Below are positions 1-64,000 of a stretch of DNA of 64,000 nucleotides, piece after piece. Position 1 is the first letter of the stretch, and the number at the start of each line of letters is the position of its first letter. The stretch lies in the IMG/VR virus record IMGVR_UViG_3300027759_000084, positions 1 through 64,000 of that record; one strand, 5' to 3'. The stretch comes from a virus. A program made the translations under genes and the position numbers. The notes below the pieces were generated by a model. That model saw only the letters and a list, made by a program, of their open reading frames with translations, had not been told where the DNA came from and ran no database searches.

Positions 1-178
1 GTAGTGTAGCGTAGATCAAAGTTGGAATGCTAACAGGTGGCGCTGGAACAATAAGTGCATTTGTTGAAATGGCACCAGAATAATTGCGATTCACAAACGC
101 AATGCGGATAGAGTTCCATAGCTGAGCTTCTGACACAGATGGAGGCGGCACTGGCAACGTTTGGATGGTTCCTGGCAT
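1..178 (-). CDS. Partial protein, probably virion/fibre region, unknown
   Basis: The first 59 codons of a leftward gene whose end lies outside the window. The start ATG is at 178. The N-terminus is rich in Pro, Val and Ile (begins MPGTIQTLPVPPPSVSEAQL). It is the next gene downstream of the fibre-associated gene at 228-683, so a virion role is plausible, but that is inference from position only. The leader is A/T-rich and has no Shine-Dalgarno site. I recognise no family. Confidence 0.55.
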   Translation of the reverse strand, partial: MPGTIQTLPVPPPSVSEAQLWNSIRIAFVNRNYSGAISTNALIVPAPPVSIPTLIYATL

Positions 179-227
179 TGTGGATAAATTGTAGTGTTTA
201 GTTCACAAATCAATCAAAATTCAATTC

Positions 228-683
228 TCACTGAGAAGCCAATGCCGATGCGAAAATAACATCTAACTGCTCAGGTGTTTGACCAATAGCAGCGCCAAGT
301 GCAATCACAAATGGATGGTCGCGATGGACTGTAGTGCTTTGCGCCGTGTTCCACCAGATCTCGCCTTCTGGAGTTGCTAAAGCGGCGGATTTAACCTGCG
401 GATAAAGTCCAGCTTGCAAGAGGGCGAAGGCGAGGGCGCGGAAACTGACGATAACTGGCTGCGGCGGATACTCATTGACCTGCCAACCGAGCGTCAGCGT
501 CTTGGCCTCGTGGTCTGCCGACTCGGTGCGCGTGAGGTATTGAGTGATGGTGATCTCCGGCTGTGGGACTTCGATCACATCATAGACTTGAAGCACGGGA
601 TCGAGGCCGACAATCTCAGCGTCGTCGTCGCGTGGATAGGACGGTAGGAAGGTCTGCGTGACGGTGTTGTAGAGTCTTTTCAT
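228..683 (-). CDS. Hypothetical fibre-locus protein, 151 aa
   Basis: A leftward gene of 151 codons whose ATG overlaps the stop of the discoidin-like gene (ATGA at 680-683), so translation is probably coupled. The N-terminal half is acidic and Pro-rich. The C-terminal half is Ala/Leu-rich and predicted helical. I recognise no domain. Sitting directly after two receptor-facing proteins, it could be a fibre chaperone or a minor fibre protein, as phages often place chaperones 3' of fibre genes. That is inferred from position alone. Confidence 0.7.
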   Translation of the reverse strand: MKRLYNTVTQTFLPSYPRDDDAEIVGLDPVLQVYDVIEVPQPEITITQYLTRTESADHEAKTLTLGWQVNEYPPQPVIVSFRALAFALLQAGLYPQVKSAALATPEGEIWWNTAQSTTVHRDHPFVIALGAAIGQTPEQLDVIFASALASQ

Positions 684-1174
684 GCGCTGATTTTGAATTC
701 AAATTCGAGGGTGTAGGGGGATTGGTTTGTGCTGCCGCTGATTTTTTTCATGCGATAGTAACGGAATGCCGTGGTGTTGGCGGACAGCGCGGTGATCGTA
801 GAAGTCGTTGCTCCGCCAAGCGTGAAGGTTGATCCAATGCTCGTCCAAGTGCTGTTGTCATTTGAGCCTTCCCATTGCCAGACTCCCTGAGTCTGTGCGC
901 CGCTTTGATAAAATTTAATTTCATTGATGACTTTAGCGGTGCTGAAATCGAATTTTAGCCATTCACCATCCGCGCACCCATTCGGCATCCAAATAAACGA
1001 TGTGGCTTTATTTCCGTCCTTTAGCTGGAAGAAATTCACTGGGGCATTCATCGGGTTGCTCGCACCCGACTGGGTTATTGTCGGGATGCCGCTGGTGCGA
1101 TTGCCTGAGCCACCAGGATTCGAGTAACTGGTGGAAACAGCCACAGAATACTGGAAGGAATTTACGAGGTTCAT
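680..1174 (-). CDS. Discoidin/F5-8 type C-like carbohydrate-binding protein
   Basis: A 164-aa protein. Residues about 85-160 match the pattern of F5/8 type C (discoidin) domains: GEWLKFDF, then a strand-forming VINEIKFY segment, a WQWEGSNDNSTWTSIG segment, and a terminal FRYYRMKKISG strand. Domains of this family bind glycans or lipids through loops on a beta-sandwich. Directly after the long fibre gene, with an ATGA overlap, it is best explained as a virion receptor-binding protein contacting surface sugars. A decoration protein is an alternative. The family assignment is by pattern and was not tested by search. Confidence 0.75.
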   Translation of the reverse strand: MNLVNSFQYSVAVSTSYSNPGGSGNRTSGIPTITQSGASNPMNAPVNFFQLKDGNKATSFIWMPNGCADGEWLKFDFSTAKVINEIKFYQSGAQTQGVWQWEGSNDNSTWTSIGSTFTLGGATTSTITALSANTTAFRYYRMKKISGSTNQSPYTLEFEFKISA

Positions 1175-3573
1175 GCGCGAGTTCCGATAATGGTTACCTT
1201 CAACCCAGCGCCAGCGATGGTGCTGCCGATCTGGTCGATGTCGATAGTGATCTCTGCGTCGTCTGCCAATGCTGAGTCTGATATTACTGCTGGAACGGCT
1301 GCAGTGGTGCTGGTTTTTTCTGTGGCATCAATGGACAGCTTGGTGCTCAGGATGGAGGTTCCGTTTTCGTTGATGTCAACGATTAGTGTTGATCCTGTAG
1401 GAGCGGTGCCAACACTAGCGCGAACAGACGTAACCGTCATCGCACATGGCATGCGAAAAGTTAGCTTTGCGGTTCCTGCAGTAAGTGCGGTAGTTTCGTC
1501 TGAAACTGCTGCTGAATACTCAAATGGCATACCAACAAAGCTGCCACCTGCTCGATAAATGAGATTTCCTTCAATGGTTAAATTGCCAGCCGAGCTACGG
1601 GCGAGGGTTGTATCAGAGGCGTGACCAATATCCAGACTTCCGACACCCAGCGCAGCGGATGTGGAGGGAGTGATTCCAGCGACAGGTAATCCAGTGCAAT
1701 TAGTGAGCGTTCCGCTTGATGGCGTGCCAAGTGCTCCGCCATTGACTACTGGCGCTCCTGCGCTCCCCACGTTGACCGCCAAAGCGGTCGCAACTCCGGT
1801 GCCGAGGCCAGTGATGCTGCCAACAGCAGGGGTGATCGTGTTCGTTGATACAGCCGTGACAAGCCCCTTGGCATTGACCGTCACCGCTGGTGCCGCCGTG
1901 GCGCTACCAAAGCTGCCGACGTTGGTGTTGACCGTAGCGAGCGTGGTTGCGTTGTTGCCTGCCAACGCTGTCACATCACCAGTCAATGCTTCGCGCCGAA
2001 GATTCGCGCCATTCAGTTCTAAGCCACCGTCAATGCCGATTTGCTGAATGCTACCACTGCCAGACGCATGTCTGCCGATTAAATGCGCCGTGCTGATGTG
2101 CTGCATTTTGGCAAAGGTCACTGCATCGTTTGCAATTGTCGTTGCGAAAGTGCCTGTCCCGCTTCCAGTAACGTCGCCTGTTAGCTGGATAGTTTGGTCA
2201 CCAGAATTTGTTCCACTCAATGTGCCTGATTCACCGTCCGCAATAGTAATACCTGAATCCTGAATAAGTTTACCCGTGGTTGAATCGAAACGGACAATCG
2301 CATTGTTTGTTGCCGATGATGGACCGAAGACATCTCCAGATGGAGATGGCGATGGAGCATATAGAACTCCACCAGACAAAGTTAATCCGCCACCAATACT
2401 GATTTCTATTACTGGGTTATTTGGGTTTCCTGTCGAGTCTGCTCCAAGCAAAACCCCAGGGTTAAGTGTTGCCATGTTAGACAATGGGAGATTGCCAGTA
2501 ACATCTGCTGCCAAGTCAATAGAATCCAACGTAATTTCCTGTCCTGAAATGGATAGATAATCCAAAGAACCAGCCAAAGTCACATCTCCTGTGTTAGTCC
2601 CGCTAAGGGTGCCACTTTCTCCATCTGCAATAGTTATGCCAGAATCTTGAATCAACTTGCCAGTAGTCTGGTCGTATCTGGCAATCGCATTATCAGTTGC
2701 CGAAGCTGGACCAACTACATCACCTGAGCCACTGGCCGTCGAGTTAATCGTGATTGAATCCGTTGAGGCATTCGTAGTGATGGTAATATTGCTACCAGCT
2801 ACAAGCGTGAGTGTATCACTGGTGGAATCTGCCACTACATTGCTTTGGCCTGCAACAGCAAACGTGCCGAAAAGGTTTTGATCACCTGTATTCGTGCCAG
2901 CTAGATTTAGCGTGGTCTTCATTGTGGCGGCATCAACACCAAGTTGAATACTTCCAGATGTCGTCACAGGTGATCCTGAATCAACCTGGATGCCATCTGT
3001 TCCAGTGATGCCAACACTTGTAACAGTTCCAGTTCCAGCAGAACCATTGGCGGCAGATGTGATGCGCCCCTTGCTATCCACCGTGATGTTTGCCAGCGTG
3101 TATGCCCCTGGGGTTACAGCCGTTGATGTAAGCGTGGCAGCAGCAGAACCAGGGCCAGATGCAGTGACATCTCCAGTGAGTGTCGTGATGTAGTTGCCAG
3201 CAGGCTGCTTGCTGTTGAACGTGCTCCAATCAGTGGATGTCAATGCGCCCGTGGTTGATGCGGAGGATGTTCCAAGGCTCAATGCCTGACCAGCAATGGA
3301 CAAGCCGTTTGCGGTGCCAATCGTTACGTTGCCTGTATTCGTTCCTGAAAGCGTTCCGGTTGCACCATCAGCAATTGTGATTCCAGAGTTCTGGATGATC
3401 TTGCCGCTTGTCCCATCAAAACGAACAATCTGGTTATCTACCGAAGAGCTTGAGCTAGTCACATCTCCAGTTCCACTGACCGGATTTGCAACATTGATTA
3501 CAATGCCTCCGTCACTTAGAACCTCAATCGTTGGACCAAGTGTGGAATTGACTGAAATGTTTGTCTGGCTCAT
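1171..3573 (-). CDS. Large repeat-containing tail fibre, 800 aa
   Basis: A Gly/Ser/Thr-rich fibre with few charged residues, typical of beta-helical or trimeric phage fibres. A roughly 50-residue module occurs three times, at residues about 35-83, 283-333 and 412-461. Its core reads like ATDNAIARYDQTTGKLIQDS followed by GITIADGESGTLSGTNTGD. Residues 610-630 hold the GTPSSGTLTNCTGLP motif seen in many uncultured phage fibres. Residues about 686-800 form a distinct C-terminal beta-rich domain, probably a head or trimerisation domain. The three copies are diverged in DNA, so the duplication is old. Its ATG overlaps the upstream stop (TGATG at 3571-3575). Confidence 0.88.
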   Translation of the reverse strand: MSQTNISVNSTLGPTIEVLSDGGIVINVANPVSGTGDVTSSSSSVDNQIVRFDGTSGKIIQNSGITIADGATGTLSGTNTGNVTIGTANGLSIAGQALSLGTSSASTTGALTSTDWSTFNSKQPAGNYITTLTGDVTASGPGSAAATLTSTAVTPGAYTLANITVDSKGRITSAANGSAGTGTVTSVGITGTDGIQVDSGSPVTTSGSIQLGVDAATMKTTLNLAGTNTGDQNLFGTFAVAGQSNVVADSTSDTLTLVAGSNITITTNASTDSITINSTASGSGDVVGPASATDNAIARYDQTTGKLIQDSGITIADGESGTLSGTNTGDVTLAGSLDYLSISGQEITLDSIDLAADVTGNLPLSNMATLNPGVLLGADSTGNPNNPVIEISIGGGLTLSGGVLYAPSPSPSGDVFGPSSATNNAIVRFDSTTGKLIQDSGITIADGESGTLSGTNSGDQTIQLTGDVTGSGTGTFATTIANDAVTFAKMQHISTAHLIGRHASGSGSIQQIGIDGGLELNGANLRREALTGDVTALAGNNATTLATVNTNVGSFGSATAAPAVTVNAKGLVTAVSTNTITPAVGSITGLGTGVATALAVNVGSAGAPVVNGGALGTPSSGTLTNCTGLPVAGITPSTSAALGVGSLDIGHASDTTLARSSAGNLTIEGNLIYRAGGSFVGMPFEYSAAVSDETTALTAGTAKLTFRMPCAMTVTSVRASVGTAPTGSTLIVDINENGTSILSTKLSIDATEKTSTTAAVPAVISDSALADDAEITIDIDQIGSTIAGAGLKVTIIGTRA

Positions 3574-3941
3574 CAGGTTGTGGTCGTGTAGTTGGAGAGC
3601 ACTTCTCCGATGCCTTCCATCAATGTTTCGACATAAGCTGGGGTGCTGTCGTCAGTCGTTTCAATCTGCCAGACATATTGCCCAATTGGCAATTCGTATC
3701 GACCTGGATTGATGGTGAATACCCAATTCACCGGATCACTAATGGTGATGTCTGCATTGCCGCTGGTGAGTTCCAGCGTTGGCATTGTGCTCTTGGGGTT
3801 GAGCTTGAATGCCATCTTAACTGAGGCCAGATTTCCAGGCGCAATGCGATTTGACACGGTGATGGACGGAAATCCATTCCATGTGTCTCCGGCAACGAAG
3901 ACAACCATTGCGTTTACTTCATCAGAAAATGCTGGCCTCAT
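3573..3941 (-). CDS. Fibre-anchor-like beta-rich protein, 122 aa
   Basis: A predicted all-beta protein of 122 aa. The central part (FKLNPKST, then ADITISDPVNWVFTINPGRY, then LPIGQYVWQIETTDDS) resembles the N-terminal Ig-like domain of BppU-type baseplate/fibre adaptors, whose strands finish with a W-x-I-E pattern. It lies directly upstream of the fibre gene and is coupled to it, so it could be the fibre attachment protein. The resemblance is weak and visual. I am confident in the gene but not in the function. Confidence 0.75.
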   Translation of the reverse strand: MRPAFSDEVNAMVVFVAGDTWNGFPSITVSNRIAPGNLASVKMAFKLNPKSTMPTLELTSGNADITISDPVNWVFTINPGRYELPIGQYVWQIETTDDSTPAYVETLMEGIGEVLSNYTTTT

Positions 3942-3953
3942 AAGATGAGATGT

Positions 3954-4226
3954 TTATTTGAAGACGCCCATTTTTTTAGCGCGATCCATCATGTCTTCTT
4001 CTTCAGACATTTCTTTTTTAGGCATCGTCACTTCGACTTCAACTCCTTCATCTTCCATCTCCATCTCGTCGTCTTCCATCATTGGAATTTCGGTTCCATC
4101 AATGGCTGTCAGAGTGAGATTGCCGTCTTCATCGGCGAGGAATGTTCCAACAGCTTGAAAAGGCTGTCCAGGTGTTGCGTCTTCTGGCATTTGCCAGCCT
4201 TCAGGTGAGGTAAAAGAGAGTTTCAT
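3954..4226 (-). CDS. Small acidic protein, 90 aa
   Basis: The start is placed at the ATG at 4226; an in-frame TTG two codons upstream (4232) is less likely. The C-terminal half is strikingly rich in Glu, Asp and Met (MMEDDEMEMEDEGVEVEV) and ends in a short basic tail. No family is recognised. It follows the major capsid gene but lies beyond a strong terminator, so it may be expressed at a lower level or by read-through. Acidic small proteins near capsid genes can be decoration or assembly factors; that role is unproven here. Confidence 0.7.
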   Translation of the reverse strand: MKLSFTSPEGWQMPEDATPGQPFQAVGTFLADEDGNLTLTAIDGTEIPMMEDDEMEMEDEGVEVEVTMPKKEMSEEEDMMDRAKKMGVFK

Positions 4227-4268
4227 AAGCAATTAGCTATTAGCAGAGTTTTGGTGTGTATGCAAGAA

Positions 4269-4301
4269 AGGCGGGGCTAGTTTTTTAAACTAACCCCGCC
4301 T
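4269..4301 (-). terminator. Rho-independent-type hairpin after capsid gene
   Basis: A 15-bp stem (AGGCGGGGCTAGTTT with AAACTAACCCCGCCT, one C-A mismatch) and a 3-nt loop. Read leftward it is followed by a pyrimidine-rich CTTTCTTGC. It starts 18 bases beyond the capsid stop codon. It would end most capsid transcripts and partly insulate the fibre genes downstream. Confidence 0.8.
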
Positions 4302-4318
4302 CAAGTGGTTCTACTCAA

Positions 4319-5497
4319 TTAAGAGCAGGCGGTGTTCACAACCCAGTTGGTTGGGCAGCGACGGAAGCGGAGGATTGCGCCGTATTCAGGAATCACTGGC
4401 TGAGCACCGTAGGCGAACTTGCCACGGAAGAAGCCAATGTTTTCATCAACGTTGCAAGTGCGGTCATACTTGTTGATCCAGTTGAATCGGCCAAGGTAGT
4501 CCTGAGGAGCGAATTTCATCTCCCCAGCGGCAAGCTGAGAATCAGGAATCGCAAACTTCACAACCTGCTTGGTAGCGATGATCGCATCTTCGTATTGAGC
4601 CGTGAAGTAGGCTGGATTGACGTTCGCAGGATCACCCTTGTTGGTAGCAGGGAGCATGAAGGGAACGCGCACCCAAGCGCCACCGACAAGATTCCAGCGA
4701 GCAGCAGCGATGTCGATGGTCATCTTGAAGCCGTTGAGGCTGTCAAAGGAACCAGGGGCATTGTTGAGCGCACGGACCTTTTCGGAGTCCCAGCGGATGT
4801 TCTGGATGGTCACGCCATCGGTAGCAAGCGTCTGCTGAGCCTCATCGGAGAGGACGAGTGGCAGAAGAGGCTGACCCATCTTATTGACGGAGAGGCCGTT
4901 CTGAATGTCTGCTCCATTGCGGATGAGGCTGTAGCGGATGTAATCAAGCATCTCGCGCTTCAGGGTGCCAATCGTTCCAGTGGCGAACGAAGCGGAGTTG
5001 ACCGTAAGGCCAGCGTCAGCGACGTACTTGTTGGAGCAGATGGACGTGAACTGGTCGCGGCGCTGATTTTCCCACAGGTAGCGGGAGTATCCACGAAGGT
5101 TACGGATGAAGGCAGCAGCCTGCTGAACGATGTTGTAGCTCATGCGAGCATCTTCGATACAGAAGGGAGGGCTTTCGACAGCCGCAATCTTGAGTTCCAT
5201 CGAGCGGCGAGTCTGCGAAGGATAGATTGTGGACACAGGAGGCTGGCAAGAACCGCCTTCGTCACCGCTACCGCCGTCATTGAAGCCGTAGGTGGTGAAC
5301 GTGACATCGGAACCGAACGGCATCGCACGCTCAAATGTCAGGAAGTTCGGGGTGTCGCCCATACCATTGGGCCAGCGGGAACGCGGAACGATGGAGTCGT
5401 TCTGCCAAGGATTGCTGATGAATTGCTTCTCGGAAGGATCGTCGACGATCCGGTTTGATTCCGACTCCAAGAATTGATTAATATCTGTACATGCCAT
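4319..5497 (-). CDS. Major capsid protein
   Basis: A 392-aa protein with capsid-like length and composition. Its position fits the usual order: portal, small protein, coiled-coil scaffold-like protein, then this gene and a terminator, interrupted by an HNH gene and one plus-strand gene. The N-terminus (MACTDINQFLESESNRIV) precedes a long region of mixed alpha/beta character. The C-terminal part ends with a beta-rich segment (YGAILRFRRCPTNWVV). There is no obvious protease-cleaved prohead domain. It carries seven Cys, unusual for a cytoplasmically assembled HK97-fold capsid. The assignment rests mainly on synteny. The leader has no Shine-Dalgarno site. Confidence 0.82.
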   Translation of the reverse strand: MACTDINQFLESESNRIVDDPSEKQFISNPWQNDSIVPRSRWPNGMGDTPNFLTFERAMPFGSDVTFTTYGFNDGGSGDEGGSCQPPVSTIYPSQTRRSMELKIAAVESPPFCIEDARMSYNIVQQAAAFIRNLRGYSRYLWENQRRDQFTSICSNKYVADAGLTVNSASFATGTIGTLKREMLDYIRYSLIRNGADIQNGLSVNKMGQPLLPLVLSDEAQQTLATDGVTIQNIRWDSEKVRALNNAPGSFDSLNGFKMTIDIAAARWNLVGGAWVRVPFMLPATNKGDPANVNPAYFTAQYEDAIIATKQVVKFAIPDSQLAAGEMKFAPQDYLGRFNWINKYDRTCNVDENIGFFRGKFAYGAQPVIPEYGAILRFRRCPTNWVVNTACS

Positions 5498-5763
5498 AAT
5501 CTTAAGTGAGTTTAGTTGTTTTGCCTATTAGGCGGGTGTTGGAACGGGTTGCTTGTTTGAACGAAATAGATCGTAGCGGAATGCCACGACACTTGTTCTG
5601 CTTCCATTCTTGAGCCTGGAATGCCCCATTGCTGGGTTTGCCCCGTATAGGGCGCTCAGTCACCATTTCACCTAGAGAGCCTCCTAGGAGCGTTGATACA
5701 CGCTTTTTAGCTCATGGCGATGATGTCACCATAAGCTCAACAGTCAAGATTATTTTACTGAAA

Positions 5764-6690
5764 TTATACGGAGTGGGGCATTTTATCCCTTTTCTCTCTA
5801 TTTTCCCACCACCACATTGGTTGCAAATTGGAAAAATGAGCAAGTCTTATCACATCCTCTTCCGTTTTTGCGGAAGAAATTGGAATGATATGATCAATCT
5901 CAACCATTGAGGTTCCGGTATAATTCTTCTCTTGAAATGATTCCCACGTCATTCCGTCATAAAATTGTGACTCAATATGAGCTTGGAGGGTTTCCCAATC
6001 ACAACCAAGAATAATAGAAGTTTTGCAGTTCTTCTTAAATCCAAAACGAGAAATAGCATATAACGTTAATCGGCGCACCTTGCTGATCAGTGCATATTTT
6101 GGATCAGAAGCATATCTTGACCTCACCCATTCCCTTAAATTCTTCCGGCTTCGATCTTTGTTCGTTTCATAATACGCTCTCAAGTGCTCCTTGTTCCTCT
6201 CCCTCCAATCACGAGTCATCTGAAGGCGCTTCTCCCTATGTTTCTCCCTGCTGGCTCGATGAGACGCCTTAAATTTTTCAGGATTCTCCTCCTGCCATTT
6301 CTTCGTTCTCAATCTCTCAGCCTCCACATTCTCTTTGGCATACTTCTTCCTAGCCTGATCCTGCTTATCACAACGGCGCTGAAACTCGTCAGCAGTAACC
6401 CAAACCTCATTGCCGACATTGGAATACGAGAAAAAGATCATTCCATCATCGCGCACATCCCCACGTTTCCGAGGATTCTCCGGTTTAACAGCTTTTGCCA
6501 ACTTGCGTTTTCTGTAATCGTCATTGCGACGATCTGAATCTGCCTGCCGCTTCTTGGCAGTTTCCATGGGTAGCCATATTTCACGGCCATCTCCCCTCAT
6601 TCCCCAGAATACCTTACCATCTTCGCGGGTGTCCCAACGCTTCTTCTTGACCTTATCGGCCCCATCAGTGATAATAATTTCATTCTGCAT
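5764..6690 (-). CDS. HNH endonuclease with duplicated N-terminal motif
   Basis: A 308-aa protein. The C-terminal HNH domain (residues about 228-300) has the segment ESQFYDGMTWESF, the metal-binding core VEIDHIIP and a closing NLQPMWWWENREKRDKM. The N-terminus carries a 25-residue motif twice (about 17-41 and 75-99), seen as KRWDTREDGKVFWGMRGDGR and KRGDVRDDGMIFFSYSNVGN, which looks like a small DNA-contact repeat. The middle is a very basic helix. It sits between the capsid and scaffold genes, a classic site for free-standing homing endonucleases. Its HNH domain resembles that of the four-zinc-ribbon protein at 21854-23146. Confidence 0.88.
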   Translation of the reverse strand: MQNEIIITDGADKVKKKRWDTREDGKVFWGMRGDGREIWLPMETAKKRQADSDRRNDDYRKRKLAKAVKPENPRKRGDVRDDGMIFFSYSNVGNEVWVTADEFQRRCDKQDQARKKYAKENVEAERLRTKKWQEENPEKFKASHRASREKHREKRLQMTRDWRERNKEHLRAYYETNKDRSRKNLREWVRSRYASDPKYALISKVRRLTLYAISRFGFKKNCKTSIILGCDWETLQAHIESQFYDGMTWESFQEKNYTGTSMVEIDHIIPISSAKTEEDVIRLAHFSNLQPMWWWENREKRDKMPHSV

Positions 6691-6718
6691 GACTAGTTCT
6701 TTTAGTTGTGTTGATAGA

Positions 6719-6757
6719 TGCCGCTAGGAACGCCAATTCCAGCGGCATTGCTTTTTT
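6719..6757 (+). terminator. Hairpin plus T-tract, rightward
   Basis: TGCCGCTAGGAA pairs with TTCCAGCGGCA (one bulged A) around a 6-nt loop and is followed by TTGCTTTTTT. The orientation fits a rightward terminator, yet no rightward gene is visible just upstream. It may stop antisense transcription from crossing into the small plus-strand gene at 6911. Its function is uncertain. Confidence 0.55.
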
Positions 6758-6910
6758 AACCCAGGATCGCTCTCTTTTCAAGAGGTTCTTGACGAATCCA
6801 AATCCATCTGCGATGTTTTCTCACGCACAAGGTTTTGTTTTCATGTGTCCCTAGTGCTAGACGCCGTGGCGAGTTGGTTGCTCCCACGGCGTTGCCCATT
6901 TCAATCCTAT

Positions 6911-7210
6911 ATGACAACCCCATCCATCTACATCCGTATCGACCAACTGCCAGTCGGCTCAAACTCCCGCTTCGAGGCACAACTCGTTATTGGCGACGAC
7001 GAAACAGGCCAAGTGGCAGGCTTCAAATCTCCCGTATTTGAGTCAGAAGACGAGCATGAGCCATTCGTTGGCATGATGCAGCGAATCACGCAGGCGCTTC
7101 TTCAAGTGCGCGACTTCAAGAAGAGGGCAACTGTTGAAGACCTTCATATTCTCAACAAGCAAAGTCAGGAAGTTAAACCTGACGATACCTCGTTGATTAT
7201 TATGCCGTAA
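6911..7210 (+). CDS. Hypothetical protein, lone plus-strand gene, 99 aa
   Basis: The start is placed at the ATG at 6911 (MTTPSIYIRIDQLPVGSNSR), not the upstream in-frame ATG at 6845. A hairpin (ACGCCGTGG with CCACGGCGT, about 6861-6890) would lie inside a gene starting at 6845 but falls in the leader of the shorter one. It is a mixed alpha/beta protein with no recognised domain. It runs against the flanking virion genes and ends 3 bases from the scaffold stop, so it is convergent with it. It may be an independently expressed accessory gene inserted among late genes. Confidence 0.65.
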   Translation: MTTPSIYIRIDQLPVGSNSRFEAQLVIGDDETGQVAGFKSPVFESEDEHEPFVGMMQRITQALLQVRDFKKRATVEDLHILNKQSQEVKPDDTSLIIMP

Positions 7211-7213
7211 GCA

Positions 7214-8374
7214 TCACCCTTGCCGCTGGTGCGCCTGGAATCGAGCCATAATCGAATCCACGTCGTAGCCAGTAGGCAGGTTATCATTCGTGCTCACAGG
7301 CGTAGAAGTGCTAGAAGGACGAGGTGAAGCCGCAATGCGCGACTTCAGCGAAGTCTCAAGCTCAGAAATCTTGGCATTCCGTTCGTCAAGCTGACGCAAC
7401 AAATGTGGAAGAATCACGCTTGCACGCGCTGCTACAGCCATGCTAGCAGGGTCTTTTCTGATCTCAGCCCTTGAGACTGCTTCCATAAGCTCCTTGTTAT
7501 CTTTGAGAAAAGGAATTTTCTCTTGGAGCAGCTTATTTGCAGCTTCGGTGGCAGACGAAAATTGCTTGTCTTCATCCTCTTTGGCTCTGCGAGATTTCTC
7601 TTGCTCCATGAATGAAAGCTCCTGCTTAGCCCTGTCAGCATTCTCAAGCATGTCGGACGACTTCCTGAGAAGCGACTGAGTATTGCGGGCATGCTCCATG
7701 AGTTCAGCGGCATCTGTTGGGTGCCAGCCTTCAGTCACTTCGCGCAGTTTTTTACGCTGCTCGATAGGATCATTAATCTCCAAAACGCCTTGAAGCGTCT
7801 TTGCATCAACGTCATTTGCTCCTGCCAGAACTTCGATTGCCTGACCAATAGCGGCAGCAGGTTCGAGGATGGACTCATAGTAGGCGGTGGAGTTCTGAAC
7901 ATCATGGATAGAGCGAAACTGCTCATGCTCACCAAGTTTCGACTCCATCTCGGAAATACGCCTCTCGTACGCGGAAATATCCTTACCTTCAAACTCAGCA
8001 ATCTTCTTCCGCATCTCTTCGATTTCGATCATCTTCTCCTGAACAGTCTTGTCCTTTTCAGGAAGCGTGTTCTTCAAGCTGTCGCGTTCTTCACGAAGCT
8101 GTTTCAACTCAGCCTTCATGTCCTTCCATGTGGAAATGGCTTCAGGAGTAGCTTTAGATCCCTTTGGAAGATCGTTTTCAGTGACTTCCTCAATCTTTTC
8201 CCCAGGCTCATCACGCTTCACATCATCCTTGGATGGCTCTGGATCAGTGGGTGCAACTTTATCCTCAACCTTGGCTTCGTTCTCTGTAGGAAGGAACGAT
8301 TGGGCGCGATCCCACATGGCTTGAGCTTCTGCGGTTGCGTCGTATTCTGGTGGCTGTGTGTTTTCGGTGTCCAT
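7214..8374 (-). CDS. Scaffolding-like coiled-coil protein, 386 aa
   Basis: A highly charged, mostly helical protein. An acidic, Pro/Glu-rich N-terminus (1-75) is followed by long coiled-coil stretches at about 85-155 and 215-345, and a Ser/Pro-rich linker before a basic, Gln-rich tail. This profile and its location between portal and capsid genes match phage head scaffolding proteins, which line the procapsid and leave before DNA packaging. There is no visible protease domain. The ATG lies 5 bases from the upstream gene's stop, so it is in the same operon as the portal. Confidence 0.75.
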   Translation of the reverse strand: MDTENTQPPEYDATAEAQAMWDRAQSFLPTENEAKVEDKVAPTDPEPSKDDVKRDEPGEKIEEVTENDLPKGSKATPEAISTWKDMKAELKQLREERDSLKNTLPEKDKTVQEKMIEIEEMRKKIAEFEGKDISAYERRISEMESKLGEHEQFRSIHDVQNSTAYYESILEPAAAIGQAIEVLAGANDVDAKTLQGVLEINDPIEQRKKLREVTEGWHPTDAAELMEHARNTQSLLRKSSDMLENADRAKQELSFMEQEKSRRAKEDEDKQFSSATEAANKLLQEKIPFLKDNKELMEAVSRAEIRKDPASMAVAARASVILPHLLRQLDERNAKISELETSLKSRIAASPRPSSTSTPVSTNDNLPTGYDVDSIMARFQAHQRQG

Positions 8375-8379
8375 ATATT

Positions 8380-8733
8380 TTACTGATGGGTCTGTTCGAG
8401 ATATTTTTCGTCAATGTGGCTGTACGCTTCAAGAGTGAATGCGTCCATGTGTTGGTTGTCAGCTTGAGGTCTAAATGCCAACGCTTTCAACAATCGCAAC
8501 GTGCGACGAATACCAGCCTGTCCGGCGTGGATCATAGAGATAACCATAGGAGCTTCTGCTTTGTAGTCGCGAACAAGGCCAGTCAGAATCGAATCGTTAG
8601 GCTCAGTCTTTTCTTCAATAATCGCTAGAGCTTCAATCATAACTGGGTCTTTGAGCAGTGCAGAAAGACGCCCAGGACCATCTCCATCTCTGAATTTTTC
8701 GAGTCTCGTTTTTTGTGTATTTGCTGGTATCAT
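8380..8733 (-). CDS. Hypothetical head-region protein, 117 aa
   Basis: A helical protein of 117 aa whose ATG overlaps the portal stop (ATGA at 8730-8733). It contains a short Gly-rich turn (DGDGPGRL) and amphipathic helices. Genes of this size between portal and scaffold are common in podoviruses, but I recognise no family. An assembly or head-completion role is only a positional inference. Confidence 0.7.
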   Translation of the reverse strand: MIPANTQKTRLEKFRDGDGPGRLSALLKDPVMIEALAIIEEKTEPNDSILTGLVRDYKAEAPMVISMIHAGQAGIRRTLRLLKALAFRPQADNQHMDAFTLEAYSHIDEKYLEQTHQ

Positions 8734-11006
8734 AGAGAACTTCTAATGGATGCCTGTTGCGCTTGATATGAAGCGCCCTTCAAGGCAATAGCGGCAGCGG
8801 CAGCGGTATCTTTCAGAGCGCGAGCTTGAGCAGCATCAGCTTGGCGTTGTTCCATCTTCACACGGAACTCCTCGGATCGTTGATCCATTTTTGCACGCCA
8901 CTCAGCCATCTTCATTTCAATCTCAGACGGTCCTTGATCTTCTTGAGGTTGACCAGATGCCTCCGCCTCCATCGCCTGCTGTTTCTGTAGGTGTCGCGAG
9001 CCGTTGACAATGATCTCATTGAACTGTTGAAGTTGCTGACGGAATTGAGGAGCTTCTGGACCAGTGAACTGCTCAAGAGTCTGAGCAGCATGATCAAAGA
9101 TGTTTGACATTGGCGGAACAATCTGAGCATACATCTCAGGATTCTGACCTGCTTGGTCAAACTGCTGATAAAACTCAGTCAGCTTGGCAATGTGGGTCTG
9201 CAAGTGAACGCTCTTGTTTTCGTTTGGCATAATTGCCTGAGTAGCGCCTTGAGCAAGAATTGCATTCTGAGCATCTGCAATAGCGGCATCAATTGGTGGG
9301 CGCTGATTGGCTCCAGCAGGAGTCGTAAGCTCATCAGCCATCTGCCAGCCAGCGATAGCGCCAGTGAAGTTGCGGATGAGAGTCTGCTTGCCGTATTCAT
9401 CATAATACGGATACATCGGCATCAAGTTCTCGTATGCCAAACGACGTGCTGAAGGACTACCAAAGCCAATGGAACGGCTGGCTCGCGTGTAGCGCAAGTC
9501 CATGTTCTTCAATGCTTCTTCTGGAATACCATCCTCAAGGCACATTTGACGGAACTGCCAAACTTCCTCACCTCCAGGTTCACCACGTTGGTATCCAGGA
9601 CGGAAGAAACGACGGCCAACTTCATTCATTAGGCGGTCAAACGGCTGCATGAACAAGTTGATGGAAGTCACAGAGAGCTGTGATGCCATTTCCATGCGAG
9701 ACATCGCCTCAAACTTGGAAAGCTCCCTGCCGGTATCGAGCGTTTTGCTGCTCGTGTATTGAGCAATGTTGGTATAGACTGTCTGGCGTAGGCTCTGAAC
9801 TGCTGGCTCAATATTTTGAAGCATGTTCGGCTGCGGAGTGTGCTGAATCTCAGCCCCAGGAGTCATCAGATAGAATGCGCCATAAGGAACAATTCTAAAG
9901 TTCTCAATAGCCTCTTCACTCTCAACGCGAATAATAGGCTTTGCTGTATTGGCAATATTAACCTTCTCATTTTCAAGGCGCATTAATTGATTGAATGCAT
10001 TGAACATATCAGAACCAAGGCCGCGAATGCCGTGATAATTACCATTGGTGCCGATACCGCGAGTGAAGAAAGTAAACGCCTCGCTAGCATTGCGATAAAG
10101 GTGACGACGCTTGAAGAGAAAGTTCTCAGGAACGCCATCGGTAATCGGATAGCCATTCTCGGCAAAAGCGTACATGGAGTAGCTTCCATCAAGCTCCTGC
10201 ACCCACATGTAAATCACTGAGATAGACGGACTCGTCTCGCCATAGGTGATGTCATTGTCTTTCCAGCGAGCTTCCCATTCCATCCAGTTGAGCATGTCTG
10301 GAATCTGCTCAGAGGCGTTCATGATTGCCTTCTTGAGTTGATCGCGATCCCATCCTTGCTCATCAGCAATATCGCCCATATTGATGTACTTCATCAAGTC
10401 AGCAGGATTTTCCAGCTTCTTGAGGCAGGCATATTGGATTTCAGCTTCGTTGGCGCGTGTCTGACGTGGAATCTTGAAGTAGGCAAGATTCGTCACGTCC
10501 CATTCCCAATTGAGAGGGTCTTGGAAGTAAGCAATACCAACACCGTGGAGAACCATGTAGTGTGGGATGTAGCTGTACTTGAAGTTGAACTGAGGCCAGC
10601 GACGAATGACGCGGCTCATATTCAGGCTCATTTTCTGCGACCATTCTTGACGCTCCTGTTCAGAACCATATTTAGTGCGAAGGTCAATCAGGCTCTCTGT
10701 GCCAGAGATAAGGTCATAGAATGCCGCGAGAGACGTATCCAGAACGGCTTTAGCATCGCCTGGATTGAAGTTGGACATGTATGCCAGACCCTGCTTGGCA
10801 AGCTGCATTTGGTCTAATGGAGGAGCGCCATCAACCATTGCCTGAACCTTTGCCATCTGCTGATTCGACTTCAAATCAGCCTGTTGAAGGCGGAACCAAA
10901 GGCTTCGAGCAGCGCCAACATCCTTGATTCGTTCGTCAAGGAATTTACCCCGGTCATCTACGACGGGAGGATTATAGGACTCAAGGGTATTTGTGGCGTC
11001 TGACAT
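8730..11006 (-). CDS. Portal (head-tail connector) protein
   Basis: A 758-aa protein, within the long end of podovirus-type portals. The N-terminal two-thirds contains a WVQELDGSYSMYAF-type strand region and a long helical stem with the FGSPSARRLAYENL segment. The C-terminal 150 residues are Gln-, Glu- and Ala-rich helices that would form a barrel inside the head. The portal forms the dodecameric ring through which DNA is packaged and ejected. It is first in the block portal, small protein, scaffold-like protein. The assignment rests on length, composition and synteny. Confidence 0.82.
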   Translation of the reverse strand: MSDATNTLESYNPPVVDDRGKFLDERIKDVGAARSLWFRLQQADLKSNQQMAKVQAMVDGAPPLDQMQLAKQGLAYMSNFNPGDAKAVLDTSLAAFYDLISGTESLIDLRTKYGSEQERQEWSQKMSLNMSRVIRRWPQFNFKYSYIPHYMVLHGVGIAYFQDPLNWEWDVTNLAYFKIPRQTRANEAEIQYACLKKLENPADLMKYINMGDIADEQGWDRDQLKKAIMNASEQIPDMLNWMEWEARWKDNDITYGETSPSISVIYMWVQELDGSYSMYAFAENGYPITDGVPENFLFKRRHLYRNASEAFTFFTRGIGTNGNYHGIRGLGSDMFNAFNQLMRLENEKVNIANTAKPIIRVESEEAIENFRIVPYGAFYLMTPGAEIQHTPQPNMLQNIEPAVQSLRQTVYTNIAQYTSSKTLDTGRELSKFEAMSRMEMASQLSVTSINLFMQPFDRLMNEVGRRFFRPGYQRGEPGGEEVWQFRQMCLEDGIPEEALKNMDLRYTRASRSIGFGSPSARRLAYENLMPMYPYYDEYGKQTLIRNFTGAIAGWQMADELTTPAGANQRPPIDAAIADAQNAILAQGATQAIMPNENKSVHLQTHIAKLTEFYQQFDQAGQNPEMYAQIVPPMSNIFDHAAQTLEQFTGPEAPQFRQQLQQFNEIIVNGSRHLQKQQAMEAEASGQPQEDQGPSEIEMKMAEWRAKMDQRSEEFRVKMEQRQADAAQARALKDTAAAAAIALKGASYQAQQASIRSSL

Positions 11007-11008
11007 AA

Positions 11009-12055
11009 TTAAACGAGGCTAACCCATTTAGGCGGTCCCGCAACCTTCAATCCACTTCCAGTTTCGGAACATGCTGAAACGATTTCTTCGGTCTTGAGTC
11101 CAAGCTGCTCTGCAATCTTCTTGGCTGTTAGGCGATCTTTACTAGCTTCCACAACTCCCTTGATACGGAAAGCTAGGAATCCAACAGATGGAAGCTGGCC
11201 CTCTTGTCCAGTAAGGCTTTTTGGCTCCTCAACCACCGTTTTTGGTTCAACTTTATTAGCTTCGGAAGCCTTAGTTGTAATTTTGTCAGCCAAAACCAGT
11301 TTCGCGAGACTGCCATCTTTGCAGCCGTGGATGACTACCGCATGGCCGTCATAAGGCTTGGCATGGCTCAGGTTCACATCGCCAGAAAGATCATCACAGA
11401 CAATTTGTCCATTTTCTACTCGGTAGTTGCCCGTGTTCCAGTTGTGCTGGATGAGAATCGTATTGTGAGCGTGTGGAACAACCTCATAACGAAGTCGGAT
11501 GTCAAAAGGCTCAAGTGGGCCAGCCCAAGGCATAGAACGATCAAGTTGACCAATGTTTGGCGAAAGAGCGCCCATCGCATGATGGTAGATGCCAGTGCCA
11601 ACCATGTGAGGATCGCCAAATGACGGCTTGAGTGATCCGTCCTGCATGATGGAAAATCCACGAGTTGGAACGATTGCCCCCATGTGAGCTTTACCAGATT
11701 CGTGATGCTCACGTTGGAGCTTACTCAGCCAGCCAATTTGAATTGGCGTATTGTCCAACTCATAGAAATACCAAGGTCCAGCGGTATATTTCTCACTTAC
11801 CGTCTGAGCAACAGCGCGGAAATGCTTAGCGGCAGCTTCCGTGGCTCCATTGGAGTGGAAGTCGATAATGTGAATGTCTAGGTTGGAGAATAAAGGCTTA
11901 ATCTGCTCAGCAAATACGCGAGCTTCATTCTCAATTTCTAGGCGGGCAAAGATTGCACACTGGAAACCAGCATAAGGACCGAACTTCTTGAAGATTTCCG
12001 CCGTATGGGGCAGGTTTTTGGCGTCACTGGCACTAACAGGAATAGCTAAGAGCAT
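11009..12055 (-). CDS. Glycosyltransferase-like protein with C-terminal winged helix
   Basis: A 348-aa protein. Residues 1-200 look like a GT-A nucleotide-sugar fold: an early strand-helix (LLAIPVSASDAKNLPHTAEI), then the segment YELDNTPIQIGWLSKL at about 98-113, where ELDN could be the metal/sugar-binding acidic motif. The downstream gene product has a near-identical segment (IECDSIPIKKGWLKAI), so the two share a fold. After a low-complexity linker (about 250-280), residues about 290-348 resemble a winged-helix DNA-binding domain (LTAKKIAEQLGLKTEEIVSA), unusual on a glycosyltransferase. The target is unknown: virion, host surface or DNA base. Confidence 0.6.
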   Translation of the reverse strand: MLLAIPVSASDAKNLPHTAEIFKKFGPYAGFQCAIFARLEIENEARVFAEQIKPLFSNLDIHIIDFHSNGATEAAAKHFRAVAQTVSEKYTAGPWYFYELDNTPIQIGWLSKLQREHHESGKAHMGAIVPTRGFSIMQDGSLKPSFGDPHMVGTGIYHHAMGALSPNIGQLDRSMPWAGPLEPFDIRLRYEVVPHAHNTILIQHNWNTGNYRVENGQIVCDDLSGDVNLSHAKPYDGHAVVIHGCKDGSLAKLVLADKITTKASEANKVEPKTVVEEPKSLTGQEGQLPSVGFLAFRIKGVVEASKDRLTAKKIAEQLGLKTEEIVSACSETGSGLKVAGPPKWVSLV

Positions 12056-12103
12056 AAGATTTCTTGGTTATAAGGGTTTGATTGAAAGTGGTCAAATAGA
12101 ATT

Positions 12104-13783
12104 TCAAAGCAAATCTCCAATATTTCCACTCGTTAGAGTAAAGATTGGATGATCTGTGTAGCTATTCTCACGAAGGGCATCCATTGCAGCCGCCATGTTT
12201 GACATGCGTAGATTGCCACTAAAAGAGTTTGGCGCGGCTTTTACGGTAGCTTTAACAACCTCTGCTTCGGCTTGCTCATGGCTGATTCCAAGTAGCTTGG
12301 ATACCTTGGATGCCACCTTTCTCACGGTGCCTTCTTGAATCCGAATGCCGCCATAGTCATAGATCCAACCGTATCCACGCCCAACTTTTGGCACAATCGT
12401 TGTGTCGAAGTTTGACCAATGAATGGCGTTAGACTTGAGGCTTTTTGCTGGAACATGAGCAACGGCTGGAAGAGTCACCGTTCCATCAAAGACATACTGA
12501 GCATTATACGCTTTTGGATAAATGCAGTCTGGAATGATGAGTGATCCCTCAAGGATTCGAGGGTGCTTCAATCCTTCGGCAATTGTCATGCACGAGCTTT
12601 GGTTGCCGATGAACAACTCACTTCCGGCAATCGCCTGTGCAACTTCCAGCATATCGTGTGTGACGATGTAGCGAACCTTGCCAAAATGATACTCAAAATC
12701 AGCGTGCTCCTGCGGCAATCCAATGAAGCACAAAAGATTTCCATAGTGTTCAACTACCTCTCTCCATGGAAAATGTGGATTATTGTAGCGAGGACTGCGA
12801 TTGATGACTATGAGGCCGTTGAACTTCTTGTTTTGCTCAACTGTCAGCCACGGCTTGCTCATGTCTGGTAGCGTGTCGATGAAGTGCGTGTCAAGAGCAT
12901 GCTGAGCATGGCAGGTAGCAAGATTACGTCTTCTGTCGTGCCAACTTGGCCTGAAGCCTTCTGATGCCCAAGCAATAGGCTCTCGCTTCCAGATTTTTAC
13001 AGAGTTGATGTATGGTTGGGATTCGATCAGTGGCCTAATTAGCGGCAGTCTTGCAACAAAGCCCTTGGTTGATCCATTGTCGCGGGCGTAATAATCGAAC
13101 GTGCCGCCGTGGTGATTGAGTGTTGCTAAGCTTACCACCGCATCACCCAAATCACCAACTCCAGAGACTCCAATAATCTCATTACGCTTCATGGATGGCA
13201 TGATGTGGTCGATTAAACTCTGAGCGTTATCTTTGTGGAAGATCACAGAATCATCTCGCAGAATATGCAAATCACGCGGGAACTCGTGGAGTGTGACATC
13301 ACCCCTAGAATCATAGAAGCCATACGAGTGTTGAATCAAATCAGTGAGTCCAATTTGATCTGGAAAATTGGTAGAAATCCACTCATCAAATCCGCCCGTA
13401 GTATATCCAACTGGAGCTTGCTCGTATGCGTCCGGTCCTTGTACACCAATGCCCGTAAAATTATCAAATGGTGGATTGCGAGTCTTTGGATAAAGATACA
13501 GCTTGCCCTGCTTCACATACTCATCAGTGATCGCTTTGAGCCATCCCTTCTTGATTGGAATAGAGTCGCACTCAATCCACATAAAAGCCTTACCACGCAT
13601 CGCTTTGGCGCACTGCTTAAACGCTAAGTTTGCCACCTCTGGATAACGCATACCAGGAGGGTCTTGAAACGACATCGTAATTACCTCGGTGCCATCTAGT
13701 TCCTTCAAATATTGTACCAAGCGTTCAGCCTGACGTTTTTCGTGAGGCGCTATGTTGAGGACTACTGGTAGCAGTGATGTCAT
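12104..13783 (-). CDS. Two-domain glycosyltransferase (GT-A-like plus GT9-like)
   Basis: The start is placed at 13783, where ATGA overlaps the stop of the upstream methyltransferase; an in-frame ATG seven codons earlier is possible. The N-terminal domain has WIECDSIPIKKGWL at about 69-82, matching the neighbouring gene. The C-terminal half (about 205-470) looks like a GT-B enzyme of the ADP-heptose transferase type (GT9). It has an early GDLGDAVVSLATL loop, a central strand LIVINRSPRY and a late FIGNQSSCMTIAEGLKHPRI motif in the donor-binding position. It could build a short glycan with the adjacent gene. The acceptor is unknown. Confidence 0.7.
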   Translation of the reverse strand: MTSLLPVVLNIAPHEKRQAERLVQYLKELDGTEVITMSFQDPPGMRYPEVANLAFKQCAKAMRGKAFMWIECDSIPIKKGWLKAITDEYVKQGKLYLYPKTRNPPFDNFTGIGVQGPDAYEQAPVGYTTGGFDEWISTNFPDQIGLTDLIQHSYGFYDSRGDVTLHEFPRDLHILRDDSVIFHKDNAQSLIDHIMPSMKRNEIIGVSGVGDLGDAVVSLATLNHHGGTFDYYARDNGSTKGFVARLPLIRPLIESQPYINSVKIWKREPIAWASEGFRPSWHDRRRNLATCHAQHALDTHFIDTLPDMSKPWLTVEQNKKFNGLIVINRSPRYNNPHFPWREVVEHYGNLLCFIGLPQEHADFEYHFGKVRYIVTHDMLEVAQAIAGSELFIGNQSSCMTIAEGLKHPRILEGSLIIPDCIYPKAYNAQYVFDGTVTLPAVAHVPAKSLKSNAIHWSNFDTTIVPKVGRGYGWIYDYGGIRIQEGTVRKVASKVSKLLGISHEQAEAEVVKATVKAAPNSFSGNLRMSNMAAAMDALRENSYTDHPIFTLTSGNIGDLL

Positions 13784-14373
13784 ATTTTCTGGTAAATAAT
13801 GCAAAGTTGAGCTAACCCATTGTGCATGGTCGAGTCAAAATCAGGATCATTCCACTTGTCCCAATGGAAGCCGTCTAGTTCCATACGCAGATCAACAAGG
13901 TGTAATCCAGCATCCTTGCCCATTTGCACGATGCGCTTGTAGTCGTAGTGATCGTGGTTCATCGGCTTGTCCACGCTAACAATATCCCATGATGTTTTGT
14001 GATCTGGATTAAAGCGTGCTTGATGAGAACTGCCAAAGCGGAAATCGCGGAACTTCTCATAAGCACTGTAGAGCGGAACTAGAATGTACACATATCCGCC
14101 CTCTTTGAGAACTCGGCTCCAGTTTTGAAGAGCTACTTCTGGATCGTTCATGTGCTCCAGGCAATGGGCGCTCACTACACAATCAAACGATTTGTCAGCA
14201 ACGCCAGTCAGATATTGCGCGTCTCCATCAGGCAAGTCCCAACCTCGAACAGTTGATGGTGGATCAAGTTTGATGGCGTCTGGACCACAGCCAATATCAA
14301 GGACTAATCCTTTAATAAACTGATAGTCTCCATGCCTGACTCGGCACTTGTGGGATTTTGTCATTTCGTCCAT
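13780..14373 (-). CDS. SAM-dependent methyltransferase (class I)
   Basis: A 197-aa Rossmann-type methyltransferase. Motif I is LVLDIGCGPDAIKLD at about 23-37. The acidic residue after strand 2 falls in GWDLPDGDAQ. A Methyltransf_11-type CVVSAHCLEHM follows, and LKEGGYVYILVP is the strand-4/5 region. It lies directly upstream of two sugar-transfer genes and is coupled to the second of them, so a methylated sugar or glycan is a reasonable substrate. There is no target-recognition domain for DNA. Confidence 0.8.
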   Translation of the reverse strand: MDEMTKSHKCRVRHGDYQFIKGLVLDIGCGPDAIKLDPPSTVRGWDLPDGDAQYLTGVADKSFDCVVSAHCLEHMNDPEVALQNWSRVLKEGGYVYILVPLYSAYEKFRDFRFGSSHQARFNPDHKTSWDIVSVDKPMNHDHYDYKRIVQMGKDAGLHLVDLRMELDGFHWDKWNDPDFDSTMHNGLAQLCIIYQKI

Positions 14374-14388
14374 ATTGATATTTTGAAA

Positions 14389-14583
14389 TTAGCTGCCCGC
14401 CGCCGCAAGAGTCTCGATCCGAGGCTGAGCCTCTTCACATAAGTTGTGTGCTCTCTTGCGCTTTTCCACCACTACTTTCTCGTCGGTAATTACCAATCCG
14501 ATTTGGCGATGTACTTCGGCTAGCACAGGCGCGGCGGGCAAATTGTTACTTAGCTGCACTGACTTTAGCGCCCATGCCAACAC
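14389..14583 (-). CDS. Possible small protein, 64 aa
   Basis: A leftward reading frame whose ATG at 14583 lies inside the end of the preceding gene (38-bp overlap). It fills what would otherwise be a gap. The composition is protein-like (VHRQIGLVITDEKVVVEKRK) and predicted helical. No family is recognised, and no independent ribosome site decides the start, so it is only moderately supported. Confidence 0.45.
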   Translation of the reverse strand: MLAWALKSVQLSNNLPAAPVLAEVHRQIGLVITDEKVVVEKRKRAHNLCEEAQPRIETLAAAGS

Positions 14584-14884
14584 GGGATTTCTCGCGCATC
14601 TTAGTCTGAACCTTATTGCGCCCTAATTCGCTAGCCGTTTTAGGCGTATCGGATGAAACTCGCTTCGTTGGTCGGCAATACTCGTTATCACCACCTGATC
14701 CGCAAGGCTTGCCAGTACGTTGGTCTTTCCAGTTCTCCTTCTCCCATCGCTTGAGATTGGAGCCAGCTTCAGTCTTGCGAACATTGCCGCTTTCTTTGCG
14801 GCACTTGGCAATGGCTTGAGAAGCGCGAGCCGATGGAAACACGTCGTAGCTTGCTTTGACCTTTTTGTAGCAGGAGTCTTTCAT
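14546..14884 (-). CDS. DUF5872-like small basic protein, 112 aa
   Basis: It begins MKDSCYKKVKASYDVFPSAR and continues ASQAIAKCRKESG. This SCYKKVKxxYxxFPSARAS pattern is found in a widespread family of small basic phage proteins (DUF5872-type) of unknown function. The protein is very rich in Lys, Arg, Ser and Gly and may bind nucleic acid. A second small protein with a similar SKRADAYCARSNNIAG pattern lies 500 bp upstream. Start ATGA overlaps the stop of the 32-aa membrane peptide gene. Confidence 0.72.
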   Translation of the reverse strand: MKDSCYKKVKASYDVFPSARASQAIAKCRKESGNVRKTEAGSNLKRWEKENWKDQRTGKPCGSGGDNEYCRPTKRVSSDTPKTASELGRNKVQTKMREKSRVGMGAKVSAAK

Positions 14885-14979
14885 GGTAGATTGAGATTAT
14901 GTTTTCCGATTTCAGTCAGGCATTTGACCAATAGAATGCAAATGAGAATGACTGACATCCAGACTGTTTCAGTATTCAT
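14881..14979 (-). CDS. Small membrane protein, 32 aa
   Basis: A 32-codon frame reading MNTETVWMSVILICILLVKC followed by a short polar tail, so one transmembrane helix at about 7-22. Its stop overlaps the next gene's start (ATGA at 14881-14884). The ATG lies inside one copy of a 29-bp direct repeat, exactly where the other copy provides the start of the gene at 15006-15377. The function is unknown; membrane-acting phage peptides include holins and superinfection-exclusion proteins. Confidence 0.5.
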   Translation of the reverse strand: MNTETVWMSVILICILLVKCLTEIGKHNLNLP

Positions 14980-15005
14980 GGTGTTACTTCTTCTTCACGC
15001 TTTTA
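14977..15005. repeat. 29-bp direct repeat, copy A
   Basis: Identical over 29 bases to 15375-15403. Read leftward it contains the last codons of a Ser-Val-Lys-Lys-Lys tail, a TAA stop, ACACC and an ATG. Here the tail codons lie behind the stop of the 123-aa gene and are untranslated. Confidence 0.9.
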
Positions 15006-15377
15006 TTAACTTTTTGTTTCAATTTCATCAAAAACGGCATTAATGGTTACGATTCCAATGCTTTTATTTGGATTGGTTGCCTTATTGTAAATATTATTCC
15101 ATTTTGCCTGAGTCGATATGATGCGTGATAATCCGTTCTTTTTTGCCTCAAGTGCAATAGCTCGACACATATCAATAACTAAATTCTCAAGGTTTTTTAA
15201 AATATGATCTCCGCAACATGTATCTTTTATGCAAAAAAAAGAAGAGATACTTGATGTAATTCCATCTGAATTATGAAGTGATGTGCCAACTGGAATACCA
15301 ATACACTCAGTCAAATTGTATTGACCAAGGAGTTCTATAATTTGCTTCTCTACTTCAGTTAAATTTTCGGATTCCAT
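15006..15377 (-). CDS. AT-rich hypothetical gene between 29-bp repeats, 123 aa
   Basis: A 123-aa protein with an acidic N-terminus (MESENLTEVEKQIIELLGQY) and a Cys-containing centre (FCIKDTCCGDHIL). No family is recognised. The gene looks clearly more AT-rich than its neighbours. Its start codon lies in one copy of a 29-bp direct repeat and its stop is followed at once by the other copy. Removing one repeat plus this gene would join the upstream stop to the downstream ATG seamlessly. It therefore looks like a recently gained cassette ('moron'). Confidence 0.75.
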   Translation of the reverse strand: MESENLTEVEKQIIELLGQYNLTECIGIPVGTSLHNSDGITSSISSFFCIKDTCCGDHILKNLENLVIDMCRAIALEAKKNGLSRIISTQAKWNNIYNKATNPNKSIGIVTINAVFDEIETKS

Positions 15378-15403
15378 GGTGTTACTTCTTCTTCACGCTT
15401 TTA
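15375..15403. repeat. 29-bp direct repeat, copy B
   Basis: Identical to 14977-15005. Here the repeat encodes the real C-terminus (SVKKK) and stop of the upstream gene and supplies the ATG of the AT-rich cassette gene. It is therefore probably the original junction. Confidence 0.9.
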
Positions 15404-15615
15404 GATCCCGAACATCCCCATTTCCGACGAGACAAGGAATTGGGCGAATTGGAATCAGAGCGCCAATTGCCAGCGATGTTATTGCTGCGAGCACAATACG
15501 CATCAGCACGCTTGCTGCCAATAGGGCCAATTTTGCTGCCTTTTTGGCCGTATTTTACCGTCTTTTCACGGCCAGTATCAGGATTCTTGATCGTTTTAGA
15601 GAACTTCTTTTCCAT
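15382..15615 (-). CDS. Small basic Cys-containing protein, 77 aa
   Basis: The start is placed at the ATG at 15615 (MEKKFSKTIKNPDTGREKTV) rather than one 21 codons upstream, because the N-terminal extension is unlike the rest. It contains GSKRADAYCARSNNIAGNWR and ends in GCSGSKSVKKK. Small basic proteins of this pattern recur in uncultured phages without known function; they could be nucleic-acid-associated or structural. The C-terminus lies in the 29-bp repeat. Confidence 0.72.
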   Translation of the reverse strand: MEKKFSKTIKNPDTGREKTVKYGQKGSKIGPIGSKRADAYCARSNNIAGNWRSDSNSPNSLSRRKWGCSGSKSVKKK

Positions 15616-15699
15616 ATGGTTACAAAGTTTAGATCGTTTCTTGGATGGAGTCAACTGTGCCGTCGTTGGTTGAGCCAATTAAGAGGTGTTTTATGGAAA

Positions 15700-16284
15700 T
15701 TAAAGAATGGATAGTTTGATATTCGGGTTGGCAAGTTTAGCCACTTCAAAAAAGCTCTTTTCAATTCTGGTTTCAACATCATTCCAGATTTCGTGCAGGC
15801 TCTTTTCTTCTTCTGTGATTGGCTTTCCCCTTGGAACAAAACATACGCGATGGATTCGTAATACATGCATTGAATCATCGACTGCATCGACAATCTGTCT
15901 CGTGCTGGCAATCTGCCGTAAGCCGATTTTAGGAATCGAATACCTACGCTCGTGCCAGTCCTGCATATTTTCCCCCTTGGTTCCGATAATCAGATGCTTT
16001 GGGTTGGTGCAAATTTTGTTGTCGCAGCGATGACGAACGACCATTCCATCCTCAATTTCTCCATGATGAAGGAAATACGACACTCGATGACCTGCGTACC
16101 ATGCACCCTTTACCGGAATTGCGGCATAACCTCCGGTTCCAGATGGCCCGTGCCATTCCCAGCATTGTGTAAGCCCTTTGTAATGCGGGTTGGACTGATC
16201 TGGCGCAAGCCCTCCTTCCTTATTAACAAAGGCGTCAAACAATTGACGAAGTATTTTCGCGTGTGACAAATTAACGAGTTTCAT
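15700..16284 (-). CDS. HNH endonuclease (zinc-type), 194 aa
   Basis: The start is chosen at the ATG at 16284, because a longer form would overlap the HTH gene. Residues about 40-115 form an HNH_3-type domain: CWEWHGPSGTGGYAAI, GHRVSYFLHHGEI, then VVRHRCDNKICTNPKHLIIG with the HRCD and C-x4-NPxHL zinc/metal ligands. The C-terminal 80 residues lack the HTH seen in many relatives and are partly helical. It is likely a free-standing homing endonuclease. No intron or split gene is visible next to it. Confidence 0.85.
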   Translation of the reverse strand: MKLVNLSHAKILRQLFDAFVNKEGGLAPDQSNPHYKGLTQCWEWHGPSGTGGYAAIPVKGAWYAGHRVSYFLHHGEIEDGMVVRHRCDNKICTNPKHLIIGTKGENMQDWHERRYSIPKIGLRQIASTRQIVDAVDDSMHVLRIHRVCFVPRGKPITEEEKSLHEIWNDVETRIEKSFFEVAKLANPNIKLSIL

Positions 16285-16295
16285 ACAGATTTCAG

Positions 16296-16580
16296 TTATT
16301 GAAGTTGAAACAGCGGTCCAAGTAAACGCTGAACGGTTCTGGCGCTCCAATGGCGCTTCTTGCGCTCAAGGAGTGAGATGTACATGGCGCTCACACCCAT
16401 AATGTTGGCAATCTGCTCTTGGGATAAGTCGTAATGCTTACGGAATAGTTTGAGAGCATCCGTCAAATCTCCATTGGCTTCAACCTGCTTAACCTCCAAG
16501 TCCGCCATTCTTTTCATAGCGCATTCGAGGCTAGATTTTACTTCGGTCCATTCGGACTCTTTTTCAGGGCAGTTATTCAT
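16296..16580 (-). CDS. Cro/C1-type (XRE) transcriptional regulator
   Basis: A 94-aa protein. A Cro/C1 helix-turn-helix spans about 45-80 (YDLSQEQIANIMGVSAMYIS followed by LLERKKR). The N-terminal 40 residues are an acidic helix. It starts within the last codons of the gene above it, so it is in one operon with it, downstream of the palindromic sites at 17439-17507, which are candidate targets for this or a related regulator. Confidence 0.8.
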   Translation of the reverse strand: MNNCPEKESEWTEVKSSLECAMKRMADLEVKQVEANGDLTDALKLFRKHYDLSQEQIANIMGVSAMYISLLERKKRHWSARTVQRLLGPLFQLQ

Positions 16581-17382
16581 TGGTGTCTTCTTTTTTATTT
16601 GGTAGCAAGTTACTTTTCCACATTGGCGGCGGGTTGAGGTAGGCGCTTGTACCCAAAATTAAGTTGTTTAACTGAAGCTCAATTGATTCTTGCGTGAACC
16701 TTGAGACAAATTTAACCACCATCTCAATCATCAGTTCCGCTTGCTCCTTTGTCCAAGTCCATTGGACAGACTCGGTTCGGAGTCGGCATCGAAGCGCCAT
16801 ATTCTTCCTCCAATTGAAAACTTTGGTTAAAGACTCAAAAACACAAACTGGCAGCGTTTCGGGTATTTTCACTGTTTCTGCTACTGCCAATTCTTCCAGC
16901 ATGCGAATCTTCCACAACTCTTCGTGGTGTCCATGATCCTCATGTTTGATTCGTGGAGCATGACGAAAAATGCACTTTCTGGAAAAGAATGCCAAAAATG
17001 GCTCTGGATCATCAGCTTTTTCAGGTTGGCCCCACCATTTTGCAATAGCCTGCCAAATTGGCTTATGAGGTGGCGCTTTCCTACTCAGCGTGCCGCAGCA
17101 CTGATTTTTCATGAATTGACTGAGCATCAACTGACACCCGCCGTCCATCCAAACAACATGATCAGGCCCCATAGCTTTTACGTCCAAACGGTTAAATTCT
17201 ACACCGTCGCCAAGAACCTCGTGAATCTTATCCAAATCCCAATCCACAACACCAGCCTTGTCAGCCAAGCATTCTAGCGCCATCAAGCATGCTCGGTGCT
17301 TAAAAGACAATGAGGCGAAATCAATATCACGCCAGCGGTTGGCGTTCACTCGAATCTCTCTGGATGATTTAGCTTTTCTCAC
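16573..17382 (-). CDS. Hypothetical protein with replication-protein-like N-terminus
   Basis: A 269-aa protein. Residues about 20-110 resemble the winged-helix N-terminus of phage replication or DNA-binding proteins: two helices (FKHRACLMALECLADKAGVV), a helix-turn segment and a beta hairpin (VVWMDGGCQLMLSQFMKNQC). The rest is helical and Cys/His-containing without a clear metal site. It is the first gene behind the operator-like region at 17404-17507, so it may be controlled there. The function is not established. Confidence 0.6.
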   Translation of the reverse strand: MRKAKSSREIRVNANRWRDIDFASLSFKHRACLMALECLADKAGVVDWDLDKIHEVLGDGVEFNRLDVKAMGPDHVVWMDGGCQLMLSQFMKNQCCGTLSRKAPPHKPIWQAIAKWWGQPEKADDPEPFLAFFSRKCIFRHAPRIKHEDHGHHEELWKIRMLEELAVAETVKIPETLPVCVFESLTKVFNWRKNMALRCRLRTESVQWTWTKEQAELMIEMVVKFVSRFTQESIELQLNNLILGTSAYLNPPPMWKSNLLPNKKEDTNE

Positions 17383-17403
17383 AATTCATCAATATAATCA
17401 AAC

Positions 17404-17507
17404 TTGTTTGGAATGCAAACAAATTAAACAGATTTGTTGGTACTAACCTAGTTCCTTAACCTCTTTCTTGTTCATGTGTGTAAAGGTTATGGTACTAACC
17501 TAGTACC
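17404..17507. promoter_or_regulatory. Operator-like palindrome cluster
   Basis: Three inverted repeats lie between two leftward genes. TTGTTTG-GAATG-CAAACAA is perfect (17404-17422). GGTACTA-ACC-TAGTACC is perfect (17491-17507). A second copy of the latter with one mismatch is at 17439-17455. The two related sites are 52 bp apart (centre to centre), about five helical turns, as expected for cooperative repressor binding. They precede the gene starting at 17382, in an operon that includes an XRE regulator. Confidence 0.65.
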
Positions 17508-17510
17508 AAC

Positions 17511-17780
17511 TCACCCAACCAGCCTCTCGTGCTCGTTGTTGATGGCATCCTTCTCCTCCCAAAGTTTGGCATTAGGACCACACATATCAAACCCCCTCAT
17601 TGTGCCGCACATCCTTGTTCGCTCAAAAATATCAATTTTTTCCCCTGTTACGAGATCAATACTGCTAGCTGCGCCTTTGCTAGCTATAGCATCTTGATGG
17701 GTGCACGCATATGCAGTTCCATGCTCAAAAGAACGCGACACACACCACCGACAATCAACACAGAATTTAGGCGTATCCAT
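17511..17780 (-). CDS. Cys-rich zinc-binding-like protein, 89 aa
   Basis: The start is placed at the ATG at 17780 (MDTPKFCVDCRWCVSRSFEH), because the upstream in-frame sequence is antisense-like and overlaps another gene. It has a CVDCRWC cluster, a later YACTHQD and a closing MCGTMRGFDMCGPNAKLW, giving enough Cys/His for one or two zinc sites. Similar short Cys-rich proteins are common in phages, with unknown roles. It ends just before the operator cluster. Confidence 0.7.
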   Translation of the reverse strand: MDTPKFCVDCRWCVSRSFEHGTAYACTHQDAIASKGAASSIDLVTGEKIDIFERTRMCGTMRGFDMCGPNAKLWEEKDAINNEHERLVG

Positions 17781-17781
17781 A

Positions 17782-18045
17782 TTATTTAGCTTTGTTAAGT
17801 TTATTTGGTTTATGCTTGTAGCAGGTCCAACGATATTTATGATCCTCGCACGGCGATCCACAGTCTGCCTCTTGATAGCATCCAGGCTCATCACAGAGCA
17901 TGATGAAGCAGTCGATAGACTTGCAATCTGGACATCCGTAGCATTTCGCCGCACGCTCAAATGGATGATCTGCTTCAAGCCTCTCATTTCTGAGAAACTT
18001 GTGGTAGCACTCTTTGCATTGCAGTTTTTCGGTTTCCAGAATCAT
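17782..18045 (-). CDS. Zinc-ribbon-like Cys-rich protein, 87 aa
   Basis: The start is chosen at the ATG at 18045, which overlaps the upstream stop as ATGA; an in-frame ATG seven codons earlier is less well placed. It contains four Cys pairs: CKECYHKF, CYGCPDCKSIDC, CDEPGCYQEADC and CEDH with a late CYKHK. This is a two-zinc-ribbon-like arrangement. The function is unknown; it may bind nucleic acid or act as a protein adaptor. Confidence 0.72.
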   Translation of the reverse strand: MILETEKLQCKECYHKFLRNERLEADHPFERAAKCYGCPDCKSIDCFIMLCDEPGCYQEADCGSPCEDHKYRWTCYKHKPNKLNKAK

Positions 18046-18488
18046 TTCTTCAACTTTCCAGCGCACTCGGCATATCCGATGATGTCAACCAAGGTGTCTC
18101 GCTTCTTGCTTGTCTTGGCTCGGCTGACTTTCAGCAGAATCATCATTTGTGCCACATCCCAAGGTTCAATGGTAGAACCTGTGTAGGCACTCCACAGATT
18201 TGCGATGCGGGAGAAAGATTCGTTCACATCGCCGTAGTCGGCTTCGCGATCTCCAGCAACAATTGCTGCGGCCTCCTCGGAGATGGATTGCTCTGGAGTC
18301 GCATACCATGAAGAAAGATCTCCATAGTCAATTATTTCACCTGAACTTGCGTAAATAGATCCACCCCATATGTATTCATCGGTAAACACAAGCAATCTGG
18401 CATCAAATGGAGCTTTTAATTCAGCCCCCTTAACGAGTTTGAATCCTGGAGGAGGCGTTGGTTTGTCGTGTTCTGTATTCATGATCAT
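18042..18488 (-). CDS. DUF6378-type phage protein, 148 aa
   Basis: The C-terminal 80 residues carry the DUF6378-like pattern: AGDREADYGDVNESFSRIAN, LWSAYTG, then PWDVAQMMILLKVSRAKTS and KRDTLVDIIGYAECAG. This family is widespread in phages, with unknown function. The start is set at MIMNTEHD (18488) because the next gene upstream begins with the same ATGATCATGAA string; 18482 and 18548 are alternatives. The N-terminal part has a GFKLVKGAELKAPFDARLLV segment. Confidence 0.75.
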   Translation of the reverse strand: MIMNTEHDKPTPPPGFKLVKGAELKAPFDARLLVFTDEYIWGGSIYASSGEIIDYGDLSSWYATPEQSISEEAAAIVAGDREADYGDVNESFSRIANLWSAYTGSTIEPWDVAQMMILLKVSRAKTSKKRDTLVDIIGYAECAGKLKK

Positions 18489-18540
18489 GTGATTATTAAG
18501 GTGGTATCGAAGAGAATGAATGGCGTATCGTTGAGATTCG

Positions 18541-18882
18541 TTAGTCATTGATGAACGGTTTGAGTTTGGCAATTGCTGCTATCTGCACGTCATTGAGCAT
18601 CCACGCTGAGTCACTGTAAGGATCGTCGGCAAACGAATTGAAAACCTTTTTGAGAGCTTCGCGCATTTTCGCCACTTGTCGCAAAACGTAATCATCGGCA
18701 GGCTCTAATCCGATTGTGTCATCATTGCCGAATCCCTCTTTGCAGATTCGGGCAAGTTGATCGCGTGCCTCGTCACGCTCGCGTTCAAGTTGACGTGCAA
18801 AATCTCCTTGGACCGCATCTTTGTTGCCATACCAAGCCATGCTTGCAGCATCCGTCTCAGGTGTTGGTTTATTCATGATCAT
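18541..18882 (-). CDS. PETDA-family coiled-coil protein, 113 aa
   Basis: It begins MIMNKPTPETDAASMAWYGN, followed by DFARQLERERDEARDQLARI, a pattern common to short phage proteins of unknown role. A paralogue with the same N-terminal signature (TPETDAAEKM, then DFARQLELERNEAR) lies on the other strand at 30829-31293. The middle is a coiled coil and the C-terminus is a separate helix pair. Start and upstream stop overlap as TAATG (18880-18884). Confidence 0.78.
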   Translation of the reverse strand: MIMNKPTPETDAASMAWYGNKDAVQGDFARQLERERDEARDQLARICKEGFGNDDTIGLEPADDYVLRQVAKMREALKKVFNSFADDPYSDSAWMLNDVQIAAIAKLKPFIND

Positions 18883-19103
18883 TACTTGGATTGTTTCTTG
18901 GAGCCAATCTTCCTTCCCTTTGGCAAGCAGCCACAGGACTGCACACTACCAGAGGTGAGATTTTGATAATATACCTCGGTCTTGTTTCCGCACTCGCACT
19001 GGCACAGCCAGCGGCTATTACCATGGGTGTTGCGAGATACGAGTTCGACAACAATCAAGCTGCCGAAGGTTTCGTTGATGAGTGATTTTGGTGAGCGTCC
19101 CAT
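18882..19103 (-). CDS. CxCG/SCGC zinc-ribbon protein, 73 aa
   Basis: A member of a zinc-ribbon family present several times here. After a G-x-L strand, SRNTHGNSRWLCQCECGNKT leads to a second Cys pair in GSVQSCGCLPKGRK, giving a CxC-x(n)-CGC four-Cys site. The closest paralogue is the 75-aa protein at 21570-21797, sharing SRNxHGNSRWLCxCxCG. Relatives are often the N-terminal part of AP2/HNH endonucleases; here it stands alone and is probably DNA-binding. It is coupled to both neighbours by TAATG overlaps. Confidence 0.8.
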   Translation of the reverse strand: MGRSPKSLINETFGSLIVVELVSRNTHGNSRWLCQCECGNKTEVYYQNLTSGSVQSCGCLPKGRKIGSKKQSK

Positions 19104-19348
19104 TAGAGTGTTAGGTTTGGATGATTGCTATCTGGCTCAATGAGGAACTCGCACTCGAAAGCGATGATAGCAGGCGGATGGATAAACGATATTAGCATCA
19201 TGTCTCCACGTGGAGCGGTGCGGCGTAAACACGTCTCACAGCCTTCGCGCCAGTCCCAACTGCCGTTTTCATTGAAGCCTACGCCATCGCAACGGGCTAC
19301 ATCATTAGGAAGCCGAATCAAGTCGCTGTTGGTCTTCATAGGTTTCAT
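19103..19348 (-). CDS. Conserved small phage protein, 81 aa
   Basis: It contains RLPNDVARCDGVGFNENGSW followed by WREGCETCLRRTAPR and PPAIIAFECEFLIE. This pattern with three conserved Cys recurs in short proteins of many phages and prophages, without known function. The Cys spacing could bind a metal. It is coupled by TAATG to the zinc-ribbon gene downstream. Confidence 0.75.
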   Translation of the reverse strand: MKPMKTNSDLIRLPNDVARCDGVGFNENGSWDWREGCETCLRRTAPRGDMMLISFIHPPAIIAFECEFLIEPDSNHPNLTL

Positions 19349-19372
19349 TTCAGGTTATTCATTTTTGTTACC

Positions 19373-20005
19373 TCAATAAGCCCACTTGGCGTCACCAAGG
19401 ATTTCGTCCGAGTCAGACCACCATTCATCCCATTGGCTATTGGTAGCCACACTCCAGGGCGGAATAGTTGCGGCTGCGTCTCTGCCAGTCAATGAAACTG
19501 GCATCCACTTGATGCGGTTATTTGGATAGATTGCGATCTGCCCATTGATGAGCTTGATGACGTTGCCCTCCTTGTGCTCTTCAAGAAGCTCTGCATCACC
19601 CACGTCCAGGAGGCCGCTGGCTTGTCCTTCTGGCAGGTGGTCGATGGTGAACCAGTAGTGACCGCCGATGGGTGGCAATCCCTTGCCAAGGTTCACCAGC
19701 ACCGGCACGTCGGAGAGTTGATCCTTGCGCCAGAGTTCAATTGAGCCTGAGAGGCATTCCCACATTTGAACCTTATGCAGAGGCAGCGGTTTGTGATCGT
19801 CTTCCGGCTCATACCAATAGACGCACTGCGGGGGAATTTTGTCGAAGCATGCAGCGTATTTCTCGACCCATGCCTGGAAGCAGAATGGACGGTTACGCAT
19901 CGCTCGAACAGATACAAGCCAAGCGGGTTCAAATTCGTTTTCTGGACCACCGAAGGCATCGCATCGGATGAAGACTTTAGTTTTGGGTAGGTTGATGTTT
20001 CGCAT
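19373..20005 (-). CDS. Hypothetical protein, 210 aa
   Basis: A protein of mixed alpha/beta character with many aromatic residues. Its N-terminus (MRNINLPKTKVFIRCDAFGG) is followed by a FCFQAWVEKYAACFD segment and a late NVIKLINGQIAIYPNNRIKW strand pair typical of small phage 'conserved hypothetical' proteins. No catalytic motif is visible. It lies 3 bases from the gene above, so it belongs to the same operon. Confidence 0.72.
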   Translation of the reverse strand: MRNINLPKTKVFIRCDAFGGPENEFEPAWLVSVRAMRNRPFCFQAWVEKYAACFDKIPPQCVYWYEPEDDHKPLPLHKVQMWECLSGSIELWRKDQLSDVPVLVNLGKGLPPIGGHYWFTIDHLPEGQASGLLDVGDAELLEEHKEGNVIKLINGQIAIYPNNRIKWMPVSLTGRDAAATIPPWSVATNSQWDEWWSDSDEILGDAKWAY

Positions 20006-20008
20006 ATT

Positions 20009-20353
20009 TTACCAGAGTTTGAGGATTAAACCGATTGCTTCAGAGCGTTGGGCTGCGGTTGCTTGTAGTGCATCCGTAGCTTTCAGACTTCTATAACCAT
20101 GCACAGGGTCAATGATTAAAGCCAAATGATCACAAAAATCGTCTCTAAGATTCCATTCCTTAGACCATGTTTGTTGCTCTAACTCATGCACCGCGTTAAG
20201 GTCGTTGAAGTAGTCGGGAATTTCCTCAAAACCAATATGTTTCGGGTGATTTTTATGCCCCCAGCATTTACGTCCATCTAGCCACGGCTCTTCTTGTATA
20301 AATCCAGCAGCCTCCGCCAGCTTAATTCGTTTTTCTTCTTGTGTGAGTTTCAT
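20009..20353 (-). CDS. BC1872/ABA-sandwich-like phage protein, 114 aa
   Basis: The start is at the ATG at 20353 (MKLTQEEKRIKLAEAAGFIQ). The body has the signature of the phage ABA-sandwich (BC1872-type) family: an N-terminal IKLAEAAG helix, a HIGFEEIPDYFNDLNAVHEL middle and a C-terminal LQATAAQRSEAIGLILKLW. These proteins occur in phage early regions. Their biochemical role is not known. Confidence 0.8.
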   Translation of the reverse strand: MKLTQEEKRIKLAEAAGFIQEEPWLDGRKCWGHKNHPKHIGFEEIPDYFNDLNAVHELEQQTWSKEWNLRDDFCDHLALIIDPVHGYRSLKATDALQATAAQRSEAIGLILKLW

Positions 20354-20419
20354 ATCGTCACCAACCATCGCACACCGATTCTGTCGATGCAACAAATACA
20401 ATAAGATATAATTGTTTAA

Positions 20420-20935
20420 TTAAGTTGTTAGCAGAGAGTAGTCGAGTTTCACTTCTCCAGTATAGCCGCGCTGGATATGAACAGCACCGAGGCTGAATCC
20501 AGTTTGAGGCCATGGTTTAGGCGGTGTTGGAACAAAGAGGATTTCCTTCATTCCGAATCCAGCCTCCAACATGTCGGACTGACGCGCCCGCATAAAAAAA
20601 GCATTCACGAGACAGAGGAAGACAACATTGCTAGATACCTCCATCGACTTTTGGAGAAATGTCCTGAGTTTTGACCAAGGCGGGTTGGTGATAGTCCAGC
20701 ATACAGGTTCTTGCCAAGATTGGTTCAAGAAGTCAGCACCAGCGTCGATCTCATACCACTCCACAAACCCGTTTGTTGCGTATGGAAGCATGGCATCGTA
20801 GAAAGCTCCCTTTCCTCGGCATGGGTCAAGCAGCATACCGCTGGGGTTAAAGTGCTTCACAATCTGCTTCGCCAGTTCAGGTGGAGTATATACCCTGTCA
20901 TTGCCGCCTTTTGGGGCCAGTGGTCGGTTGCTCAT
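20420..20935 (-). CDS. DNA adenine methyltransferase-like protein, 171 aa
   Basis: The start is at the ATG at 20935 (MSNRPLAPKGGNDRVYTPPE). A class I fold is visible: motif I-like MLLDPCRGKGAFYDAM (about 35-50), an acidic YEIDAGADF after strand 2, and motif IV TNPPWSKL (about 83-90), an NPPW variant of the (D/N)PP(Y/F/W) signature for N6-adenine or N4-cytosine methylation. There is no obvious target-recognition domain, and at 171 aa it is short. It could protect phage DNA from host restriction. Confidence 0.75.
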   Translation of the reverse strand: MSNRPLAPKGGNDRVYTPPELAKQIVKHFNPSGMLLDPCRGKGAFYDAMLPYATNGFVEWYEIDAGADFLNQSWQEPVCWTITNPPWSKLRTFLQKSMEVSSNVVFLCLVNAFFMRARQSDMLEAGFGMKEILFVPTPPKPWPQTGFSLGAVHIQRGYTGEVKLDYSLLTT

Positions 20936-20985
20936 ATTGGTAAGTGTAAGGTTTGAATTGCGCAAATACAAATACTATAAGATAT

Positions 20986-21462
20986 TTATCCTCTCAGCCA
21001 AATCGCAAGCTCATCCTTCATCGCTAGCTTGACGTAGAAATCCGTTGGCTTCTGGCCCTTGTAGGTGAGTCCTTTGACCCGGCAACGAGCGATACAGCGC
21101 CAGAGACGTTGATCGTTGAGGATGAGTTTTTTAGCTTCTGATACCACAGGCTTCTTGGAATCAGTCAGCATCGCCTCAAGCTCAGCCAAATCGCCAATAG
21201 GCTCTTCAACAGCAGTTGGGCTTTCTGGCTTCACATCCACTGCTTTACCGCGCAGTAGATCAGTTCTAAGGCATCCACAGGAAAGGGACTTGCCCGTTGT
21301 GAGAGCGGTGTAGAACACGTTCTGCTTGATGCGTCCACAATCGCACTGGCACCTCCAGGTTGAAGATCCTTTTCTACCCGTTGGAACATGGGAGAGAACC
21401 GTCCAGCGACCAAAGCGTTTGCCCGTGAGGTTTTTGAAGTTGGGATGGAATGATGAAATCAT
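20986..21462 (-). CDS. Zinc-ribbon protein with C-terminal helical extension, 158 aa
   Basis: The N-terminal 65 residues are a CxCG/SCGC zinc ribbon: GKRFGRWTVLSHVPTGRKGS, then WRCQCDCGRIKQ and SLSCGCLRTDLL. The remaining 90 residues are helical and basic (LILNDQRLWRCIARCRVKGL) with no HNH or AP2 core, so the extension differs from homing-endonuclease relatives. It is probably a DNA-binding accessory protein. An AAACGGACA element lies 24-32 bases upstream of the start. Confidence 0.75.
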   Translation of the reverse strand: MISSFHPNFKNLTGKRFGRWTVLSHVPTGRKGSSTWRCQCDCGRIKQNVFYTALTTGKSLSCGCLRTDLLRGKAVDVKPESPTAVEEPIGDLAELEAMLTDSKKPVVSEAKKLILNDQRLWRCIARCRVKGLTYKGQKPTDFYVKLAMKDELAIWLRG

Positions 21463-21569
21463 CGTCAGAAACGATAGCTAAGTAAACGGACAGAATCAAA
21501 TGGTATAAGAAATAATTTAGAGGGAGAAATTGTTGGGGATGATTTTACAGAAAAGACCCCTGGGGTAGG

Positions 21570-21797
21570 CTAGTTTTCAGGAGAAGATGGGGTGGCCTTT
21601 GGCTTCCTACCCCTAGCGATGCAGCCACAGGAGTTGATCTTCAGCAGCTTGAGGTTCTGATACATCACCTCAACAGATCCTCCACAATCGCATTTACATA
21701 GCCATCGGCTATTTCCGTGTTGATTACGGGAGACAATTGAGGTGACGACTAGCTTACCGTAGCGGTTTCCGAGAAGAGAAATGGGTGATCTTGGCAT
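21570..21797 (-). CDS. CxCG/SCGC zinc-ribbon protein, 75 aa
   Basis: A close paralogue of the 73-aa protein at 18882-19103: LLGNRYGKLVVTSIVSRNQH, then RWLCKCDCGGSVEV and INSCGCIARGRKP. It is a single four-Cys zinc ribbon with a basic tail, probably nucleic-acid-binding. It is divergent from the four-zinc-ribbon HNH gene. The 56-bp spacer between them carries ATATTGTAGAAG twice (about 21795 and 21830), a possible shared control element. Confidence 0.8.
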   Translation of the reverse strand: MPRSPISLLGNRYGKLVVTSIVSRNQHGNSRWLCKCDCGGSVEVMYQNLKLLKINSCGCIARGRKPKATPSSPEN

Positions 21798-21853
21798 ATT
21801 GTAGAAGTATTATTTGACTGATGTTGATAGATATTGTAGAAGATTATTAATTT

Positions 21854-23146
21854 ATGCAAGCTAATAAATCACGCGCACTGCCAGAAGAGGTTTGGAATGA
21901 AATTAAAAGCAAGCACCTTGGCGGTGTCAGGCTTCGCTCATTGGCAAGAATGTATAAAGTGTCAGAGAGCACTGTCCTATCCCGTGCATTTCGTCATAGA
22001 TGGAGCGATGAAGCTAGGATGTTCAAGAAGGTTTGCCGCGATCACCATTGTAGGTACAAAGATTGCCCTACCAACTGCGGAATCGCATCACTTTGGAGAA
22101 CCAACATAGATCAAGCCAAAAAGCGTCGAATCCAAAAGTCCATGGCACGCCACAGGAAAGCAAAAAGATTGCAACAATTGCTAAACAGGCCAGCACCAAG
22201 GGTTAAGCTGTGCGCTTTTTGCCAAAAGGAAATGACATCGCTAAAGTATAAGTTTTGTTCCAGTATTTGCCAAAATGGTCACAGGCTTGCAAAAAAGCCA
22301 CCGCCAAAGCCAAGAGAATTAAGGTTGAAGGGTGGCCCACCAAAGAAGCCGAATCCACCAAGGAAATGCCCGCGATGTGAGTGTGAGTTTACCTCCAGGC
22401 ACCCATCATCAAAAACTCGTTTCTGCTCAAGAATATGCTCTGGAGTCAGAAGTAAAAAGGCAAAGCCGCCACCAATTGAGGGCAATTGCGTTATATGCTC
22501 CGCTCATATTGTATTCCCAAAGATCAAGTTTTGTTCCAGCGTGTGCCGTAAAAAGCATGAAAAAATCATGGATAAAAAGTTGGGCAGAAAAAGAAAAAAG
22601 AAGCCAAAACCAAGGAAGATAATTACGATCAAGCCATGTGGCATCTGTGGCAATGAGTTTCAGCCAAAGTCGTTCAGGAATCTTTTTTGTTCCAACAAAT
22701 GCCATAATAAAAACGACAGAAACAAAAGAAGAATCAAAGAGCGCGGAAAGAAAAGACCACCACATCAACGCATCAAGAACCGCCTATCTGGAAGGCTTCG
22801 TGAGCTTCTTCGTCGCAAAGGACAACAAAAGAAGAATGCCATCAGTAGCTACATGGGTTGTACTCCAATGGAAATGCTACGACACGTTGAGTCTCAATTC
22901 ACCAAGGGAATGACATGGGAGACGTATGGCGTCTTTGGATGGCACTTGGATCACATTATCCCATGCGAGCGATTTGATCTCACCAACGAAGATCATTGCC
23001 GAGTGTGCTTTAATTGGCGCAATATTAGGCCACTATGGGGTGAGGATAATTGGAATAGGCAAGAGATGCTAACCCTTGACGAGGCGCTAAATATCGACCC
23101 TGAGCTTGTGAGGATGGTTAAAGATATTGGAGTGAGGCTTTGGTAG
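21854..23146 (+). CDS. HNH endonuclease with four tandem zinc ribbons, 430 aa
   Basis: Residues about 9-50 are a helix-turn-helix (LPEEVWNEIKSKHLGGVRLR onward) like that of the protein at 23467-23964. A Cys cluster (C61, C66, C71, C75) follows. Then come four C-x2-C...F-C-S-x2-C zinc ribbons, at 120-139, 172-195, 212-231 and 262-283, joined by Lys/Pro-rich linkers. Residues about 336-405 are an HNH domain (HVESQFTKGMTWETYG, then WHLDHIIPCERFD and NIRPLWGEDN). The serial ribbons could read a long DNA site. The only large plus-strand gene between two leftward blocks, it is probably a selfish endonuclease. Confidence 0.88.
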   Translation: MQANKSRALPEEVWNEIKSKHLGGVRLRSLARMYKVSESTVLSRAFRHRWSDEARMFKKVCRDHHCRYKDCPTNCGIASLWRTNIDQAKKRRIQKSMARHRKAKRLQQLLNRPAPRVKLCAFCQKEMTSLKYKFCSSICQNGHRLAKKPPPKPRELRLKGGPPKKPNPPRKCPRCECEFTSRHPSSKTRFCSRICSGVRSKKAKPPPIEGNCVICSAHIVFPKIKFCSSVCRKKHEKIMDKKLGRKRKKKPKPRKIITIKPCGICGNEFQPKSFRNLFCSNKCHNKNDRNKRRIKERGKKRPPHQRIKNRLSGRLRELLRRKGQQKKNAISSYMGCTPMEMLRHVESQFTKGMTWETYGVFGWHLDHIIPCERFDLTNEDHCRVCFNWRNIRPLWGEDNWNRQEMLTLDEALNIDPELVRMVKDIGVRLW

Positions 23147-23274
23147 AAGAATTAATACTGTGGGAGAATTGGTTAGAAACTAGAAGAATCAAGTGTGGAT
23201 ACTCCTGTGGTGGGAGTGAATTTATACGCTACGCACGGGCCGACCGCCCGGTGCCTACTGCTACCCGACCCGTG

Positions 23275-23353
23275 GCTACCGCTCTACGCTGCTGGCTACC
23301 GCTACCGCTCTACGCTGCTGCCGCTGGCTACCGCTGCCAGCTAGCGCGGTAGC
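23275..23353. repeat. GC-rich tandem/inverted repeats in 320-bp non-coding region
   Basis: Bases 23147-23466 hold no convincing gene. Within them GCTACCGCTCTACGCTGCTG occurs exactly twice (23275-23294 and 23301-23320), with further partial GCTGGCTACCGCT units to 23335. A perfect 8-bp hairpin GCTACCGC/GCGGTAGC closes the array (23327-23353). The flanking genes converge here, so a two-way transcription barrier is possible. There is no T-tract. Confidence 0.7.
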
Positions 23354-23466
23354 AACCCCATGCCTTGCTGGAATCAAAGGGAAATCAGGCCGGGAATGGC
23401 GTGGTAAAGTTATAGGTTTGAACAATCCACATATATCCAAGTTGGACATCACTGATAATCAGTGCT

Positions 23467-23964
23467 TTACACATCATGCACCTTGTCAGTCTCAATAGCA
23501 GGATCAAAATGCGGTGAAAAATCCATCGGCTGAGAACTGAGCACATTAACTTGCACGGCCTGCGCCTGATCCATGCCGCTGGCTTTAGCCACGATGTCCA
23601 TCAGTGCCTTTACATCCTGCCACGATTGCACATCCGGCGGAGCAGCATTGGCCTGCTTTAGCCCTTTTCCTGCGATTTGAAGGGCTAGAAGGCGGTTATC
23701 CTCTCCTAGTCTGGCGATATTCTCCGACACGCTAGAGGCTGCTTTCTGTGCAATTGCAGTGATTTCGGGCGGGTTCTTACATTCACTTACAGCTTGAGCT
23801 TTTGCCTTGGTTACTGCCGACCATACCTCATCCCTGAATCTGCGTTGGTGAATGGCATTCTTTTCGATTCCGAATTGCTCCGCCAGTTCATTATCTGGCA
23901 CGCCACGAATCGACGCTGCTTTGATTGCGTCCCATTCGGCTTGGCTCAATATTGCTTCAGGCAT
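23467..23964 (-). CDS. HTH protein, candidate terminase small subunit, 165 aa
   Basis: The N-terminal 50 residues (LSQAEWDAIKAASIRGVPDN, then ELAEQFGIEKNAIHQRRFRD) form a helix-turn-helix like those of phage small terminase subunits. A helical, Ala/Gln-rich oligomerisation-like middle and an acidic tail (FDPAIETDKVHDV) follow. This layout fits a small terminase, which recognises the packaging site, though the gene lies 33 kb from the large subunit. A transcriptional regulator is the alternative, since the gene is divergent from the early operon across the operator pair at 24036-24070. Confidence 0.6.
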   Translation of the reverse strand: MPEAILSQAEWDAIKAASIRGVPDNELAEQFGIEKNAIHQRRFRDEVWSAVTKAKAQAVSECKNPPEITAIAQKAASSVSENIARLGEDNRLLALQIAGKGLKQANAAPPDVQSWQDVKALMDIVAKASGMDQAQAVQVNVLSSQPMDFSPHFDPAIETDKVHDV

Positions 23965-24035
23965 GGTCTTATTTCTTCACTTTGTTACACAAAGCATTCC
24001 GCTAAAGCCCTCTTTTCTCAACTCTTTTTTCAATA

Positions 24036-24078
24036 TGTCCGTTTTATCCCTTGCAATGTGTCCGCTTTATGTTATCTT
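24036..24078 (+). promoter_or_regulatory. Early promoter candidate with operator pair
   Basis: TGTCCGTTTTAT (24036-24047) and TGTCCGCTTTAT (24059-24070) are direct repeats 23 bp apart. They bracket a possible -35 TTGCAA (24051-24056), with a weak -10 TATCTT (24073-24078) after a 16-bp spacer. The first early gene starts at 24111. The same 12-mer, inverted, recurs at 26791-26802 and 27245-27256. Confidence 0.55.
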
Positions 24079-24110
24079 CTTGTCGTTAGGAAAACCCACC
24101 GCAAAAAAAT

Positions 24111-24293
24111 ATGTCTCTCAAAAACTACACCTTCCTCCGTCTCCGCTCCCTTGGTTACTCTCCAAGGGAGGCTTTGCGCATCTTGCAAGTTGCTACCCGC
24201 TCCCGCTTGGAATGGGAAGAAAGCATAAACCTTTGCCTAGAGTGTCACGGCAAGGGGCCAATTTTCTATGTTCCGCAGAATTGCCTAGCATAG
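24111..24293 (+). CDS. First early-operon gene, 60 aa
   Basis: A small protein beginning MSLKNYTFLRLRSLGYSPRE, with an amphipathic helix and one CLEC pair near the C-terminus. No family is recognised. The leader is A-rich (AAAAAAAT before ATG) with no Shine-Dalgarno site, as for most genes here. It is the first reading frame behind the candidate early promoter, a position often taken by host-takeover peptides; no function is shown. Confidence 0.6.
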   Translation: MSLKNYTFLRLRSLGYSPREALRILQVATRSRLEWEESINLCLECHGKGPIFYVPQNCLA

Positions 24294-24351
24294 TTCACAC
24301 GGGGGGCCGCGCATCTCACACGCGGAAACAAAACAAAAAACGCAACGCAAT

Positions 24352-24540
24352 ATGACAAAAAAAGAAATCATTCAAAAGATTCGTCAATTAATGGCGGAGA
24401 ACCGCAGAATTTGGGTGCTTAATTCATGCTTTCGCGAACCGGCATTCATTAATGAGCAAGAAGCATACATGCTACGGATGGAGCTTGAGCGTCGTTTCGG
24501 GATGAACCGCGAAACAATCAATCAAGAAATCTTTGCATAA
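24352..24540 (+). CDS. Hypothetical early protein, 62 aa
   Basis: A small basic, helical protein beginning MTKKEIIQKIRQLMAENRRI. No domain is recognised. The start is preceded by an A/C-rich leader like those of its neighbours. Confidence 0.62.
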   Translation: MTKKEIIQKIRQLMAENRRIWVLNSCFREPAFINEQEAYMLRMELERRFGMNRETINQEIFA

Positions 24541-24557
24541 GAAAGCCAAAACACAAT

Positions 24558-24659
24558 ATGACACCGCACGAAACACCTGCCGCAATGATCGCCATGCTCC
24601 TAGCTTGGATTCTTGGAACCATAACCCTTTTCGCCGTAGCAATAATGCTGTGGTACTAA
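24558..24659 (+). CDS. Small membrane peptide, 33 aa
   Basis: It reads MTPHETPAAMIAMLLAWILG, followed by a hydrophobic stretch ending MLWY, so one transmembrane helix at about 9-31. The leader (ACACAAT before ATG) matches its neighbours. Single-helix early phage peptides may affect the host membrane; no specific role can be read. Confidence 0.5.
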   Translation: MTPHETPAAMIAMLLAWILGTITLFAVAIMLWY

Positions 24660-24688
24660 CCAGAAACCAAAAACGATAAAAATACACC

Positions 24689-24937
24689 ATGAAAACAGAA
24701 TTTGTGAAAATGACAGATAGAGAAGCCATGACAGCGGCAATAGAATCCGCAGAAAGGTGCGCGGCTCTTTTCGCACAAAGTCTCCAAACTTTGGCAGATT
24801 ACACTTCAGTTAGAATGCGTAACATGCCAGAAACCAGCGGAATATTGGACGACATAACCAAGGTTTCACCCAGTCTTCCAACTATGCTTAAAAGCCTGTC
24901 CGCCATTGATGTAAAAATGCGCAAAGTACTCCTATGA
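24689..24937 (+). CDS. Hypothetical early protein, 82 aa
   Basis: A helical protein beginning MKTEFVKMTDREAMTAAIES, with heptad-like hydrophobic spacing across residues 12-75. No family is recognised. Its start ATGAAAACAGAA is repeated almost exactly at the start of the gene at 25066. Confidence 0.62.
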   Translation: MKTEFVKMTDREAMTAAIESAERCAALFAQSLQTLADYTSVRMRNMPETSGILDDITKVSPSLPTMLKSLSAIDVKMRKVLL

Positions 24938-25001
24938 ATTCATGAAAACAAAACTGAAAAAAGTCCGGCATTATGAAGGCATCGCATAGACCGCGCCAGC
25001 G

Positions 25002-25022
25002 CCCTCTCCTTTGCGGGGAGGG
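25002..25022 (+). other. Intercistronic hairpin
   Basis: CCCTCTCC pairs with GGGGAGGG (one G-T pair) around TTTGC. There is no T-tract, so it is more likely an RNA stability or processing element than a terminator. Confidence 0.5.
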
Positions 25023-25065
25023 TGCAAGCGTGAGCTAACCGCCACGAACGAACCAAAAACAAAAC

Positions 25066-25215
25066 ATGAAAACAGAACCAAACAACCTACGCCTTCACTA
25101 TCTAGCAGCCTCGCGACATCGCCAGCGGCAGCAATTCCATCGCCAAGTCATTCTGTGGCTTTGGCTTTTCGCTATCGCTGGCATTCTCGCCGGATGCGCT
25201 GCGTCTGCGCTGTGA
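25066..25215 (+). CDS. Small basic protein with C-terminal membrane segment, 49 aa
   Basis: The N-terminal 25 residues are rich in Arg, His and Gln; the C-terminus is hydrophobic (VILWLWLFAIAGILAGCAAS). This gives one membrane helix with a positively charged cytoplasmic side. The leader (AAAACAAAAC before ATG) matches neighbouring early genes. The function is unknown. Confidence 0.5.
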   Translation: MKTEPNNLRLHYLAASRHRQRQQFHRQVILWLWLFAIAGILAGCAASAL

Positions 25216-25261
25216 AGATCAAGAAACCAAAACCAAAACCAAAAACGAAAGACAAAAACAC

Positions 25262-25810
25262 ATGAAATACCTGAAAACAAAAGAAGGCTCCATCATCGAA
25301 ACCGATTCTATAGAATACTGGACTGAATGCGAAAAACTCACGCAAAAGGAGGGTAAACAGCTTTACCGTGAGCAACGGGCCGAGACTTTGCGTAAATGGA
25401 TTAAGCCCGGTGACACGGTCTCTTGTATTCTTCGCAACGTTTCAAGCTCCGGCATGAGTCGCCGTATCAGCCTTGTAATCACAAACAAGGAAACGGGAGA
25501 AATTCAGGACATTAGCGGATTTGCCGCCACAGTTTTGGACTATCGCCGGAATGATCGTGACGGCTCGCTTGTGGTGGGCGGCTGCGGAATGGATATGGGC
25601 TTCGCTTGCGTCTATAATCTTGGCAGGCGCTTGTTCCGTGATGGATTCGGGGAGCTTGGAAGCAACGGCATAATCAAAGACCTACGGCCAGCAACAAAGG
25701 AAAAAGCGGCGGAAGCTGTGGCGGCTGGCTACACATTCAGGGGCCGCAATGGCAACGGCTCCGGCTGGGATAATGACGGCGGCTATGCCCTTAATTATCG
25801 CTGGCTTTGA
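25262..25810 (+). CDS. Conserved phage protein, 182 aa
   Basis: It contains the chain VSSSGMSRRISLVITN, a DYRRNDRDGSLVVGGCGMDM region, GFACVYNLGRRLF and a C-terminal GGYALNYRWL. This set recurs in hypothetical proteins of many phages and is probably a single alpha/beta domain. No catalytic motif is evident. The leader is a tract of repeated AAAACC units and lacks a Shine-Dalgarno site. Confidence 0.8.
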   Translation: MKYLKTKEGSIIETDSIEYWTECEKLTQKEGKQLYREQRAETLRKWIKPGDTVSCILRNVSSSGMSRRISLVITNKETGEIQDISGFAATVLDYRRNDRDGSLVVGGCGMDMGFACVYNLGRRLFRDGFGELGSNGIIKDLRPATKEKAAEAVAAGYTFRGRNGNGSGWDNDGGYALNYRWL

Positions 25811-25852
25811 TTTGCTTCCTTGTCTTCCCTTTCCACACGAGAGGGAAGCAAA
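25811..25852 (+). other. Two mutually exclusive hairpins
   Basis: TTTGCTTCC (25811-25819) pairs perfectly with GGAAGCAAA (25844-25852). CTTCCCT (25824-25830) pairs with AGGGAAG (25842-25848). They compete for the same 3' strand just downstream of a stop codon, which is switch-like, but an effect is unproven. Confidence 0.45.
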
Positions 25853-25932
25853 GGGCGCAAACCCTAGCCTTGCAAGGTTGCCCATCTTGCATGGACTCAA
25901 ACCGGGCACCACATAACCAAAAACGAAAACAT

Positions 25933-26268
25933 ATGATCCTAAATCACAACGCACAGGAATTCTGTGCTGTTAACAAAATAGTCGGCCTTGCCATCGACCG
26001 CTTGCCATCCGGTCAAGTAATCGCGTGCGAGGTCCGAAAAGATGAAGCTGGCGAGCTTCGCGTGCCCATCGCTCGAATGAGTCTAGAAGACCTCTATGCC
26101 CTTGCCGCTCGCTTGCACTTGGAAATCTTGCCTTCCAAGTTCGCGAGCCGTCAAGAAATGGACAGCCACCGGGCGCACGTTCGCAGACTTGCGGAACGCT
26201 CAAACGAAGCGGCGGAGCTTCGCGGATCAAAGCAAACGCCAGCATGGGCCGTACCGGATAAAGCCTGA
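25933..26268 (+). CDS. Hypothetical early protein, 111 aa
   Basis: The start is at the ATG at 25933 (MILNHNAQEFCAVNKIVGLA), preceded by an AAAACAT leader; a longer in-frame extension crosses the hairpins and is unlikely. The protein is helical and charged in its C-terminal half. No known domain. Confidence 0.65.
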   Translation: MILNHNAQEFCAVNKIVGLAIDRLPSGQVIACEVRKDEAGELRVPIARMSLEDLYALAARLHLEILPSKFASRQEMDSHRAHVRRLAERSNEAAELRGSKQTPAWAVPDKA

Positions 26269-26357
26269 ATCCTGCCCGCTTGCTATCTATGCGGCATCGC
26301 TAGCCGCCCAGATGGCAAGAGGGCGCGATTATGCGCCGATAAAACAAATAGAACACT

Positions 26358-26618
26358 ATGCCAAGAGAACCCATGGAAGAAGAGACGCCGAAAACTTTGC
26401 GCCGTTTATATTTAAGACTTCGCAAGAATGGCACAAGATTAGATCGAGCAATAACGATGTCAGAGCTTTGGAATCAGGCCACGAATCCATCCATTCTACG
26501 GCTTGAATGTGAGCACAAGCAATGCTCTCGTGTTGCGAGAGTGTGCAAGGCCACAATCAAACGTTATAATCTGCCAGTACGAGAATTGAGCAATGGAACA
26601 TTGCTTGCCATCGGATGA
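26358..26618 (+). CDS. Hypothetical protein, 86 aa
   Basis: A basic, Arg-rich protein beginning MPREPMEEETPKTLRRLYLR. It is chosen over an overlapping frame (26312-26506) because its stop overlaps the next ATG (ATGA at 26615-26618), as in neighbouring cistrons. The C-terminal ATIKRYNLPVRELSNGTLLA could be a helix-turn-helix. The choice of frame is not certain. Confidence 0.5.
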   Translation: MPREPMEEETPKTLRRLYLRLRKNGTRLDRAITMSELWNQATNPSILRLECEHKQCSRVARVCKATIKRYNLPVRELSNGTLLAIG

Positions 26619-26758
26619 GTGACACCGACAAGCTCGCTGCTTTCTTCGCTCTCCTGGCACAACGCCAGCGGGAGCACGAAGCGCGACAGGCGCAGGAAAG
26701 ACGCGAGGCCGAGGATCGCAAACTTGCCAAGCTAAAACCCTGGTGGCAGGAGCCGTGA
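26615..26758 (+). CDS. Small charged helical protein, 47 aa
   Basis: It begins MSDTDKLAAFFALLAQRQRE and then consists almost only of charged residues and Ala in one helix, ending KPWWQEP. Start and previous stop overlap as ATGA. No family is recognised. Confidence 0.55.
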   Translation: MSDTDKLAAFFALLAQRQREHEARQAQERREAEDRKLAKLKPWWQEP

Positions 26759-26825
26759 AAATCATCTACTAGGGCCGAAAAACCATTTGCACAAAACGGA
26801 CAATTAGACAAAAGTTAAGAACCAT

Positions 26826-27047
26826 ATGACAACCGAAGCAGATTCAGAACTGGTGAAGACATTCACCGAACGATATGAACGAGCCGAAAAACTGCTCGAA
26901 ACCATTCTTGAAAGTGCCGCAAAACAATACAAGGACGGCGCTTCTCGAAGAGTCGCCAAAATCGGCACCATGAAAGCCATCATCATGCGTTGGGCTGCTC
27001 GTGAACCTGAGTGCATGGAATCCCTCGAATACCTTTCAGTCCACTAA
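26826..27047 (+). CDS. Hypothetical early protein, 73 aa
   Basis: A helical protein beginning MTTEADSELVKTFTERYERA. An ACAAAACGGACA element 24-35 bases upstream of the ATG is the inverse of the TGTCCG-type element near the early promoter. It is immediately followed by an HTH regulator gene. Confidence 0.62.
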   Translation: MTTEADSELVKTFTERYERAEKLLETILESAAKQYKDGASRRVAKIGTMKAIIMRWAAREPECMESLEYLSVH

Positions 27048-27048
27048 T

Positions 27049-27267
27049 ATGAACCTCGCAGCACTACTCAAAAAACACCTCGATGAAGGTCCGCACGGAT
27101 CGGCAACTAAAATGGCTCGACTTATCGGCACTGATCGCCAGCGCCTTTACGAATGGGCCAGTGGCAAAGTGAAGCCGCGCAAAGAAACGGTGCCAACGAT
27201 TGTGGAATACTTGCAATCGTTAAAAGCGCCGAAAAAGCAACTGGACAAAGCGGACAAATCAGACTAA
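27049..27267 (+). CDS. Small helix-turn-helix regulator, 72 aa
   Basis: The start is at the ATG at 27049 (MNLAALLKKHLDEGPHGSAT). A compact Cro/C1-like HTH spans about 18-45 (KMARLIGTDRQRLYEWASGK). The C-terminal tail is basic then acidic. At 27245-27256 the end of its own gene contains ACAAAGCGGACA, matching the putative operator at the early promoter. Self-control through that element is possible but untested. Confidence 0.75.
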   Translation: MNLAALLKKHLDEGPHGSATKMARLIGTDRQRLYEWASGKVKPRKETVPTIVEYLQSLKAPKKQLDKADKSD

Positions 27268-27291
27268 CATTACAACTCAACCCGATACAAT

Positions 27292-27642
27292 ATGAATACA
27301 AGAGACGCACTAAATGAACTGGCCGATGCAGCCTATAAAAACGCATCAGACAAAGGATTCCATGACGCGGATTACGAATACTCTTCCGTCGAACTTTACT
27401 CCAAGTGGACAGCAAACCTGCATGGAGAAGTTAGCGAACTTTGGGAAGCGGCACGCAAGGGCCATCTTGAAAGCCAGTGCGACAAAGATTGCCCGCTTAC
27501 CTGCGAAGAAGAGGAATTCGCAGACATTATTATCCGTGTTTTGGATTCGTCTAAAGCTCGTGGCATCGACATCGGAAGAGCCGTCGACGTGAAGATGGCC
27601 TACAACGCAGGCCGCGAATATATGCACGGAAAACTGGCATGA
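27292..27642 (+). CDS. MazG-like nucleotide pyrophosphohydrolase, 116 aa
   Basis: An all-alpha NTP-PPase pattern: NLHGEVSELWEAARKGH (ExxE metal motif at about 46-49) and CEEEEFADIIIRVLDSSKAR (ExxD motif at about 73-82). Phage MazG-like enzymes hydrolyse NTPs/dNTPs and have been linked to lowering host alarmone levels or cleaning the nucleotide pool. The length fits a single-domain member. Its stop overlaps the next ATG (ATGA). Confidence 0.85.
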   Translation: MNTRDALNELADAAYKNASDKGFHDADYEYSSVELYSKWTANLHGEVSELWEAARKGHLESQCDKDCPLTCEEEEFADIIIRVLDSSKARGIDIGRAVDVKMAYNAGREYMHGKLA

Positions 27643-27800
27643 AAATCGACCGCACTCCAGGCGTCATCGCCGCACTTGATTACCTTGGCATTGATGTTGG
27701 CACCATGCCAGTCATTGGCCGCACTAACCATCCATTTCCAAAGCGCAAACCGGATAACTGGAAGAGCATTATAGCAGCATTCAAACTTAGGTTCAGTTAA
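27639..27800 (+). CDS. Hypothetical protein, 53 aa
   Basis: A small basic protein beginning MKIDRTPGVIAALDYLGIDV, coupled to the MazG-like gene by ATGA. No family is recognised. Its stop lies within the first copy of a 15-bp direct repeat that brackets the structured element downstream. Confidence 0.6.
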   Translation: MKIDRTPGVIAALDYLGIDVGTMPVIGRTNHPFPKRKPDNWKSIIAAFKLRFS

Positions 27801-27966
27801 TTTCTCACCCAATGAAAAAACTTTAGCAGTTCATCACAATAAAATGCAGCGAGAAAGCGATGCTGGGAAGACTACCTCCGTTTTACGGTGGAGATTGCAA
27901 GGCTAGTAAGTATCTAATAGATCGTCGATGGATAAGAAGCTGCACTGCTAATTAATTTCTCACCCA
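27797..27966. repeat. 15-bp direct repeats bracketing a non-coding element
   Basis: TTAATTTCTCACCCA occurs at 27797-27811 and again at 27952-27966, 155 bp apart. The second copy lies just upstream of the recT start. The enclosed segment has no convincing gene and contains strong complementary stretches. Confidence 0.85.
27823..27951 (+). ncRNA. Candidate structured RNA upstream of recT
   Basis: A closing stem TTAGCAGT (27823-27830) with ACTGCTAA (27944-27951) encloses a hairpin CCTCCGT/ACGGTGG with a TTT loop (one T-T mismatch). A TGCA-AG-GCT arm pairs with AGCTGCA just inside the closing stem, and a weaker CAGC/GCTG pair also forms. Together they draw a multi-branched fold of about 129 nt. 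It could be a leader regulator or a free small RNA. The fold is by eye only, and a 20-codon frame lies inside. Confidence 0.4.
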
Positions 27967-27978
27967 CATACAAAACAC

Positions 27979-28713
27979 ATGAGCGACAACATAGAAACAA
28001 AACCAACGATTAAGCAGCCGACTCTTAAAGAGATGATCGGTGGAGAAAAGTTCCGCGAGCAAGTAGCTCTGGCATTGCCGAAGCACATGACTCCTGAGCG
28101 GTTCTCACGCATTGCTCTCACAGCATTGCAGCGAACTCCAAAGTTGCAGGATTGCACGCAGGCAAGCCTATTCAAATGCTTGCTAGACCTTTCTGCCGCA
28201 GGTCTTGAGCCAGATGGACGACGTGCTTATCTGATCCCATACGGATCTGAATGCACTCTGATTCTTTCATATATGGGCATGATCGAGCTTGTTCGTCGCT
28301 CTGGCGATGTTGTTAGCATTCGCTCTGAACTCGTGTGCGAGAATGACGAATTCACATGGGAGAATGGCAAGATCACGCACAAGGTAGAGTGGCGCAAACC
28401 TCGTGGAGAAATCCAGGCTGTGTACGCAGAAGCTGTGCTCAAGTCCGGTGAGACTCAAACCGCTACAATGACCAAGGATGAGGTGGATGCCATCCGCAAG
28501 CGTTCACGCTCTGGTAACTCTGGTCCATGGGTTACGGATTACGGTGAGATGGCAAAGAAGACCACTTTGCGCCGACTGTGCAAACTGCTGCCGCTTGCTA
28601 GCGAGATCGCAGAGCACATCGAGAAAGATGGCGATGTCGTTCTTGAACGCGACATAACTCCAAAACCAACAGCAAGCCTTGCGCTTCCTTCAATGCAGGA
28701 GGTTGCGGAATGA
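27979..28713 (+). CDS. recT: RecT-family single-strand annealing protein
   Basis: A 244-aa protein with the RecT core: PERFSRIALTALQRTPKLQD, ASLFKCLLDLSAAGLEPDGR, RAYLIPYGSECTLILSYMGM and IELVRRSG. A late GPWVTDYGEMAKKTTLRRLC completes the domain. RecT anneals complementary strands during recombination-dependent replication and repair. Its partner exonuclease follows with an ATGA overlap (28710-28713). The start lies just after the 15-bp repeat and has an A-rich leader. Confidence 0.95.
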   Translation: MSDNIETKPTIKQPTLKEMIGGEKFREQVALALPKHMTPERFSRIALTALQRTPKLQDCTQASLFKCLLDLSAAGLEPDGRRAYLIPYGSECTLILSYMGMIELVRRSGDVVSIRSELVCENDEFTWENGKITHKVEWRKPRGEIQAVYAEAVLKSGETQTATMTKDEVDAIRKRSRSGNSGPWVTDYGEMAKKTTLRRLCKLLPLASEIAEHIEKDGDVVLERDITPKPTASLALPSMQEVAE

Positions 28714-29510
28714 TCATTAAAAACGACACAGAATACCGCGCTTATAACGCCCTCAACTTCTCTTCTATAAAGGGAATTTTGAATTCACCGCTGCATTACC
28801 AAACTGCTTTGAAAGCTCCCAAAAAAGAGCCATCAAAGTCTATGTTTCTAGGAACGATGGTACATTCAAAAGTTCTTGAAAAGCGCGAAGAAAATTATGC
28901 AGTGATGCCACTTGATTTGGATGGCAGAACCACTGCTGGTAAGGCGTGGAAAGCAGCCAACGATAACAAAACTTGCATCACTCAAGACGATTACGCGCAA
29001 TACAAGCGCATGGTTGGTGCCATTGAATCCAATGCTGATGTGCAATACCTGCTTTCAAAAGCTGTTGATTGCGAAATTGGAATCGTCCAGAAGTATCGAG
29101 ATGCTTCAATCAAAGGTAAGATTGATTGTCTAATCAAAGATGAGTCTGGTAAATACTGCATCCTCGACCTTAAAACTACACAGAGTTGCGATCCTAACGA
29201 GTTCTCTCGTAGTGCATGCAGCTACAAGTATTTTATGCAGGCAGTCTGGTATCAGTCGCTTGTGGCGCTAGAATACGAACTCGATTATCAGGTGCCGTAT
29301 TATTGGGTGTGCGTTGAGTCAACAGAGGCGGCTGATGTTTGCATCTTCCAACCTCCTGCTGACGGTCTTGAGCTTGGTCAAAAGCAGATGGAAAAAGCGT
29401 TAGAACTTCACGCTGAATGCACAAAAACTGGCAAGTGGCCTGGATTTGGCGGCGGGATTATAGAGTTAGACATACCCATTTGGGAAAAACGGAAATACGG
29501 ATTGATTTAA
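28710..29510 (+). CDS. RecE-like PD-(D/E)XK exonuclease
   Basis: A 266-aa nuclease. Landmarks are FLGTMVHSKVLEKREE (about 46-61, the GxxxH helix), E122, GKIDCLI (D139) and CILDLKTTQSCDPN with D153-x-K155 as the PD-(D/E)XK core, then a YxxQ-like helix (YKYFMQAVWYQSLVAL). It resembles the C-terminal nuclease of RecE. It degrades the 5' strand of double-stranded DNA to make 3' tails for RecT. A perfect AGGAGG 8 bases before the ATG, inside recT, supports the start. Confidence 0.92.
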   Translation: MIIKNDTEYRAYNALNFSSIKGILNSPLHYQTALKAPKKEPSKSMFLGTMVHSKVLEKREENYAVMPLDLDGRTTAGKAWKAANDNKTCITQDDYAQYKRMVGAIESNADVQYLLSKAVDCEIGIVQKYRDASIKGKIDCLIKDESGKYCILDLKTTQSCDPNEFSRSACSYKYFMQAVWYQSLVALEYELDYQVPYYWVCVESTEAADVCIFQPPADGLELGQKQMEKALELHAECTKTGKWPGFGGGIIELDIPIWEKRKYGLI

Positions 29511-29537
29511 CAACAGGAAATTACTACACTTACTTTT

Positions 29538-29852
29538 ATGCCGACACCAATCATCGCAAAAATCGACGTTAAAAAAATCAACAAAGAGTGGCTTTTTGCT
29601 GGAGCAAAAGGAACCTACCTTGACACAGTGATCTACGAAAATGACAACGTGGATCAATATGGAAACAGTCATGTGATTAAACAGAACCCGCCACAAGAAG
29701 CTCGTGCGCAAGGGGCAAAACCTGTCATCATTGGCAATTGCAAATGGATGCCGCAAAAAGGTGGTTCTCAGTCCGCACCAAGAACTGCTGTCCCAGCTAA
29801 GCAGCACCCACTGATGCAGGATAACGAACCCGACGAAACCATTCCCTGGTAA
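29538..29852 (+). CDS. SSB-like protein with acidic C-terminal tip, 104 aa
   Basis: An OB-fold-like beta-rich N-terminus (WLFAGAKGTYLDTVIYENDN) is followed by a flexible Pro/Gln linker and an acidic end finishing NEPDETIPW. SSB proteins end in a similar acidic-Ile-Pro-aromatic tip that recruits partner enzymes. It lies directly behind recT and the exonuclease. The protein is shorter than bacterial SSB and the fold is inferred, so this is an analogue rather than a proven homologue. Confidence 0.72.
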   Translation: MPTPIIAKIDVKKINKEWLFAGAKGTYLDTVIYENDNVDQYGNSHVIKQNPPQEARAQGAKPVIIGNCKWMPQKGGSQSAPRTAVPAKQHPLMQDNEPDETIPW

Positions 29853-29903
29853 TCTAAATCAACAAGCCCGTTGGCCGAGGGTTATATCGGCCACACTTTT
29901 TAT

Positions 29904-30098
29904 ATGAAACTTACTCTTGAACCAACAATCAATCCTCCGCGAGAAGGCATACCATCACCAACGATCTCAATCGAGATTCCAGATGATGACATGACATGCC
30001 GAGCCACAATTATGGACTTGGTGTTTCCATTGCTCAATGCTGCATATCCAAGCAGCAACGTGCGTAATTATTTCAACACAGACGAGATTGACGTATGA
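29904..30098 (+). CDS. Hypothetical protein, 64 aa
   Basis: The start is at the ATG at 29904 (MKLTLEPTINPPREGIPSPT). A short beta-rich N-terminus is followed by a helix (MDLVFPLLNAAYPSS). No family is recognised. Its stop overlaps the next ATG. Confidence 0.65.
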   Translation: MKLTLEPTINPPREGIPSPTISIEIPDDDMTCRATIMDLVFPLLNAAYPSSNVRNYFNTDEIDV

Positions 30099-30235
30099 AT
30101 CAAAACAAAGAAAAGATCGCACTGTTTGACGACGCAATCGTCTATCACTCCTGCAAAGAAGAAATCAGCAAGGCTGAATCCGAATGGATTGAGTGGGCCA
30201 GGATTCGCGTGATTGAATTGGAAATGGAGGGGTAA
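30095..30235 (+). CDS. Hypothetical protein, 46 aa
   Basis: A small acidic helical protein (MNQNKEKIALFDDAIVYHSC onward) coupled to the previous gene by ATGA. No family is recognised. It ends 17 bases before the RusA gene. Confidence 0.55.
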   Translation: MNQNKEKIALFDDAIVYHSCKEEISKAESEWIEWARIRVIELEMEG

Positions 30236-30252
30236 TGTGACTCTAAATTACC

Positions 30253-30584
30253 ATGGAATCTTGCGACATTTCCCAAATGCCAGTCCCGATCTGCTCGCTT
30301 ACAATTCCAAGCAAGTTACCATCATGGAACGAGATTCTAGGGATGCACCATTGGGCAAGAAAAAAGTTCAAGGATCAACTAGCCAAAGAATTCTTGTCCG
30401 TGTTACGAGCGTCCGCAAGCGACTCATTGACGAAGACAATTTGTGCGAAAAATACCATGTCGATTTATGCAGATACGCTGGAATCATATCTGGCGACGAA
30501 GCAAGCAAAACAAAAATTGAGACAATCCAACGCAAGGCAGAAAAAGGCGAAGAAGAGCAAGTAATCATCGAGGTTTACCAATAA
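30253..30584 (+). CDS. rusA: RusA-like Holliday junction resolvase, split by -1 frameshift
   Basis: The N-terminal half lies in one frame (SLTIPSKLPSWNEILGMHHW then ARKK), the C-terminal half in the -1 frame: TSVRKRLIDEDNLCEKYHVD, LCRYAGIISGDEASK, EEEQVIIEVYQ, including the Asp-rich RusA core. The phase changes exactly at A_AAA_AAG (30360-30366), the canonical -1 slippery heptamer used by E. coli dnaX. A purine-rich AGGGA lies 16 nt upstream of it. Without slipping, the first frame ends at 30564 as a 103-aa protein lacking the active site. RusA cuts four-way junctions, fitting the adjacent RecT/exonuclease. A programmed shift or a recent mutation both remain possible. Confidence 0.75.
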
Positions 30585-30832
30585 TGCCCAACTCAAAACA
30601 ACCATCCGCAGAATGCCGCCTTCACAATCAACTGGCTCGCACTCTTAATAACACGAAGGCATCTAGGGATGAAACTACCCAAGTCCTCATTCACCTGCTA
30701 GCCGTTCAAATCGCCAGCTACGATCCACTCACGCGCTATGCAATCTGGGAATGTGCTGTCGATACACTGGACGACATGGTTGAGGACATCGCAGCAGAGA
30801 TCGACGCACACTTTATCAATAACGGAATATGA
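30584..30832 (+). CDS. Hypothetical protein, 82 aa
   Basis: A helical protein of 82 aa (MPNSKQPSAECRLHNQLART onward), acidic at the C-terminus. The start overlaps the RusA stop as TAATG, which supports the second RusA frame as the translated one. No family is recognised. Confidence 0.68.
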   Translation: MPNSKQPSAECRLHNQLARTLNNTKASRDETTQVLIHLLAVQIASYDPLTRYAIWECAVDTLDDMVEDIAAEIDAHFINNGI

Positions 30833-31293
30833 ATACACCAGAGACAGATGCGGCTGAGAAAATGGCTTTTGCCCAAGAATACATGGTTCCTACAGACTTC
30901 GCCCGTCAACTTGAACTAGAGCGCAATGAAGCACGTCGAGAGGCTGCCAAATGGAAGGCCAACCACGACAACCAAGTCGCGATCAAGTCTGTGCTTATCC
31001 AACGGCCAGACCTCGGTGATAGAGCGCAGCGGATCGAGGCTTTGATAAAGGAGAATGAAGCAATGCGCGAAACTCGCGCTGAACTAAACCAACGCCTTCA
31101 GGAGCGCCAGGAGAGCTTCCAAGCGCAACTGATCCGCATCGAGGATATATGGCGTGGGAAGCTGGCCGAATCGCGCAAGGATGCAGACAGGCTCTACAAT
31201 TGCCTGCTTGAAGCTCAATTTGGCGAATCCTTGGACATTGCCTATGTGCAGAATGTGCTGGCTCAACACGAAGAACTAGCCGCGATTGGGTAG
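30829..31293 (+). CDS. PETDA-family coiled-coil protein, 154 aa
   Basis: The N-terminus (MNTPETDAAEKMAFAQEYMV, then PTDFARQLELERNEARREAA) matches the leftward gene at 18541-18882. The rest is a long charged coiled coil (about 25-130) with a short hydrophobic tail. It is probably oligomeric, with unknown function. It is coupled by ATGA to the previous gene. The duplication on opposite strands suggests modular exchange of early genes. Confidence 0.75.
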   Translation: MNTPETDAAEKMAFAQEYMVPTDFARQLELERNEARREAAKWKANHDNQVAIKSVLIQRPDLGDRAQRIEALIKENEAMRETRAELNQRLQERQESFQAQLIRIEDIWRGKLAESRKDADRLYNCLLEAQFGESLDIAYVQNVLAQHEELAAIG

Positions 31294-31298
31294 TTTTT

Positions 31299-31440
31299 GT
31301 TGACTCTCTTGGCAACTTGGATCAAAGTTGTGTGTCGAATACGACAAATCATTGTTGAGGCCAATGATTGCAGAAATAAATTTACCCCCTTCAAGCCACC
31401 TTTGTTCGCATTGGTGGGCCTCACTTGAAGGGGGAATTTT
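31299..31440 (+). promoter_or_regulatory. Leader with three hairpins, last one terminator-like
   Basis: CAACTT/AAGTTG forms a stem at 31313-31330 and AATCATTG/CAATGATT at 31347-31369. The third is CCCCCTTCAAG/CTTGAAGGGGG (31385-31434) with an inner CCACC/GGTGG stem, followed by AATTTT. The last resembles an intrinsic terminator placed immediately before a gene, so it may attenuate expression of the endonuclease and replication genes downstream. Confidence 0.6.
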
Positions 31441-31448
31441 ATGTCTGT

Positions 31449-32102
31449 ATGCACAACTGGTACGCAAATCTCCTCCTTGATCACCGATGGCTAGCGAAGC
31501 GCAAAGAAGCACTCCATCATGATCAATATACCTGTCAGAATTGCGGCAGGAAAAACCCAGAAGTAACGCTTTGCGTCCACCATCTTGGATACGTTACTGG
31601 TTGGATGCCGTGGGATTACCCATTGACGCTTCTTCAAACACTGTGCCTCGGTTGTCATGATGAAGTTCACGCAGGACAGAAGCCGCATTATGTCATTTGT
31701 ACCACTTGTGGAGGTCTAACGCCAGATTCAAAAGCCAACGGAAGAAATGACAAGCACGAGTGGATTTGCGAGGATTGCATACAAAAACAAGCAGTTGAAG
31801 AAATTGCCATGAAAACTGCATTTGTTTACCTTATGAAGAACACTAGAAATGGTTTTATTAAAATTGGATTTAGTAAAAATCCTAAATTTAGAGAAAAAAC
31901 TCTTCAGTCTGAGGAACCTGAAATTGAATTGCTGGCTTCTATTGAGGGCACTATCGACCTTGAGAAGGAGCTACATGCTAGATTTTCAGCCTATCGAATC
32001 AGGGGAGAATGGTTCCGATTAAGCGAGTTTGAAATAGAAGACGCTAAGCAATACGTCATTTTTCACCAGGGTAGTAGAAAGCCATCAGGAGGCAAATTAT
32101 GA
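31449..32102 (+). CDS. HNH plus GIY-YIG/T5orf172 fusion endonuclease, 217 aa
   Basis: The start is set at the ATG at 31449; an in-frame TTG at 31425 lies inside the hairpin. Residues about 13-75 are an HNH-type zinc domain: YTCQNCGRKNPEVTLCVHHL and LCLGCHDEVH. A CTTCGG...CEDC ribbon follows. Residues about 125-205 match the T5orf172 branch of GIY-YIG nucleases: FVYLMKNTRNGFIKIGFSKN, PKFREKTLQSEEPEIELL, KELHARFSAYRIRGEWFRLS. Two nuclease folds in one chain is unusual. The stop overlaps the initiator start (ATGA), so the gene is embedded in the replication operon. Confidence 0.85.
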   Translation: MHNWYANLLLDHRWLAKRKEALHHDQYTCQNCGRKNPEVTLCVHHLGYVTGWMPWDYPLTLLQTLCLGCHDEVHAGQKPHYVICTTCGGLTPDSKANGRNDKHEWICEDCIQKQAVEEIAMKTAFVYLMKNTRNGFIKIGFSKNPKFREKTLQSEEPEIELLASIEGTIDLEKELHARFSAYRIRGEWFRLSEFEIEDAKQYVIFHQGSRKPSGGKL

Positions 32103-33034
32103 GCCTTAAAGCCATCAATAAATTTAAGATGTGTAAGATGTCTCCAACTCAAAAATTGGTGATGCTTTGCCTGTGTGATTGCCACAATCAAGAGTCTGAG
32201 AGATGTGATCCAAGCGTGTCGCTCATCATGAGTTTTACAGGGCTTTCAAACCGGGCTGTAGCTACCGCTTTGAAGGATTTGGAACGTCTAAAACACATCA
32301 AGATTAACCGTGGAAACGGGTTTAAATCATCTTACAACATTGACATAACCAGTGAACCTCCTGCGGTGGTTGATTTAGCCGAACCAGTGAACGTCGTTCC
32401 ACAACCAGTGAACCTGCCGCACCCCCGCAGCACGTTCACTAGTGAACCTCCTGCCATAACCAGTGAACCTCCTGCTGGGGCACCAGTGAACCTCCTGCCT
32501 AAACCAGTGAACCTCGTTCACACAAACAGAGAAGAACAGAGAATTAAACAGAGAATAACCGGAAGTACAGACAGGCTTGATTCGCCATTGTTTGAAGAAA
32601 CCGACTCACACGACTTTCGATCAACCATGGCAGAATGGTTTGAGGACAAGTCACAACGCAAACAGCGTTACACGCATCGTGGATGGAGGGCGCTCTTGAC
32701 CACCTGTCGGCAAAAACCAATCGGCGTGTTGCGATGCGCTGTGAACAAGGCCATGTCGGGAGGCTGGCAAGGCATCCATTTTGATAAAATATCAGCCGAA
32801 GATGCGGCTGCTTTCGAGCCAACTTCAACAATTGCATTTGCCGATCCAATCAAGGACAACCCTAATTTTATGGAATTTCAAGAGTGGTTTGAAAAGCTTC
32901 CTCCAGAGCCAGAATCGACCATAGATGTCGATTTCAACAAAGTTTTGGAATCATACCGTGAAAATAATTCACCAGATGCCTCTATTTCGCACACAGATGG
33001 CCCTCAGAGCGTCGAGGAGGTGTCAGTATGGTAA
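32099..33034 (+). CDS. Replication initiator-like protein carrying iterons, 311 aa
   Basis: The N-terminal domain (about 10-80) is a winged helix (SPTQKLVMLCLCDCHNQESE, then SLIMSFTGLSNRAVATALKD), as in phage replication proteins of the lambda O type. The middle (about 84-140) is Pro-rich and alternates TSEPPA and PVNL peptides. These are encoded by the same DNA repeat read in two phases. The C-terminal part has a helical FEDKSQRKQRYTHRGWRALL segment and an acidic tail that may recruit the helicase. AGGAGG precedes the ATG by 7 bases. The primase-helicase follows with a 7-bp overlap. Confidence 0.8.
   Translation: MSLKAINKFKMCKMSPTQKLVMLCLCDCHNQESERCDPSVSLIMSFTGLSNRAVATALKDLERLKHIKINRGNGFKSSYNIDITSEPPAVVDLAEPVNVVPQPVNLPHPRSTFTSEPPAITSEPPAGAPVNLLPKPVNLVHTNREEQRIKQRITGSTDRLDSPLFEETDSHDFRSTMAEWFEDKSQRKQRYTHRGWRALLTTCRQKPIGVLRCAVNKAMSGGWQGIHFDKISAEDAAAFEPTSTIAFADPIKDNPNFMEFQEWFEKLPPEPESTIDVDFNKVLESYRENNSPDASISHTDGPQSVEEVSVW
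32348..32555 (+). other. Candidate replication origin: seven iterons plus A-rich repeats
   Basis: CCAGTGAAC-type units (one is CTAGTGAAC) start at about 32348, 32383, 32404, 32438, 32459, 32482 and 32503; four extend to ACCAGTGAACCTCCTGC (one with T at position 3). Palindromes GTTCACTAGTGAAC (32434-32447) and GTGAAC-CTC-GTTCAC are included. Directly after, AACAGAGAA occurs three times (32525, 32535, 32547) in an A-rich, purine-biased stretch. The layout mirrors lambda ori: iterons inside the initiator gene followed by an easily melted tract. Confidence 0.75.
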
Positions 33035-34773
33035 CGGTAGCTGATATTAGCCAAAAGCTCTCAAATAAGGCTTTAGAGGTCTGTAAGCTTCTTCTTCCTG
33101 GCGGCAAAGAAGATGGACAGTTTTGGGTGTGTGGAGACATTGCTGGATCGCCAGGAAAAAGCCTGAAGGTGGCTTTTGTTGGCAGTTACGTTGGAAACTG
33201 GCGAGATTGGGCTGATGATTCCAATAAAGGCGATCTTCTCGATTTGTGGCGCATCACAAAAGGAATTACAGCGGCACAAGCCATCAAGGAGGCTAAACAT
33301 TACCTTGGTATTAATGATCCAGTCGATGCAAAAAAGAAGGATTACCGCAAGCCTGTAAATTCCATACCTGAACTTGCCACAGAGGGTAGAGGTGTTGTAT
33401 ATCTCACAGGTTCTAGGCATTTGAAGATTGACATCATACGGAAATTTAAGGTTGAGGGAGTCCGCGAAAGACAGGCTATTGTTTTTCCATGCTACGCGCC
33501 AGATGGCGAGTTGATCAATCGTTCATATCGTACTCTTACTGAACCTAAGCAGGTGTGGCAGGAAAAAGATTGCGCCCCATGTATGTTTGGATGGCATGCA
33601 CTCAATGAACAAGCATATAAGGATAAAACAGTTCTCATTTGCGAGGGTCAAATCGACTGCATGACGTGGACTCAATGGGGAGTCGATTCTATCTCTATTC
33701 CTAATGGCACCGGCACATCATGGGTTGAGTATGAGTGGGATAATCTAGCTCCATTTGACACAATTTATCTGGCATTTGATCAAGACAAAGCCGGAAGAGA
33801 ATTAACCGACAAGATCATCCAGCGTCTAGGTAAGCATCGTTGCATGATTGTCTCAATGCCCAAAAAGGATGCGAACGATTGTCTAAAATCTGGCTACACT
33901 CAAAAGGATGCTTTAGATTGGATTGGAAATGCCAAGATGGCTGCAATCCATAAATTCGTGCGTGGCGATGAGTTGGAGGAACGTGTTGTAGCTTCATACA
34001 CCCCCAAGGAGGAAGCCTTTACATTGCCATTTTTTAAGGGCGATTGGCATGAGGGTACTGGGTTTTATTTTCGACCAGGAGAATTGACAGTATGGGGCGG
34101 CTTAGCCTTTGCTGGCAAGAGTACTATGCTTAACTTTTTGAAGGCAAACGTAGTCAGTAAAAGGAGATATATTTTTGAGGCAACCATGGAGATGTTGGTT
34201 GAGAATCAAATCGGCAGGTTGGCAAAGGTTTGTATGGGTCATGAGATCAACGAGCCGAAGTTGCGTCGATTCTGTCAAGAAATAGGTAGGTATCTTCTAT
34301 TTGCTGATGTCGTTGGAAGTATAGCAATGGAAGAGTTGATGGAAATGCTATGGTTTGCCAATCGTAGATATGGATGCACAGATTTCATCATTGACTCAAT
34401 GATGAGAATTAAAGGTCAAGCTGACATGGAAAAGCAGGCTGAAATCGTGAACACTCTGCAAAATTTTGTCAAGGAAAGCGGCAGTCATGTGCATCTCGTA
34501 TGTCATTTTCGCAAGCCAGTTGAAGGCGAAAGACCAACAATGTATCACGTCAAGGGATCATCTGCACTCATCGACAATCCAGACAATGTTGCAATTATCA
34601 TTAGAAATAAGGCGAAGGATGACGCTATCAAGGCTGGTAAATCTCGCGAGATAATCGACGCTATGCACGACACTGAAGTGATTATTGAGAAGCAGCGCGT
34701 TAGTGGTTGGGTAGGAAGCTTCAAGTTGAAGTACCATAAAAATACCTTTTCTTTTTCAGCGGCATCAAAATGA
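33028..34773 (+). CDS. T7 gp4-like primase-helicase, 581 aa
   Basis: The N-terminal part (about 30-95) has the WRDWADDSNKGDLLDLW pattern of phage primases but no CxxC zinc finger, so template recognition may differ. TOPRIM is at about 200-260: VLICEGQIDCMTW with E206, YLAFDQDKAGREL with D251 and D253. The RecA-like helicase has Walker A GGLAFAGKST (357-366), Walker B DFIIDS (452-457) and HLVCHFRKP. It unwinds DNA and primes lagging-strand synthesis. AGGAGG lies 8 bases before the ATG. Being next to the iteron-bearing initiator implies origin loading. Confidence 0.93.
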   Translation: MVTVADISQKLSNKALEVCKLLLPGGKEDGQFWVCGDIAGSPGKSLKVAFVGSYVGNWRDWADDSNKGDLLDLWRITKGITAAQAIKEAKHYLGINDPVDAKKKDYRKPVNSIPELATEGRGVVYLTGSRHLKIDIIRKFKVEGVRERQAIVFPCYAPDGELINRSYRTLTEPKQVWQEKDCAPCMFGWHALNEQAYKDKTVLICEGQIDCMTWTQWGVDSISIPNGTGTSWVEYEWDNLAPFDTIYLAFDQDKAGRELTDKIIQRLGKHRCMIVSMPKKDANDCLKSGYTQKDALDWIGNAKMAAIHKFVRGDELEERVVASYTPKEEAFTLPFFKGDWHEGTGFYFRPGELTVWGGLAFAGKSTMLNFLKANVVSKRRYIFEATMEMLVENQIGRLAKVCMGHEINEPKLRRFCQEIGRYLLFADVVGSIAMEELMEMLWFANRRYGCTDFIIDSMMRIKGQADMEKQAEIVNTLQNFVKESGSHVHLVCHFRKPVEGERPTMYHVKGSSALIDNPDNVAIIIRNKAKDDAIKAGKSREIIDAMHDTEVIIEKQRVSGWVGSFKLKYHKNTFSFSAASK

Positions 34774-34831
34774 AGTTTTGAAATCCCACTTGCATCTCAA
34801 CCAAAAACGGACGTATAGTTAGATACAGAAT

Positions 34832-35053
34832 ATGAAAACCATTGATGAACTGGAAAAGATGCTACTCGAACTCTCATGGGTTCCAGTTGATAAACGCCTG
34901 CCAACCATTGAAGACGCCAACAAATACGGCGACGTAGATTGGTCCGATGGCGATGACATCTGGGAAGGTGCGTATGACCGTGGATACGATCACGCAACGC
35001 ATTGGAGAAAGATTATGCTTCCGAATGCTAAAGTAGAAGCTCACCGCGAATGA
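34832..35053 (+). CDS. DUF551-like small protein, 73 aa
   Basis: It contains SWVPVDKRLPTIEDANKYGD and a late ATHWRKIMLP, the pattern of DUF551-type phage proteins (W-x-P-x(3-5)-LP ... THWxxLP). The function of this family is unknown. An AAAACGGACG element lies 21-30 bases upstream of the ATG, similar to the repeat at other early leaders, followed by TATAGT. Confidence 0.75.
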   Translation: MKTIDELEKMLLELSWVPVDKRLPTIEDANKYGDVDWSDGDDIWEGAYDRGYDHATHWRKIMLPNAKVEAHRE

Positions 35054-35319
35054 ATACAGAATCCAAAAACAATGTTGTCAGCGTTTCATCAGAAGCCTTG
35101 TTGGGCCGGATGCTTTTTGTCTATGCGCTTAACGGAGTGATTAAATGCTTATCCGCTGACGAAATCCGCCAGTTTGAATCTGCGATGTTGGATGTTGGAT
35201 GGAAGCATACAGCAACCATTGACCCTGCGCGATGGATTGAAGCGATGGCAAACGGGAAGGCTGAACCTTCTGACATGCTGGATGAACTACAATTTTGTCC
35301 GACTGACAATCAAGCGTAG
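35050..35319 (+). CDS. Hypothetical protein, 89 aa
   Basis: A helical protein (MNTESKNNVVSVSSEALLGR onward) coupled to the previous gene by ATGA. There is a Trp-containing segment in the middle (DVGWKHTATIDPARWIEAMA). No family is recognised. Confidence 0.68.
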   Translation: MNTESKNNVVSVSSEALLGRMLFVYALNGVIKCLSADEIRQFESAMLDVGWKHTATIDPARWIEAMANGKAEPSDMLDELQFCPTDNQA

Positions 35320-35388
35320 GCTCCAGCGGAAGTTTAACTACTTCATCCAACAAGGATTTAATTGACAAACCCGAACCGATACAGGATA

Positions 35389-35541
35389 ATGAAAAATGAA
35401 CTCAAAAATCAACACGCCGTTCTCCTTGGAAGTCTTGGAGGCAAAGCAAGCTCAAAGGTTAGAAGCAAAAGAAAGACTGCGGCCTCACGCGAAAACGGTA
35501 AAAAGGGTGGGAGGCCAAGGAAAAATGTTTTGCCAGAATGA
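35389..35541 (+). CDS. Small Lys/Arg-rich LGxxGG...GGRPRK protein, 50 aa
   Basis: It reads through HAVLLGSLGGKASSKVRSKR and ends with RENGKKGGRPRKNVLPE. This LGxxGG-x(n)-NGxxGGRPRK pattern recurs in tiny phage proteins of unknown function. The GGRPRK end resembles an AT-hook-like DNA-minor-groove motif. It overlaps the start of the HNH gene by 17 bases in another frame, and an overlapping longer frame from 35396 is a shadow. Confidence 0.7.
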   Translation: MKNELKNQHAVLLGSLGGKASSKVRSKRKTAASRENGKKGGRPRKNVLPE

Positions 35542-36177
35542 TTTTGAAGGCAAGCAATTTGGATTTTTAACTCCACTTGGAAGGTCTGAATCAAAATCAA
35601 AGTACGGAGTTGTGTGGAGATTCAAATGCAAATGTGGCAATGAGGTTGAGAAGATAGCTCACAGTGTTTTTTTTTCTGGAGGGGTGAGAAGCTGTGGCTG
35701 TTACGTAGCACCTATTAGGGAGGCTTAAAGCACGGCCTTCATGGCCACTATCTATATAACCAATGGTGCGGTATTATAGGAAGATGCACCAATCCAAATA
35801 ATTCAAGATGGGAGTCTTATGGAGGAAGAGGTATTTGCATCTCTCCAGAGTGGAGAAATGATCCTCAAAAGTTTTTAGACTACATGGGTCCAAGACCTTC
35901 CGTAAATCATTCTATCGACAGAATAGACAATGATAAGGGTTACGAACCTGGGAATTTGAGATGGGCTGATAGAAAGACTCAGCAAAGAAATCGAAGAGCC
36001 AATGTTGTTATTGAATACAATGGTCAAAAAATGTGCGTAACTGAATGGGCTGAAAAAATAGGATTAGAATATAGCTGCTTGAGCGCAAGGCTCAAAAGAG
36101 GATGGAAACTTGAAAGGGCCATGTCATCAAAAAGTTATAAATTTGAACAATGCAATCACCGCATCCAGCAAGGATGA
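35525..36177 (+). pseudogene. AP2/HNH homing endonuclease, broken by frameshift
   Basis: The first part (MFCQNDFEGKQFGFLTPLGR, then WRFKCKCGNEVEK and GGVRSCGCYV) is a CxCG/SCGC zinc ribbon ending at the stop at 35726-35728. The -1 frame then continues without its own good start: LKHGLHGHYLYNQWCGIIGR, CTNPNNSRWESYGGRGICIS, DYMGPRPSVNHSIDRIDNDK, GYEPGNLRWADRKTQQRNRR (HNH core). It ends with an AP2-like EYNGQKMCVTEWAEKIGLEY. The shift falls between 35719 and 35725, with no slippery heptamer. The simplest view is a damaged homing endonuclease or a sequence error. Confidence 0.8.
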
Positions 36178-36806
36178 TCAGTTGGCCAAAGTGGCCTAAG
36201 TTCAGGCTCGTCCATATCCTTTTTTCTTATCCATATTTTCATTGGCAGCAGGCAATGGCACACGGCGCAGTTCTTCAATAGCGGATCGCTAGGCGTATGC
36301 CGACTCGTCAAAAATGAGTTGATATGACCAACTAGACTCCTAGTTGAGCAAGATACGCAGAACTCCACAATCTTATCCGTGTTCTTCGGGCATGTCGCGC
36401 AAATAGCCGCTCTTCGATTCGCCTCCTCTTGATCCACAAGCTCGCCAGCCAAGTAAGGTTTTACGGCGGAGTTGTAGAATCGCTTCATCATCTGAAACGC
36501 TCCAATTTTAGCTTCGCTGTCAGGATCACGCTCGACACACAAGTCAGGACGATGCTGGCAAAATGCTTCCTGCATGATGAGGCCAAGATTCGCTGGAATC
36601 TCAATGCCATTTCCTTCCAGGTGCTCTTGAACTGACTTCGCTAGATCACGCCAGCCGTATCTGACGAACACCGTGTTTGTGGATTCGACGTGGTAGAAGA
36701 AGCCGTATGTATCGCCAGTGATGACAGCCGTTGGAAATAGCTCACGCAGCTTCGCGTGGTTAAATTCCTTTGGGATGGTGTTTTTGCGGATGAGTTCTTG
36801 CATCAC
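36156..36806 (-). CDS. Hypothetical Cys-rich protein at end of virion operon, 216 aa
   Basis: A 216-aa protein. The N-terminal half is alpha/beta (YGFFYHVESTNTVFVRYGWR). The C-terminal half has a zinc-ribbon-like set of Cys pairs (AAICATCPKNTDKIVEFCVS, then CAVCHCLLPMKIWIRKK). It is the last gene of the leftward virion operon, coupled to the giant gene by ATGA. It converges on the broken endonuclease with a 22-bp overlap. The function is unknown. Confidence 0.7.
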   Translation of the reverse strand: MMQELIRKNTIPKEFNHAKLRELFPTAVITGDTYGFFYHVESTNTVFVRYGWRDLAKSVQEHLEGNGIEIPANLGLIMQEAFCQHRPDLCVERDPDSEAKIGAFQMMKRFYNSAVKPYLAGELVDQEEANRRAAICATCPKNTDKIVEFCVSCSTRSLVGHINSFLTSRHTPSDPLLKNCAVCHCLLPMKIWIRKKDMDEPELRPLWPTDHPCWMR

Positions 36807-39800
36807 GTTGCAGGTTGATAGCCCCTATAGACCTTCTTGAGCGCCCTATCGCGCACTTCGTCAGCTTTGTCCAACAAGAATGCTCTAGCGCGTTCTGTGG
36901 GCATCTGGAGCGCACGCTGACCATATCGCAGAAGCATTTGCTTGTAGCCCTTGCCAGTTTCAAGGCTGTAGTTGTCGGCTTCTTCCTGCGTGAGTGAGCG
37001 ACGACGAGCGCCCTTGCCAACCATGCGGTGTTCGGCATTGGCAGGAGTCAGCCAAATTCCACGGGAATTGAGAGCGCCAAGAACCTTGTAGGCAGGATCG
37101 GTTGGCTTCACCATGAACTCGCGGCTTCCAGGATACACATTGCGTTGGATTTGCTGCCCCAAGATGTCGTAGTACTCCTTGCCTTCGTAGCGACGGTAAA
37201 CAGGGATGTGCGAGGCTGTTTTCTCCCATAGCGTTTCGTATTTACGCAGATTTGGATCTTGCGCGTAGTCGATGTCCTTCAAGAATCGAGGAACGAAGCC
37301 GCCAGCGTAGCTCGACATCACCTTGGCAAAACGCTCCATGCGTTTCTCGTTGGGGTCTTTGCTGGACAGGCTGTTGCCGAATAGCTCTTGGAACTGGGAA
37401 AGAGCAGGAATGTCAGCGGCAGCAGCAGCGCCAGACATTGCGGCACTTGCCATAATTTGAGCCACGTTTTTGTCATTCCATTGATCTGGGGAGAAGCGGA
37501 TCAAGTCAGAAAGACTTCCGATAGCTGCAAGCGCAGATGAAATAGGCCAGTTGGCGTAATTGAACACCTTGCCATTGATGCCGATAGTGTACTCTTTCTC
37601 GCCAGCGGCCAGCTTCTGCTGCTTCTTCTCAGGTGTGAGGTTACCCCAGCTACCATTGATGAACCAACCACGCTTCTCGTCATCTGGCTCGTCTGCGATG
37701 GCCTTGAGGATTTGGTAGCCAGCAACGGATAGCATCACTCCAATGAGCTGATTGCGCCGAATTGAGTCGATGAATGCTTCTTTTCCACTGATGCGATTAG
37801 GATCAAATTCAGCCTCAAATGCGCGAGCGAAACCAATGCCTGGAATGAAGCTCAGACCTTGGTTGAATTTGTTGCCAGCGAAACGTGCAAATCGAACACC
37901 GCCAAAGTTGGCTGCATTGTAAGCAGCGAACTGCATGAAGTAGGCGAATGCCAACTCAAGTCCAGAAAGAATCCTATCGCCATTCTGTGCTGAGTCATTC
38001 CATCCGCGTTGAGCTTGTTTCAGGAATCTATCAGCACCTGCTTCAGCATTGGTCACAAGCGATCTGATCGCACGATAGCCGACACCACCAAGTCCAGATG
38101 GATCAAGCGTCATGGCACCTTGTTGACCGAAGAAGTTGGCGTTCTCGGACACGTTGCCAAGTTTATCCAGTTCTGCCATCATGTCGGCCAGAGCGTAGGA
38201 ATCAAGAATAGCCTTGTCGCGTGCAGACTTGGGAGGTGTTCCGCCGAAGTCTTTCTGAATAATGGTGTCCTTGTAAGGCTTCAAATTAGACTTCTTCTCC
38301 ATTTCAGCAATCTTAGCTGGATCGAGTCCAATCTGGCGGAATACGATGGAAAGCGAGCCTTCCTTGGTGAGTCCACTATTGAATACGTCGAGAGCAGTCA
38401 GTAAACGGCTAACTGTCCGCATAAACAAGCCTGCGCTCTTGACGAGAATCTTGTCAGACTTCGCCATTTGTTCTGCCAGCTTGTTGCTCTTGCCGATATT
38501 GCCCCATTGCATGTTCTCGGTCACATCGTTCATAGATGGATCAAGAAACACTGGATCACCACTAACAAGGTATTGCCACGCGATACGGGCTTGGCGTCCA
38601 TAGGCACTCAGCAATCGAGCGAGTGTTTTGTATGCACCAGCAAGCTCAGATGGAAGCTGTTTTGGATTGGTGAATCCAGCGATGAACACGCGAGATAATG
38701 CCGTTGAAAGCTCGAATGCACCGCTGGCAACAGCAAGACCAATTGAGACGATAGTATTTGGACCAGAGAGCACACTGGAAACCCAGAAGTCAGCGAGCAT
38801 CTTTACCACTGGAATCTTGAGTTCGCCTTGCAGCACCTCAAGCAGCTTGTAGGCCGCAACTTGGCGCTTCACAGCGTTCAATCCTTCGTCTTGAAGAACC
38901 TCAATAAGCGAATTGATCTTCTCGCGCTCAGTCTCGGTGAACTCGGACTTGATGCCGAATTTCTCTGCCATGCGCTTTGCCAGTTCATCGTTATCAAAGA
39001 TGCCAAGATTGATGTCCTCAACGATACGCATCCGTTGCGCTTGAAGAGCTTTAGCGCCTTCTTTGCTGAGATTCTTCTTGGCCTCTTCTGCGCGAATCAT
39101 ACGCTCAAGCATACCATCTAGGATACGAGTGCGATTGGATTCCCATGCTTCCGCGAACAAGTCTGCGAGACGTGCCTTTTGCTCTGGCGTTGCGTTCTTG
39201 AGTTCTTCGTTGGCAGAGATGGCGTCAAAGATGCGCTGACGGTATTCTTCAACTGTTTTTGCGCTTTGGGAGAGAAGCTGACGCCAAGGGATAGGCGTCC
39301 TGAGAGGAATTTCCTCGCCACGGCGCATGTTATTGATCTCATTGATCATTCGTCGCAGGGCTTTTGGGCCTTGCAGAATGTTGAATGCAGCCATTGCTTC
39401 GAGATCAGTCTTTTCGCGCTCAGCAGTCTTGAATAGGCGTTCAGCCACATCAGGCGAAACATCCAATTTAGCGAGGCGTTCAGCAAACTTTGATTTCTCA
39501 ACTGGATCAGAAACTTGATCTTTGAAAGCCTTGTTAATGGAGTCACCAGATGTTGATTTTGATAGGTCTTTGGAACCTTGGCGCAACCTTTCCTCAGTAG
39601 AGTAAATAAGTCTGGATGCTTGTTTGTCGGCAATCTCAACTCGGCGCTTCTCGATTTTGAATTTCTTCATTCGAGCCAAGTCGGCACGCTCTCTGGATGC
39701 GGTTAGGAATAAGCGTTCAGAGACCTCTTCACCAACCTTGAGTGCGTCCAATCGTTCTGCGAATTGCTCAAATGATACAGGGTTTTTAACCTGATCTCTA

Positions 39801-42800
39801 AATGCTCGAATGATGGAGTCTTTTTGCTCCTTCTTTGACATTCCTTCAGGTGGATTCTTGAATCCTTGGCGATACAATTCCTCAAAGCGATAGACGATTT
39901 GAGATGCCTTGTTTTCGGCAATCTCAATTTCGTTGGCGATCTCTTCTGCTGTTGGCTCAATAGGTTGACCTTCTGCAACACGTTTCTCCACCGTGTCGAT
40001 AATCTCCTTGCGCTTCTTGCGCTTTTTCTTCTCTGTTGGCGTATCGTTTGGAGATTCCTCTCCAAGCAACTTGCCCATAATAGAGCGAAACTCAGCCAAG
40101 TCTTTTGCCTCCGCCGTCGCTGCTTCCTCATCCGACATTTGCAGAATGGCGTTAAGCTCGCTTCGCTCTGCATCTGTCATGGATGCCTTAGCATTTGCTA
40201 CCTTCATATCCTTGCGACGTTTGTAGAAAGCAAATCTACGAACCAGCATCTTTGCCCTTTCCCACAAGGTCTTATCTCCACCTTCAAATACCTGTTCACC
40301 TTCCTTGATCAATGCCCACTCATCATTATTGACGGCATCCTGAGCTATCTCATCCGCCGCCTGCTGATTGGCCTTATCAGAATTCTCATACGAGTTTTGC
40401 GTGAAGCTAGTCGCATTCTCACTTCCAAAGTTGGAAATAAGGATATTAGTTCTAGCCTCCTTCATCACCTTCTCTGCGATTTCACGAATGAACATCCAGC
40501 TATAACGAGCCTTGTTCACAAGATAGCGTCGTTGTCCAAGGTGTTGACCTTTCTTGCTACCTACTCCTTGCCAGAATGCAGATAGGCGCTCGCTAAGTTT
40601 GGATAGTTGCTTCTTTCTGTCTGGAGACTTCGCCTTGCGTGCAGCATTGTCCACACGTTGACGGACTTCGATAGTCAGAGCGTCTTGGGCCATCAAGTCT
40701 TGCTCAATGCCAATGCTTTCAAGGAACACTGGCGAGATGACTGAGTTGGCAATATCATCAAGTGAAACGCCTTCCTTCTCAAGGTTGTTGACGTATTTTA
40801 TGGCAGCGTCGCTGTATTCTTCAGCAGATTTTACCGCGCGATCAATTGGCATGAAGTTTGTGAACTGAACACCTCCAAACGGAGCCTTAGCCTTTCCAGT
40901 GTTCGCGGCATCAACTTCCTTCCTGTAATCTTCCGTGGCCTGACTATCCACAATAGACGCCATCGCTCTTGTCTGGAATCCAGACGGTGGCATAACGATG
41001 ACAGAACCAGCGCGTTCGCCTTCGGTGGTAAAGGTAGCAAATGGAGACTCACCTTCAATCAACAGCGCCCCACTGTCCTCATACAGCCCTTGCAAAATGC
41101 GGCTGAACTCGGTTTCCGTCACATCAGGCATCGACTGCTTCACAATGCTGAAAAGCTCGTCTAGCGGCACCGATGGGCCATTTGTCTTTGGAGCAATATC
41201 GTATGCTGCACGAATAGTAGAACGCACTTCCTTGTCGCGTTCGTCGTAGTCAGTGTTGCGAGCTACTTCAGCGCCACTGTTGAATGCGGCATCGTTGGGG
41301 GAATCGTAGGTGACTTTGGATGCTTTTGCTTGGCTTGGTAACTTGGTAACTATAGCGCCATTGGCTGCAATGTTTGCCTTAACTACCACAAACTCATCGC
41401 CCAATCTCTCTTTAAGATAATCAACAAGTTCGTTCCCATCGAAACCTTTTTGGAATGTGTCTCCTTGCTTCTTTTTGATAACGATAGACTTAGGCTCTAC
41501 GCCAGTTTCTCCACTGGCGCGATCAACATCTCCACTCCACTTGCGAACGCCTATAATAGCCTTCCCACCATCATTTAAAAGTGATCCAATTTGATCTACA
41601 ATTGCATCTCTGATATTCTTTGGGACGACGTTTAGTACGTTAAGGTTTACAATGCCGTCATACTTTTCCGTAATTTGACTGGAATCGGTAAATGTTGGCG
41701 GCTGATTTCCCTTCCATCTTTCAGGATTGACCTCAAACGAATCAACATTGGCGATTTCTTCGCGCATGGCATCTGATCCAAGACCCAATCCAGCGCCATA
41801 ATCAAGAACTCGGATGTTTGGCGACTTGTTAGCAAGGAGTATATTGGCCGCTTTTTGATACGATCCAACAGTTGTCGCAACTTGAGTGGTTCCAGACTGA
41901 GGCTCGTATGGAATGCTCGAAAGGCCAGCGTTTACAATTGCATTTTGAACTTGGTTTCCACCAAGCATTACAATCGCATCCTCTTTAGATATATTTTCGC
42001 TTGAGTATGGTTCTATTGCCGCTCGTTGCTCTGGCGTAAATTTACGACGCGCCTCAACATCTCTAGCTTCAATTTCGCCAGCCAGTCGCTTATATTTAGC
42101 TGTTGGCTCATCCTTCTTGCCGTCGATATAGCTCTTCAGCAGTTCAGCGTCGATCTCATCGAGGTCTTTCTTTGTGCTACGCTTGGCGAGTTTGATCGCG
42201 GACTGAGCGAACTTTAGTTTGTAAGGAGGGCCAGCAAGGAACCTAGCGGCAGCGTCAATATCTCCTTCAAACTGAAATGAAGCAGTGCGGAGTAGTGATC
42301 TAGCATCCGCCACTGCCTTACGCATAGCGTCCCGCTTCTTGACCGAGTTCGCCTCTGTCTCAAACTGAGATGGAGAACCACCTTCAGCAAACCCTTCAAT
42401 CTTTTGAATGGCGTGCTGTACTTCGTGCATGATCGTCCCAACACCTCCCCTAAACATGAAGAGTTCACTTCTAGGATCGACGTTAAAGTATCCTTGAGGA
42501 TTAAATGAAGCGACATTTTGTGTCGGAAGTTTAGCTCCCCAAACTTCACGATTCCTTAAATTAGGATATGCCTCAAACAGAGCGGGATGGTCGATGACTT
42601 CTCCAAGGGTTAGCTTCTTGCCGATTGCTGGAAGCCTGCGGAGTTTCGCCTCGTTATCAGGCACCTCAAACCGCATCTTCCCGTCATATTTGCCGGGGAA
42701 CCAGCCAGTGACAGCGCGAATCTCTTCGCTCGTTTTGCCTGCTGCGGCCATCGCTTTAGCTGTATCCAACGAGTCGCGCATGAACTGACGACGCTCTTCG

Positions 42801-45800
42801 GGAAGATTTTCAATGGAGGTTTCGCCTGCATAACTCATCCGCACGCCACCACCATTCACCAGCATGTCAGCATTAGCCTTCTCCGAATTCTTCAAGCTAT
42901 TGCGAATCAAGCGGAAAACGTCTTTGTAGTCCTTCAAGGTAGGCTCACTCGTTTTGCCAGTGATCTTCTGCCAGATGCCACGCAGGAATTGCATAAACTC
43001 TGCCAAAATGCCATCACGCGGGATTTCAGTCATTGAGTCGAAGTCGCGAGTCATCGCTTCTTCAAGGATGCTGAAGTAGCTCACCTGATTCGTGCGCCAG
43101 TCTGCATACTCGCTGTAGGATTCAGCAAGCGAATCAAGCTCCTGTGGAGAATACATCCGGCGAAGGAACGCGAAGATCTGCATCTTCTCCTTCATCGACA
43201 AGAAGAACATGCCCTTGTGGATGTTCTCATGAAGGATGACGCGACGAACCGCTGCCACTTCTGGCGTAGTTCCTTGAAGATTGGCTAGCTTGCGATCAAG
43301 ATCTGAAACGCCTACGTTGTCCGTGAAGACAATCGGCTGTCCATTTTCCGACATGCCTTCGATTTTTGAGTTGGCGCTTACTGCTGCCCAAGTCTCAGGA
43401 TAACGAACGCGATTAGCTGGATCAGCAAGGAAGTCCTTGGATGTGCCAATCCAGGTGAAGAGCACGTTTGGAATCTCGCCCGAACGGTTGAGAATCGCGA
43501 CAGCTTGATTGGCGTCAGTTGCCTTGACGGTGCCCTGAACGACGTTCGTGCGCGTTTTCTGAATGAGCGAGTTGAGCGTTTTGAGGTTTAGCTCTTCGCG
43601 CTTCTTTTGTGCGGCCTCTGCTTTGGCTTGCTCCTTCTCGTCACGCTCGATTTCTTTGGCGAGCTTAGCATCGGCTGCATCACGCTTAGCTTGAGCTTTA
43701 GCTGGTGATGATGCTGAAATAGAATCAAGCCATGATGCAAGTGTCTCGTTTGGTGAGAAACTACCACGAACCGAATCCCATAACTTTTTGAGCTTTTGTG
43801 CCAACTCAGAAAAGAAATTGTCAACTAGGCTCCTTGGAGCATCCCTAGTTGCCGCCCATTTTGCCGTCTCATCACCAAACCATTCGCTAAACTTTGAGCG
43901 ATATGCCTCCCATTGAGATACGCGCTGCTCTTGGGGGAATGGAGCGTTTGGGTTCATCCAGTCTGCATCAGTCATCCACTCCCATATACGGCGCTGGTCC
44001 GCCACAGATGGAATACCTTCTGATCCGTATTTACTATTGAACCAATTTGTATATTCAGCCTCAATCGCTTTCTTTGTGGCTTCTGGAGCGTTTGCATATT
44101 CAAGCTCCATTATAGCGTGACCAATCTCATGCGCCATAGCAGACGGTGTTGCTTTACTGCTGACAGCTATTGTTTTATCTGAGCGTGTCCAGATGCCACC
44201 GATATTACCACCTTCTAAAGCTGATTGCGTATTCTTCTTGTTTGCCATGTAAACAAGCTGATCAAGACGATTAGCTTTTCCAGATGCCACCTTCTTCTCC
44301 CACTCTGCATCAAGGCGCTCCATAGATTCCTCAATAGTGATAGCTTGAACTCCAGCTTTTTTGAGTGATGGGAATAATGCAATTAAGGCATTGCCATAGC
44401 CAATAGGGTCTAATACTGGCTGTTGATCTTTACTTGCGGCATCTGCAATGTCCGCTTTTTCGTTTGACTCTATAGCAGTTGTAGCAGATTCTTGCTCAAC
44501 AGCAGGGATCGACCCCTCTGCTGGTTGTTGAACAACACTGGCTACCGCCGCTTCCTTAGCCAAGGGAGCGGCGGTTTCTGTTGGTGTGGCTACCGTTGTG
44601 GTTTGGGGGGATGGAGCTAGGAAGGTCGCTTTCACGGCCTGTGCAGCAGAGGGCGCTGCCTTAACTGGTGTTGCATTAATGAGCCTGTCCAGTTCTGGCA
44701 GGGTTTCGTCCTGAAGGTATGTAACCACATCCTTGAGCCTTGCCGTTTCGCCTGACGGAAACTTCTTCTCAGTAGCTCTTTTCTGCGCCGGAGTCTTTGC
44801 TCCCATGGATGCGCGAGTGGATGCTCCAATACGCTCTTTAACATCCATTAGCAGGTTGTATGCCGCGTCAAACTTAGCTTGCGCTTCATCCTTACTGGTA
44901 GTGAAAATTGGTATGAGATTACGAAGCTCAGGATGTGGTGGTTCAAACTGAGGGTGACCAACAACAACATTGCTAAATGTCTGTCCAGAATCTACATTTT
45001 CACCTCTTTTGGCAGCTTCAATTCTGGCAATTCGACTTTCCATTGCTGCGTCTGAACGACCAGACTCACGACGCATTTTAGCTATGTCCTTGAGCATCTC
45101 AAAGCCGTCATTATCCTGAATCAAAGGATCAACATCCCGCTCCATGGCGCTGCCTCCCGGCATGACCGTGCCTTCGGTAGCGGTCGTCGGCGTCCCTTGC
45201 GGGGTAATTGGTTTGGCTACTTCTTCTTGGATTTGACCTTCTGTGGCAACTTCTTGAGGCTGGGCGTTTCCTTGGCCCAGTCCTTGCAGTTCCATTTCGG
45301 GTCTTTCTTGGCGTAGCAAGCCTTCATCTGTGATTTGCTCTTGAATGGCATTTGGCGTTGTTTCTATGGGTTGATTTTGAATCGCCTCACCCGCCCCTGC
45401 ACCTGCTTCCGCAGTTGGGGGCGGCACTGGCATTTCAATCTGCTCCATTGCTGGAGAAGGTGTTTTTGATCCAGTGTAGCGGTCTCCGTATTTGGCGACC
45501 AACTGCTTATTGATTCGCTCAATTTCTGGAGCGGCCTTTGCGGCAAACTGCTCTCGTGTTTTGGGAGCTTCACCAATGTTGTTGATAGCCTCCATGGCCG
45601 TCTCATCAAATGGAACGCCACTCATGCCAGCATAATTCCATGGAACATCTTTAATATTTCCAGTGCGTGCAATATCGAAACGCCCACCAACCTTGGCATT
45701 AAACTGAGCATCTTTTGCTGGACCGCTCTCGAATGGATTTAGGAGACTTCCAATTTCAGATTCAATCTTGGACGCAAGACTATTGGCGGCATCTTTATGA

Positions 45801-47467
45801 CCAACATAAACAGTGAAATCAGACCCTTCTTCTGGTGATCCACCGCTTAGAAGTTTATACTGACCTTTGTGGTTTTTATGCAACCACTCATCAACTGCCT
45901 GATAGTTCTCTGGAGTGACGGAAAGATGCAGCTTCCACCCTCCATTTTTAGCAAAATCATTGTTAGCAACTACGTCGGTAACACGAGGGCCGCTTGTTTT
46001 TCCATCTGGCTTCTGCTGTATGGCCGCCTGTAAACGCGGCAAATTAACAGGTGTTTCTACGGTAGGAGCAACAGTTGGCTCCAGCAACTCAGCAGGCGCT
46101 TGTGGTTCTTGTGCAAGCGGTTGCTCTGGAGTGGGCGCTTCCAATTGTACTTGGCGTTCTGCGGCTGCTTTGGCTTGAGCGGCTTGTTCCTGAGCCAGCA
46201 TTTGAGCGGCTTTATCAGCAGCACCTTCAGCTTGAGTTTTGAGCAGATTTTCATTAAGCTCCACGAAGGCAGTAGTTGAGCTTGAGACATTAGGAGATGT
46301 CGCGTTAGCTTTTACCACTAGCTCTTTGGGGATGACTTGGCTTGGTGGCTCTGGCGATGGTGGAGCAATAACCGCTGTTTTTCCCTGTGGATCAACCACT
46401 GTGGTTCCGCCAGCGTTCATATTGACGAGCTTTTCGTCGTCTGTCTGATCTGGGACTGTATCAACAGCATCCACATTATCTTCTGCAACGAACGCTTTTT
46501 GAATGTCAGTCTGCCTCTCTGGAGGAGTTCGGCCAAGTTTGTTGATCGCGCCAAACATTGCGCCACCAACACCCTCCCAAAGAGCAGCTTCACCAGCGCC
46601 CTCAAACAAACCTGGAGCTTCAACGCCAGTGGGAGCAGTAAGCAGAGTTGAGAGATTGCTGAGAACTTGCGTGGAACCGCCTTCAGCAGCTTCTTGGGCT
46701 GCGCTCATGCGGATACCTGGAATTACTCTGCCAGCAGCATCTTCAACACCTCCAAGCAAGCGACGGGCGGCAGACGTTTCAAGCGCAGAGCCGAATGGAA
46801 GCATTTCTGGAGCAAGTTCAGATATGCCACCGCCAAGAAGATTCAAATACCCTTCAGCGCCAGTGATGCCAAGACGCTCATTTTCGGCAGCTTTAGCAGC
46901 AGCGCCTTGAGCAAACCCTGTGCCGTATAGGGCAGATTTAGCGCCAGCTTGAATGGCTTGATTTGTGAGAGCTTGCCTAGCGGCAGCAGAACCGGCAGCG
47001 GCGGCACGTTCAGCGCCTAGAGCTTTACCAGCAAGTCCACCAACGCCACTTGTGCCGATGATGCTAGCCACATTACCAGCCACATTTGCCACTTTGGCAG
47101 GAATGCCTTGCTCGTAAATTGGATTGACTGGCGCGATGTATTCCAGCCCTTCGCGAGCAGATTCGCCAAGATTGCTGATTGGCTCGATGCCAGTCAGAGC
47201 ACCAACGCCCTCCAATGTGCCTGGAACAATTTCACCGAATCCACGGGCAGCACTTCCGAGTGTGGAGGTGACTATTCCTTGACCAGAATCGTCTGGAGTT
47301 TGCCAAAAGTCATCAAAAACAGCTTTTTGTGTCTGTGGCGAGAACGCTTTAAATTCAGGATCAGAAGATATTTCTCGTTCAAAAAATCCCTGCTTAACCA
47401 AAGCCCTTCCCTGTTCGGAAAGTTCTTGATATTCTGGATCGCGTGTAATCTCGTGCCAAGTAGCCAT
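36803..47467 (-). CDS. Giant polyvalent internal virion protein, 3554 aa
   Basis: One 10.7-kb reading frame. The N-terminus (about 1-340) has DPEYQ/DPEF repeats and Gly/Ala-rich amphipathic helices. Zincin-like motifs are HEIGH (1113), HENIH (1413) and HEVQH (1681). The last sits in an LPD23-like domain (about 1544-1810, with VTGWFPGKYDGKMRFEVPD and HEVQHAIQKIEGFAEGG). A methyltransferase-like fold spans about 1841-2043 (IRVLDYGAGLGLGSDAMREE). Long coiled coils occupy 2150-2880, and an LPD38-like region with hydrophobic segments 2880-3554. Podoviruses eject such polyvalent proteins with their DNA to protect or assist it. The individual enzyme activities are inferred. Confidence 0.85.
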   Translation of the reverse strand: MATWHEITRDPEYQELSEQGRALVKQGFFEREISSDPEFKAFSPQTQKAVFDDFWQTPDDSGQGIVTSTLGSAARGFGEIVPGTLEGVGALTGIEPISNLGESAREGLEYIAPVNPIYEQGIPAKVANVAGNVASIIGTSGVGGLAGKALGAERAAAAGSAAARQALTNQAIQAGAKSALYGTGFAQGAAAKAAENERLGITGAEGYLNLLGGGISELAPEMLPFGSALETSAARRLLGGVEDAAGRVIPGIRMSAAQEAAEGGSTQVLSNLSTLLTAPTGVEAPGLFEGAGEAALWEGVGGAMFGAINKLGRTPPERQTDIQKAFVAEDNVDAVDTVPDQTDDEKLVNMNAGGTTVVDPQGKTAVIAPPSPEPPSQVIPKELVVKANATSPNVSSSTTAFVELNENLLKTQAEGAADKAAQMLAQEQAAQAKAAAERQVQLEAPTPEQPLAQEPQAPAELLEPTVAPTVETPVNLPRLQAAIQQKPDGKTSGPRVTDVVANNDFAKNGGWKLHLSVTPENYQAVDEWLHKNHKGQYKLLSGGSPEEGSDFTVYVGHKDAANSLASKIESEIGSLLNPFESGPAKDAQFNAKVGGRFDIARTGNIKDVPWNYAGMSGVPFDETAMEAINNIGEAPKTREQFAAKAAPEIERINKQLVAKYGDRYTGSKTPSPAMEQIEMPVPPPTAEAGAGAGEAIQNQPIETTPNAIQEQITDEGLLRQERPEMELQGLGQGNAQPQEVATEGQIQEEVAKPITPQGTPTTATEGTVMPGGSAMERDVDPLIQDNDGFEMLKDIAKMRRESGRSDAAMESRIARIEAAKRGENVDSGQTFSNVVVGHPQFEPPHPELRNLIPIFTTSKDEAQAKFDAAYNLLMDVKERIGASTRASMGAKTPAQKRATEKKFPSGETARLKDVVTYLQDETLPELDRLINATPVKAAPSAAQAVKATFLAPSPQTTTVATPTETAAPLAKEAAVASVVQQPAEGSIPAVEQESATTAIESNEKADIADAASKDQQPVLDPIGYGNALIALFPSLKKAGVQAITIEESMERLDAEWEKKVASGKANRLDQLVYMANKKNTQSALEGGNIGGIWTRSDKTIAVSSKATPSAMAHEIGHAIMELEYANAPEATKKAIEAEYTNWFNSKYGSEGIPSVADQRRIWEWMTDADWMNPNAPFPQEQRVSQWEAYRSKFSEWFGDETAKWAATRDAPRSLVDNFFSELAQKLKKLWDSVRGSFSPNETLASWLDSISASSPAKAQAKRDAADAKLAKEIERDEKEQAKAEAAQKKREELNLKTLNSLIQKTRTNVVQGTVKATDANQAVAILNRSGEIPNVLFTWIGTSKDFLADPANRVRYPETWAAVSANSKIEGMSENGQPIVFTDNVGVSDLDRKLANLQGTTPEVAAVRRVILHENIHKGMFFLSMKEKMQIFAFLRRMYSPQELDSLAESYSEYADWRTNQVSYFSILEEAMTRDFDSMTEIPRDGILAEFMQFLRGIWQKITGKTSEPTLKDYKDVFRLIRNSLKNSEKANADMLVNGGGVRMSYAGETSIENLPEERRQFMRDSLDTAKAMAAAGKTSEEIRAVTGWFPGKYDGKMRFEVPDNEAKLRRLPAIGKKLTLGEVIDHPALFEAYPNLRNREVWGAKLPTQNVASFNPQGYFNVDPRSELFMFRGGVGTIMHEVQHAIQKIEGFAEGGSPSQFETEANSVKKRDAMRKAVADARSLLRTASFQFEGDIDAAARFLAGPPYKLKFAQSAIKLAKRSTKKDLDEIDAELLKSYIDGKKDEPTAKYKRLAGEIEARDVEARRKFTPEQRAAIEPYSSENISKEDAIVMLGGNQVQNAIVNAGLSSIPYEPQSGTTQVATTVGSYQKAANILLANKSPNIRVLDYGAGLGLGSDAMREEIANVDSFEVNPERWKGNQPPTFTDSSQITEKYDGIVNLNVLNVVPKNIRDAIVDQIGSLLNDGGKAIIGVRKWSGDVDRASGETGVEPKSIVIKKKQGDTFQKGFDGNELVDYLKERLGDEFVVVKANIAANGAIVTKLPSQAKASKVTYDSPNDAAFNSGAEVARNTDYDERDKEVRSTIRAAYDIAPKTNGPSVPLDELFSIVKQSMPDVTETEFSRILQGLYEDSGALLIEGESPFATFTTEGERAGSVIVMPPSGFQTRAMASIVDSQATEDYRKEVDAANTGKAKAPFGGVQFTNFMPIDRAVKSAEEYSDAAIKYVNNLEKEGVSLDDIANSVISPVFLESIGIEQDLMAQDALTIEVRQRVDNAARKAKSPDRKKQLSKLSERLSAFWQGVGSKKGQHLGQRRYLVNKARYSWMFIREIAEKVMKEARTNILISNFGSENATSFTQNSYENSDKANQQAADEIAQDAVNNDEWALIKEGEQVFEGGDKTLWERAKMLVRRFAFYKRRKDMKVANAKASMTDAERSELNAILQMSDEEAATAEAKDLAEFRSIMGKLLGEESPNDTPTEKKKRKKRKEIIDTVEKRVAEGQPIEPTAEEIANEIEIAENKASQIVYRFEELYRQGFKNPPEGMSKKEQKDSIIRAFRDQVKNPVSFEQFAERLDALKVGEEVSERLFLTASRERADLARMKKFKIEKRRVEIADKQASRLIYSTEERLRQGSKDLSKSTSGDSINKAFKDQVSDPVEKSKFAERLAKLDVSPDVAERLFKTAEREKTDLEAMAAFNILQGPKALRRMINEINNMRRGEEIPLRTPIPWRQLLSQSAKTVEEYRQRIFDAISANEELKNATPEQKARLADLFAEAWESNRTRILDGMLERMIRAEEAKKNLSKEGAKALQAQRMRIVEDINLGIFDNDELAKRMAEKFGIKSEFTETEREKINSLIEVLQDEGLNAVKRQVAAYKLLEVLQGELKIPVVKMLADFWVSSVLSGPNTIVSIGLAVASGAFELSTALSRVFIAGFTNPKQLPSELAGAYKTLARLLSAYGRQARIAWQYLVSGDPVFLDPSMNDVTENMQWGNIGKSNKLAEQMAKSDKILVKSAGLFMRTVSRLLTALDVFNSGLTKEGSLSIVFRQIGLDPAKIAEMEKKSNLKPYKDTIIQKDFGGTPPKSARDKAILDSYALADMMAELDKLGNVSENANFFGQQGAMTLDPSGLGGVGYRAIRSLVTNAEAGADRFLKQAQRGWNDSAQNGDRILSGLELAFAYFMQFAAYNAANFGGVRFARFAGNKFNQGLSFIPGIGFARAFEAEFDPNRISGKEAFIDSIRRNQLIGVMLSVAGYQILKAIADEPDDEKRGWFINGSWGNLTPEKKQQKLAAGEKEYTIGINGKVFNYANWPISSALAAIGSLSDLIRFSPDQWNDKNVAQIMASAAMSGAAAAADIPALSQFQELFGNSLSSKDPNEKRMERFAKVMSSYAGGFVPRFLKDIDYAQDPNLRKYETLWEKTASHIPVYRRYEGKEYYDILGQQIQRNVYPGSREFMVKPTDPAYKVLGALNSRGIWLTPANAEHRMVGKGARRRSLTQEEADNYSLETGKGYKQMLLRYGQRALQMPTERARAFLLDKADEVRDRALKKVYRGYQPAT

Positions 47468-47470
47468 AAC

Positions 47471-49024
47471 CTACTGTGGCACCGGAACTTTCTTGTTCAA
47501 GAAGTTTACAGCTTTATCAACCTCTTCACGCGGAACATTGGCGTTGTTCTGAACGGTTGTTTGAACCACGCCTCTTTTGCTTAAAAAATCTTTTGCCCAT
47601 TCTTCAAGAAGCTCTCGATAACCAACTTGCTGGGTTCCCAAAAATCCAAGTAAGCGGCGATTCTCTCCAGGCTCCCTGAAAACTGTTCGATTGGTCATCA
47701 TTTCACCAATTGGAATGCCAGCTTTTTGCAAAACTTCCCAAGTAGCTGGAATGGTTCCATACTCAGGATTATTGATGATGTTTTCGCTTGGTTTGAGGAC
47801 GGCTTTGGCAAAAGACTCCAATTGATTGACTGATGTGCCTGGATAAACCTTATCTGGAACCACTTTTGCAATCTTGCTTCCAATATCTTGTTTGGCATTT
47901 TCCCAAGCAGGAGCAATGGCTTTATTGGAAGCCTCCCGAGCTTGTGCCTCTTGAATAAACTGCTGCTGTTGAGAATATGGAATATTAGCAAGCTGCGTGT
48001 TGAAATCTGGAACGCTTGGAGCGGTTGGCTGCTGAACTGGAGCCTGAGCCTGTGGCAACGTGCTAGCCAATATCGAAGCTGGCAATGCTGCTGGCGAGAA
48101 TGGAGTTGCGGCAGATGCCATGCCAGTAAGTGCCGAACTTGCGGCTGCGGCAGATGGACTCACCTGCTGCTGAGTGGCCGGTGCGGCTGGAACTCCTTTA
48201 GACTCCATGAAATTGAAGTAATCATTATTAGCCTTTTCCCAAGCAGCCTCAGCATCAAGATATTTTTTGCTTTCAGGGTCTAATCCTTGAGCATCATACT
48301 GTTTAAGTTGATTCTCGCGAGCTTCCTTGATCTTCTCAAAGCGGCGTTCTTCTTCGGAAATGGCACCGCTACGAGTTCCGGTTCCGCGAGTTCCTTTGCC
48401 AGCCATTCTAACCTTGCCTTCCTCAATCGAAATTTGTTCCCGAGTCGAATTGCGAGGAAGTTTTTCAGGAGGAACACCAAAAGCTATTGCTCGATTTCTG
48501 GCGTCAATGATTTCTTGAGCAGCCCTCGCTTCAGCTTCCATGCGAGCCTTAGCAGCAATCGCTTCAGCTTCAGCTCTCTGCTGCTTCGCCTGCTGATAAC
48601 CCTTGTATTGATTTTCATACAGTCCAGCCACAGTGCTAAATCGATGATCGCTAAATGCCAAAGGATTGCGAGTCGCCAGATCGCGATATTTCACCGCAAA
48701 ATCATCGCTCTCAGGGTTGAGATTGCCGCCAGCTAGTTCGCTTGCCGCACGTTCAACCTGCGCCTCAATCTCCTGCTTCTTTCGCAGGTCGTTGGCTTTT
48801 TGCGCGATGTCGTCGTAGGCAAGTTGAGCTTTTTGAGCTTCAAATACTGGAGCTTGGCGTTGTAGGCTACGAAGCTGATCTATTGCTGCCGCACCCTTGT
48901 AAAAATCCTCAACCTCACGATCAAGTGATGCCACGCCGGTAGATTTCCGAGTTTGGTTAAAAACTGGATTGGCGGGTGCCTGAGCAGGCATTCCAATGTA
49001 GTCGGCAAGGTCAATGACTGGCAT
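47471..49024 (-). CDS. Probable internal virion protein, 517 aa
   Basis: An Ala/Gln/Glu-rich protein. Coiled coil covers about 60-290, a Pro/Ala/Gln-rich low-complexity linker about 290-355, and a helical C-terminal part ends FLNKKVPVPQ. The N-terminus begins MPVIDLADYIGMPAQAPANP. It lies 3 bases upstream of the giant gene in the same operon, like the other ejection proteins of podoviruses. No enzymatic motif is visible. Confidence 0.72.
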   Translation of the reverse strand: MPVIDLADYIGMPAQAPANPVFNQTRKSTGVASLDREVEDFYKGAAAIDQLRSLQRQAPVFEAQKAQLAYDDIAQKANDLRKKQEIEAQVERAASELAGGNLNPESDDFAVKYRDLATRNPLAFSDHRFSTVAGLYENQYKGYQQAKQQRAEAEAIAAKARMEAEARAAQEIIDARNRAIAFGVPPEKLPRNSTREQISIEEGKVRMAGKGTRGTGTRSGAISEEERRFEKIKEARENQLKQYDAQGLDPESKKYLDAEAAWEKANNDYFNFMESKGVPAAPATQQQVSPSAAAASSALTGMASAATPFSPAALPASILASTLPQAQAPVQQPTAPSVPDFNTQLANIPYSQQQQFIQEAQAREASNKAIAPAWENAKQDIGSKIAKVVPDKVYPGTSVNQLESFAKAVLKPSENIINNPEYGTIPATWEVLQKAGIPIGEMMTNRTVFREPGENRRLLGFLGTQQVGYRELLEEWAKDFLSKRGVVQTTVQNNANVPREEVDKAVNFLNKKVPVPQ

Positions 49025-49027
49025 AAA

Positions 49028-49747
49028 TTAAGCAGATGTGCGTTCTTTCCAGAGAGCTTCAGCGGCTTTTCTCGCTTCATACTCATCCATTTGACGCGGT
49101 GGCATTGGAAGGCCATTCTTCATAGCCTCAAAGACTCGTTCCGTGCCTGCGTCTGAGCCTTTCGGAATGGCCTTGGCGGCTTGTATCCGAATACCCCTGG
49201 CATCAGTCTTTCCAGTGTCTAATACATACGCATACTTGTTGTCCTTACCTTGACGGACGGCGGCAGAACCGAAAAACTGATCTTTTGTTCTGCCATCGAA
49301 GGTTGCAGGTTTGCGATCACCAGTTGGAATAACTGCGCTTCCAGTTCCGTAGCGGCTGGTAACAACGCGCTGTTGAGGACCGTAGGAGGCAATGACTCCT
49401 CCGGTTGGACGCTGTTGAAGCTGAGTTAGTCCAGTGTCCGTGAATGAATCTGAAACTGGCATTGGGATACCCAATTCAGACGCCCTAGTCCTCAATTTGT
49501 CATTTGCGTCCCACTCATCAGCAGGCACATACGAACGCACACCTTGTTCCTCCTGCTCACGCATCTTCATTCGAGCAGCGCCACCAGCATTAATCAACCT
49601 TTCACGAGCGGCCTGTAGAAGCTGTCCAGCGGTTGAGATTTGTGGCTTCCTGAATCCTTCTGGAACTAATACTTGAGATGGTACTTCTGCGGGAGAAGAT
49701 CCTCGCATTACCGTTGATAAAACGTTTTTAATTTGAGATAGATTCAT
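49028..49747 (-). CDS. Probable virion protein, 239 aa
   Basis: A basic protein (MNLSQIKNVLSTVMRGSSPA onward). The middle is a Gly/Ser/Arg-rich loop (GGVIASYGPQQRVVTSRYGT). The C-terminus is helical (MPPRQMDEYEARKAAEALWK). No family is recognised. Start and previous stop overlap as TAATG, in the virion operon. Confidence 0.68.
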   Translation of the reverse strand: MNLSQIKNVLSTVMRGSSPAEVPSQVLVPEGFRKPQISTAGQLLQAARERLINAGGAARMKMREQEEQGVRSYVPADEWDANDKLRTRASELGIPMPVSDSFTDTGLTQLQQRPTGGVIASYGPQQRVVTSRYGTGSAVIPTGDRKPATFDGRTKDQFFGSAAVRQGKDNKYAYVLDTGKTDARGIRIQAAKAIPKGSDAGTERVFEAMKNGLPMPPRQMDEYEARKAAEALWKERTSA

Positions 49748-50157
49748 TAGCGGTAAATTGTAAAGGATGGGTTTTGGTTGAACGCTGGATTTATCGGAGC
49801 CATAGGCATCGCGCCAACTTGTGGCTGCATCGCTCCAAAAACTGAATTGCGGGCCATCTGTTGAGGCTGAGAGAGTCCTTTAGACTGCATATCAGATTGA
49901 GCAAATGGAGAAAGAGCTTGGTCAACCTTGCGTGATTCAAGGCGAAGCTGTCGCTCAGCGATGCGGTCAGGAGAGTTACGAGAGCGTCCAACTGGCGTTG
50001 AGCGTTGCAGCGATGGCGGCAGCAGCTCATTGTAATTTTGCTGCATGTTTGCCAACTCACCCTTACTAGCTTGTCCTGTATTGAGACTGTATGCTGATGG
50101 AAGAGTTTGCTTCTTCTTGAAATCATTAAGACCTGATCTGAGTGGTTCGTATGCCAT
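49747..50157 (-). CDS. Probable virion protein, 136 aa
   Basis: A Gln/Ser/Pro-rich, low-complexity protein (MAYEPLRSGLNDFKKKQTLP onward) with a Met/Pro-rich tail ending NPSFTIYR. It lies between the adaptor-like gene and other internal virion candidates. No domain. Confidence 0.65.
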   Translation of the reverse strand: MAYEPLRSGLNDFKKKQTLPSAYSLNTGQASKGELANMQQNYNELLPPSLQRSTPVGRSRNSPDRIAERQLRLESRKVDQALSPFAQSDMQSKGLSQPQQMARNSVFGAMQPQVGAMPMAPINPAFNQNPSFTIYR

Positions 50158-50159
50158 AA

Positions 50160-51125
50160 TTATCGAGTTTGTGGAGTTTGTCCGGCTGAGAAGGACCAGT
50201 CCATTGCCATTTTAGGACGGATAGCTCCTCGGTTTTGTTTCAGCCCTTGGTTAAGAACTTCGTAGCACTTCTGCCAGAAAAGCTGCGACTGTTGAAGCTC
50301 TGTGGCTCCACTGTCTTCAAGCTGAATCGCCTTCATTGCAAATTTCAGCGCACCAATGTTATCCGGCCAGATCAAATCAGTTTCTTGAATGAGTCGAACA
50401 AAACGACGCTTACAAAGGCATCGAAGCACTGGCTTATTGTCTGGACTAGCCTCGATTGTGCCAACCTTGTAACGACGATAAATAGGATTCGTTTCACTTG
50501 GCTCATAGACGGAAAGCTCAGTCGGAGTGCCAGAAACAACAACCGACAGCGTGACGTTGCCGGTAGTGAGAGGCTTGACCACCTGAGTAACGAACATCTG
50601 AACAGCAGTTGTAGCCGTTGGATTTGCGAGCGTTAGGTCAATACCCTCAACACCGTTAGCATCGAAAATGGTGTTGCCGTTTGCATCGTGACCATATAGT
50701 CGCACCACTTGACCAACATCGTTTGCGTCAGCGATAGTGAGGCGGATCAATCCTGCGTCAGCTTGATACTCCTGCGTGCAAACATCGCCTTGATCCAAGA
50801 TGATGCGAAGATCTCTCGTCGTCTCGTCAATGTAGCCAGGGCCAGAAGTCATGAACTCCTGCATGCGTGAGAATGGCATCGTTGGCCAATTGACGCGAGT
50901 GACGCCAACAATGGACTCGTAGCGCCTTGGAAGGGTAATGTAGCCAGTAGTGGACGGATAATCCACTTGGCCGTACATATTCTTCCACAAACCAGAGTTG
51001 ATGATCCTCTCGACTCCCTGATTGAGAATCGGTAGGAAAAGCTCTGAATTAGGATTGCCAGGGAAGATGGCGTTGCCAATCATTGACCTGACATCCGCAA
51101 CTGTTAGGCCGGTAGACATCTCCAC
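50160..51125 (-). CDS. Tail adaptor / tubular-like protein, 321 aa
   Basis: A helical N-terminus (LTVADVRSMIGNAIFPGNPN, then ILNQGVERIINSGLWKNMYG) is followed by a beta-rich core (ITLPRRYESIVGVTRVNWPT) and helical C-terminal segments (LEDSGATELQQSQLFWQKCY). This helix-beta-helix plan with an LPRRYESI-type strand is common to podovirus adaptor or tail-tube-connecting proteins. The likely role is joining portal and tail. It is the first gene of the internal-virion block after the sugar-transfer cluster. Confidence 0.68.
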   Translation of the reverse strand: MEMSTGLTVADVRSMIGNAIFPGNPNSELFLPILNQGVERIINSGLWKNMYGQVDYPSTTGYITLPRRYESIVGVTRVNWPTMPFSRMQEFMTSGPGYIDETTRDLRIILDQGDVCTQEYQADAGLIRLTIADANDVGQVVRLYGHDANGNTIFDANGVEGIDLTLANPTATTAVQMFVTQVVKPLTTGNVTLSVVVSGTPTELSVYEPSETNPIYRRYKVGTIEASPDNKPVLRCLCKRRFVRLIQETDLIWPDNIGALKFAMKAIQLEDSGATELQQSQLFWQKCYEVLNQGLKQNRGAIRPKMAMDWSFSAGQTPQTR

Positions 51126-51221
51126 CGATTCTAACCGTTATGGCTGGATGGGCAAGGGGGATTTTTCGATACTATTCAATCCACTTCCCAGCCTGGCATT
51201 TTTCTGTTTTCAGCCACCATT

Positions 51222-52092
51222 TTAACTTGGCGGATTTGTGGGCAGCGTAAACGCATTACCAAGAACGGCTTTGAAAATAGCCAGCTTGACCACATCCTCA
51301 CCAAGCTCAGAAATCCAATGCTGTGTCATTTCTACCATCATCGGGTGGTTGATGTTGCGGTAAATCTCCAGCCAACCTGTATAGTAGTTGTGCAGCTTGT
51401 CATCAATCGTGAGTGGGAAAGTTCGCTTCGGCCAGTTGAAACGGTGATTCCATCCCATCTTTGGATGGCAGATAACCTTACCGCCATTGTGACGAACCAT
51501 CTCAGCCATATACCATTCCTCGCCACCAAAGCCTCGGAATCCTTGATTGATTACAGGAGCGTTGGCACGGATAAACGAAAAGCATCCCATTCCTTGGGCT
51601 GGAATCTCAAAAGGCTCGCCTGACTTCAAGCCTTCCTTATTGTCGCCCCAAATGCCAAAGTCGTGACCTCGCCACACTGGGTCGATTTGCTCACTTGTGG
51701 CTTTCAGACTGTCGTATAGAAGTGGCCCCGTAAGCATGTTTTTTGAGTCTGGATTCTGCGACCAGTATTCCATCATGGCAGCGATGAATCCAGGTTGTAG
51801 CAGAACATGGCAATCAAGACCAAGGATCACATCACCAGTAGCAAGATTAAATGCGTCATATTTTACGAAGCTACTTTGACGATCCGTGACATCAACAACC
51901 CGCATGTTTGGAACATCTTTAGCGAAGTGCTTGATTTGCCTTCCATGATCACTGTCAGGATTATTGTCGAGAATCAGAAATTCAGTGTTCTCTGGAAGGT
52001 CTTGGTATATTCGGAGTGATTGAACGGAAAAAAAAAATTCCATCGAAATCATCGAAGGTTGCCATTGATATAGTTAGTTTTAATTGATTCAT
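51222..52092 (-). CDS. GT2-type glycosyltransferase with T10 frameshift
   Basis: Downstream of the break the protein reads ILDNNPDSDHGRQIKHFAKD, NLATGDVILGLDCHVLLQPG (the DxD-like site at LDCH) and FRGFGGEEWYMAEMVRHNGG, a GT2-family pattern. Its true N-terminus (MNQLKLTISMATFDDFDG) starts at 52092, coupled to the upstream stop by ATGA, but lies in another frame. They join only if the T10 tract (52028-52037) is read as nine. Without that, translation would start internally at MISMEFFFSV (52052), losing the first strand of the fold. Transcript slippage, phase variation or a sequencing error could explain it. Confidence 0.78.
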
Positions 52093-52619
52093 ATTTTTGT
52101 AAAGACCATCCCAGTGTTTCTCATAAACTCACGCCTCATAGTTGAGTTTTCTCGAATCTGTTGAGTGAGTTCGATGTCCAACTCGTATCCGCATGACGTT
52201 ATTTTGTCAATCCAGTATTCAGAAGGCTGGCAATTAACATGATGAAATCCTTTCTTTCCTGGCAACGCATGAGTCATGCAGATAGCCTTTTTAGCCAACT
52301 TGAATGCAGCTAAGATATTCGGAACATGCTGTTCATCAACGTGCTCCACGAACTCAACGGACCATACTAAATCTCGGTGATGTGTCATTAACGGCCCTTT
52401 TGTGAAGTCGTGAGTTATCACATTTTCATTTGAGCAGGATTGGTCCCCGTCAACTCTAGTCCATGACACACCAATTAGCTCACACACCTTTTTCATTCCG
52501 CCTGGACCACAACCAATATCTAGAATGGATTTAATGTCTAATCTTTGCTTTAACAAAGCTAAAGACCCATCATCAACATGAGTTATATTACAATGCCCTC
52601 CAAGATGATTTTGATTCAA
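52089..52619 (-). CDS. SAM-dependent methyltransferase, 176 aa
   Basis: Motif I is SILDIGCGPGGMKKV (about 31-45), followed by TRVDGDQSCS at strand 2 and LVWSVEFVEHVDEQHV at motif IV. It is a class I methyltransferase with a small substrate-binding cap. It lies between two sugar-transfer genes and is coupled to both by ATGA overlaps, so a sugar or glycan substrate is likely. It is similar in layout to the methyltransferase at 13780-14373, which also sits beside glycosyltransferases. Confidence 0.8.
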   Translation of the reverse strand: MNQNHLGGHCNITHVDDGSLALLKQRLDIKSILDIGCGPGGMKKVCELIGVSWTRVDGDQSCSNENVITHDFTKGPLMTHHRDLVWSVEFVEHVDEQHVPNILAAFKLAKKAICMTHALPGKKGFHHVNCQPSEYWIDKITSCGYELDIELTQQIRENSTMRREFMRNTGMVFTKI

Positions 52620-53536
52620 TTTAATATCCTCCCAAGGACAAATGAAGCAAAGCTAAGTTCATCAGGCAATGGGAAAAGTTCTTTTGATGACGCGAAAACC
52701 TTTACAATATCAGCAATTTTACCCAAGTTTGTCATCTTGTGAAAGCAATATTTCCACACAAGGAAGTCGAGAAATTTTGATTTGTATGATTTGTCGCATT
52801 CCTGAATTCGCGATGGTATTAATCGCCCCGTGTATTGTGTTACTCCAGACTGCCAAAAGTAACCTGGAGCATATTGCACAACATGTTTACCTGCTGCAAT
52901 GGCATCTACAACGAATGTTGAGTTATAAACCAAGACAAATTCAGCCTTATCAACGATAGAAATATCCACATGGCCGCACTGGCTTCCGTGTTTATTTGCT
53001 ATACCTCGAACTATTTCAAGTTCAGACGCATTACCCATCACCACCGGATGAAGTTTTATAAATGCTTTACCCTTGTAGTATGAGCAAGCCTCATCCAAGA
53101 ATTTGTGATAATCCCCAGTTGATCCAGCATTCCAAATACTTCTATCGCCAGGATGTTGCGCGGCAATTACAATACCATCCCATTCGACTTTCTCATGAGA
53201 CTGTCTAAACTTGGACATAGTTAATCCTCTTTTCTGCATTTCAGAAAAAGAAACTTTGGCATCGTATGATTCAATAATTCCGCGAGCCATTGGAAAATTG
53301 AATGAAGCCTTCTCGTAAAGTCCCATTGAGTCGATGTGAATTCCATCCCAAAAGAAACCAGTCTCAATCATCGCGCATCTGGTTTGATGAACTGAATCAC
53401 CCCAAGAGATAACGAAATTTTCTGGATTATTTCTAACTTCACTACTTGTTTTTGAAATAGTGATTCCAAATTCCGCCATCTTTGAGTAGTCTTGACTCTT
53501 CAGAAAGTTAGGCCAAAGTTGATCTACAATTATCAT
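52616..53536 (-). CDS. KpsC/S- or CDP-glycerol-transferase-like GT-B protein
   Basis: A 306-aa protein. The C-terminal half has a GT-B donor-site pattern: AFIKLHPVVMGN (about 158-169), HVDISIVDKAEFVLVYNSTF (about 188-207) and VVDAIAAGKHVVQYAPGYFW. This resembles capsule (Kdo) transferases and teichoic-acid-type glycerophosphotransferases, which share the KxHP and NST-x(n)-EA(I)A motifs. The N-terminal part is a variable acceptor domain. It is directly downstream of the Thr/Ser-rich stalk gene with an ATGA overlap. The substrate is unknown. Confidence 0.68.
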   Translation of the reverse strand: MIIVDQLWPNFLKSQDYSKMAEFGITISKTSSEVRNNPENFVISWGDSVHQTRCAMIETGFFWDGIHIDSMGLYEKASFNFPMARGIIESYDAKVSFSEMQKRGLTMSKFRQSHEKVEWDGIVIAAQHPGDRSIWNAGSTGDYHKFLDEACSYYKGKAFIKLHPVVMGNASELEIVRGIANKHGSQCGHVDISIVDKAEFVLVYNSTFVVDAIAAGKHVVQYAPGYFWQSGVTQYTGRLIPSRIQECDKSYKSKFLDFLVWKYCFHKMTNLGKIADIVKVFASSKELFPLPDELSFASFVLGRILN

Positions 53537-54120
53537 GGCGGCGTCGTTGTCGTCGTCGTCAACGGTGGCTGAGTCGTCGATGTTGAGCTTGTAGAGGTGG
53601 AACTCGTTGAAGTTGAACTACTTGTAGTCGAACTCGTCGTCGTCGGTGGCGCAGTAGTTGTGGTCGAGCTTGAAGTCGTGCTGCTTGAAGTCGTGCTGCT
53701 TGAAGTCGTGCTGCTTGAAGTCGTGCTGCTTGAAGTCGTGCTGCTTGAAGTCGTGCTGCTTGAAGTCGTCGAAGAGGTCGTCGAAGAGGTTGTGCTGGAA
53801 GTCGTCGAGGTAGGCGGCTGAGTCGTCGTCGTGCTGCTCGTCGGCGTAGGTGGAGGGTTCGATCCAATGTAAATAACAGTTCCAGTAAATACCCCACCAG
53901 AAAAAGCTCCCGCTAGCTGGATATTTGATCCGGCATCAAATGGTGGACCTGAGTTATTGATACTCTCCATCTGCACATTCGACCTTGGCAGATTTGCAAT
54001 CACCGTAGAGGTGCCATCTCGGCTAACATTCGAGCCAATTCCAGACATTCCCCATACCCAATTACGTTGAGCAAATGGGCCGTTCTCAGATGCAAATTCT
54101 CCGTTGCCAGTATTAATCAT
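53533..54120 (-). CDS. Mucin-like Thr/Ser/Pro-rich virion stalk protein, 195 aa
   Basis: The start is set at 54120, where ATGA overlaps the previous stop. Residues 1-90 are a normal domain (WVWGMSGIGSNVSRDGTSTV and FSGGVFTGTVIYIGSN). Residues about 91-195 are almost only Thr, Ser and Pro, with TTSSS repeated in tandem. Such regions are extended, flexible and heavily O-glycosylated in mucin-like proteins. The position between an upstream virion gene and three sugar-transfer genes makes a glycosylated surface stalk likely. Confidence 0.78.
   Translation of the reverse strand: MINTGNGEFASENGPFAQRNWVWGMSGIGSNVSRDGTSTVIANLPRSNVQMESINNSGPPFDAGSNIQLAGAFSGGVFTGTVIYIGSNPPPTPTSSTTTTQPPTSTTSSTTSSTTSSTTSSSTTSSSTTSSSTTSSSTTSSSTTSSSTTSSSTTTTAPPTTTSSTTSSSTSTSSTSTSSTSTTQPPLTTTTTTPP
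53668..53770. repeat. 15-bp tandem repeat, about 7 copies
   Basis: GCTTGAAGTCGTGCT is repeated head to tail almost without change across 103 bp, inside the stalk gene, encoding TTSSS. The near-perfect identity implies recent expansion and potential length variation by slippage. Confidence 0.92.
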
Positions 54121-54962
54121 TGGATCACATCGTCTGGGGGTGGTGGAGGATAGATTGTGATCCGCTCCCTCAACCAAAGACCGTTAGTGTTCTGTTGGCG
54201 GTCCTCAATTATGAACGGTGCCCAATCTAGGAAATTTGTCGCTGGAAAAATCTGCGTAAAAGAATTACGATTTGTGGGCGCTGGATATACGCCGACACCT
54301 AAAACTGGCGTTTCTGGCTGAACCTTTAAAAACACGCAGGTTGGATGCAAGCAACGCTCAAATTTCATGCTCAAACCAATGTAATTACCATCAACATCTG
54401 TTGGAACAGGCTGGATGTGGGTCAATTCACCGGCTGAATAGGCTACATCTGACAAAAACTGCTCAACCAAGATAGTGCTATTATACGAGATTCCAGGACG
54501 GTAACGATACCTTGGCAGAAGCCTGTCAGCCGTCTCTGTATTTGCTCCATTGTTCACCACTTGCGGGAATCCAACTGCTCTAGCTGCGAACAAGTCTTCA
54601 AGCACAGAAGGCCAAGTGTATTGCCTTGTGTCGTAGTAGAAATTAAACGGAACTCTGCGTTGCGCTGGAGTTCTTGGCCTGCCAAAAAACAACGTAACAT
54701 GGTCCGCATCAGGCTTGTCAGATTTGAGATAGACGTAGTTGCCGTAAGATGGAAACTTTGAAAGCATCTCGCGTCCAACCGTCCACCCGCACTGATTAAA
54801 TGAAGTTGGACGCGCACCAACAAGTGAGGCGCTTTGAGCAGAAATCAGCGTTGATCCATCTGGGAAAACCAATTCAGGACCAATGTAGTCCTGCGGCACT
54901 CGTACAGAGAACATGAACTCCTCTTCGTGCGGAGTTGGTAACAGTTGAAAATTGCTAGCCAT
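54117..54962 (-). CDS. Conserved virion protein, 281 aa
   Basis: A beta-rich protein with many Pro, Tyr and Phe (FPDGSTLISAQSASLVGARP, GYFGRP-like VTLFFGRPRTPAQRRVPFNF, FERCLHPTCVFLKVQPETPV). It ends in a poly-Pro tail (YPPPPPDDVIQ). It lies between two virion genes and is coupled to both, so it is probably a tail or neck component. No named family is recognised. Confidence 0.72.
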   Translation of the reverse strand: MASNFQLLPTPHEEEFMFSVRVPQDYIGPELVFPDGSTLISAQSASLVGARPTSFNQCGWTVGREMLSKFPSYGNYVYLKSDKPDADHVTLFFGRPRTPAQRRVPFNFYYDTRQYTWPSVLEDLFAARAVGFPQVVNNGANTETADRLLPRYRYRPGISYNSTILVEQFLSDVAYSAGELTHIQPVPTDVDGNYIGLSMKFERCLHPTCVFLKVQPETPVLGVGVYPAPTNRNSFTQIFPATNFLDWAPFIIEDRQQNTNGLWLRERITIYPPPPPDDVIQ

Positions 54963-55486
54963 TAGACCGTTTCAGGTGGTTCATTGGAGATTTGATCGCC
55001 ATCTGCCCATGTAGCATACAAATATGTTGGTGTGGCGCTATTAGCCTGACGGAATCTCCAATGAGTCTTTTTGAGAACGGATTGGCGAAGATCTTCGTGC
55101 GACACTTCATCGCTAGTGGTTGAAGTGACAGATGATGGAATAACACTTACGTTCGTGCCGAATATCTTCGTACCAGCGGTTGCGGAATAAGTTCCACTTA
55201 CAGTCTGTACCGTAAGAGGATCAACCGGAATCAGACCAGCCTTAAAGTCCAATTTTTCAGAATTAACCGTTGTTATTGTTGTAGATCCACCGCCTTGAGG
55301 TGGGGGAGTAACCGTCAAACTACCTGGCGCTGAATAAAGAGATGTTGAAGTATCAAACAGATCTCGATACTCGCTAGACCAGACGTTCATGTCTGGCTCA
55401 GAATCACCAGTTAGAACAATCTCATCAATTTTGGAGAATTTCTGCCAGCGGCGGTCTTTTCGGAATAGATAAACGTCTGAAGCCAT
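54962..55486 (-). CDS. First gene of the virion operon, 174 aa
   Basis: The start is set at the ATG at 55486 (MASDVYLFRKDRRWQKFSKI), because the longer frame upstream covers the terminator-like region. A helical N-terminus is followed by a beta-rich, Thr/Ser/Gly-rich middle and an acidic end (ADGDQISNEPPETV). No family is recognised. A structural role is inferred from the operon. Confidence 0.68.
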   Translation of the reverse strand: MASDVYLFRKDRRWQKFSKIDEIVLTGDSEPDMNVWSSEYRDLFDTSTSLYSAPGSLTVTPPPQGGGSTTITTVNSEKLDFKAGLIPVDPLTVQTVSGTYSATAGTKIFGTNVSVIPSSVTSTTSDEVSHEDLRQSVLKKTHWRFRQANSATPTYLYATWADGDQISNEPPETV

Positions 55487-55923
55487 ATTTTTTACCATAT
55501 CCGCTTGACGGAATGATGCAAGTGGGATTATGGTTATCACAGCTTGAAAAAGCTGGCTTCGGGTGCAACTGGAGCAATCCACGGTAATCCGAAGCAAAAG
55601 CCCGAATTTCCGCCTGCACCCCGGTATTCGGGCTTTTTCATGTTCTGATTTTTAGCCTACTCAGCAAAAGAGGCTACTCAAACCGAGAGGAATGAAACGC
55701 TCGACATGCAGGCCGTGAGAACGTCATGTGCTCCCCGTAGCGCCAAAACGGGGGATTTCGTGGGGGTCTAGCTCAAAATGAGTAATCATCAGAGTTGGCG
55801 GTGCGAATCAAAACAAGACTGCCGGGTTGCCCTCCCATACCTAACCATTGCCTTGTGCATGGGGAGGTGGGAGGGGTTGTGCCTGAGAGAGAATTCCCAA
55901 GTGATACTGAAGCCAATCCTGTT
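55487..55923. promoter_or_regulatory. 437-bp divergent control region
   Basis: No gene is supported here. It separates the leftward virion operon from small rightward genes, so it must hold promoters for both, though none is clear by eye. Besides the strong hairpin at 55596-55638 it contains TAGCCT/AGGCTA (55653-55676) and CCCCGT/ACGGGG (55733-55753). Such a series of hairpins in a leader is compatible with attenuation of late transcription. Confidence 0.5.
55596..55638. terminator. Strong hairpin, terminator-like in both directions
   Basis: AAAAGCCCGAAT pairs perfectly with ATTCGGGCTTTT (12 bp), followed rightward by one more T. It lies upstream of the virion operon start, where a leftward transcript from the control region would have to read through it, suggesting attenuation or anti-termination. 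Rightward it would stop antisense RNA. Confidence 0.7.
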
Positions 55924-56148
55924 ATGATCCTGACCAAGAAAACCATTGAAGCCCTTTTTAACTGTGGATCGCCTAATTCACGCCAGCTAGCAACACTGAG
56001 AATACGCCAAACAAAGGGCTGGATGCAGCGCCTTATCGGAATAGAAATCAGCGAGGCTCTTTATGCTGAACTGATTGCCTGCAAAGGTCGAAGGCCATCA
56101 GGATTGCCAAAAGCCCAATGGAAAAAGCCATGTATCCCAACTGAATAA
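55924..56148 (+). CDS. Small basic DNA-binding-like protein, 74 aa
   Basis: The start is at the ATG at 55924 (MILTKKTIEALFNCGSPNSR, then QLATLRIRQTKGWMQRLIGI); a frame opening at 55795 has an unlikely Pro/Gly-rich N-terminus. It is a basic helical protein, possibly an HTH. It is followed almost at once by another small gene. Confidence 0.6.
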   Translation: MILTKKTIEALFNCGSPNSRQLATLRIRQTKGWMQRLIGIEISEALYAELIACKGRRPSGLPKAQWKKPCIPTE

Positions 56149-56325
56149 ATGATGATCCGCTACTACCGCCTCCACAACGGTTCAATCTTTCGCTATCACG
56201 GCGTCATGATGCTCAAGAAGTCTGTATTCAAGGCGGTGACGCATTCATTCGCACTTGGGAAGAATAAGACCATCAGCGTCCTCATGCTTCCATTCGTTAA
56301 AGTTGAAGTAGTGAAAACGAAATAA
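56149..56325 (+). CDS. Small basic protein, 58 aa
   Basis: It reads MMIRYYRLHNGSIFRYHGVM and continues with basic residues; a beta-rich, nucleic-acid-binding-like composition. It begins at the first base after the previous stop, so it is in the same operon. No family is recognised. Confidence 0.55.
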   Translation: MMIRYYRLHNGSIFRYHGVMMLKKSVFKAVTHSFALGKNKTISVLMLPFVKVEVVKTK

Positions 56326-56334
56326 TTTGCATCG

Positions 56335-56346
56335 CGTTAAATAACG
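56335..56346. promoter_or_regulatory. Palindrome upstream of XRE gene
   Basis: CGTTA-AA-TAACG is a perfect 12-bp palindrome 19 bases before the start of an XRE-type regulator, the usual place for an autoregulatory operator. It overlaps a TTTGCATC...GATAAGAT promoter-like string. Confidence 0.5.
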
Positions 56347-56365
56347 TGATAAGATTGATGACTAT

Positions 56366-56623
56366 ATGAAACCAATACAAGTAAAAACCACGCAAGGTCA
56401 ACGCTATCGTATCCTCCGAGAGGTCAACTGCTTGAGTCAGCAGGCAGTGAATGAGCACATGGGACGTGCTTCCAGTTGGTGCTCGCAGCTAGAAAAAGAC
56501 TGCTTTGAACTGACTGTGGATGCCGCATTAAAAATAGCAAGGATGTATAAAGTAACTCTTGATCAGCTTATTGGAGAAGAGCAGATAGATGTTGTGCTGA
56601 TGCCAAAAGTGAACGGATTTTGA
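56366..56623 (+). CDS. Cro/C1-type (XRE) regulator, 85 aa
   Basis: HTH at about 15-45 (RILREVNCLSQQAVNEHMGR, ASSWCSQLEKD) and a second helix pair ending with DAALKIARMYKVTLDQLIGE, the classical end of XRE domains. The full protein is one DNA-binding domain with a short tail. It probably binds the palindrome just upstream and may control the divergent virion operon or the small genes here. Confidence 0.82.
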   Translation: MKPIQVKTTQGQRYRILREVNCLSQQAVNEHMGRASSWCSQLEKDCFELTVDAALKIARMYKVTLDQLIGEEQIDVVLMPKVNGF

Positions 56624-56739
56624 TTAAAAAAATGAACAACAAAACAGAATTGATCGAGGCAATCATTCAGGCACACGCTTGAGGCTTTTGGATATTAATA
56701 TGAAACGGATTTTCTAACCATCCACCATGAGAATGACTA

Positions 56740-56952
56740 ATGACACCAATGACACCAATGACACCAATGACACCAATGACAGACGAGAAACTAAAGGAAA
56801 TCCGAGAACTGGCTTACGGCATGTCCGTGGCAAATATGAACCTGGACGATGTTGCCGACTACATGGCAATCGCCTCGGCGTGCGCACGCATGGAAAGCCG
56901 CCGCGCCAACCAGACAGCCACCGCATCAGGAGAACTTATTCCGAATACCTGA
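56740..56952 (+). CDS. Small protein with tandem start codons, 70 aa
   Basis: ATGACACCA is repeated four times and followed by ATGACAGAC, giving five in-frame ATGs at 9-bp steps (56740-56778). The body is DEKLKEIRELAYGMSVANMN and onward, a helical protein. Which ATG is used cannot be told. Repeat number changes would alter the number of initiation sites or the N-terminal MTP repeats. No family is recognised. Confidence 0.65.
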   Translation: MTPMTPMTPMTPMTDEKLKEIRELAYGMSVANMNLDDVADYMAIASACARMESRRANQTATASGELIPNT

Positions 56953-57026
56953 CAACATTCGCTAGACATGGGGCGCGTGTTCTGTGTCCGGCGAACCGAT
57001 AAGCACAGCAACCAAGGGAGCGAAAT

Positions 57027-57266
57027 ATGAGCGCCGAAGAACACGATCAAATGCCCGCCGCGACCGCAGGTTGCGCTGCTGCGGCTGGGTATGCCGGGGC
57101 GCTCAAAGCTCTAGCGGAAATGAGCCGCAACGAAGGAATGCTGTCTATGCAAGCCGGACTTGCGGACGATACACTGGCCAGACTGAACCATAAACAGAAT
57201 GAAGTTGCACTAGCCTACGCGCATTTGAGACTCAAACGGCATACCCAAAAGATCAGCGACGGCTGA
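57027..57266 (+). CDS. Hypothetical Ala-rich helical protein, 79 aa
   Basis: It begins MSAEEHDQMPAATAGCAAAA, followed by amphipathic helix (EMSRNEGMLSMQAGLADDTL). No family is recognised. It ends 36 bases before the convergent terminase stop. Confidence 0.6.
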   Translation: MSAEEHDQMPAATAGCAAAAGYAGALKALAEMSRNEGMLSMQAGLADDTLARLNHKQNEVALAYAHLRLKRHTQKISDG

Positions 57267-57302
57267 GCCTTGGCGAAGAAGTTGGCTGCATCGGACGTTC
57301 GG

Positions 57303-59111
57303 CTAAGTAGCCCACAAGCCAGCCAACTGCTTGAATCTCTTCTGCAATGGATTTGGTTTGCCGGGATTGTGATTTCCAGGCTTATCAATACTTGAGAGGC
57401 CATGCTTCTCACGGCAAAGTTCAATTAGAACGCAGGCGCTATCATAAACGTCTGGCGACTTACCTGTTCTACGCTTCATATCGACTTTGGACTCAACCTT
57501 AATTCTTGACCCTCCATCAAGCGCCTTATTGTCTTTGTACTTACGAACCGTCATCTCGTCAGCCATCTCCTTTGTGATGTTGCGTAGTTGATCGCAGCGA
57601 ATCAGTTCTTTGCCACACCCCCAAAGTTCGCTAACCCTGTTAGCATACCTTACACTTGATTTCTCACGATCAGCAGCAGACACAGGACGATCTGAAGCCT
57701 TGCCACCGAAGTCCACACGCAAGAAGGTGTTACCCCACTTGCTCCACATGGCATCAGCGAAGGTCTTGCCACCACCAGCAGACGCATCAATTGCCACATC
57801 CTTGATGTCGATTCCATCCTTCTTGCAGATGTCTTTAATCTGGTCAATAAGCTGCGTAGTGCGGTCAACGTCGCGTTTGCTAGCATCGTCATTGAGAAGG
57901 ATATGGCGCTCAAACTTGAGTCGTTTCTTGCCATCAGTGCAGATGCCAATGGAGCCAATCGTCATCACTGTTTTGTCGCCACCACTGGTATATGAAAGGT
58001 CGATGCCGCATACCTTTGTTGGAATCCCCTGCCACACGCAATCCTTGGGCGTCTTGATAATTTCAGCGGGCGAATAAATATTGTCATCGTCTCCATCAAG
58101 CAAGAACGCACCAAGAACACCACGCCAGTAAGCTCTTGTATGCTGGCCCAGCTTCTCTCGTTTTTCTTCCAACATCTCGCGAGTCATCAAGAACGGGTAG
58201 ATCACCTTGCCCTCAATGATGTTTGGCGATGTCTCGTTATTGATTCGGATGACGTGAGCGCCTTTCCCTTTCCACTCGTCCCAATCTGGGTTGTAGCTGT
58301 CCCATCCTCCAGGAATAGGCTCACAAAGCTGCCCAAAGGTATCAAATGGCGAATTGGCGTTGGCTAGCGCGATAAGCTGGACATTTGGATTCTGCGTCAA
58401 GTTTTCCTCGAACGTATTGATAATGGATGGCGAAAGTTCAGCGCACTCATCCAGAACAACAATGAGCTTACCGCCAGGGCCATGCTTCTGACCTCGAATG
58501 GCGCGTGAGGATTCAGCGGCTTTGCTTTGCTCACCTGGAAACAAGCGGATGCCGTACTCATCCATTACAACGCCAGTGTTCAGATCCATCGACTTGATAC
58601 AGTGCGAGGATTCTACCAGCTTGCCAGGAGGTGCTCCAGCCATGCCATTGAAGTAACGAGTGATCTGGCCCCAAATACGTCCCATCGAGTCCTTAATAGT
58701 CGTAGTGTTGACGAGAACGACGTTCTTGTATGGATTTGCCAACCACCAAACGAGACAGTAAACGGCGAACAAACCAGTCTTGCCGCCAGAACCACCAGAT
58801 GAGATCGCGAGACGCTTGTTTTCAAATGCGGCCTTTGCCATCTTGATCGCCCAAGGATGCCACATGAACGGAGTCCTACTTCCTGGGTAGTTCCAGATGA
58901 GGTTCACTGCGTTTACAAAATGAATCCACGCAGGCTTTCCTTGTGGGTTTTTATCGCCCTTCCAACCGAATAACGAACCCGTTGGACACTTGAGGAAGAT
59001 CAACTCGACATCCAGTTGATTGCCAAATTGATGATCAAACTTGATGCCGTATGTCTCGATTGGTCCTCGCGTTAGTTGGACGACGCGAGATTTTTGGGGC
59101 TTCTGCTTCAT
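57303..59111 (-). CDS. terL: Terminase large subunit
   Basis: A 602-aa packaging motor. The ATPase domain has Walker A SSGGSGGKTGL (104-114), an upstream WHPWAIKMAKAAFENKRLAI adenine-binding segment and Walker B KLIVVLDECAE (215-225). The C-terminal nuclease has RNase H-like acidic residues in GIDLSYTSGGDKTV, VAIDASAGGGKT and SPDVYDSACVL. It cuts the DNA concatemer and pumps it into the head. It stands alone among rightward genes, far from the portal (8.7-11 kb). No Shine-Dalgarno site is seen before the ATG. Confidence 0.95.
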   Translation of the reverse strand: MKQKPQKSRVVQLTRGPIETYGIKFDHQFGNQLDVELIFLKCPTGSLFGWKGDKNPQGKPAWIHFVNAVNLIWNYPGSRTPFMWHPWAIKMAKAAFENKRLAISSGGSGGKTGLFAVYCLVWWLANPYKNVVLVNTTTIKDSMGRIWGQITRYFNGMAGAPPGKLVESSHCIKSMDLNTGVVMDEYGIRLFPGEQSKAAESSRAIRGQKHGPGGKLIVVLDECAELSPSIINTFEENLTQNPNVQLIALANANSPFDTFGQLCEPIPGGWDSYNPDWDEWKGKGAHVIRINNETSPNIIEGKVIYPFLMTREMLEEKREKLGQHTRAYWRGVLGAFLLDGDDDNIYSPAEIIKTPKDCVWQGIPTKVCGIDLSYTSGGDKTVMTIGSIGICTDGKKRLKFERHILLNDDASKRDVDRTTQLIDQIKDICKKDGIDIKDVAIDASAGGGKTFADAMWSKWGNTFLRVDFGGKASDRPVSAADREKSSVRYANRVSELWGCGKELIRCDQLRNITKEMADEMTVRKYKDNKALDGGSRIKVESKVDMKRRTGKSPDVYDSACVLIELCREKHGLSSIDKPGNHNPGKPNPLQKRFKQLAGLWAT

Positions 59112-59162
59112 ATCTGTTGAATGGGTAGTTCAGAACTGGTAAGTTTCAAGATTATATGTTCT

Positions 59163-59372
59163 ATGAACATCTGCCAAACTTGTTATAAAAACGGGCGATC
59201 TCTGTGGCAAGGTTGTTGTCTATGCAGCAAAGATGTGATGACATCCAGCCAATTCCATGCTTGGAACGCAACTCGCAGGGTTCATCATGATATACCTCAA
59301 CCAAAGATTGAGGTGAAGCAGGTGGTCTTTAGAAAGCCAAGGCCGGTCTTTGGGCAGAGGTTGCAGAAGTGA
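59163..59372 (+). CDS. Small Cys-containing protein, 69 aa
   Basis: The start is at the ATG at 59163 (MNICQTCYKNGRSLWQGCCL); the in-frame ATG at 59121 lies too close to the terminase start. Two CxxC pairs (CQTC and CCLC) could bind zinc. The C-terminal half is basic (VVFRKPRPVFGQRLQK). The function is unknown. Confidence 0.6.
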   Translation: MNICQTCYKNGRSLWQGCCLCSKDVMTSSQFHAWNATRRVHHDIPQPKIEVKQVVFRKPRPVFGQRLQK

Positions 59373-59409
59373 CTTGCGATAAGTCAATTTACGATGTCAT
59401 ATCTGAAAT

Positions 59410-59637
59410 ATGATAAACCATGAAGTTGAGACTATTGAGGATGCGCTGACGATGTTGCAAGCGACTGTATTTGAGCCAGAGTTTGCCGCTCCTTTGATCA
59501 GGCGAAATTTGGAGCATGGGTTATGCTCTAGCTACGAGGTTCAGTTTTTTAAGGGAACGAATGGCGTATGTATGTCAGCAAAGATGACTCCAACTTACAA
59601 AAGTAAGTACCTCGGAAAATATGACGGTTTGGAGTGA
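59410..59637 (+). CDS. Hypothetical protein, 75 aa
   Basis: It begins MINHEVETIEDALTMLQATV, a helical N-terminus, followed by a beta-rich end (CSSYEVQFFKGTNGVCMSAK). No family is recognised. It is followed by a good promoter for the endonuclease gene. Confidence 0.65.
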   Translation: MINHEVETIEDALTMLQATVFEPEFAAPLIRRNLEHGLCSSYEVQFFKGTNGVCMSAKMTPTYKSKYLGKYDGLE

Positions 59638-59659
59638 TGATCATCCAATTCTCTTTGAG

Positions 59660-59726
59660 TTGACAATTATAGAATGATTTGCAATAATGTCGAGCCATCG
59701 CGGAGTTTCAGTCTCCGCAACGGCTC
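59660..59726 (+). promoter_or_regulatory. Sigma-70-type promoter and leader hairpin
   Basis: TTGACA (59660-59665), a 17-bp spacer, then AATAAT (59683-59688). Immediately after, GAGCC/GGCTC and GCGGAG/CTCCGC (59692-59726) form a two-step hairpin before the ATG at 59750. This gives the endonuclease its own promoter and a structured leader. Confidence 0.7.
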
Positions 59727-59749
59727 TAACGAACTCACATACTACTATT

Positions 59750-60325
59750 ATGCAAATCGCTAATGCAATGGTGCCACGCGCACAGAAAGAAATCAAGTTC
59801 ACACCGGAACAAGAGCAAAAATTTTGGTCAAAAGTTGATAAATCTGGAGGTAATGATGCCTGTTGGCTTTGGACCGCTGGTAAAGTAAACGGTGGTTATG
59901 GACAATTTTCGCTCAATGGTGAAGTCGCTCTGTCGCACCGTGCTGCATGGATTATCACGAATGGTCAAATACCAAACGACGTAAGCAATGGTAGAATTTT
60001 AGTCTGTCATCGGTGTGATGTTCCAACATGCTGCAACCCCAATCATTTGTTTCTCGGAACATACAGCGATAACGCTAGAGACAGAGAAAATAAAAATCGA
60101 GGCAACCACGCTAAAGGTGATTCTAATGGTTCTCGTAAATATCCTGAGCGATTGAGGCGCGGCGAATCGCATGGTCGAGCTAAGCTTTCCGCAACTCAAG
60201 TCATTGAAATTCGCACTCGATATGCAGCTGGCGGAATATTTCATCGTGAACTTGCCGCATATTTTGGCGTATCTACACCGCTAATAACTGATATAATCAA
60301 ACGAAGGCGCTGGAAACATATATAA
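59750..60325 (+). CDS. HNH endonuclease with C-terminal HTH, 191 aa
   Basis: The start is at the ATG at 59750 (MQIANAMVPRAQKEIKFTPE). HNH_3-type domain: FWSKVDKSGGNDACWLWTAG, HRAAWIITNGQIPND, LVCHRCDVPTCCNPNHLFLG. The C-terminal IEIRTRYAAGGIFHRELAAY and FGVSTPLITDIIKRRRW form the helix-turn-helix of this family. It is a free-standing homing-type endonuclease with its own promoter, next to the terminase gene. A distant relative without the HTH is at 15700-16284. Confidence 0.9.
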   Translation: MQIANAMVPRAQKEIKFTPEQEQKFWSKVDKSGGNDACWLWTAGKVNGGYGQFSLNGEVALSHRAAWIITNGQIPNDVSNGRILVCHRCDVPTCCNPNHLFLGTYSDNARDRENKNRGNHAKGDSNGSRKYPERLRRGESHGRAKLSATQVIEIRTRYAAGGIFHRELAAYFGVSTPLITDIIKRRRWKHI

Positions 60326-60362
60326 ATATTCAATAAATATGAAAATACCAAGCTTCAAGGTT

Positions 60363-60557
60363 TTACTCAAACTTCTCTACCCACTCGGCTAGAAAACGGC
60401 TAAGTGGAATGCCATCTCCATCTGCTGTCATGCACTTGCAGCCTTCTGGCTTGCATTCAATCCAGGTGCAGCCGTCGTGATTGATCTTTGGCGAGTTGCC
60501 ATGACGGCACTTAGCGCGTGACTCAAACTGGTTTTTAATGACTTCAAAGTCAGTCAT
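60363..60557 (-). CDS. Cys-rich small protein, 64 aa
   Basis: It contains KCRHGNSPKINHDGCTWIEC followed by EGCKCMTADGDGIPL, with five Cys and two His that could bind zinc or form disulfides. It is coupled to the lysin gene by an ATGA overlap (60554-60557). A lysis-accessory role is possible but rests only on position. Confidence 0.68.
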   Translation of the reverse strand: MTDFEVIKNQFESRAKCRHGNSPKINHDGCTWIECKPEGCKCMTADGDGIPLSRFLAEWVEKFE

Positions 60558-61048
60558 ACCATGATGCGGATTCGACTGCGAATCTTTGAGATATGGCGAG
60601 TCTTTTTGAGAACAGCGCCACCTTCACGGCTTCCAGCACCATCTGTATTCCCCTCAATACTTTTGATGTTGCCATTTTTGTCAGGAGATGAGAGAGCAAT
60701 TCCAATGTGGCTGAATGTAAAAATAACGATGTCACCAGCTTGAATGTCACTTTTATGCGGCTTCTTCGTGTGTGTTGATTCGTCTTGTTCAAGACTCCAA
60801 TTCTCGAAGTCCCATGCTCCTGCTGTCCTTGGACGCTTAAATGTCTTGGTTTCCTTGATTCCAGCTAGCGCCAGAGCCTCACGGAAGCACCAACAAACGT
60901 AAGCTGCACACCACGGCCAACCAACCTTAGGATTAAGCCAAGTGGACGCCTTGTACTCATCAACGCGAGGTCCGCAGTTTGTGCCATTGACCTCTGTGAC
61001 TCCGACTTCTTTGAGTGCTACTTGAACGAGTGCTTCTGATAGTTTCAT
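60554..61048 (-). CDS. CHAP-type endolysin, 164 aa
   Basis: A CHAP/amidohydrolase fold: the catalytic Cys in GWPWCAAYVCWCF (C47), the His in FTFSHIGIALS (H114) and an IEGNTDG pair (E132, N134). It cuts peptide bonds in murein. There is no signal peptide or separate cell-wall-binding domain, as usual for Gram-negative phage lysins. A holin-like peptide gene is directly upstream, overlapping by ATGA. Confidence 0.9.
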   Translation of the reverse strand: MKLSEALVQVALKEVGVTEVNGTNCGPRVDEYKASTWLNPKVGWPWCAAYVCWCFREALALAGIKETKTFKRPRTAGAWDFENWSLEQDESTHTKKPHKSDIQAGDIVIFTFSHIGIALSSPDKNGNIKSIEGNTDGAGSREGGAVLKKTRHISKIRSRIRIMV

Positions 61049-61146
61049 ACTTTTGGAGAGCTAACAATAATGATGCCCCAAACAAGCAGGCAGATGGCGG
61101 TTATCGCAAGAATGGAAACTTGCGCGATAGAGAAATCTTGGATCAT
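61045..61146 (-). CDS. Candidate holin/pinholin-like membrane peptide, 33 aa
   Basis: It reads MIQDFSIAQVSILAITAICL, followed by LVWGIIIVSSPKV: a single strong transmembrane helix of about 22 residues with a short basic tail. It is sandwiched between two genes with ATGA overlaps on both sides and is immediately upstream of the endolysin. It is a holin candidate by position and topology only; most known holins are larger. Confidence 0.6.
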   Translation of the reverse strand: MIQDFSIAQVSILAITAICLLVWGIIIVSSPKV

Positions 61147-61400
61147 GGATATTTGTCTTCCTCAATCATACGGGCGTTGTGCTTGTGAAGGAATTTAGCC
61201 AGATCACTGCTGAGTTTATCAACAACTTCCTCTGGCAGAATCCATTCCCACTCATGGAGGAATTCATGGATGAGGATGCGGAGATGATGCTGTCCGCATA
61301 AACGCTCGTCAATCTCAATATTACCGTTGCCGTAAGCAAGACCTAAAGCCTTGTGACGACCCAGCTTTCGCTTTTTAACGGTTATTGAAGTAACCTTCAC
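61143..61400 (-). CDS. Small HExxH metalloprotease-like protein, 85 aa
   Basis: An NIEIDERLCGQHHLRILIHE strand-helix and a zinc-binding helix LIHEFLHEWEWILPEE with HExxH. This matches a short family of phage proteins with an ImmA/IrrE- or SprT-like minimal zincin core. The third ligand cannot be assigned with certainty. Its role in the lysis-region operon is unknown. Confidence 0.75.
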   Translation of the reverse strand: MKVTSITVKKRKLGRHKALGLAYGNGNIEIDERLCGQHHLRILIHEFLHEWEWILPEEVVDKLSSDLAKFLHKHNARMIEEDKYP

Positions 61401-61765
61401 TGTTTTTGGCGGATGCTATCAACCATTGCTATGGTGGCCCCACGAATATTGTTTTTGATTTGATAGCTTGTTTTATTCGGGTTGCGAGCAAGGGAAGCCT
61501 TAATTCGATCTTCAAGTGAAGAATCAGCATTGGTTTCTTCTTTCTGTCGATAACAACGAACGCGAGTTGTCATGCGACGTTTAGTATCCCAAACTGGGAA
61601 GTCTTGGGACTCAAATGCTCCAGATGAGACACCGCTTTTCAGCATGTCATGTACTCTTTCTGGAGAGCATTGAAGTTCATCGGCAATATGCTCCTTGGTA
61701 TCCCAACCATGGGGAATGCAATACTTTTCAGCGTTGATCTTGTCGATAGCCTTTTGCCATTTCAT
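61397..61765 (-). CDS. Winged-helix-like DNA-binding protein, 122 aa
   Basis: The N-terminal half reads as a winged helix (WDTKEHIADELQCSPERVHD, MLKSGVSSGAFESQDF). A second helix-turn segment near the end (NPNKTSYQIKNNIRGATIAM) may be another. It is coupled by ATGA to the downstream HExxH gene. It lies upstream of the lysin genes and could regulate them or the metallophosphatase. Confidence 0.68.
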   Translation of the reverse strand: MKWQKAIDKINAEKYCIPHGWDTKEHIADELQCSPERVHDMLKSGVSSGAFESQDFPVWDTKRRMTTRVRCYRQKEETNADSSLEDRIKASLARNPNKTSYQIKNNIRGATIAMVDSIRQKQ

Positions 61766-61785
61766 TTGGTTTTGTGGTATGGTTG

Positions 61786-62784
61786 TTAATCAACAAAGAT
61801 TGGGAACGTGACCGTTCTTCCGTATCGCTTGTCAAAGATAAAGCCAGTCTGTGATGGTGGCTCGTAAGGTGCCTTGATGGCGATGGAGTAAGCATTGAAT
61901 CCAATCAAGCTCCCGTTACACACCCACTTTGGATTCTGCTGGCTTTGATGCCAATGACCAAAAATGTCTAGGTCTGCTGGAACACCTTTGTTCCACGAAG
62001 AAATAGCCTTCTCAACTGGGATGGTCAACCCACCAACGCCACCTTGGTATTGTAAGCCGTCTCCGTGATGAATGCGGAGCGTCTTGCCATAGAGGTCCAG
62101 AAGCAAATGATAGCCGTCAGAAACGTGCCAAGAAGCCTTGTCGGCAAGATGCTTCGCCATTGTTTTGTAAAGCATCCACTCATAGCTGTTGGCAGCGCCT
62201 GTGGCATGACGTGGCTTGCGAGTGTTGCGTCCGTGATTCCCGTAGCAACATGGAATCACAATTTCTCCAAAGTGCTTAGAAAGTAATTCAACCCCACTGG
62301 CGATCTGATCTTGAAGCCACAACACTGTCTGCGTTGGAGACAAAGCGTTATTCTCCAACAGTTCCTCATGGATGTAGCCGGTCATTAAATCGCCGCCCAA
62401 AATCAATACAAGGCGATCAATTTTAGCACCATGGCGTTGAATCTTCGCCATGCGAATAATCGAGTTCCAAAAGCGATTGATGCGCTGTTCAGCAATATCA
62501 AGATTGAACTCGTTGAGGTTGTTGATGGTTTTTCCTTCAACTGTCTCTTCGACATGCCAATCTGATGCGACGGCTACAAAAGTTGCTTCGGAGTCAAAAT
62601 CGCTGACCGCATTGATCTTGGATGCAACAGGCTTAACGCCACCGATTCCAAGTGCGATATTAAGCTGATTGTCCTTTTCTGAAATGACGTTGAGCAGCTT
62701 TTTACGCTCACTCTCAAAGTCAGCCACAGTCTTCTTGTGGCGAATCTCTTGGGTTTCATGAACAGCAGTGGACCAGTTTTTCAT
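61786..62784 (-). CDS. Calcineurin-like metallophosphoesterase, 332 aa
   Basis: All metal motifs of the family are present: SDWH (74-77), GGDLMTG (130-136), GNHGR (182-186), HHGD (239-242) and GHWH (276-279). The N-terminal 65 residues are a coiled helix. Phage members of this family are often found in early or lysis-linked regions. Possible substrates include nucleic-acid ends or cyclic nucleotide signals used in host defence; the actual substrate is unknown. Confidence 0.88.
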   Translation of the reverse strand: MKNWSTAVHETQEIRHKKTVADFESERKKLLNVISEKDNQLNIALGIGGVKPVASKINAVSDFDSEATFVAVASDWHVEETVEGKTINNLNEFNLDIAEQRINRFWNSIIRMAKIQRHGAKIDRLVLILGGDLMTGYIHEELLENNALSPTQTVLWLQDQIASGVELLSKHFGEIVIPCCYGNHGRNTRKPRHATGAANSYEWMLYKTMAKHLADKASWHVSDGYHLLLDLYGKTLRIHHGDGLQYQGGVGGLTIPVEKAISSWNKGVPADLDIFGHWHQSQQNPKWVCNGSLIGFNAYSIAIKAPYEPPSQTGFIFDKRYGRTVTFPIFVD

Positions 62785-62808
62785 ATCGCGAGGATAGGTG
62801 TTGATGGT

Positions 62809-62928
62809 TTACTTCTTCATTCCTTTGGGGATCTTCCCGTATGGGATTCCAAGGAAGGATAGTGTATCTTTGCCCTGTGTTTTGACGGCTTTCTTGACTG
62901 TTTTGGATGGCTTTGTTGGTTTTTTCAT
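62809..62928 (-). CDS. Small Lys-rich protein, 39 aa
   Basis: It begins MKKPTKPSKTVKKAVKTQGK and ends with a hydrophobic LSFLGIPYGKIPKGMKK. A basic peptide with no transmembrane helix. No family is recognised. It lies between two genes of the lysis region. Confidence 0.5.
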   Translation of the reverse strand: MKKPTKPSKTVKKAVKTQGKDTLSFLGIPYGKIPKGMKK

Positions 62929-62938
62929 TTGGAATATT

Positions 62939-63034
62939 TTATGGTTTTACTGAAACTATTAGCGCCCAGACTGATATGGATACCACTGCAAAACTGAATC
63001 CTATAAACTCATTAGCGGTTAAATATAAACTCAT
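62939..63034 (-). CDS. Small membrane peptide, 31 aa
   Basis: It reads MSLYLTANEFIGFSFAVVSI, then SVWALIVSVKP: one transmembrane helix. Start ATGA overlaps the stop of the lipoprotein gene. In this region it could be a second holin or an inner-membrane spanin-like partner for that lipoprotein; the predicted periplasmic portion is too short for a normal i-spanin. Confidence 0.5.
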   Translation of the reverse strand: MSLYLTANEFIGFSFAVVSISVWALIVSVKP

Positions 63035-63225
63035 GGTTGAATATTGCGAGGAGATTTTGCGCTGGTTCTGCCAAACTCAGCAGTGGCAGCGGAAATAGCG
63101 CCAGCTTGACCTCCAGTGAGATAACCAACTCCTCCAGCCACAGCAATGCGTTTTACGTTGGATGAGTCTGTAATCGAGCAGGAAGACAGTGTTGAGACGA
63201 CAAGGATAAGTGAGAGGTATTTCAT
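63031..63225 (-). CDS. Small lipoprotein with glycine zipper, 64 aa
   Basis: The start is at the ATG at 63225 (MKYLSLILVVSTLSSCSITD): a type II signal peptide with lipobox LSSC, so the lipidated Cys is residue 16. The mature part has a glycine-zipper-like AVAGGVGYLTGGQAGAI helix. Outer-membrane spanins (Rz1-like) are short lipoproteins at this position, though a glycine zipper is not typical. It indicates a host with an outer membrane. Confidence 0.75.
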   Translation of the reverse strand: MKYLSLILVVSTLSSCSITDSSNVKRIAVAGGVGYLTGGQAGAISAATAEFGRTSAKSPRNIQP

Positions 63226-63701
63226 GGTGCGGCAACTTGAACAAGTAGTGGTGAAATGCCCAAGTGGGCAGGAGAAACTTCTGCTGAAGGAATGCGAAGA
63301 AGGAGACGAGTTCCAGCATCCGCTAGCATCTTGTGAACTGCCTCGGAGCAGAACCATTTGCCATTCTCTCGTGCTGGTTTTTTGGTGACGAATCGAGCAA
63401 CGCTCCAGTAGTCGTATGGCATTCCAAGCTGGCCCAAGAATAGGCTAATGGCATGATTGTAATCCTCATCACTCATGCTTGGGATGGCAAACCAGTCGAT
63501 CAGCCGGTTATCTGATTCGTCCAGAGTGTGGAGTCTGACGCCCTTGAACTCGCGCGATTCAATGATGCGATTTGTGGTGCCTGGAATAAGCATCGCCGCA
63601 TGTGAATACTTTGAGCGAGTCTGCTTTTTGATAAGCCAGGATACCACTCCATCGCCATTGAATAGGGCAATGCGAGGCTTCATGTTTGGTTCCATATTCA
63701 T
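63222..63701 (-). CDS. YiiX/permuted papain-fold hydrolase, 159 aa
   Basis: An NlpC/P60-like, circularly permuted papain fold: HAAMLIPG with His34 after SKYS, and WFCSEAVHKML with Cys118. An IIESREFKGVRLHTL strand and a YDYWSVARFVTKKP segment lie in between. YiiX-type proteins are hydrolases or acyltransferases acting on the cell wall or on lipids. It is directly upstream of the lipoprotein gene (ATGA), suggesting a cell-envelope substrate. Confidence 0.8.
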   Translation of the reverse strand: MNMEPNMKPRIALFNGDGVVSWLIKKQTRSKYSHAAMLIPGTTNRIIESREFKGVRLHTLDESDNRLIDWFAIPSMSDEDYNHAISLFLGQLGMPYDYWSVARFVTKKPARENGKWFCSEAVHKMLADAGTRLLLRIPSAEVSPAHLGISPLLVQVAAP

Positions 63702-64000
63702 GTCAGTGCGTAATCAACGCCAGAGAGGTCAGGCACATCTGCCCAGTCGTCGGCAGTTGGGTCGAACAAGGTAAATTGCAAGCCTTCTGGCAAATCAAGG
63801 ATAGCCCAAACGAACACATGGAGATCGTGGCTTGAGCCTTCAGATGCATTTGCACGCAGCGTTCCAACAGCCCAAGAACAACCTTCCTTGGCGGCGAGTA
63901 GTTGCGCGTGATGCACTACTGCACGAGCTTGATCTTCGCACTCCCACAATTCACTTTGCCAAGGTCTATAGGCTTGGTCAGCAGCCTTACGCAGCATTGG
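63698..64000 (-). CDS. Conserved phage protein, probably partial
   Basis: The C-terminal part includes CEDQARAVVHHAQLLAAKEG, HDLHVFVWAILDLPEGLQFT and FDPTADDW, a pattern of conserved phage proteins with a DxxH and an FDPT motif. An ATG occurs at 63997, but the frame stays open to the window edge and the domain looks truncated, so the real start is probably outside. The stop overlaps the YiiX gene start (ATGA). Confidence 0.7.
   Translation of the reverse strand, partial: PMLRKAADQAYRPWQSELWECEDQARAVVHHAQLLAAKEGCSWAVGTLRANASEGSSHDLHVFVWAILDLPEGLQFTLFDPTADDWADVPDLSGVDYALT

Follow-up and report, generated by a model that had tools for sequence, protein, structure and literature searches.

In phage T4, free-standing HEGs sit between genes, and phage homing enzymes with beads-on-a-string binding regions have been described (PMC2988022). 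I-TevI and I-TevIII of T4 join such a DNA-binding region to a nuclease head, and in I-TevI the region includes an HTH and a zinc finger, the latter serving as a distance ruler (PMC2988022). The T4 mob genes and the zinc-finger HNH-3 genes of ICP1 are stand-alone ORFs between conserved genes, variable in presence, whose nuclease and DNA-binding modules lie at opposite ends (PMC2988022, PMC10448857). HEGs have been found to be enriched near terminase genes (PMC10448857), two zinc fingers have been reported for ShiLan (PMC11855218), and further precedent for homing has been given (PMC12724721, PMC11855218). F-CphI, which has a DHHRN/Endo VII motif, is likewise a phage nuclease of the free-standing kind; its catalytic domain is C-terminal, and its gene adjoins its target gene (PMC6083498). 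In Odn of ICP1, a RepA-like DNA-binding domain is fused to a HEG-type nuclease that cuts satellite origins (PMC8263062). In addition, the gene of the HK97-type HNH packaging protein lies beside the terminase (PMC10448857).

Here, we describe a gene in a 64,000-nucleotide stretch of virus DNA (positions 1 to 64,000 of IMG/VR record IMGVR_UViG_3300027759_000084; hereafter the window) that probably encodes an HNH nuclease of the free-standing homing type, in which the DNA-binding arm is built like beads on a string, the cutting and the target being what we infer. It shares with the mob and HNH-3 genes the features named above, and differs from them in having a Cys/His cluster and a row of four to five C4 ribbons, a core of the PHROG 1035/28061 group and, in one allele, an HTH; homing, too, is presumed here. 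I-TevI is a GIY-YIG enzyme with one zinc finger, and both I-TevI and I-TevIII are intron-encoded, unlike the present nuclease.

Anatomy of the Nuclease Gene

The preliminary description, made from the sequence alone, had reported one ORF carrying an HTH, an extra Cys cluster, four ribbons and an HNH core, and all of these were confirmed at the coordinates and on the strand given there (Table 1). An identical ORF occurs in a second contig (IMGVR_UViG_3300009183_000244, 99.99% identical over 12.5 kb and thus essentially the same phage), so that an assembly error is unlikely. The HTH is predicted to form three helices (residues 11-20, 24-33 and 38-57). The extra cluster reads C61-x2-H64-x6-C71-x3-C75, and all four positions recur in a relative, L105. 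The idea of a modular enzyme is also borne out, the array being strongly basic, with 45 K/R against 8 D/E in residues 117-284. The gene is a stand-alone ORF flanked by conserved genes; no tRNA or Rfam family was found in the window or in L133, L132, L105, L257 and L118, and no intron or RNA partner was seen there.

Table 1. Features of the nuclease gene and its surroundings, in window coordinates
Feature	Position	Strand	Remark
CapR-type gene, 158 aa	20986..21462	-	left flank, kept in kin
CapR-type mini-gene, 75 aa	21570..21797	-	divergent from nuclease gene, 56 nt between starts
Variable site	21571..23211	.	~65 bp instead in L100, L102, L111, L112; methylase-like genes in other kin
Intergenic region of divergent pair	21798..21853	.	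12-nt direct repeat ATATTGTAGAAG at 21796 and 21831
HNH nuclease ORF, 430 aa: HTH, Cys/His cluster, four treble-clef-like ribbons	21854..23146	+	
HTH, residues 8-55	21875..22018	+	no counterpart in L105 and L257 relatives
C-x2-H-x6-C-x3-C cluster, residues 61-75	22034..22078	+	kept in L105 protein
Ribbon 1, residues 120-139	22211..22270	+	
Ribbon 2, residues 172-195	22367..22438	+	HPSS motif common to ribbon 2 of L105 protein
Ribbon 3, residues 212-231	22487..22546	+	
Ribbon 4, residues 262-283	22637..22702	+	sole ribbon clearly orthologous in all three relatives
HNH core, residues 334-405 (H364, D366, H367, N390, N399)	22853..23068	+	
C-terminal tail	23069..23146	+	most of tail persists as scar in L104, L118
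TerS-like gene, 165 aa, candidate small terminase	23467..23964	-	right flank, convergent with nuclease gene

The Serial Ribbons

The ribbons follow the pattern C-x2-C-x11-15-C-x3-C, with F-C-S at the second Cys pair. When the protein was shuffled 20,000 times, no C-x2-C...F-C-S-x2-C unit arose, and a looser six-frame scan of the window returned the four known ribbons, one low-complexity match and nothing else. The ribbons had been taken for clear internal duplications of one another: fold and Cys spacing agree with this, but pairwise identity amounts to just 8-12 of 23-26 residues. The closest pair at the DNA level is ribbons 1 and 3 (79% over 29 nt).

In a predicted model of the full chain (mean pLDDT 81.9, pTM 0.47), the domains are confident and the overall arrangement is not fixed. 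Each of the four ribbons is modelled as a short hairpin and then a helix, in agreement with the layout expected of a putative zinc module of the treble-clef or FCS type (a zinc knuckle, a hairpin and a second Cys pair where a helix begins). Mutual packing of the ribbons, named beforehand as an outcome that would speak against an extended array, is not seen in this model, because the confident domains lack a fixed arrangement; a pTM this low agrees with a beads-on-a-string chain. On the L257 relative, DUF2116 ("probable treble clef") scores 26.6 bits against a cut-off of 26.8. The array had been held able to read an unusually long target, in the manner of zinc-finger arrays; reading of DNA by each ribbon and a target of such length are conjectural, and the comparison holds in logic only: C2H2 fingers use two Cys and two His each, whereas the present ribbons use four Cys. 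Judging by its charge and by precedent, the arm would bind DNA; treble clefs are also able to bind proteins, as YacG, a weak fold match, does with gyrase.

The HNH Core

The catalytic residues of the core are intact: H364, D366, H367, N390 and N399, in the motif H-x-D-H...N...N, are invariant in 54 of 54 aligned sequences. The core is not the common HNH of Pfam; a Pfam scan of the whole protein gave no hit with E below 0.05. Relatives of the core were found in 98 records of a phage collection, in at least 578 IMG/VR stretches and at 69 loci in genome contigs, as well as in six plasmid records that match the core only. No close relative of the protein pair P0001/P0002, P0001 being the nuclease, was found in the genome contigs.

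A PDB sequence search with the nuclease gave nothing significant. When the last ribbon and the core are modelled alone, the prediction is confident (pLDDT 88.6, pTM 0.73), and HNH/His-Me nucleases stand on top of its fold matches, with a best Z of 4.4 (rmsd 4.1 over 72 aligned positions) and a best Foldseek E of 0.03, both weak. The full model matches homeodomains on the HTH and the Cas9 HNH on the core, all weakly.

The core group falls into PHROG 1035, named "endonuclease VII", and PHROG 28061 (45 of 46 members), whereas Pfam models pick up very little of it. The PHROG 1035 name, and the annotation of some named relatives as "endonuclease VII", would suit a DNA-junction resolvase whose ribbons attach to branched DNA or to a partner protein. 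Such a role is nevertheless very improbable. An alignment of Endo VII with F-CphI shows a DHDH motif with a conserved CX2-4C before it and a CX2C after it (PMC6083498), and the F-CphI motif and zinc site are missing from the present core: HLDH (H-x-D-H) stands at residues 364-367, and while a CX2C is present at 382-385, the nearest upstream Cys pair is that of ribbon 4, about 80 residues off. In addition, Pfam PF02945 (Endonuclease_7) matches neither the nuclease nor any of the 46 core-group members, and the gene is dispensable, as described below. Because it lacks the DHDH motif and the flanking Cys pairs, the core is not filed under Endo VII/F-CphI.

Relatives with the Same Core and Another Arm

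Two relatives share the core and lack the HTH. That in L105 (IMGVR_UViG_3300027710_000149) is 409 aa long and carries five ribbons as well as the Cys/His cluster; that in L257 (IMGVR_UViG_3300044631_001108) is 306 aa long and carries four, of which the first is CxC. The L105 protein begins close to the position of Met56 in the window protein, which gives the HTH the look of a segment added at the N-terminus.

Identity to the window protein, given for L257 and L105 in that order, is 62/72 and 50/72 in the core, 14/26 and 10/26 in the last ribbon, 10/24 and 8/24 in ribbon 3, 4/23 and 8/22 in the linker between ribbons 3 and 4, and 9/25 and 11/23 in ribbon 2, the distal alignment with L257 being uncertain. 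When all positions but the Cys are shuffled, the window and L257 stand out in their last ribbons, with z of about 10, and most other ribbon pairs give 5 or less; the z-scores leave the order of duplication unsettled, with the exception of the orthology of the last ribbon. Over the last 146 codons, dN between the window and L257 is 0.19 and dS, near saturation, is 1.9, and the changes are distributed 28/23/69 over the three codon positions. This end of the gene is, by these measures, under purifying selection. The alignments point to the core and the last ribbon being kept while the distal ribbons are barely alignable, that is, to a head that is held and an arm that is changing.

The gene order of L257 is that of the window, with a divergent CapR-type gene, the nuclease gene and a convergent TerS-like gene, and the corresponding proteins are 30% (TerS-like), 48% (566-aa protein) and 84% (RecT) identical. 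DNA similarity between the two spans 22784-23149 and ends at the stop codon; the flank beyond the gene pair showed none, and the shared position is read from gene order alone.

A Site with Changing Occupants

Kin were located through the TerS-like gene and the 566-aa gene, and 20 contigs (L099-L118) span the site from the CapR-type gene at 20986-21462 to the TerS-like gene. By tblastn across the site, the nuclease is present in two of the 20 (L105 and L099, the latter being the same phage, with 99.99% identity to the window) and absent from 16, and two (L104 and L118) retain just a scar of it. As several contigs look like near-duplicates (L107/L108/L109, L110/L115, L102/L103 and L116/L117), the independent phages and events are fewer than the contigs. 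Neither the nuclease nor the 75-aa CapR-type gene is found in L100, L102, L111 and L112. L104 and L118 retain the CapR-type gene, and of the nuclease gene they keep the final 22 codons, which run in frame into the stop; over the stretch that starts at 23081 and includes the stop codon, the scar matches the window gene at 64/66 nt (L104) and 61/66 nt (L118), counted from the letters. Since the L257 gene is far more diverged there, these genomes once had a near-identical gene and lost it by deletion.

Methylase-like genes, all labelled by eye, occupy the site in other kin. A 263-aa gene lies between the CapR-type and TerS-like genes in L101; a 359-aa gene is found on the other side of the CapR-type place in L101, L104 and L107-L109, and a 194-aa gene in L110 and L115; in L101, such genes lie at 6825-7613 and from 7928 onward. 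Nuclease and methylase-like genes thus swap places at this site, and the nuclease gene is best read, from this pattern of alleles, as dispensable and mobile.

Is homing needed to explain such a pattern? Presence and absence would also fit recombination at a hot spot, where the nuclease gene would be ordinary cargo like the methylase-like genes that take the same site in L101, L104, L107-L110 and L115, or its ribbons might be mere spacers or partner-binding modules. We regard this as unlikely: the nuclease and a divergent CapR-type neighbour recur in the same order in all three carriers (the window, L105 and L257), one of them a divergent background, and a scar of the same gene is left in two further contigs.

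The TerS-Like HTH and the Candidate Packaging Neighbour

The HTH had been said to match that of the neighbouring candidate small terminase, and this likeness proved real at the family level. The HTH matches the small-terminase PHROG 509 with E = 1e-5, and in Smith-Waterman comparisons with 13 TerS-like N-termini it scores 48-65 against a shuffle mean of about 22, with 0 of 1000 shuffles equal in each of the 13 cases. Against the L257 TerS-like protein it scores 70, in a range of 48-70 against eight TerS-like HTHs; mutual scores between different types of TerS-like allele run from 41 to 113, a spread that takes in the HTH of the nuclease. Pairwise BLASTP of the HTH with the TerS-like protein of the window gave nothing (E 0.53). 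No donor of the HTH emerged, the best tblastn match in phages reaching just E 0.7 and the sole match in a scan of viral contigs being the same phage. The TerS label is itself that of a candidate, the protein encoded at 23467-23964 having no PHROG match below 0.01.

Among phages about 95% identical elsewhere, the TerS-like gene is variable at its HTH end and kept at the other. At the HTH end, 11-36 of 55-60 residues are identical in seven of nine kin and 59/60 in the other two; in the C-terminal third, 39-51 of 49-55 residues are identical in all nine. The gap between the nuclease and TerS-like genes (23212-23450) is C-rich, repeat-bearing and non-coding; it is common to 10 aligned sequences but variable, and may serve in regulation or packaging.

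The phage's own packaging site had been suggested as part of the target. This is possible but weak, because the L105 and L257 relatives lack the HTH and the gene is absent or scarred in 18 of the 20 contigs. The same findings bear on a role as a packaging accessory, in which the HNH enzyme would act with the terminase at cos or pac in the manner of HK97, guided by its TerS-like HTH. The gene does adjoin the TerS-like gene, as the HK97-type gene adjoins the terminase, its own HTH is TerS-like, and relatives of the core adjoin terminase genes in Pseudomonas phage PS-1, Aeromonas phage 4_D05 and Verrucomicrobia phage P8625. Help in packaging is nonetheless improbable, as a gene missing or scarred so often is no conserved part of a packaging module; unlike the HK97-type gene, the present one is dispensable and convergent with its TerS-like neighbour, lying on the opposite strand.

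HEG-like nucleases have been reused against competitors, as with Odn of ICP1 (PMC8263062), and the HTH resembles several TerS-like alleles, whose HTH half varies strongly. The nuclease might accordingly be a domesticated weapon that cuts rival phages or satellites and is kept for that use over its own spread. This seems rather unlikely, given the low identity of the HTH to any TerS-like protein and the occurrence, without the nuclease gene, of TerS-like proteins near-identical to that of the window (L100 and L101). Odn and the present protein are alike in combining a HEG-type nuclease with a domain resembling that of another essential DNA-binding protein (PMC8263062); the Odn domain, however, is highly similar to RepA, whereas the HTH here is only distantly TerS-like. 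A bolder version is a chimeric nuclease in which a TerS-type HTH, borrowed from a packaging protein, would steer a swappable bead arm and HNH head to the TerS-binding DNA of related phages, as in Odn, the variation of the TerS-like HTH half being the trace of escape. We give this little credence.

A Proposed Model of Homing

In the homing reading, which we favour, the enzyme would be produced in a cell where a related phage without the gene is present as well. Its basic bead arm (the ribbons, together with the HTH in this allele) would bind an extended DNA site in or near the variable site and the TerS-like region, and the HNH head would cut or nick the bound DNA. Recombination repair would then copy the nuclease gene and flanking DNA into the cut genome, and genomes with the gene or its scar would be poorer targets. 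Binding, cutting and copying are proposed on the basis of the anatomy, the presence and absence of the gene, the scar and precedent.

Among the site alleles compared, no cleavage site and no target difference between resident and empty genomes were identified. Two candidate sites were tried and rejected. Similarity between the upstream region and the 3' end of the gene, considered as a self-operator or homing site, is weak, 26 of 1000 shuffles being as good; TAGAAGAWT occurs three times in the window, always at the edges of the nuclease gene, and 13 of 100 shuffles equal this count.

Ribbon Arrays on Other HNH Enzymes

How common are such arrays? In the core group itself, 80 of at least 578 loci gave 78 ORFs with a readable motif, of which 72 have no FCS-type ribbon, four have one and two have two. 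A scan for two or more FCS-type ribbons, by a nucleotide pattern that is biased in requiring TTC for the first Phe, matched at least 120 loci. Among the matches listed, after low-complexity filtering, 35 loci have an ORF of two or more ribbons (31 ORFs with two, five with three and two with four), and an HNH-like motif was seen by eye in all seven ORFs of three or more. Pfam, run on six of these seven with L254 left out, gave an HNH-type model in five (one below cut-off) and none in one. L173, which has three ribbons before the low-complexity filter and was removed by it, has no Pfam match.

The seven ORFs (L138, L211, L142, L193, L207, L215 and L254) thus resemble the window gene in joining three to four serial C-x2-C...C-x3-C ribbons to an HNH-like motif in one ORF. 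They differ from it in HNH class (PF01844, PF13392 HNH_3, PF02945 below cut-off, or none), and in L138 and L193 the HNH precedes the ribbons. Serial ribbons on HNH enzymes thus recur among phages, with four to five at the high end. In a literature search of limited depth, which leaves absence unproven, we found no description of serial FCS/treble-clef arrays of four to five on a phage HNH nuclease, or of an arm of four to five C4 ribbons in series that changes while the head stays fixed.

Should the ribbons read DNA, these alleles would be a series made by nature in which one cutting head is combined with four or five beads and the arm changes much faster than the head. With such a series, the evolution of modular DNA reading in homing enzymes could be tested directly, and it might offer a small C4-ribbon DNA-binding array. 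If the ribbons are instead spacers or protein-binding modules, the gene would be a mobile phage nuclease of the ordinary sort, distinguished by its long arm. Near relatives provide intact, five-bead, scarred and empty alleles, and with them a ready comparison for the cycle of gain and loss of homing genes beside a packaging gene.

Other Loci in the Window and Its Kin

A third CapR-type stretch lies at 18909-19106 (-) and is about 57% identical to 21570-21797; such mini-genes recur at variable sites. A search for the term "CapR homology domain" found no literature. Other gene-sized insertions relative to most kin are found at 15006-15374, 15660-17776 and 20410-20967. In L133 (10541-11368, against 12972-13264 of the window), a 176-aa ORF labelled by eye as AP2-HNH-like replaces part of the 566-aa gene; the break in this gene is the same in L132, with no Rfam intron there. 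Further HNH-type ORFs lie at 5764-6690 (-), 15700-16350 (-) and 31425-32102 (+) and belong to the PHROG 1035, 1872 and 119 groups; counting the nuclease studied here, the window thus holds at least four HNH genes.
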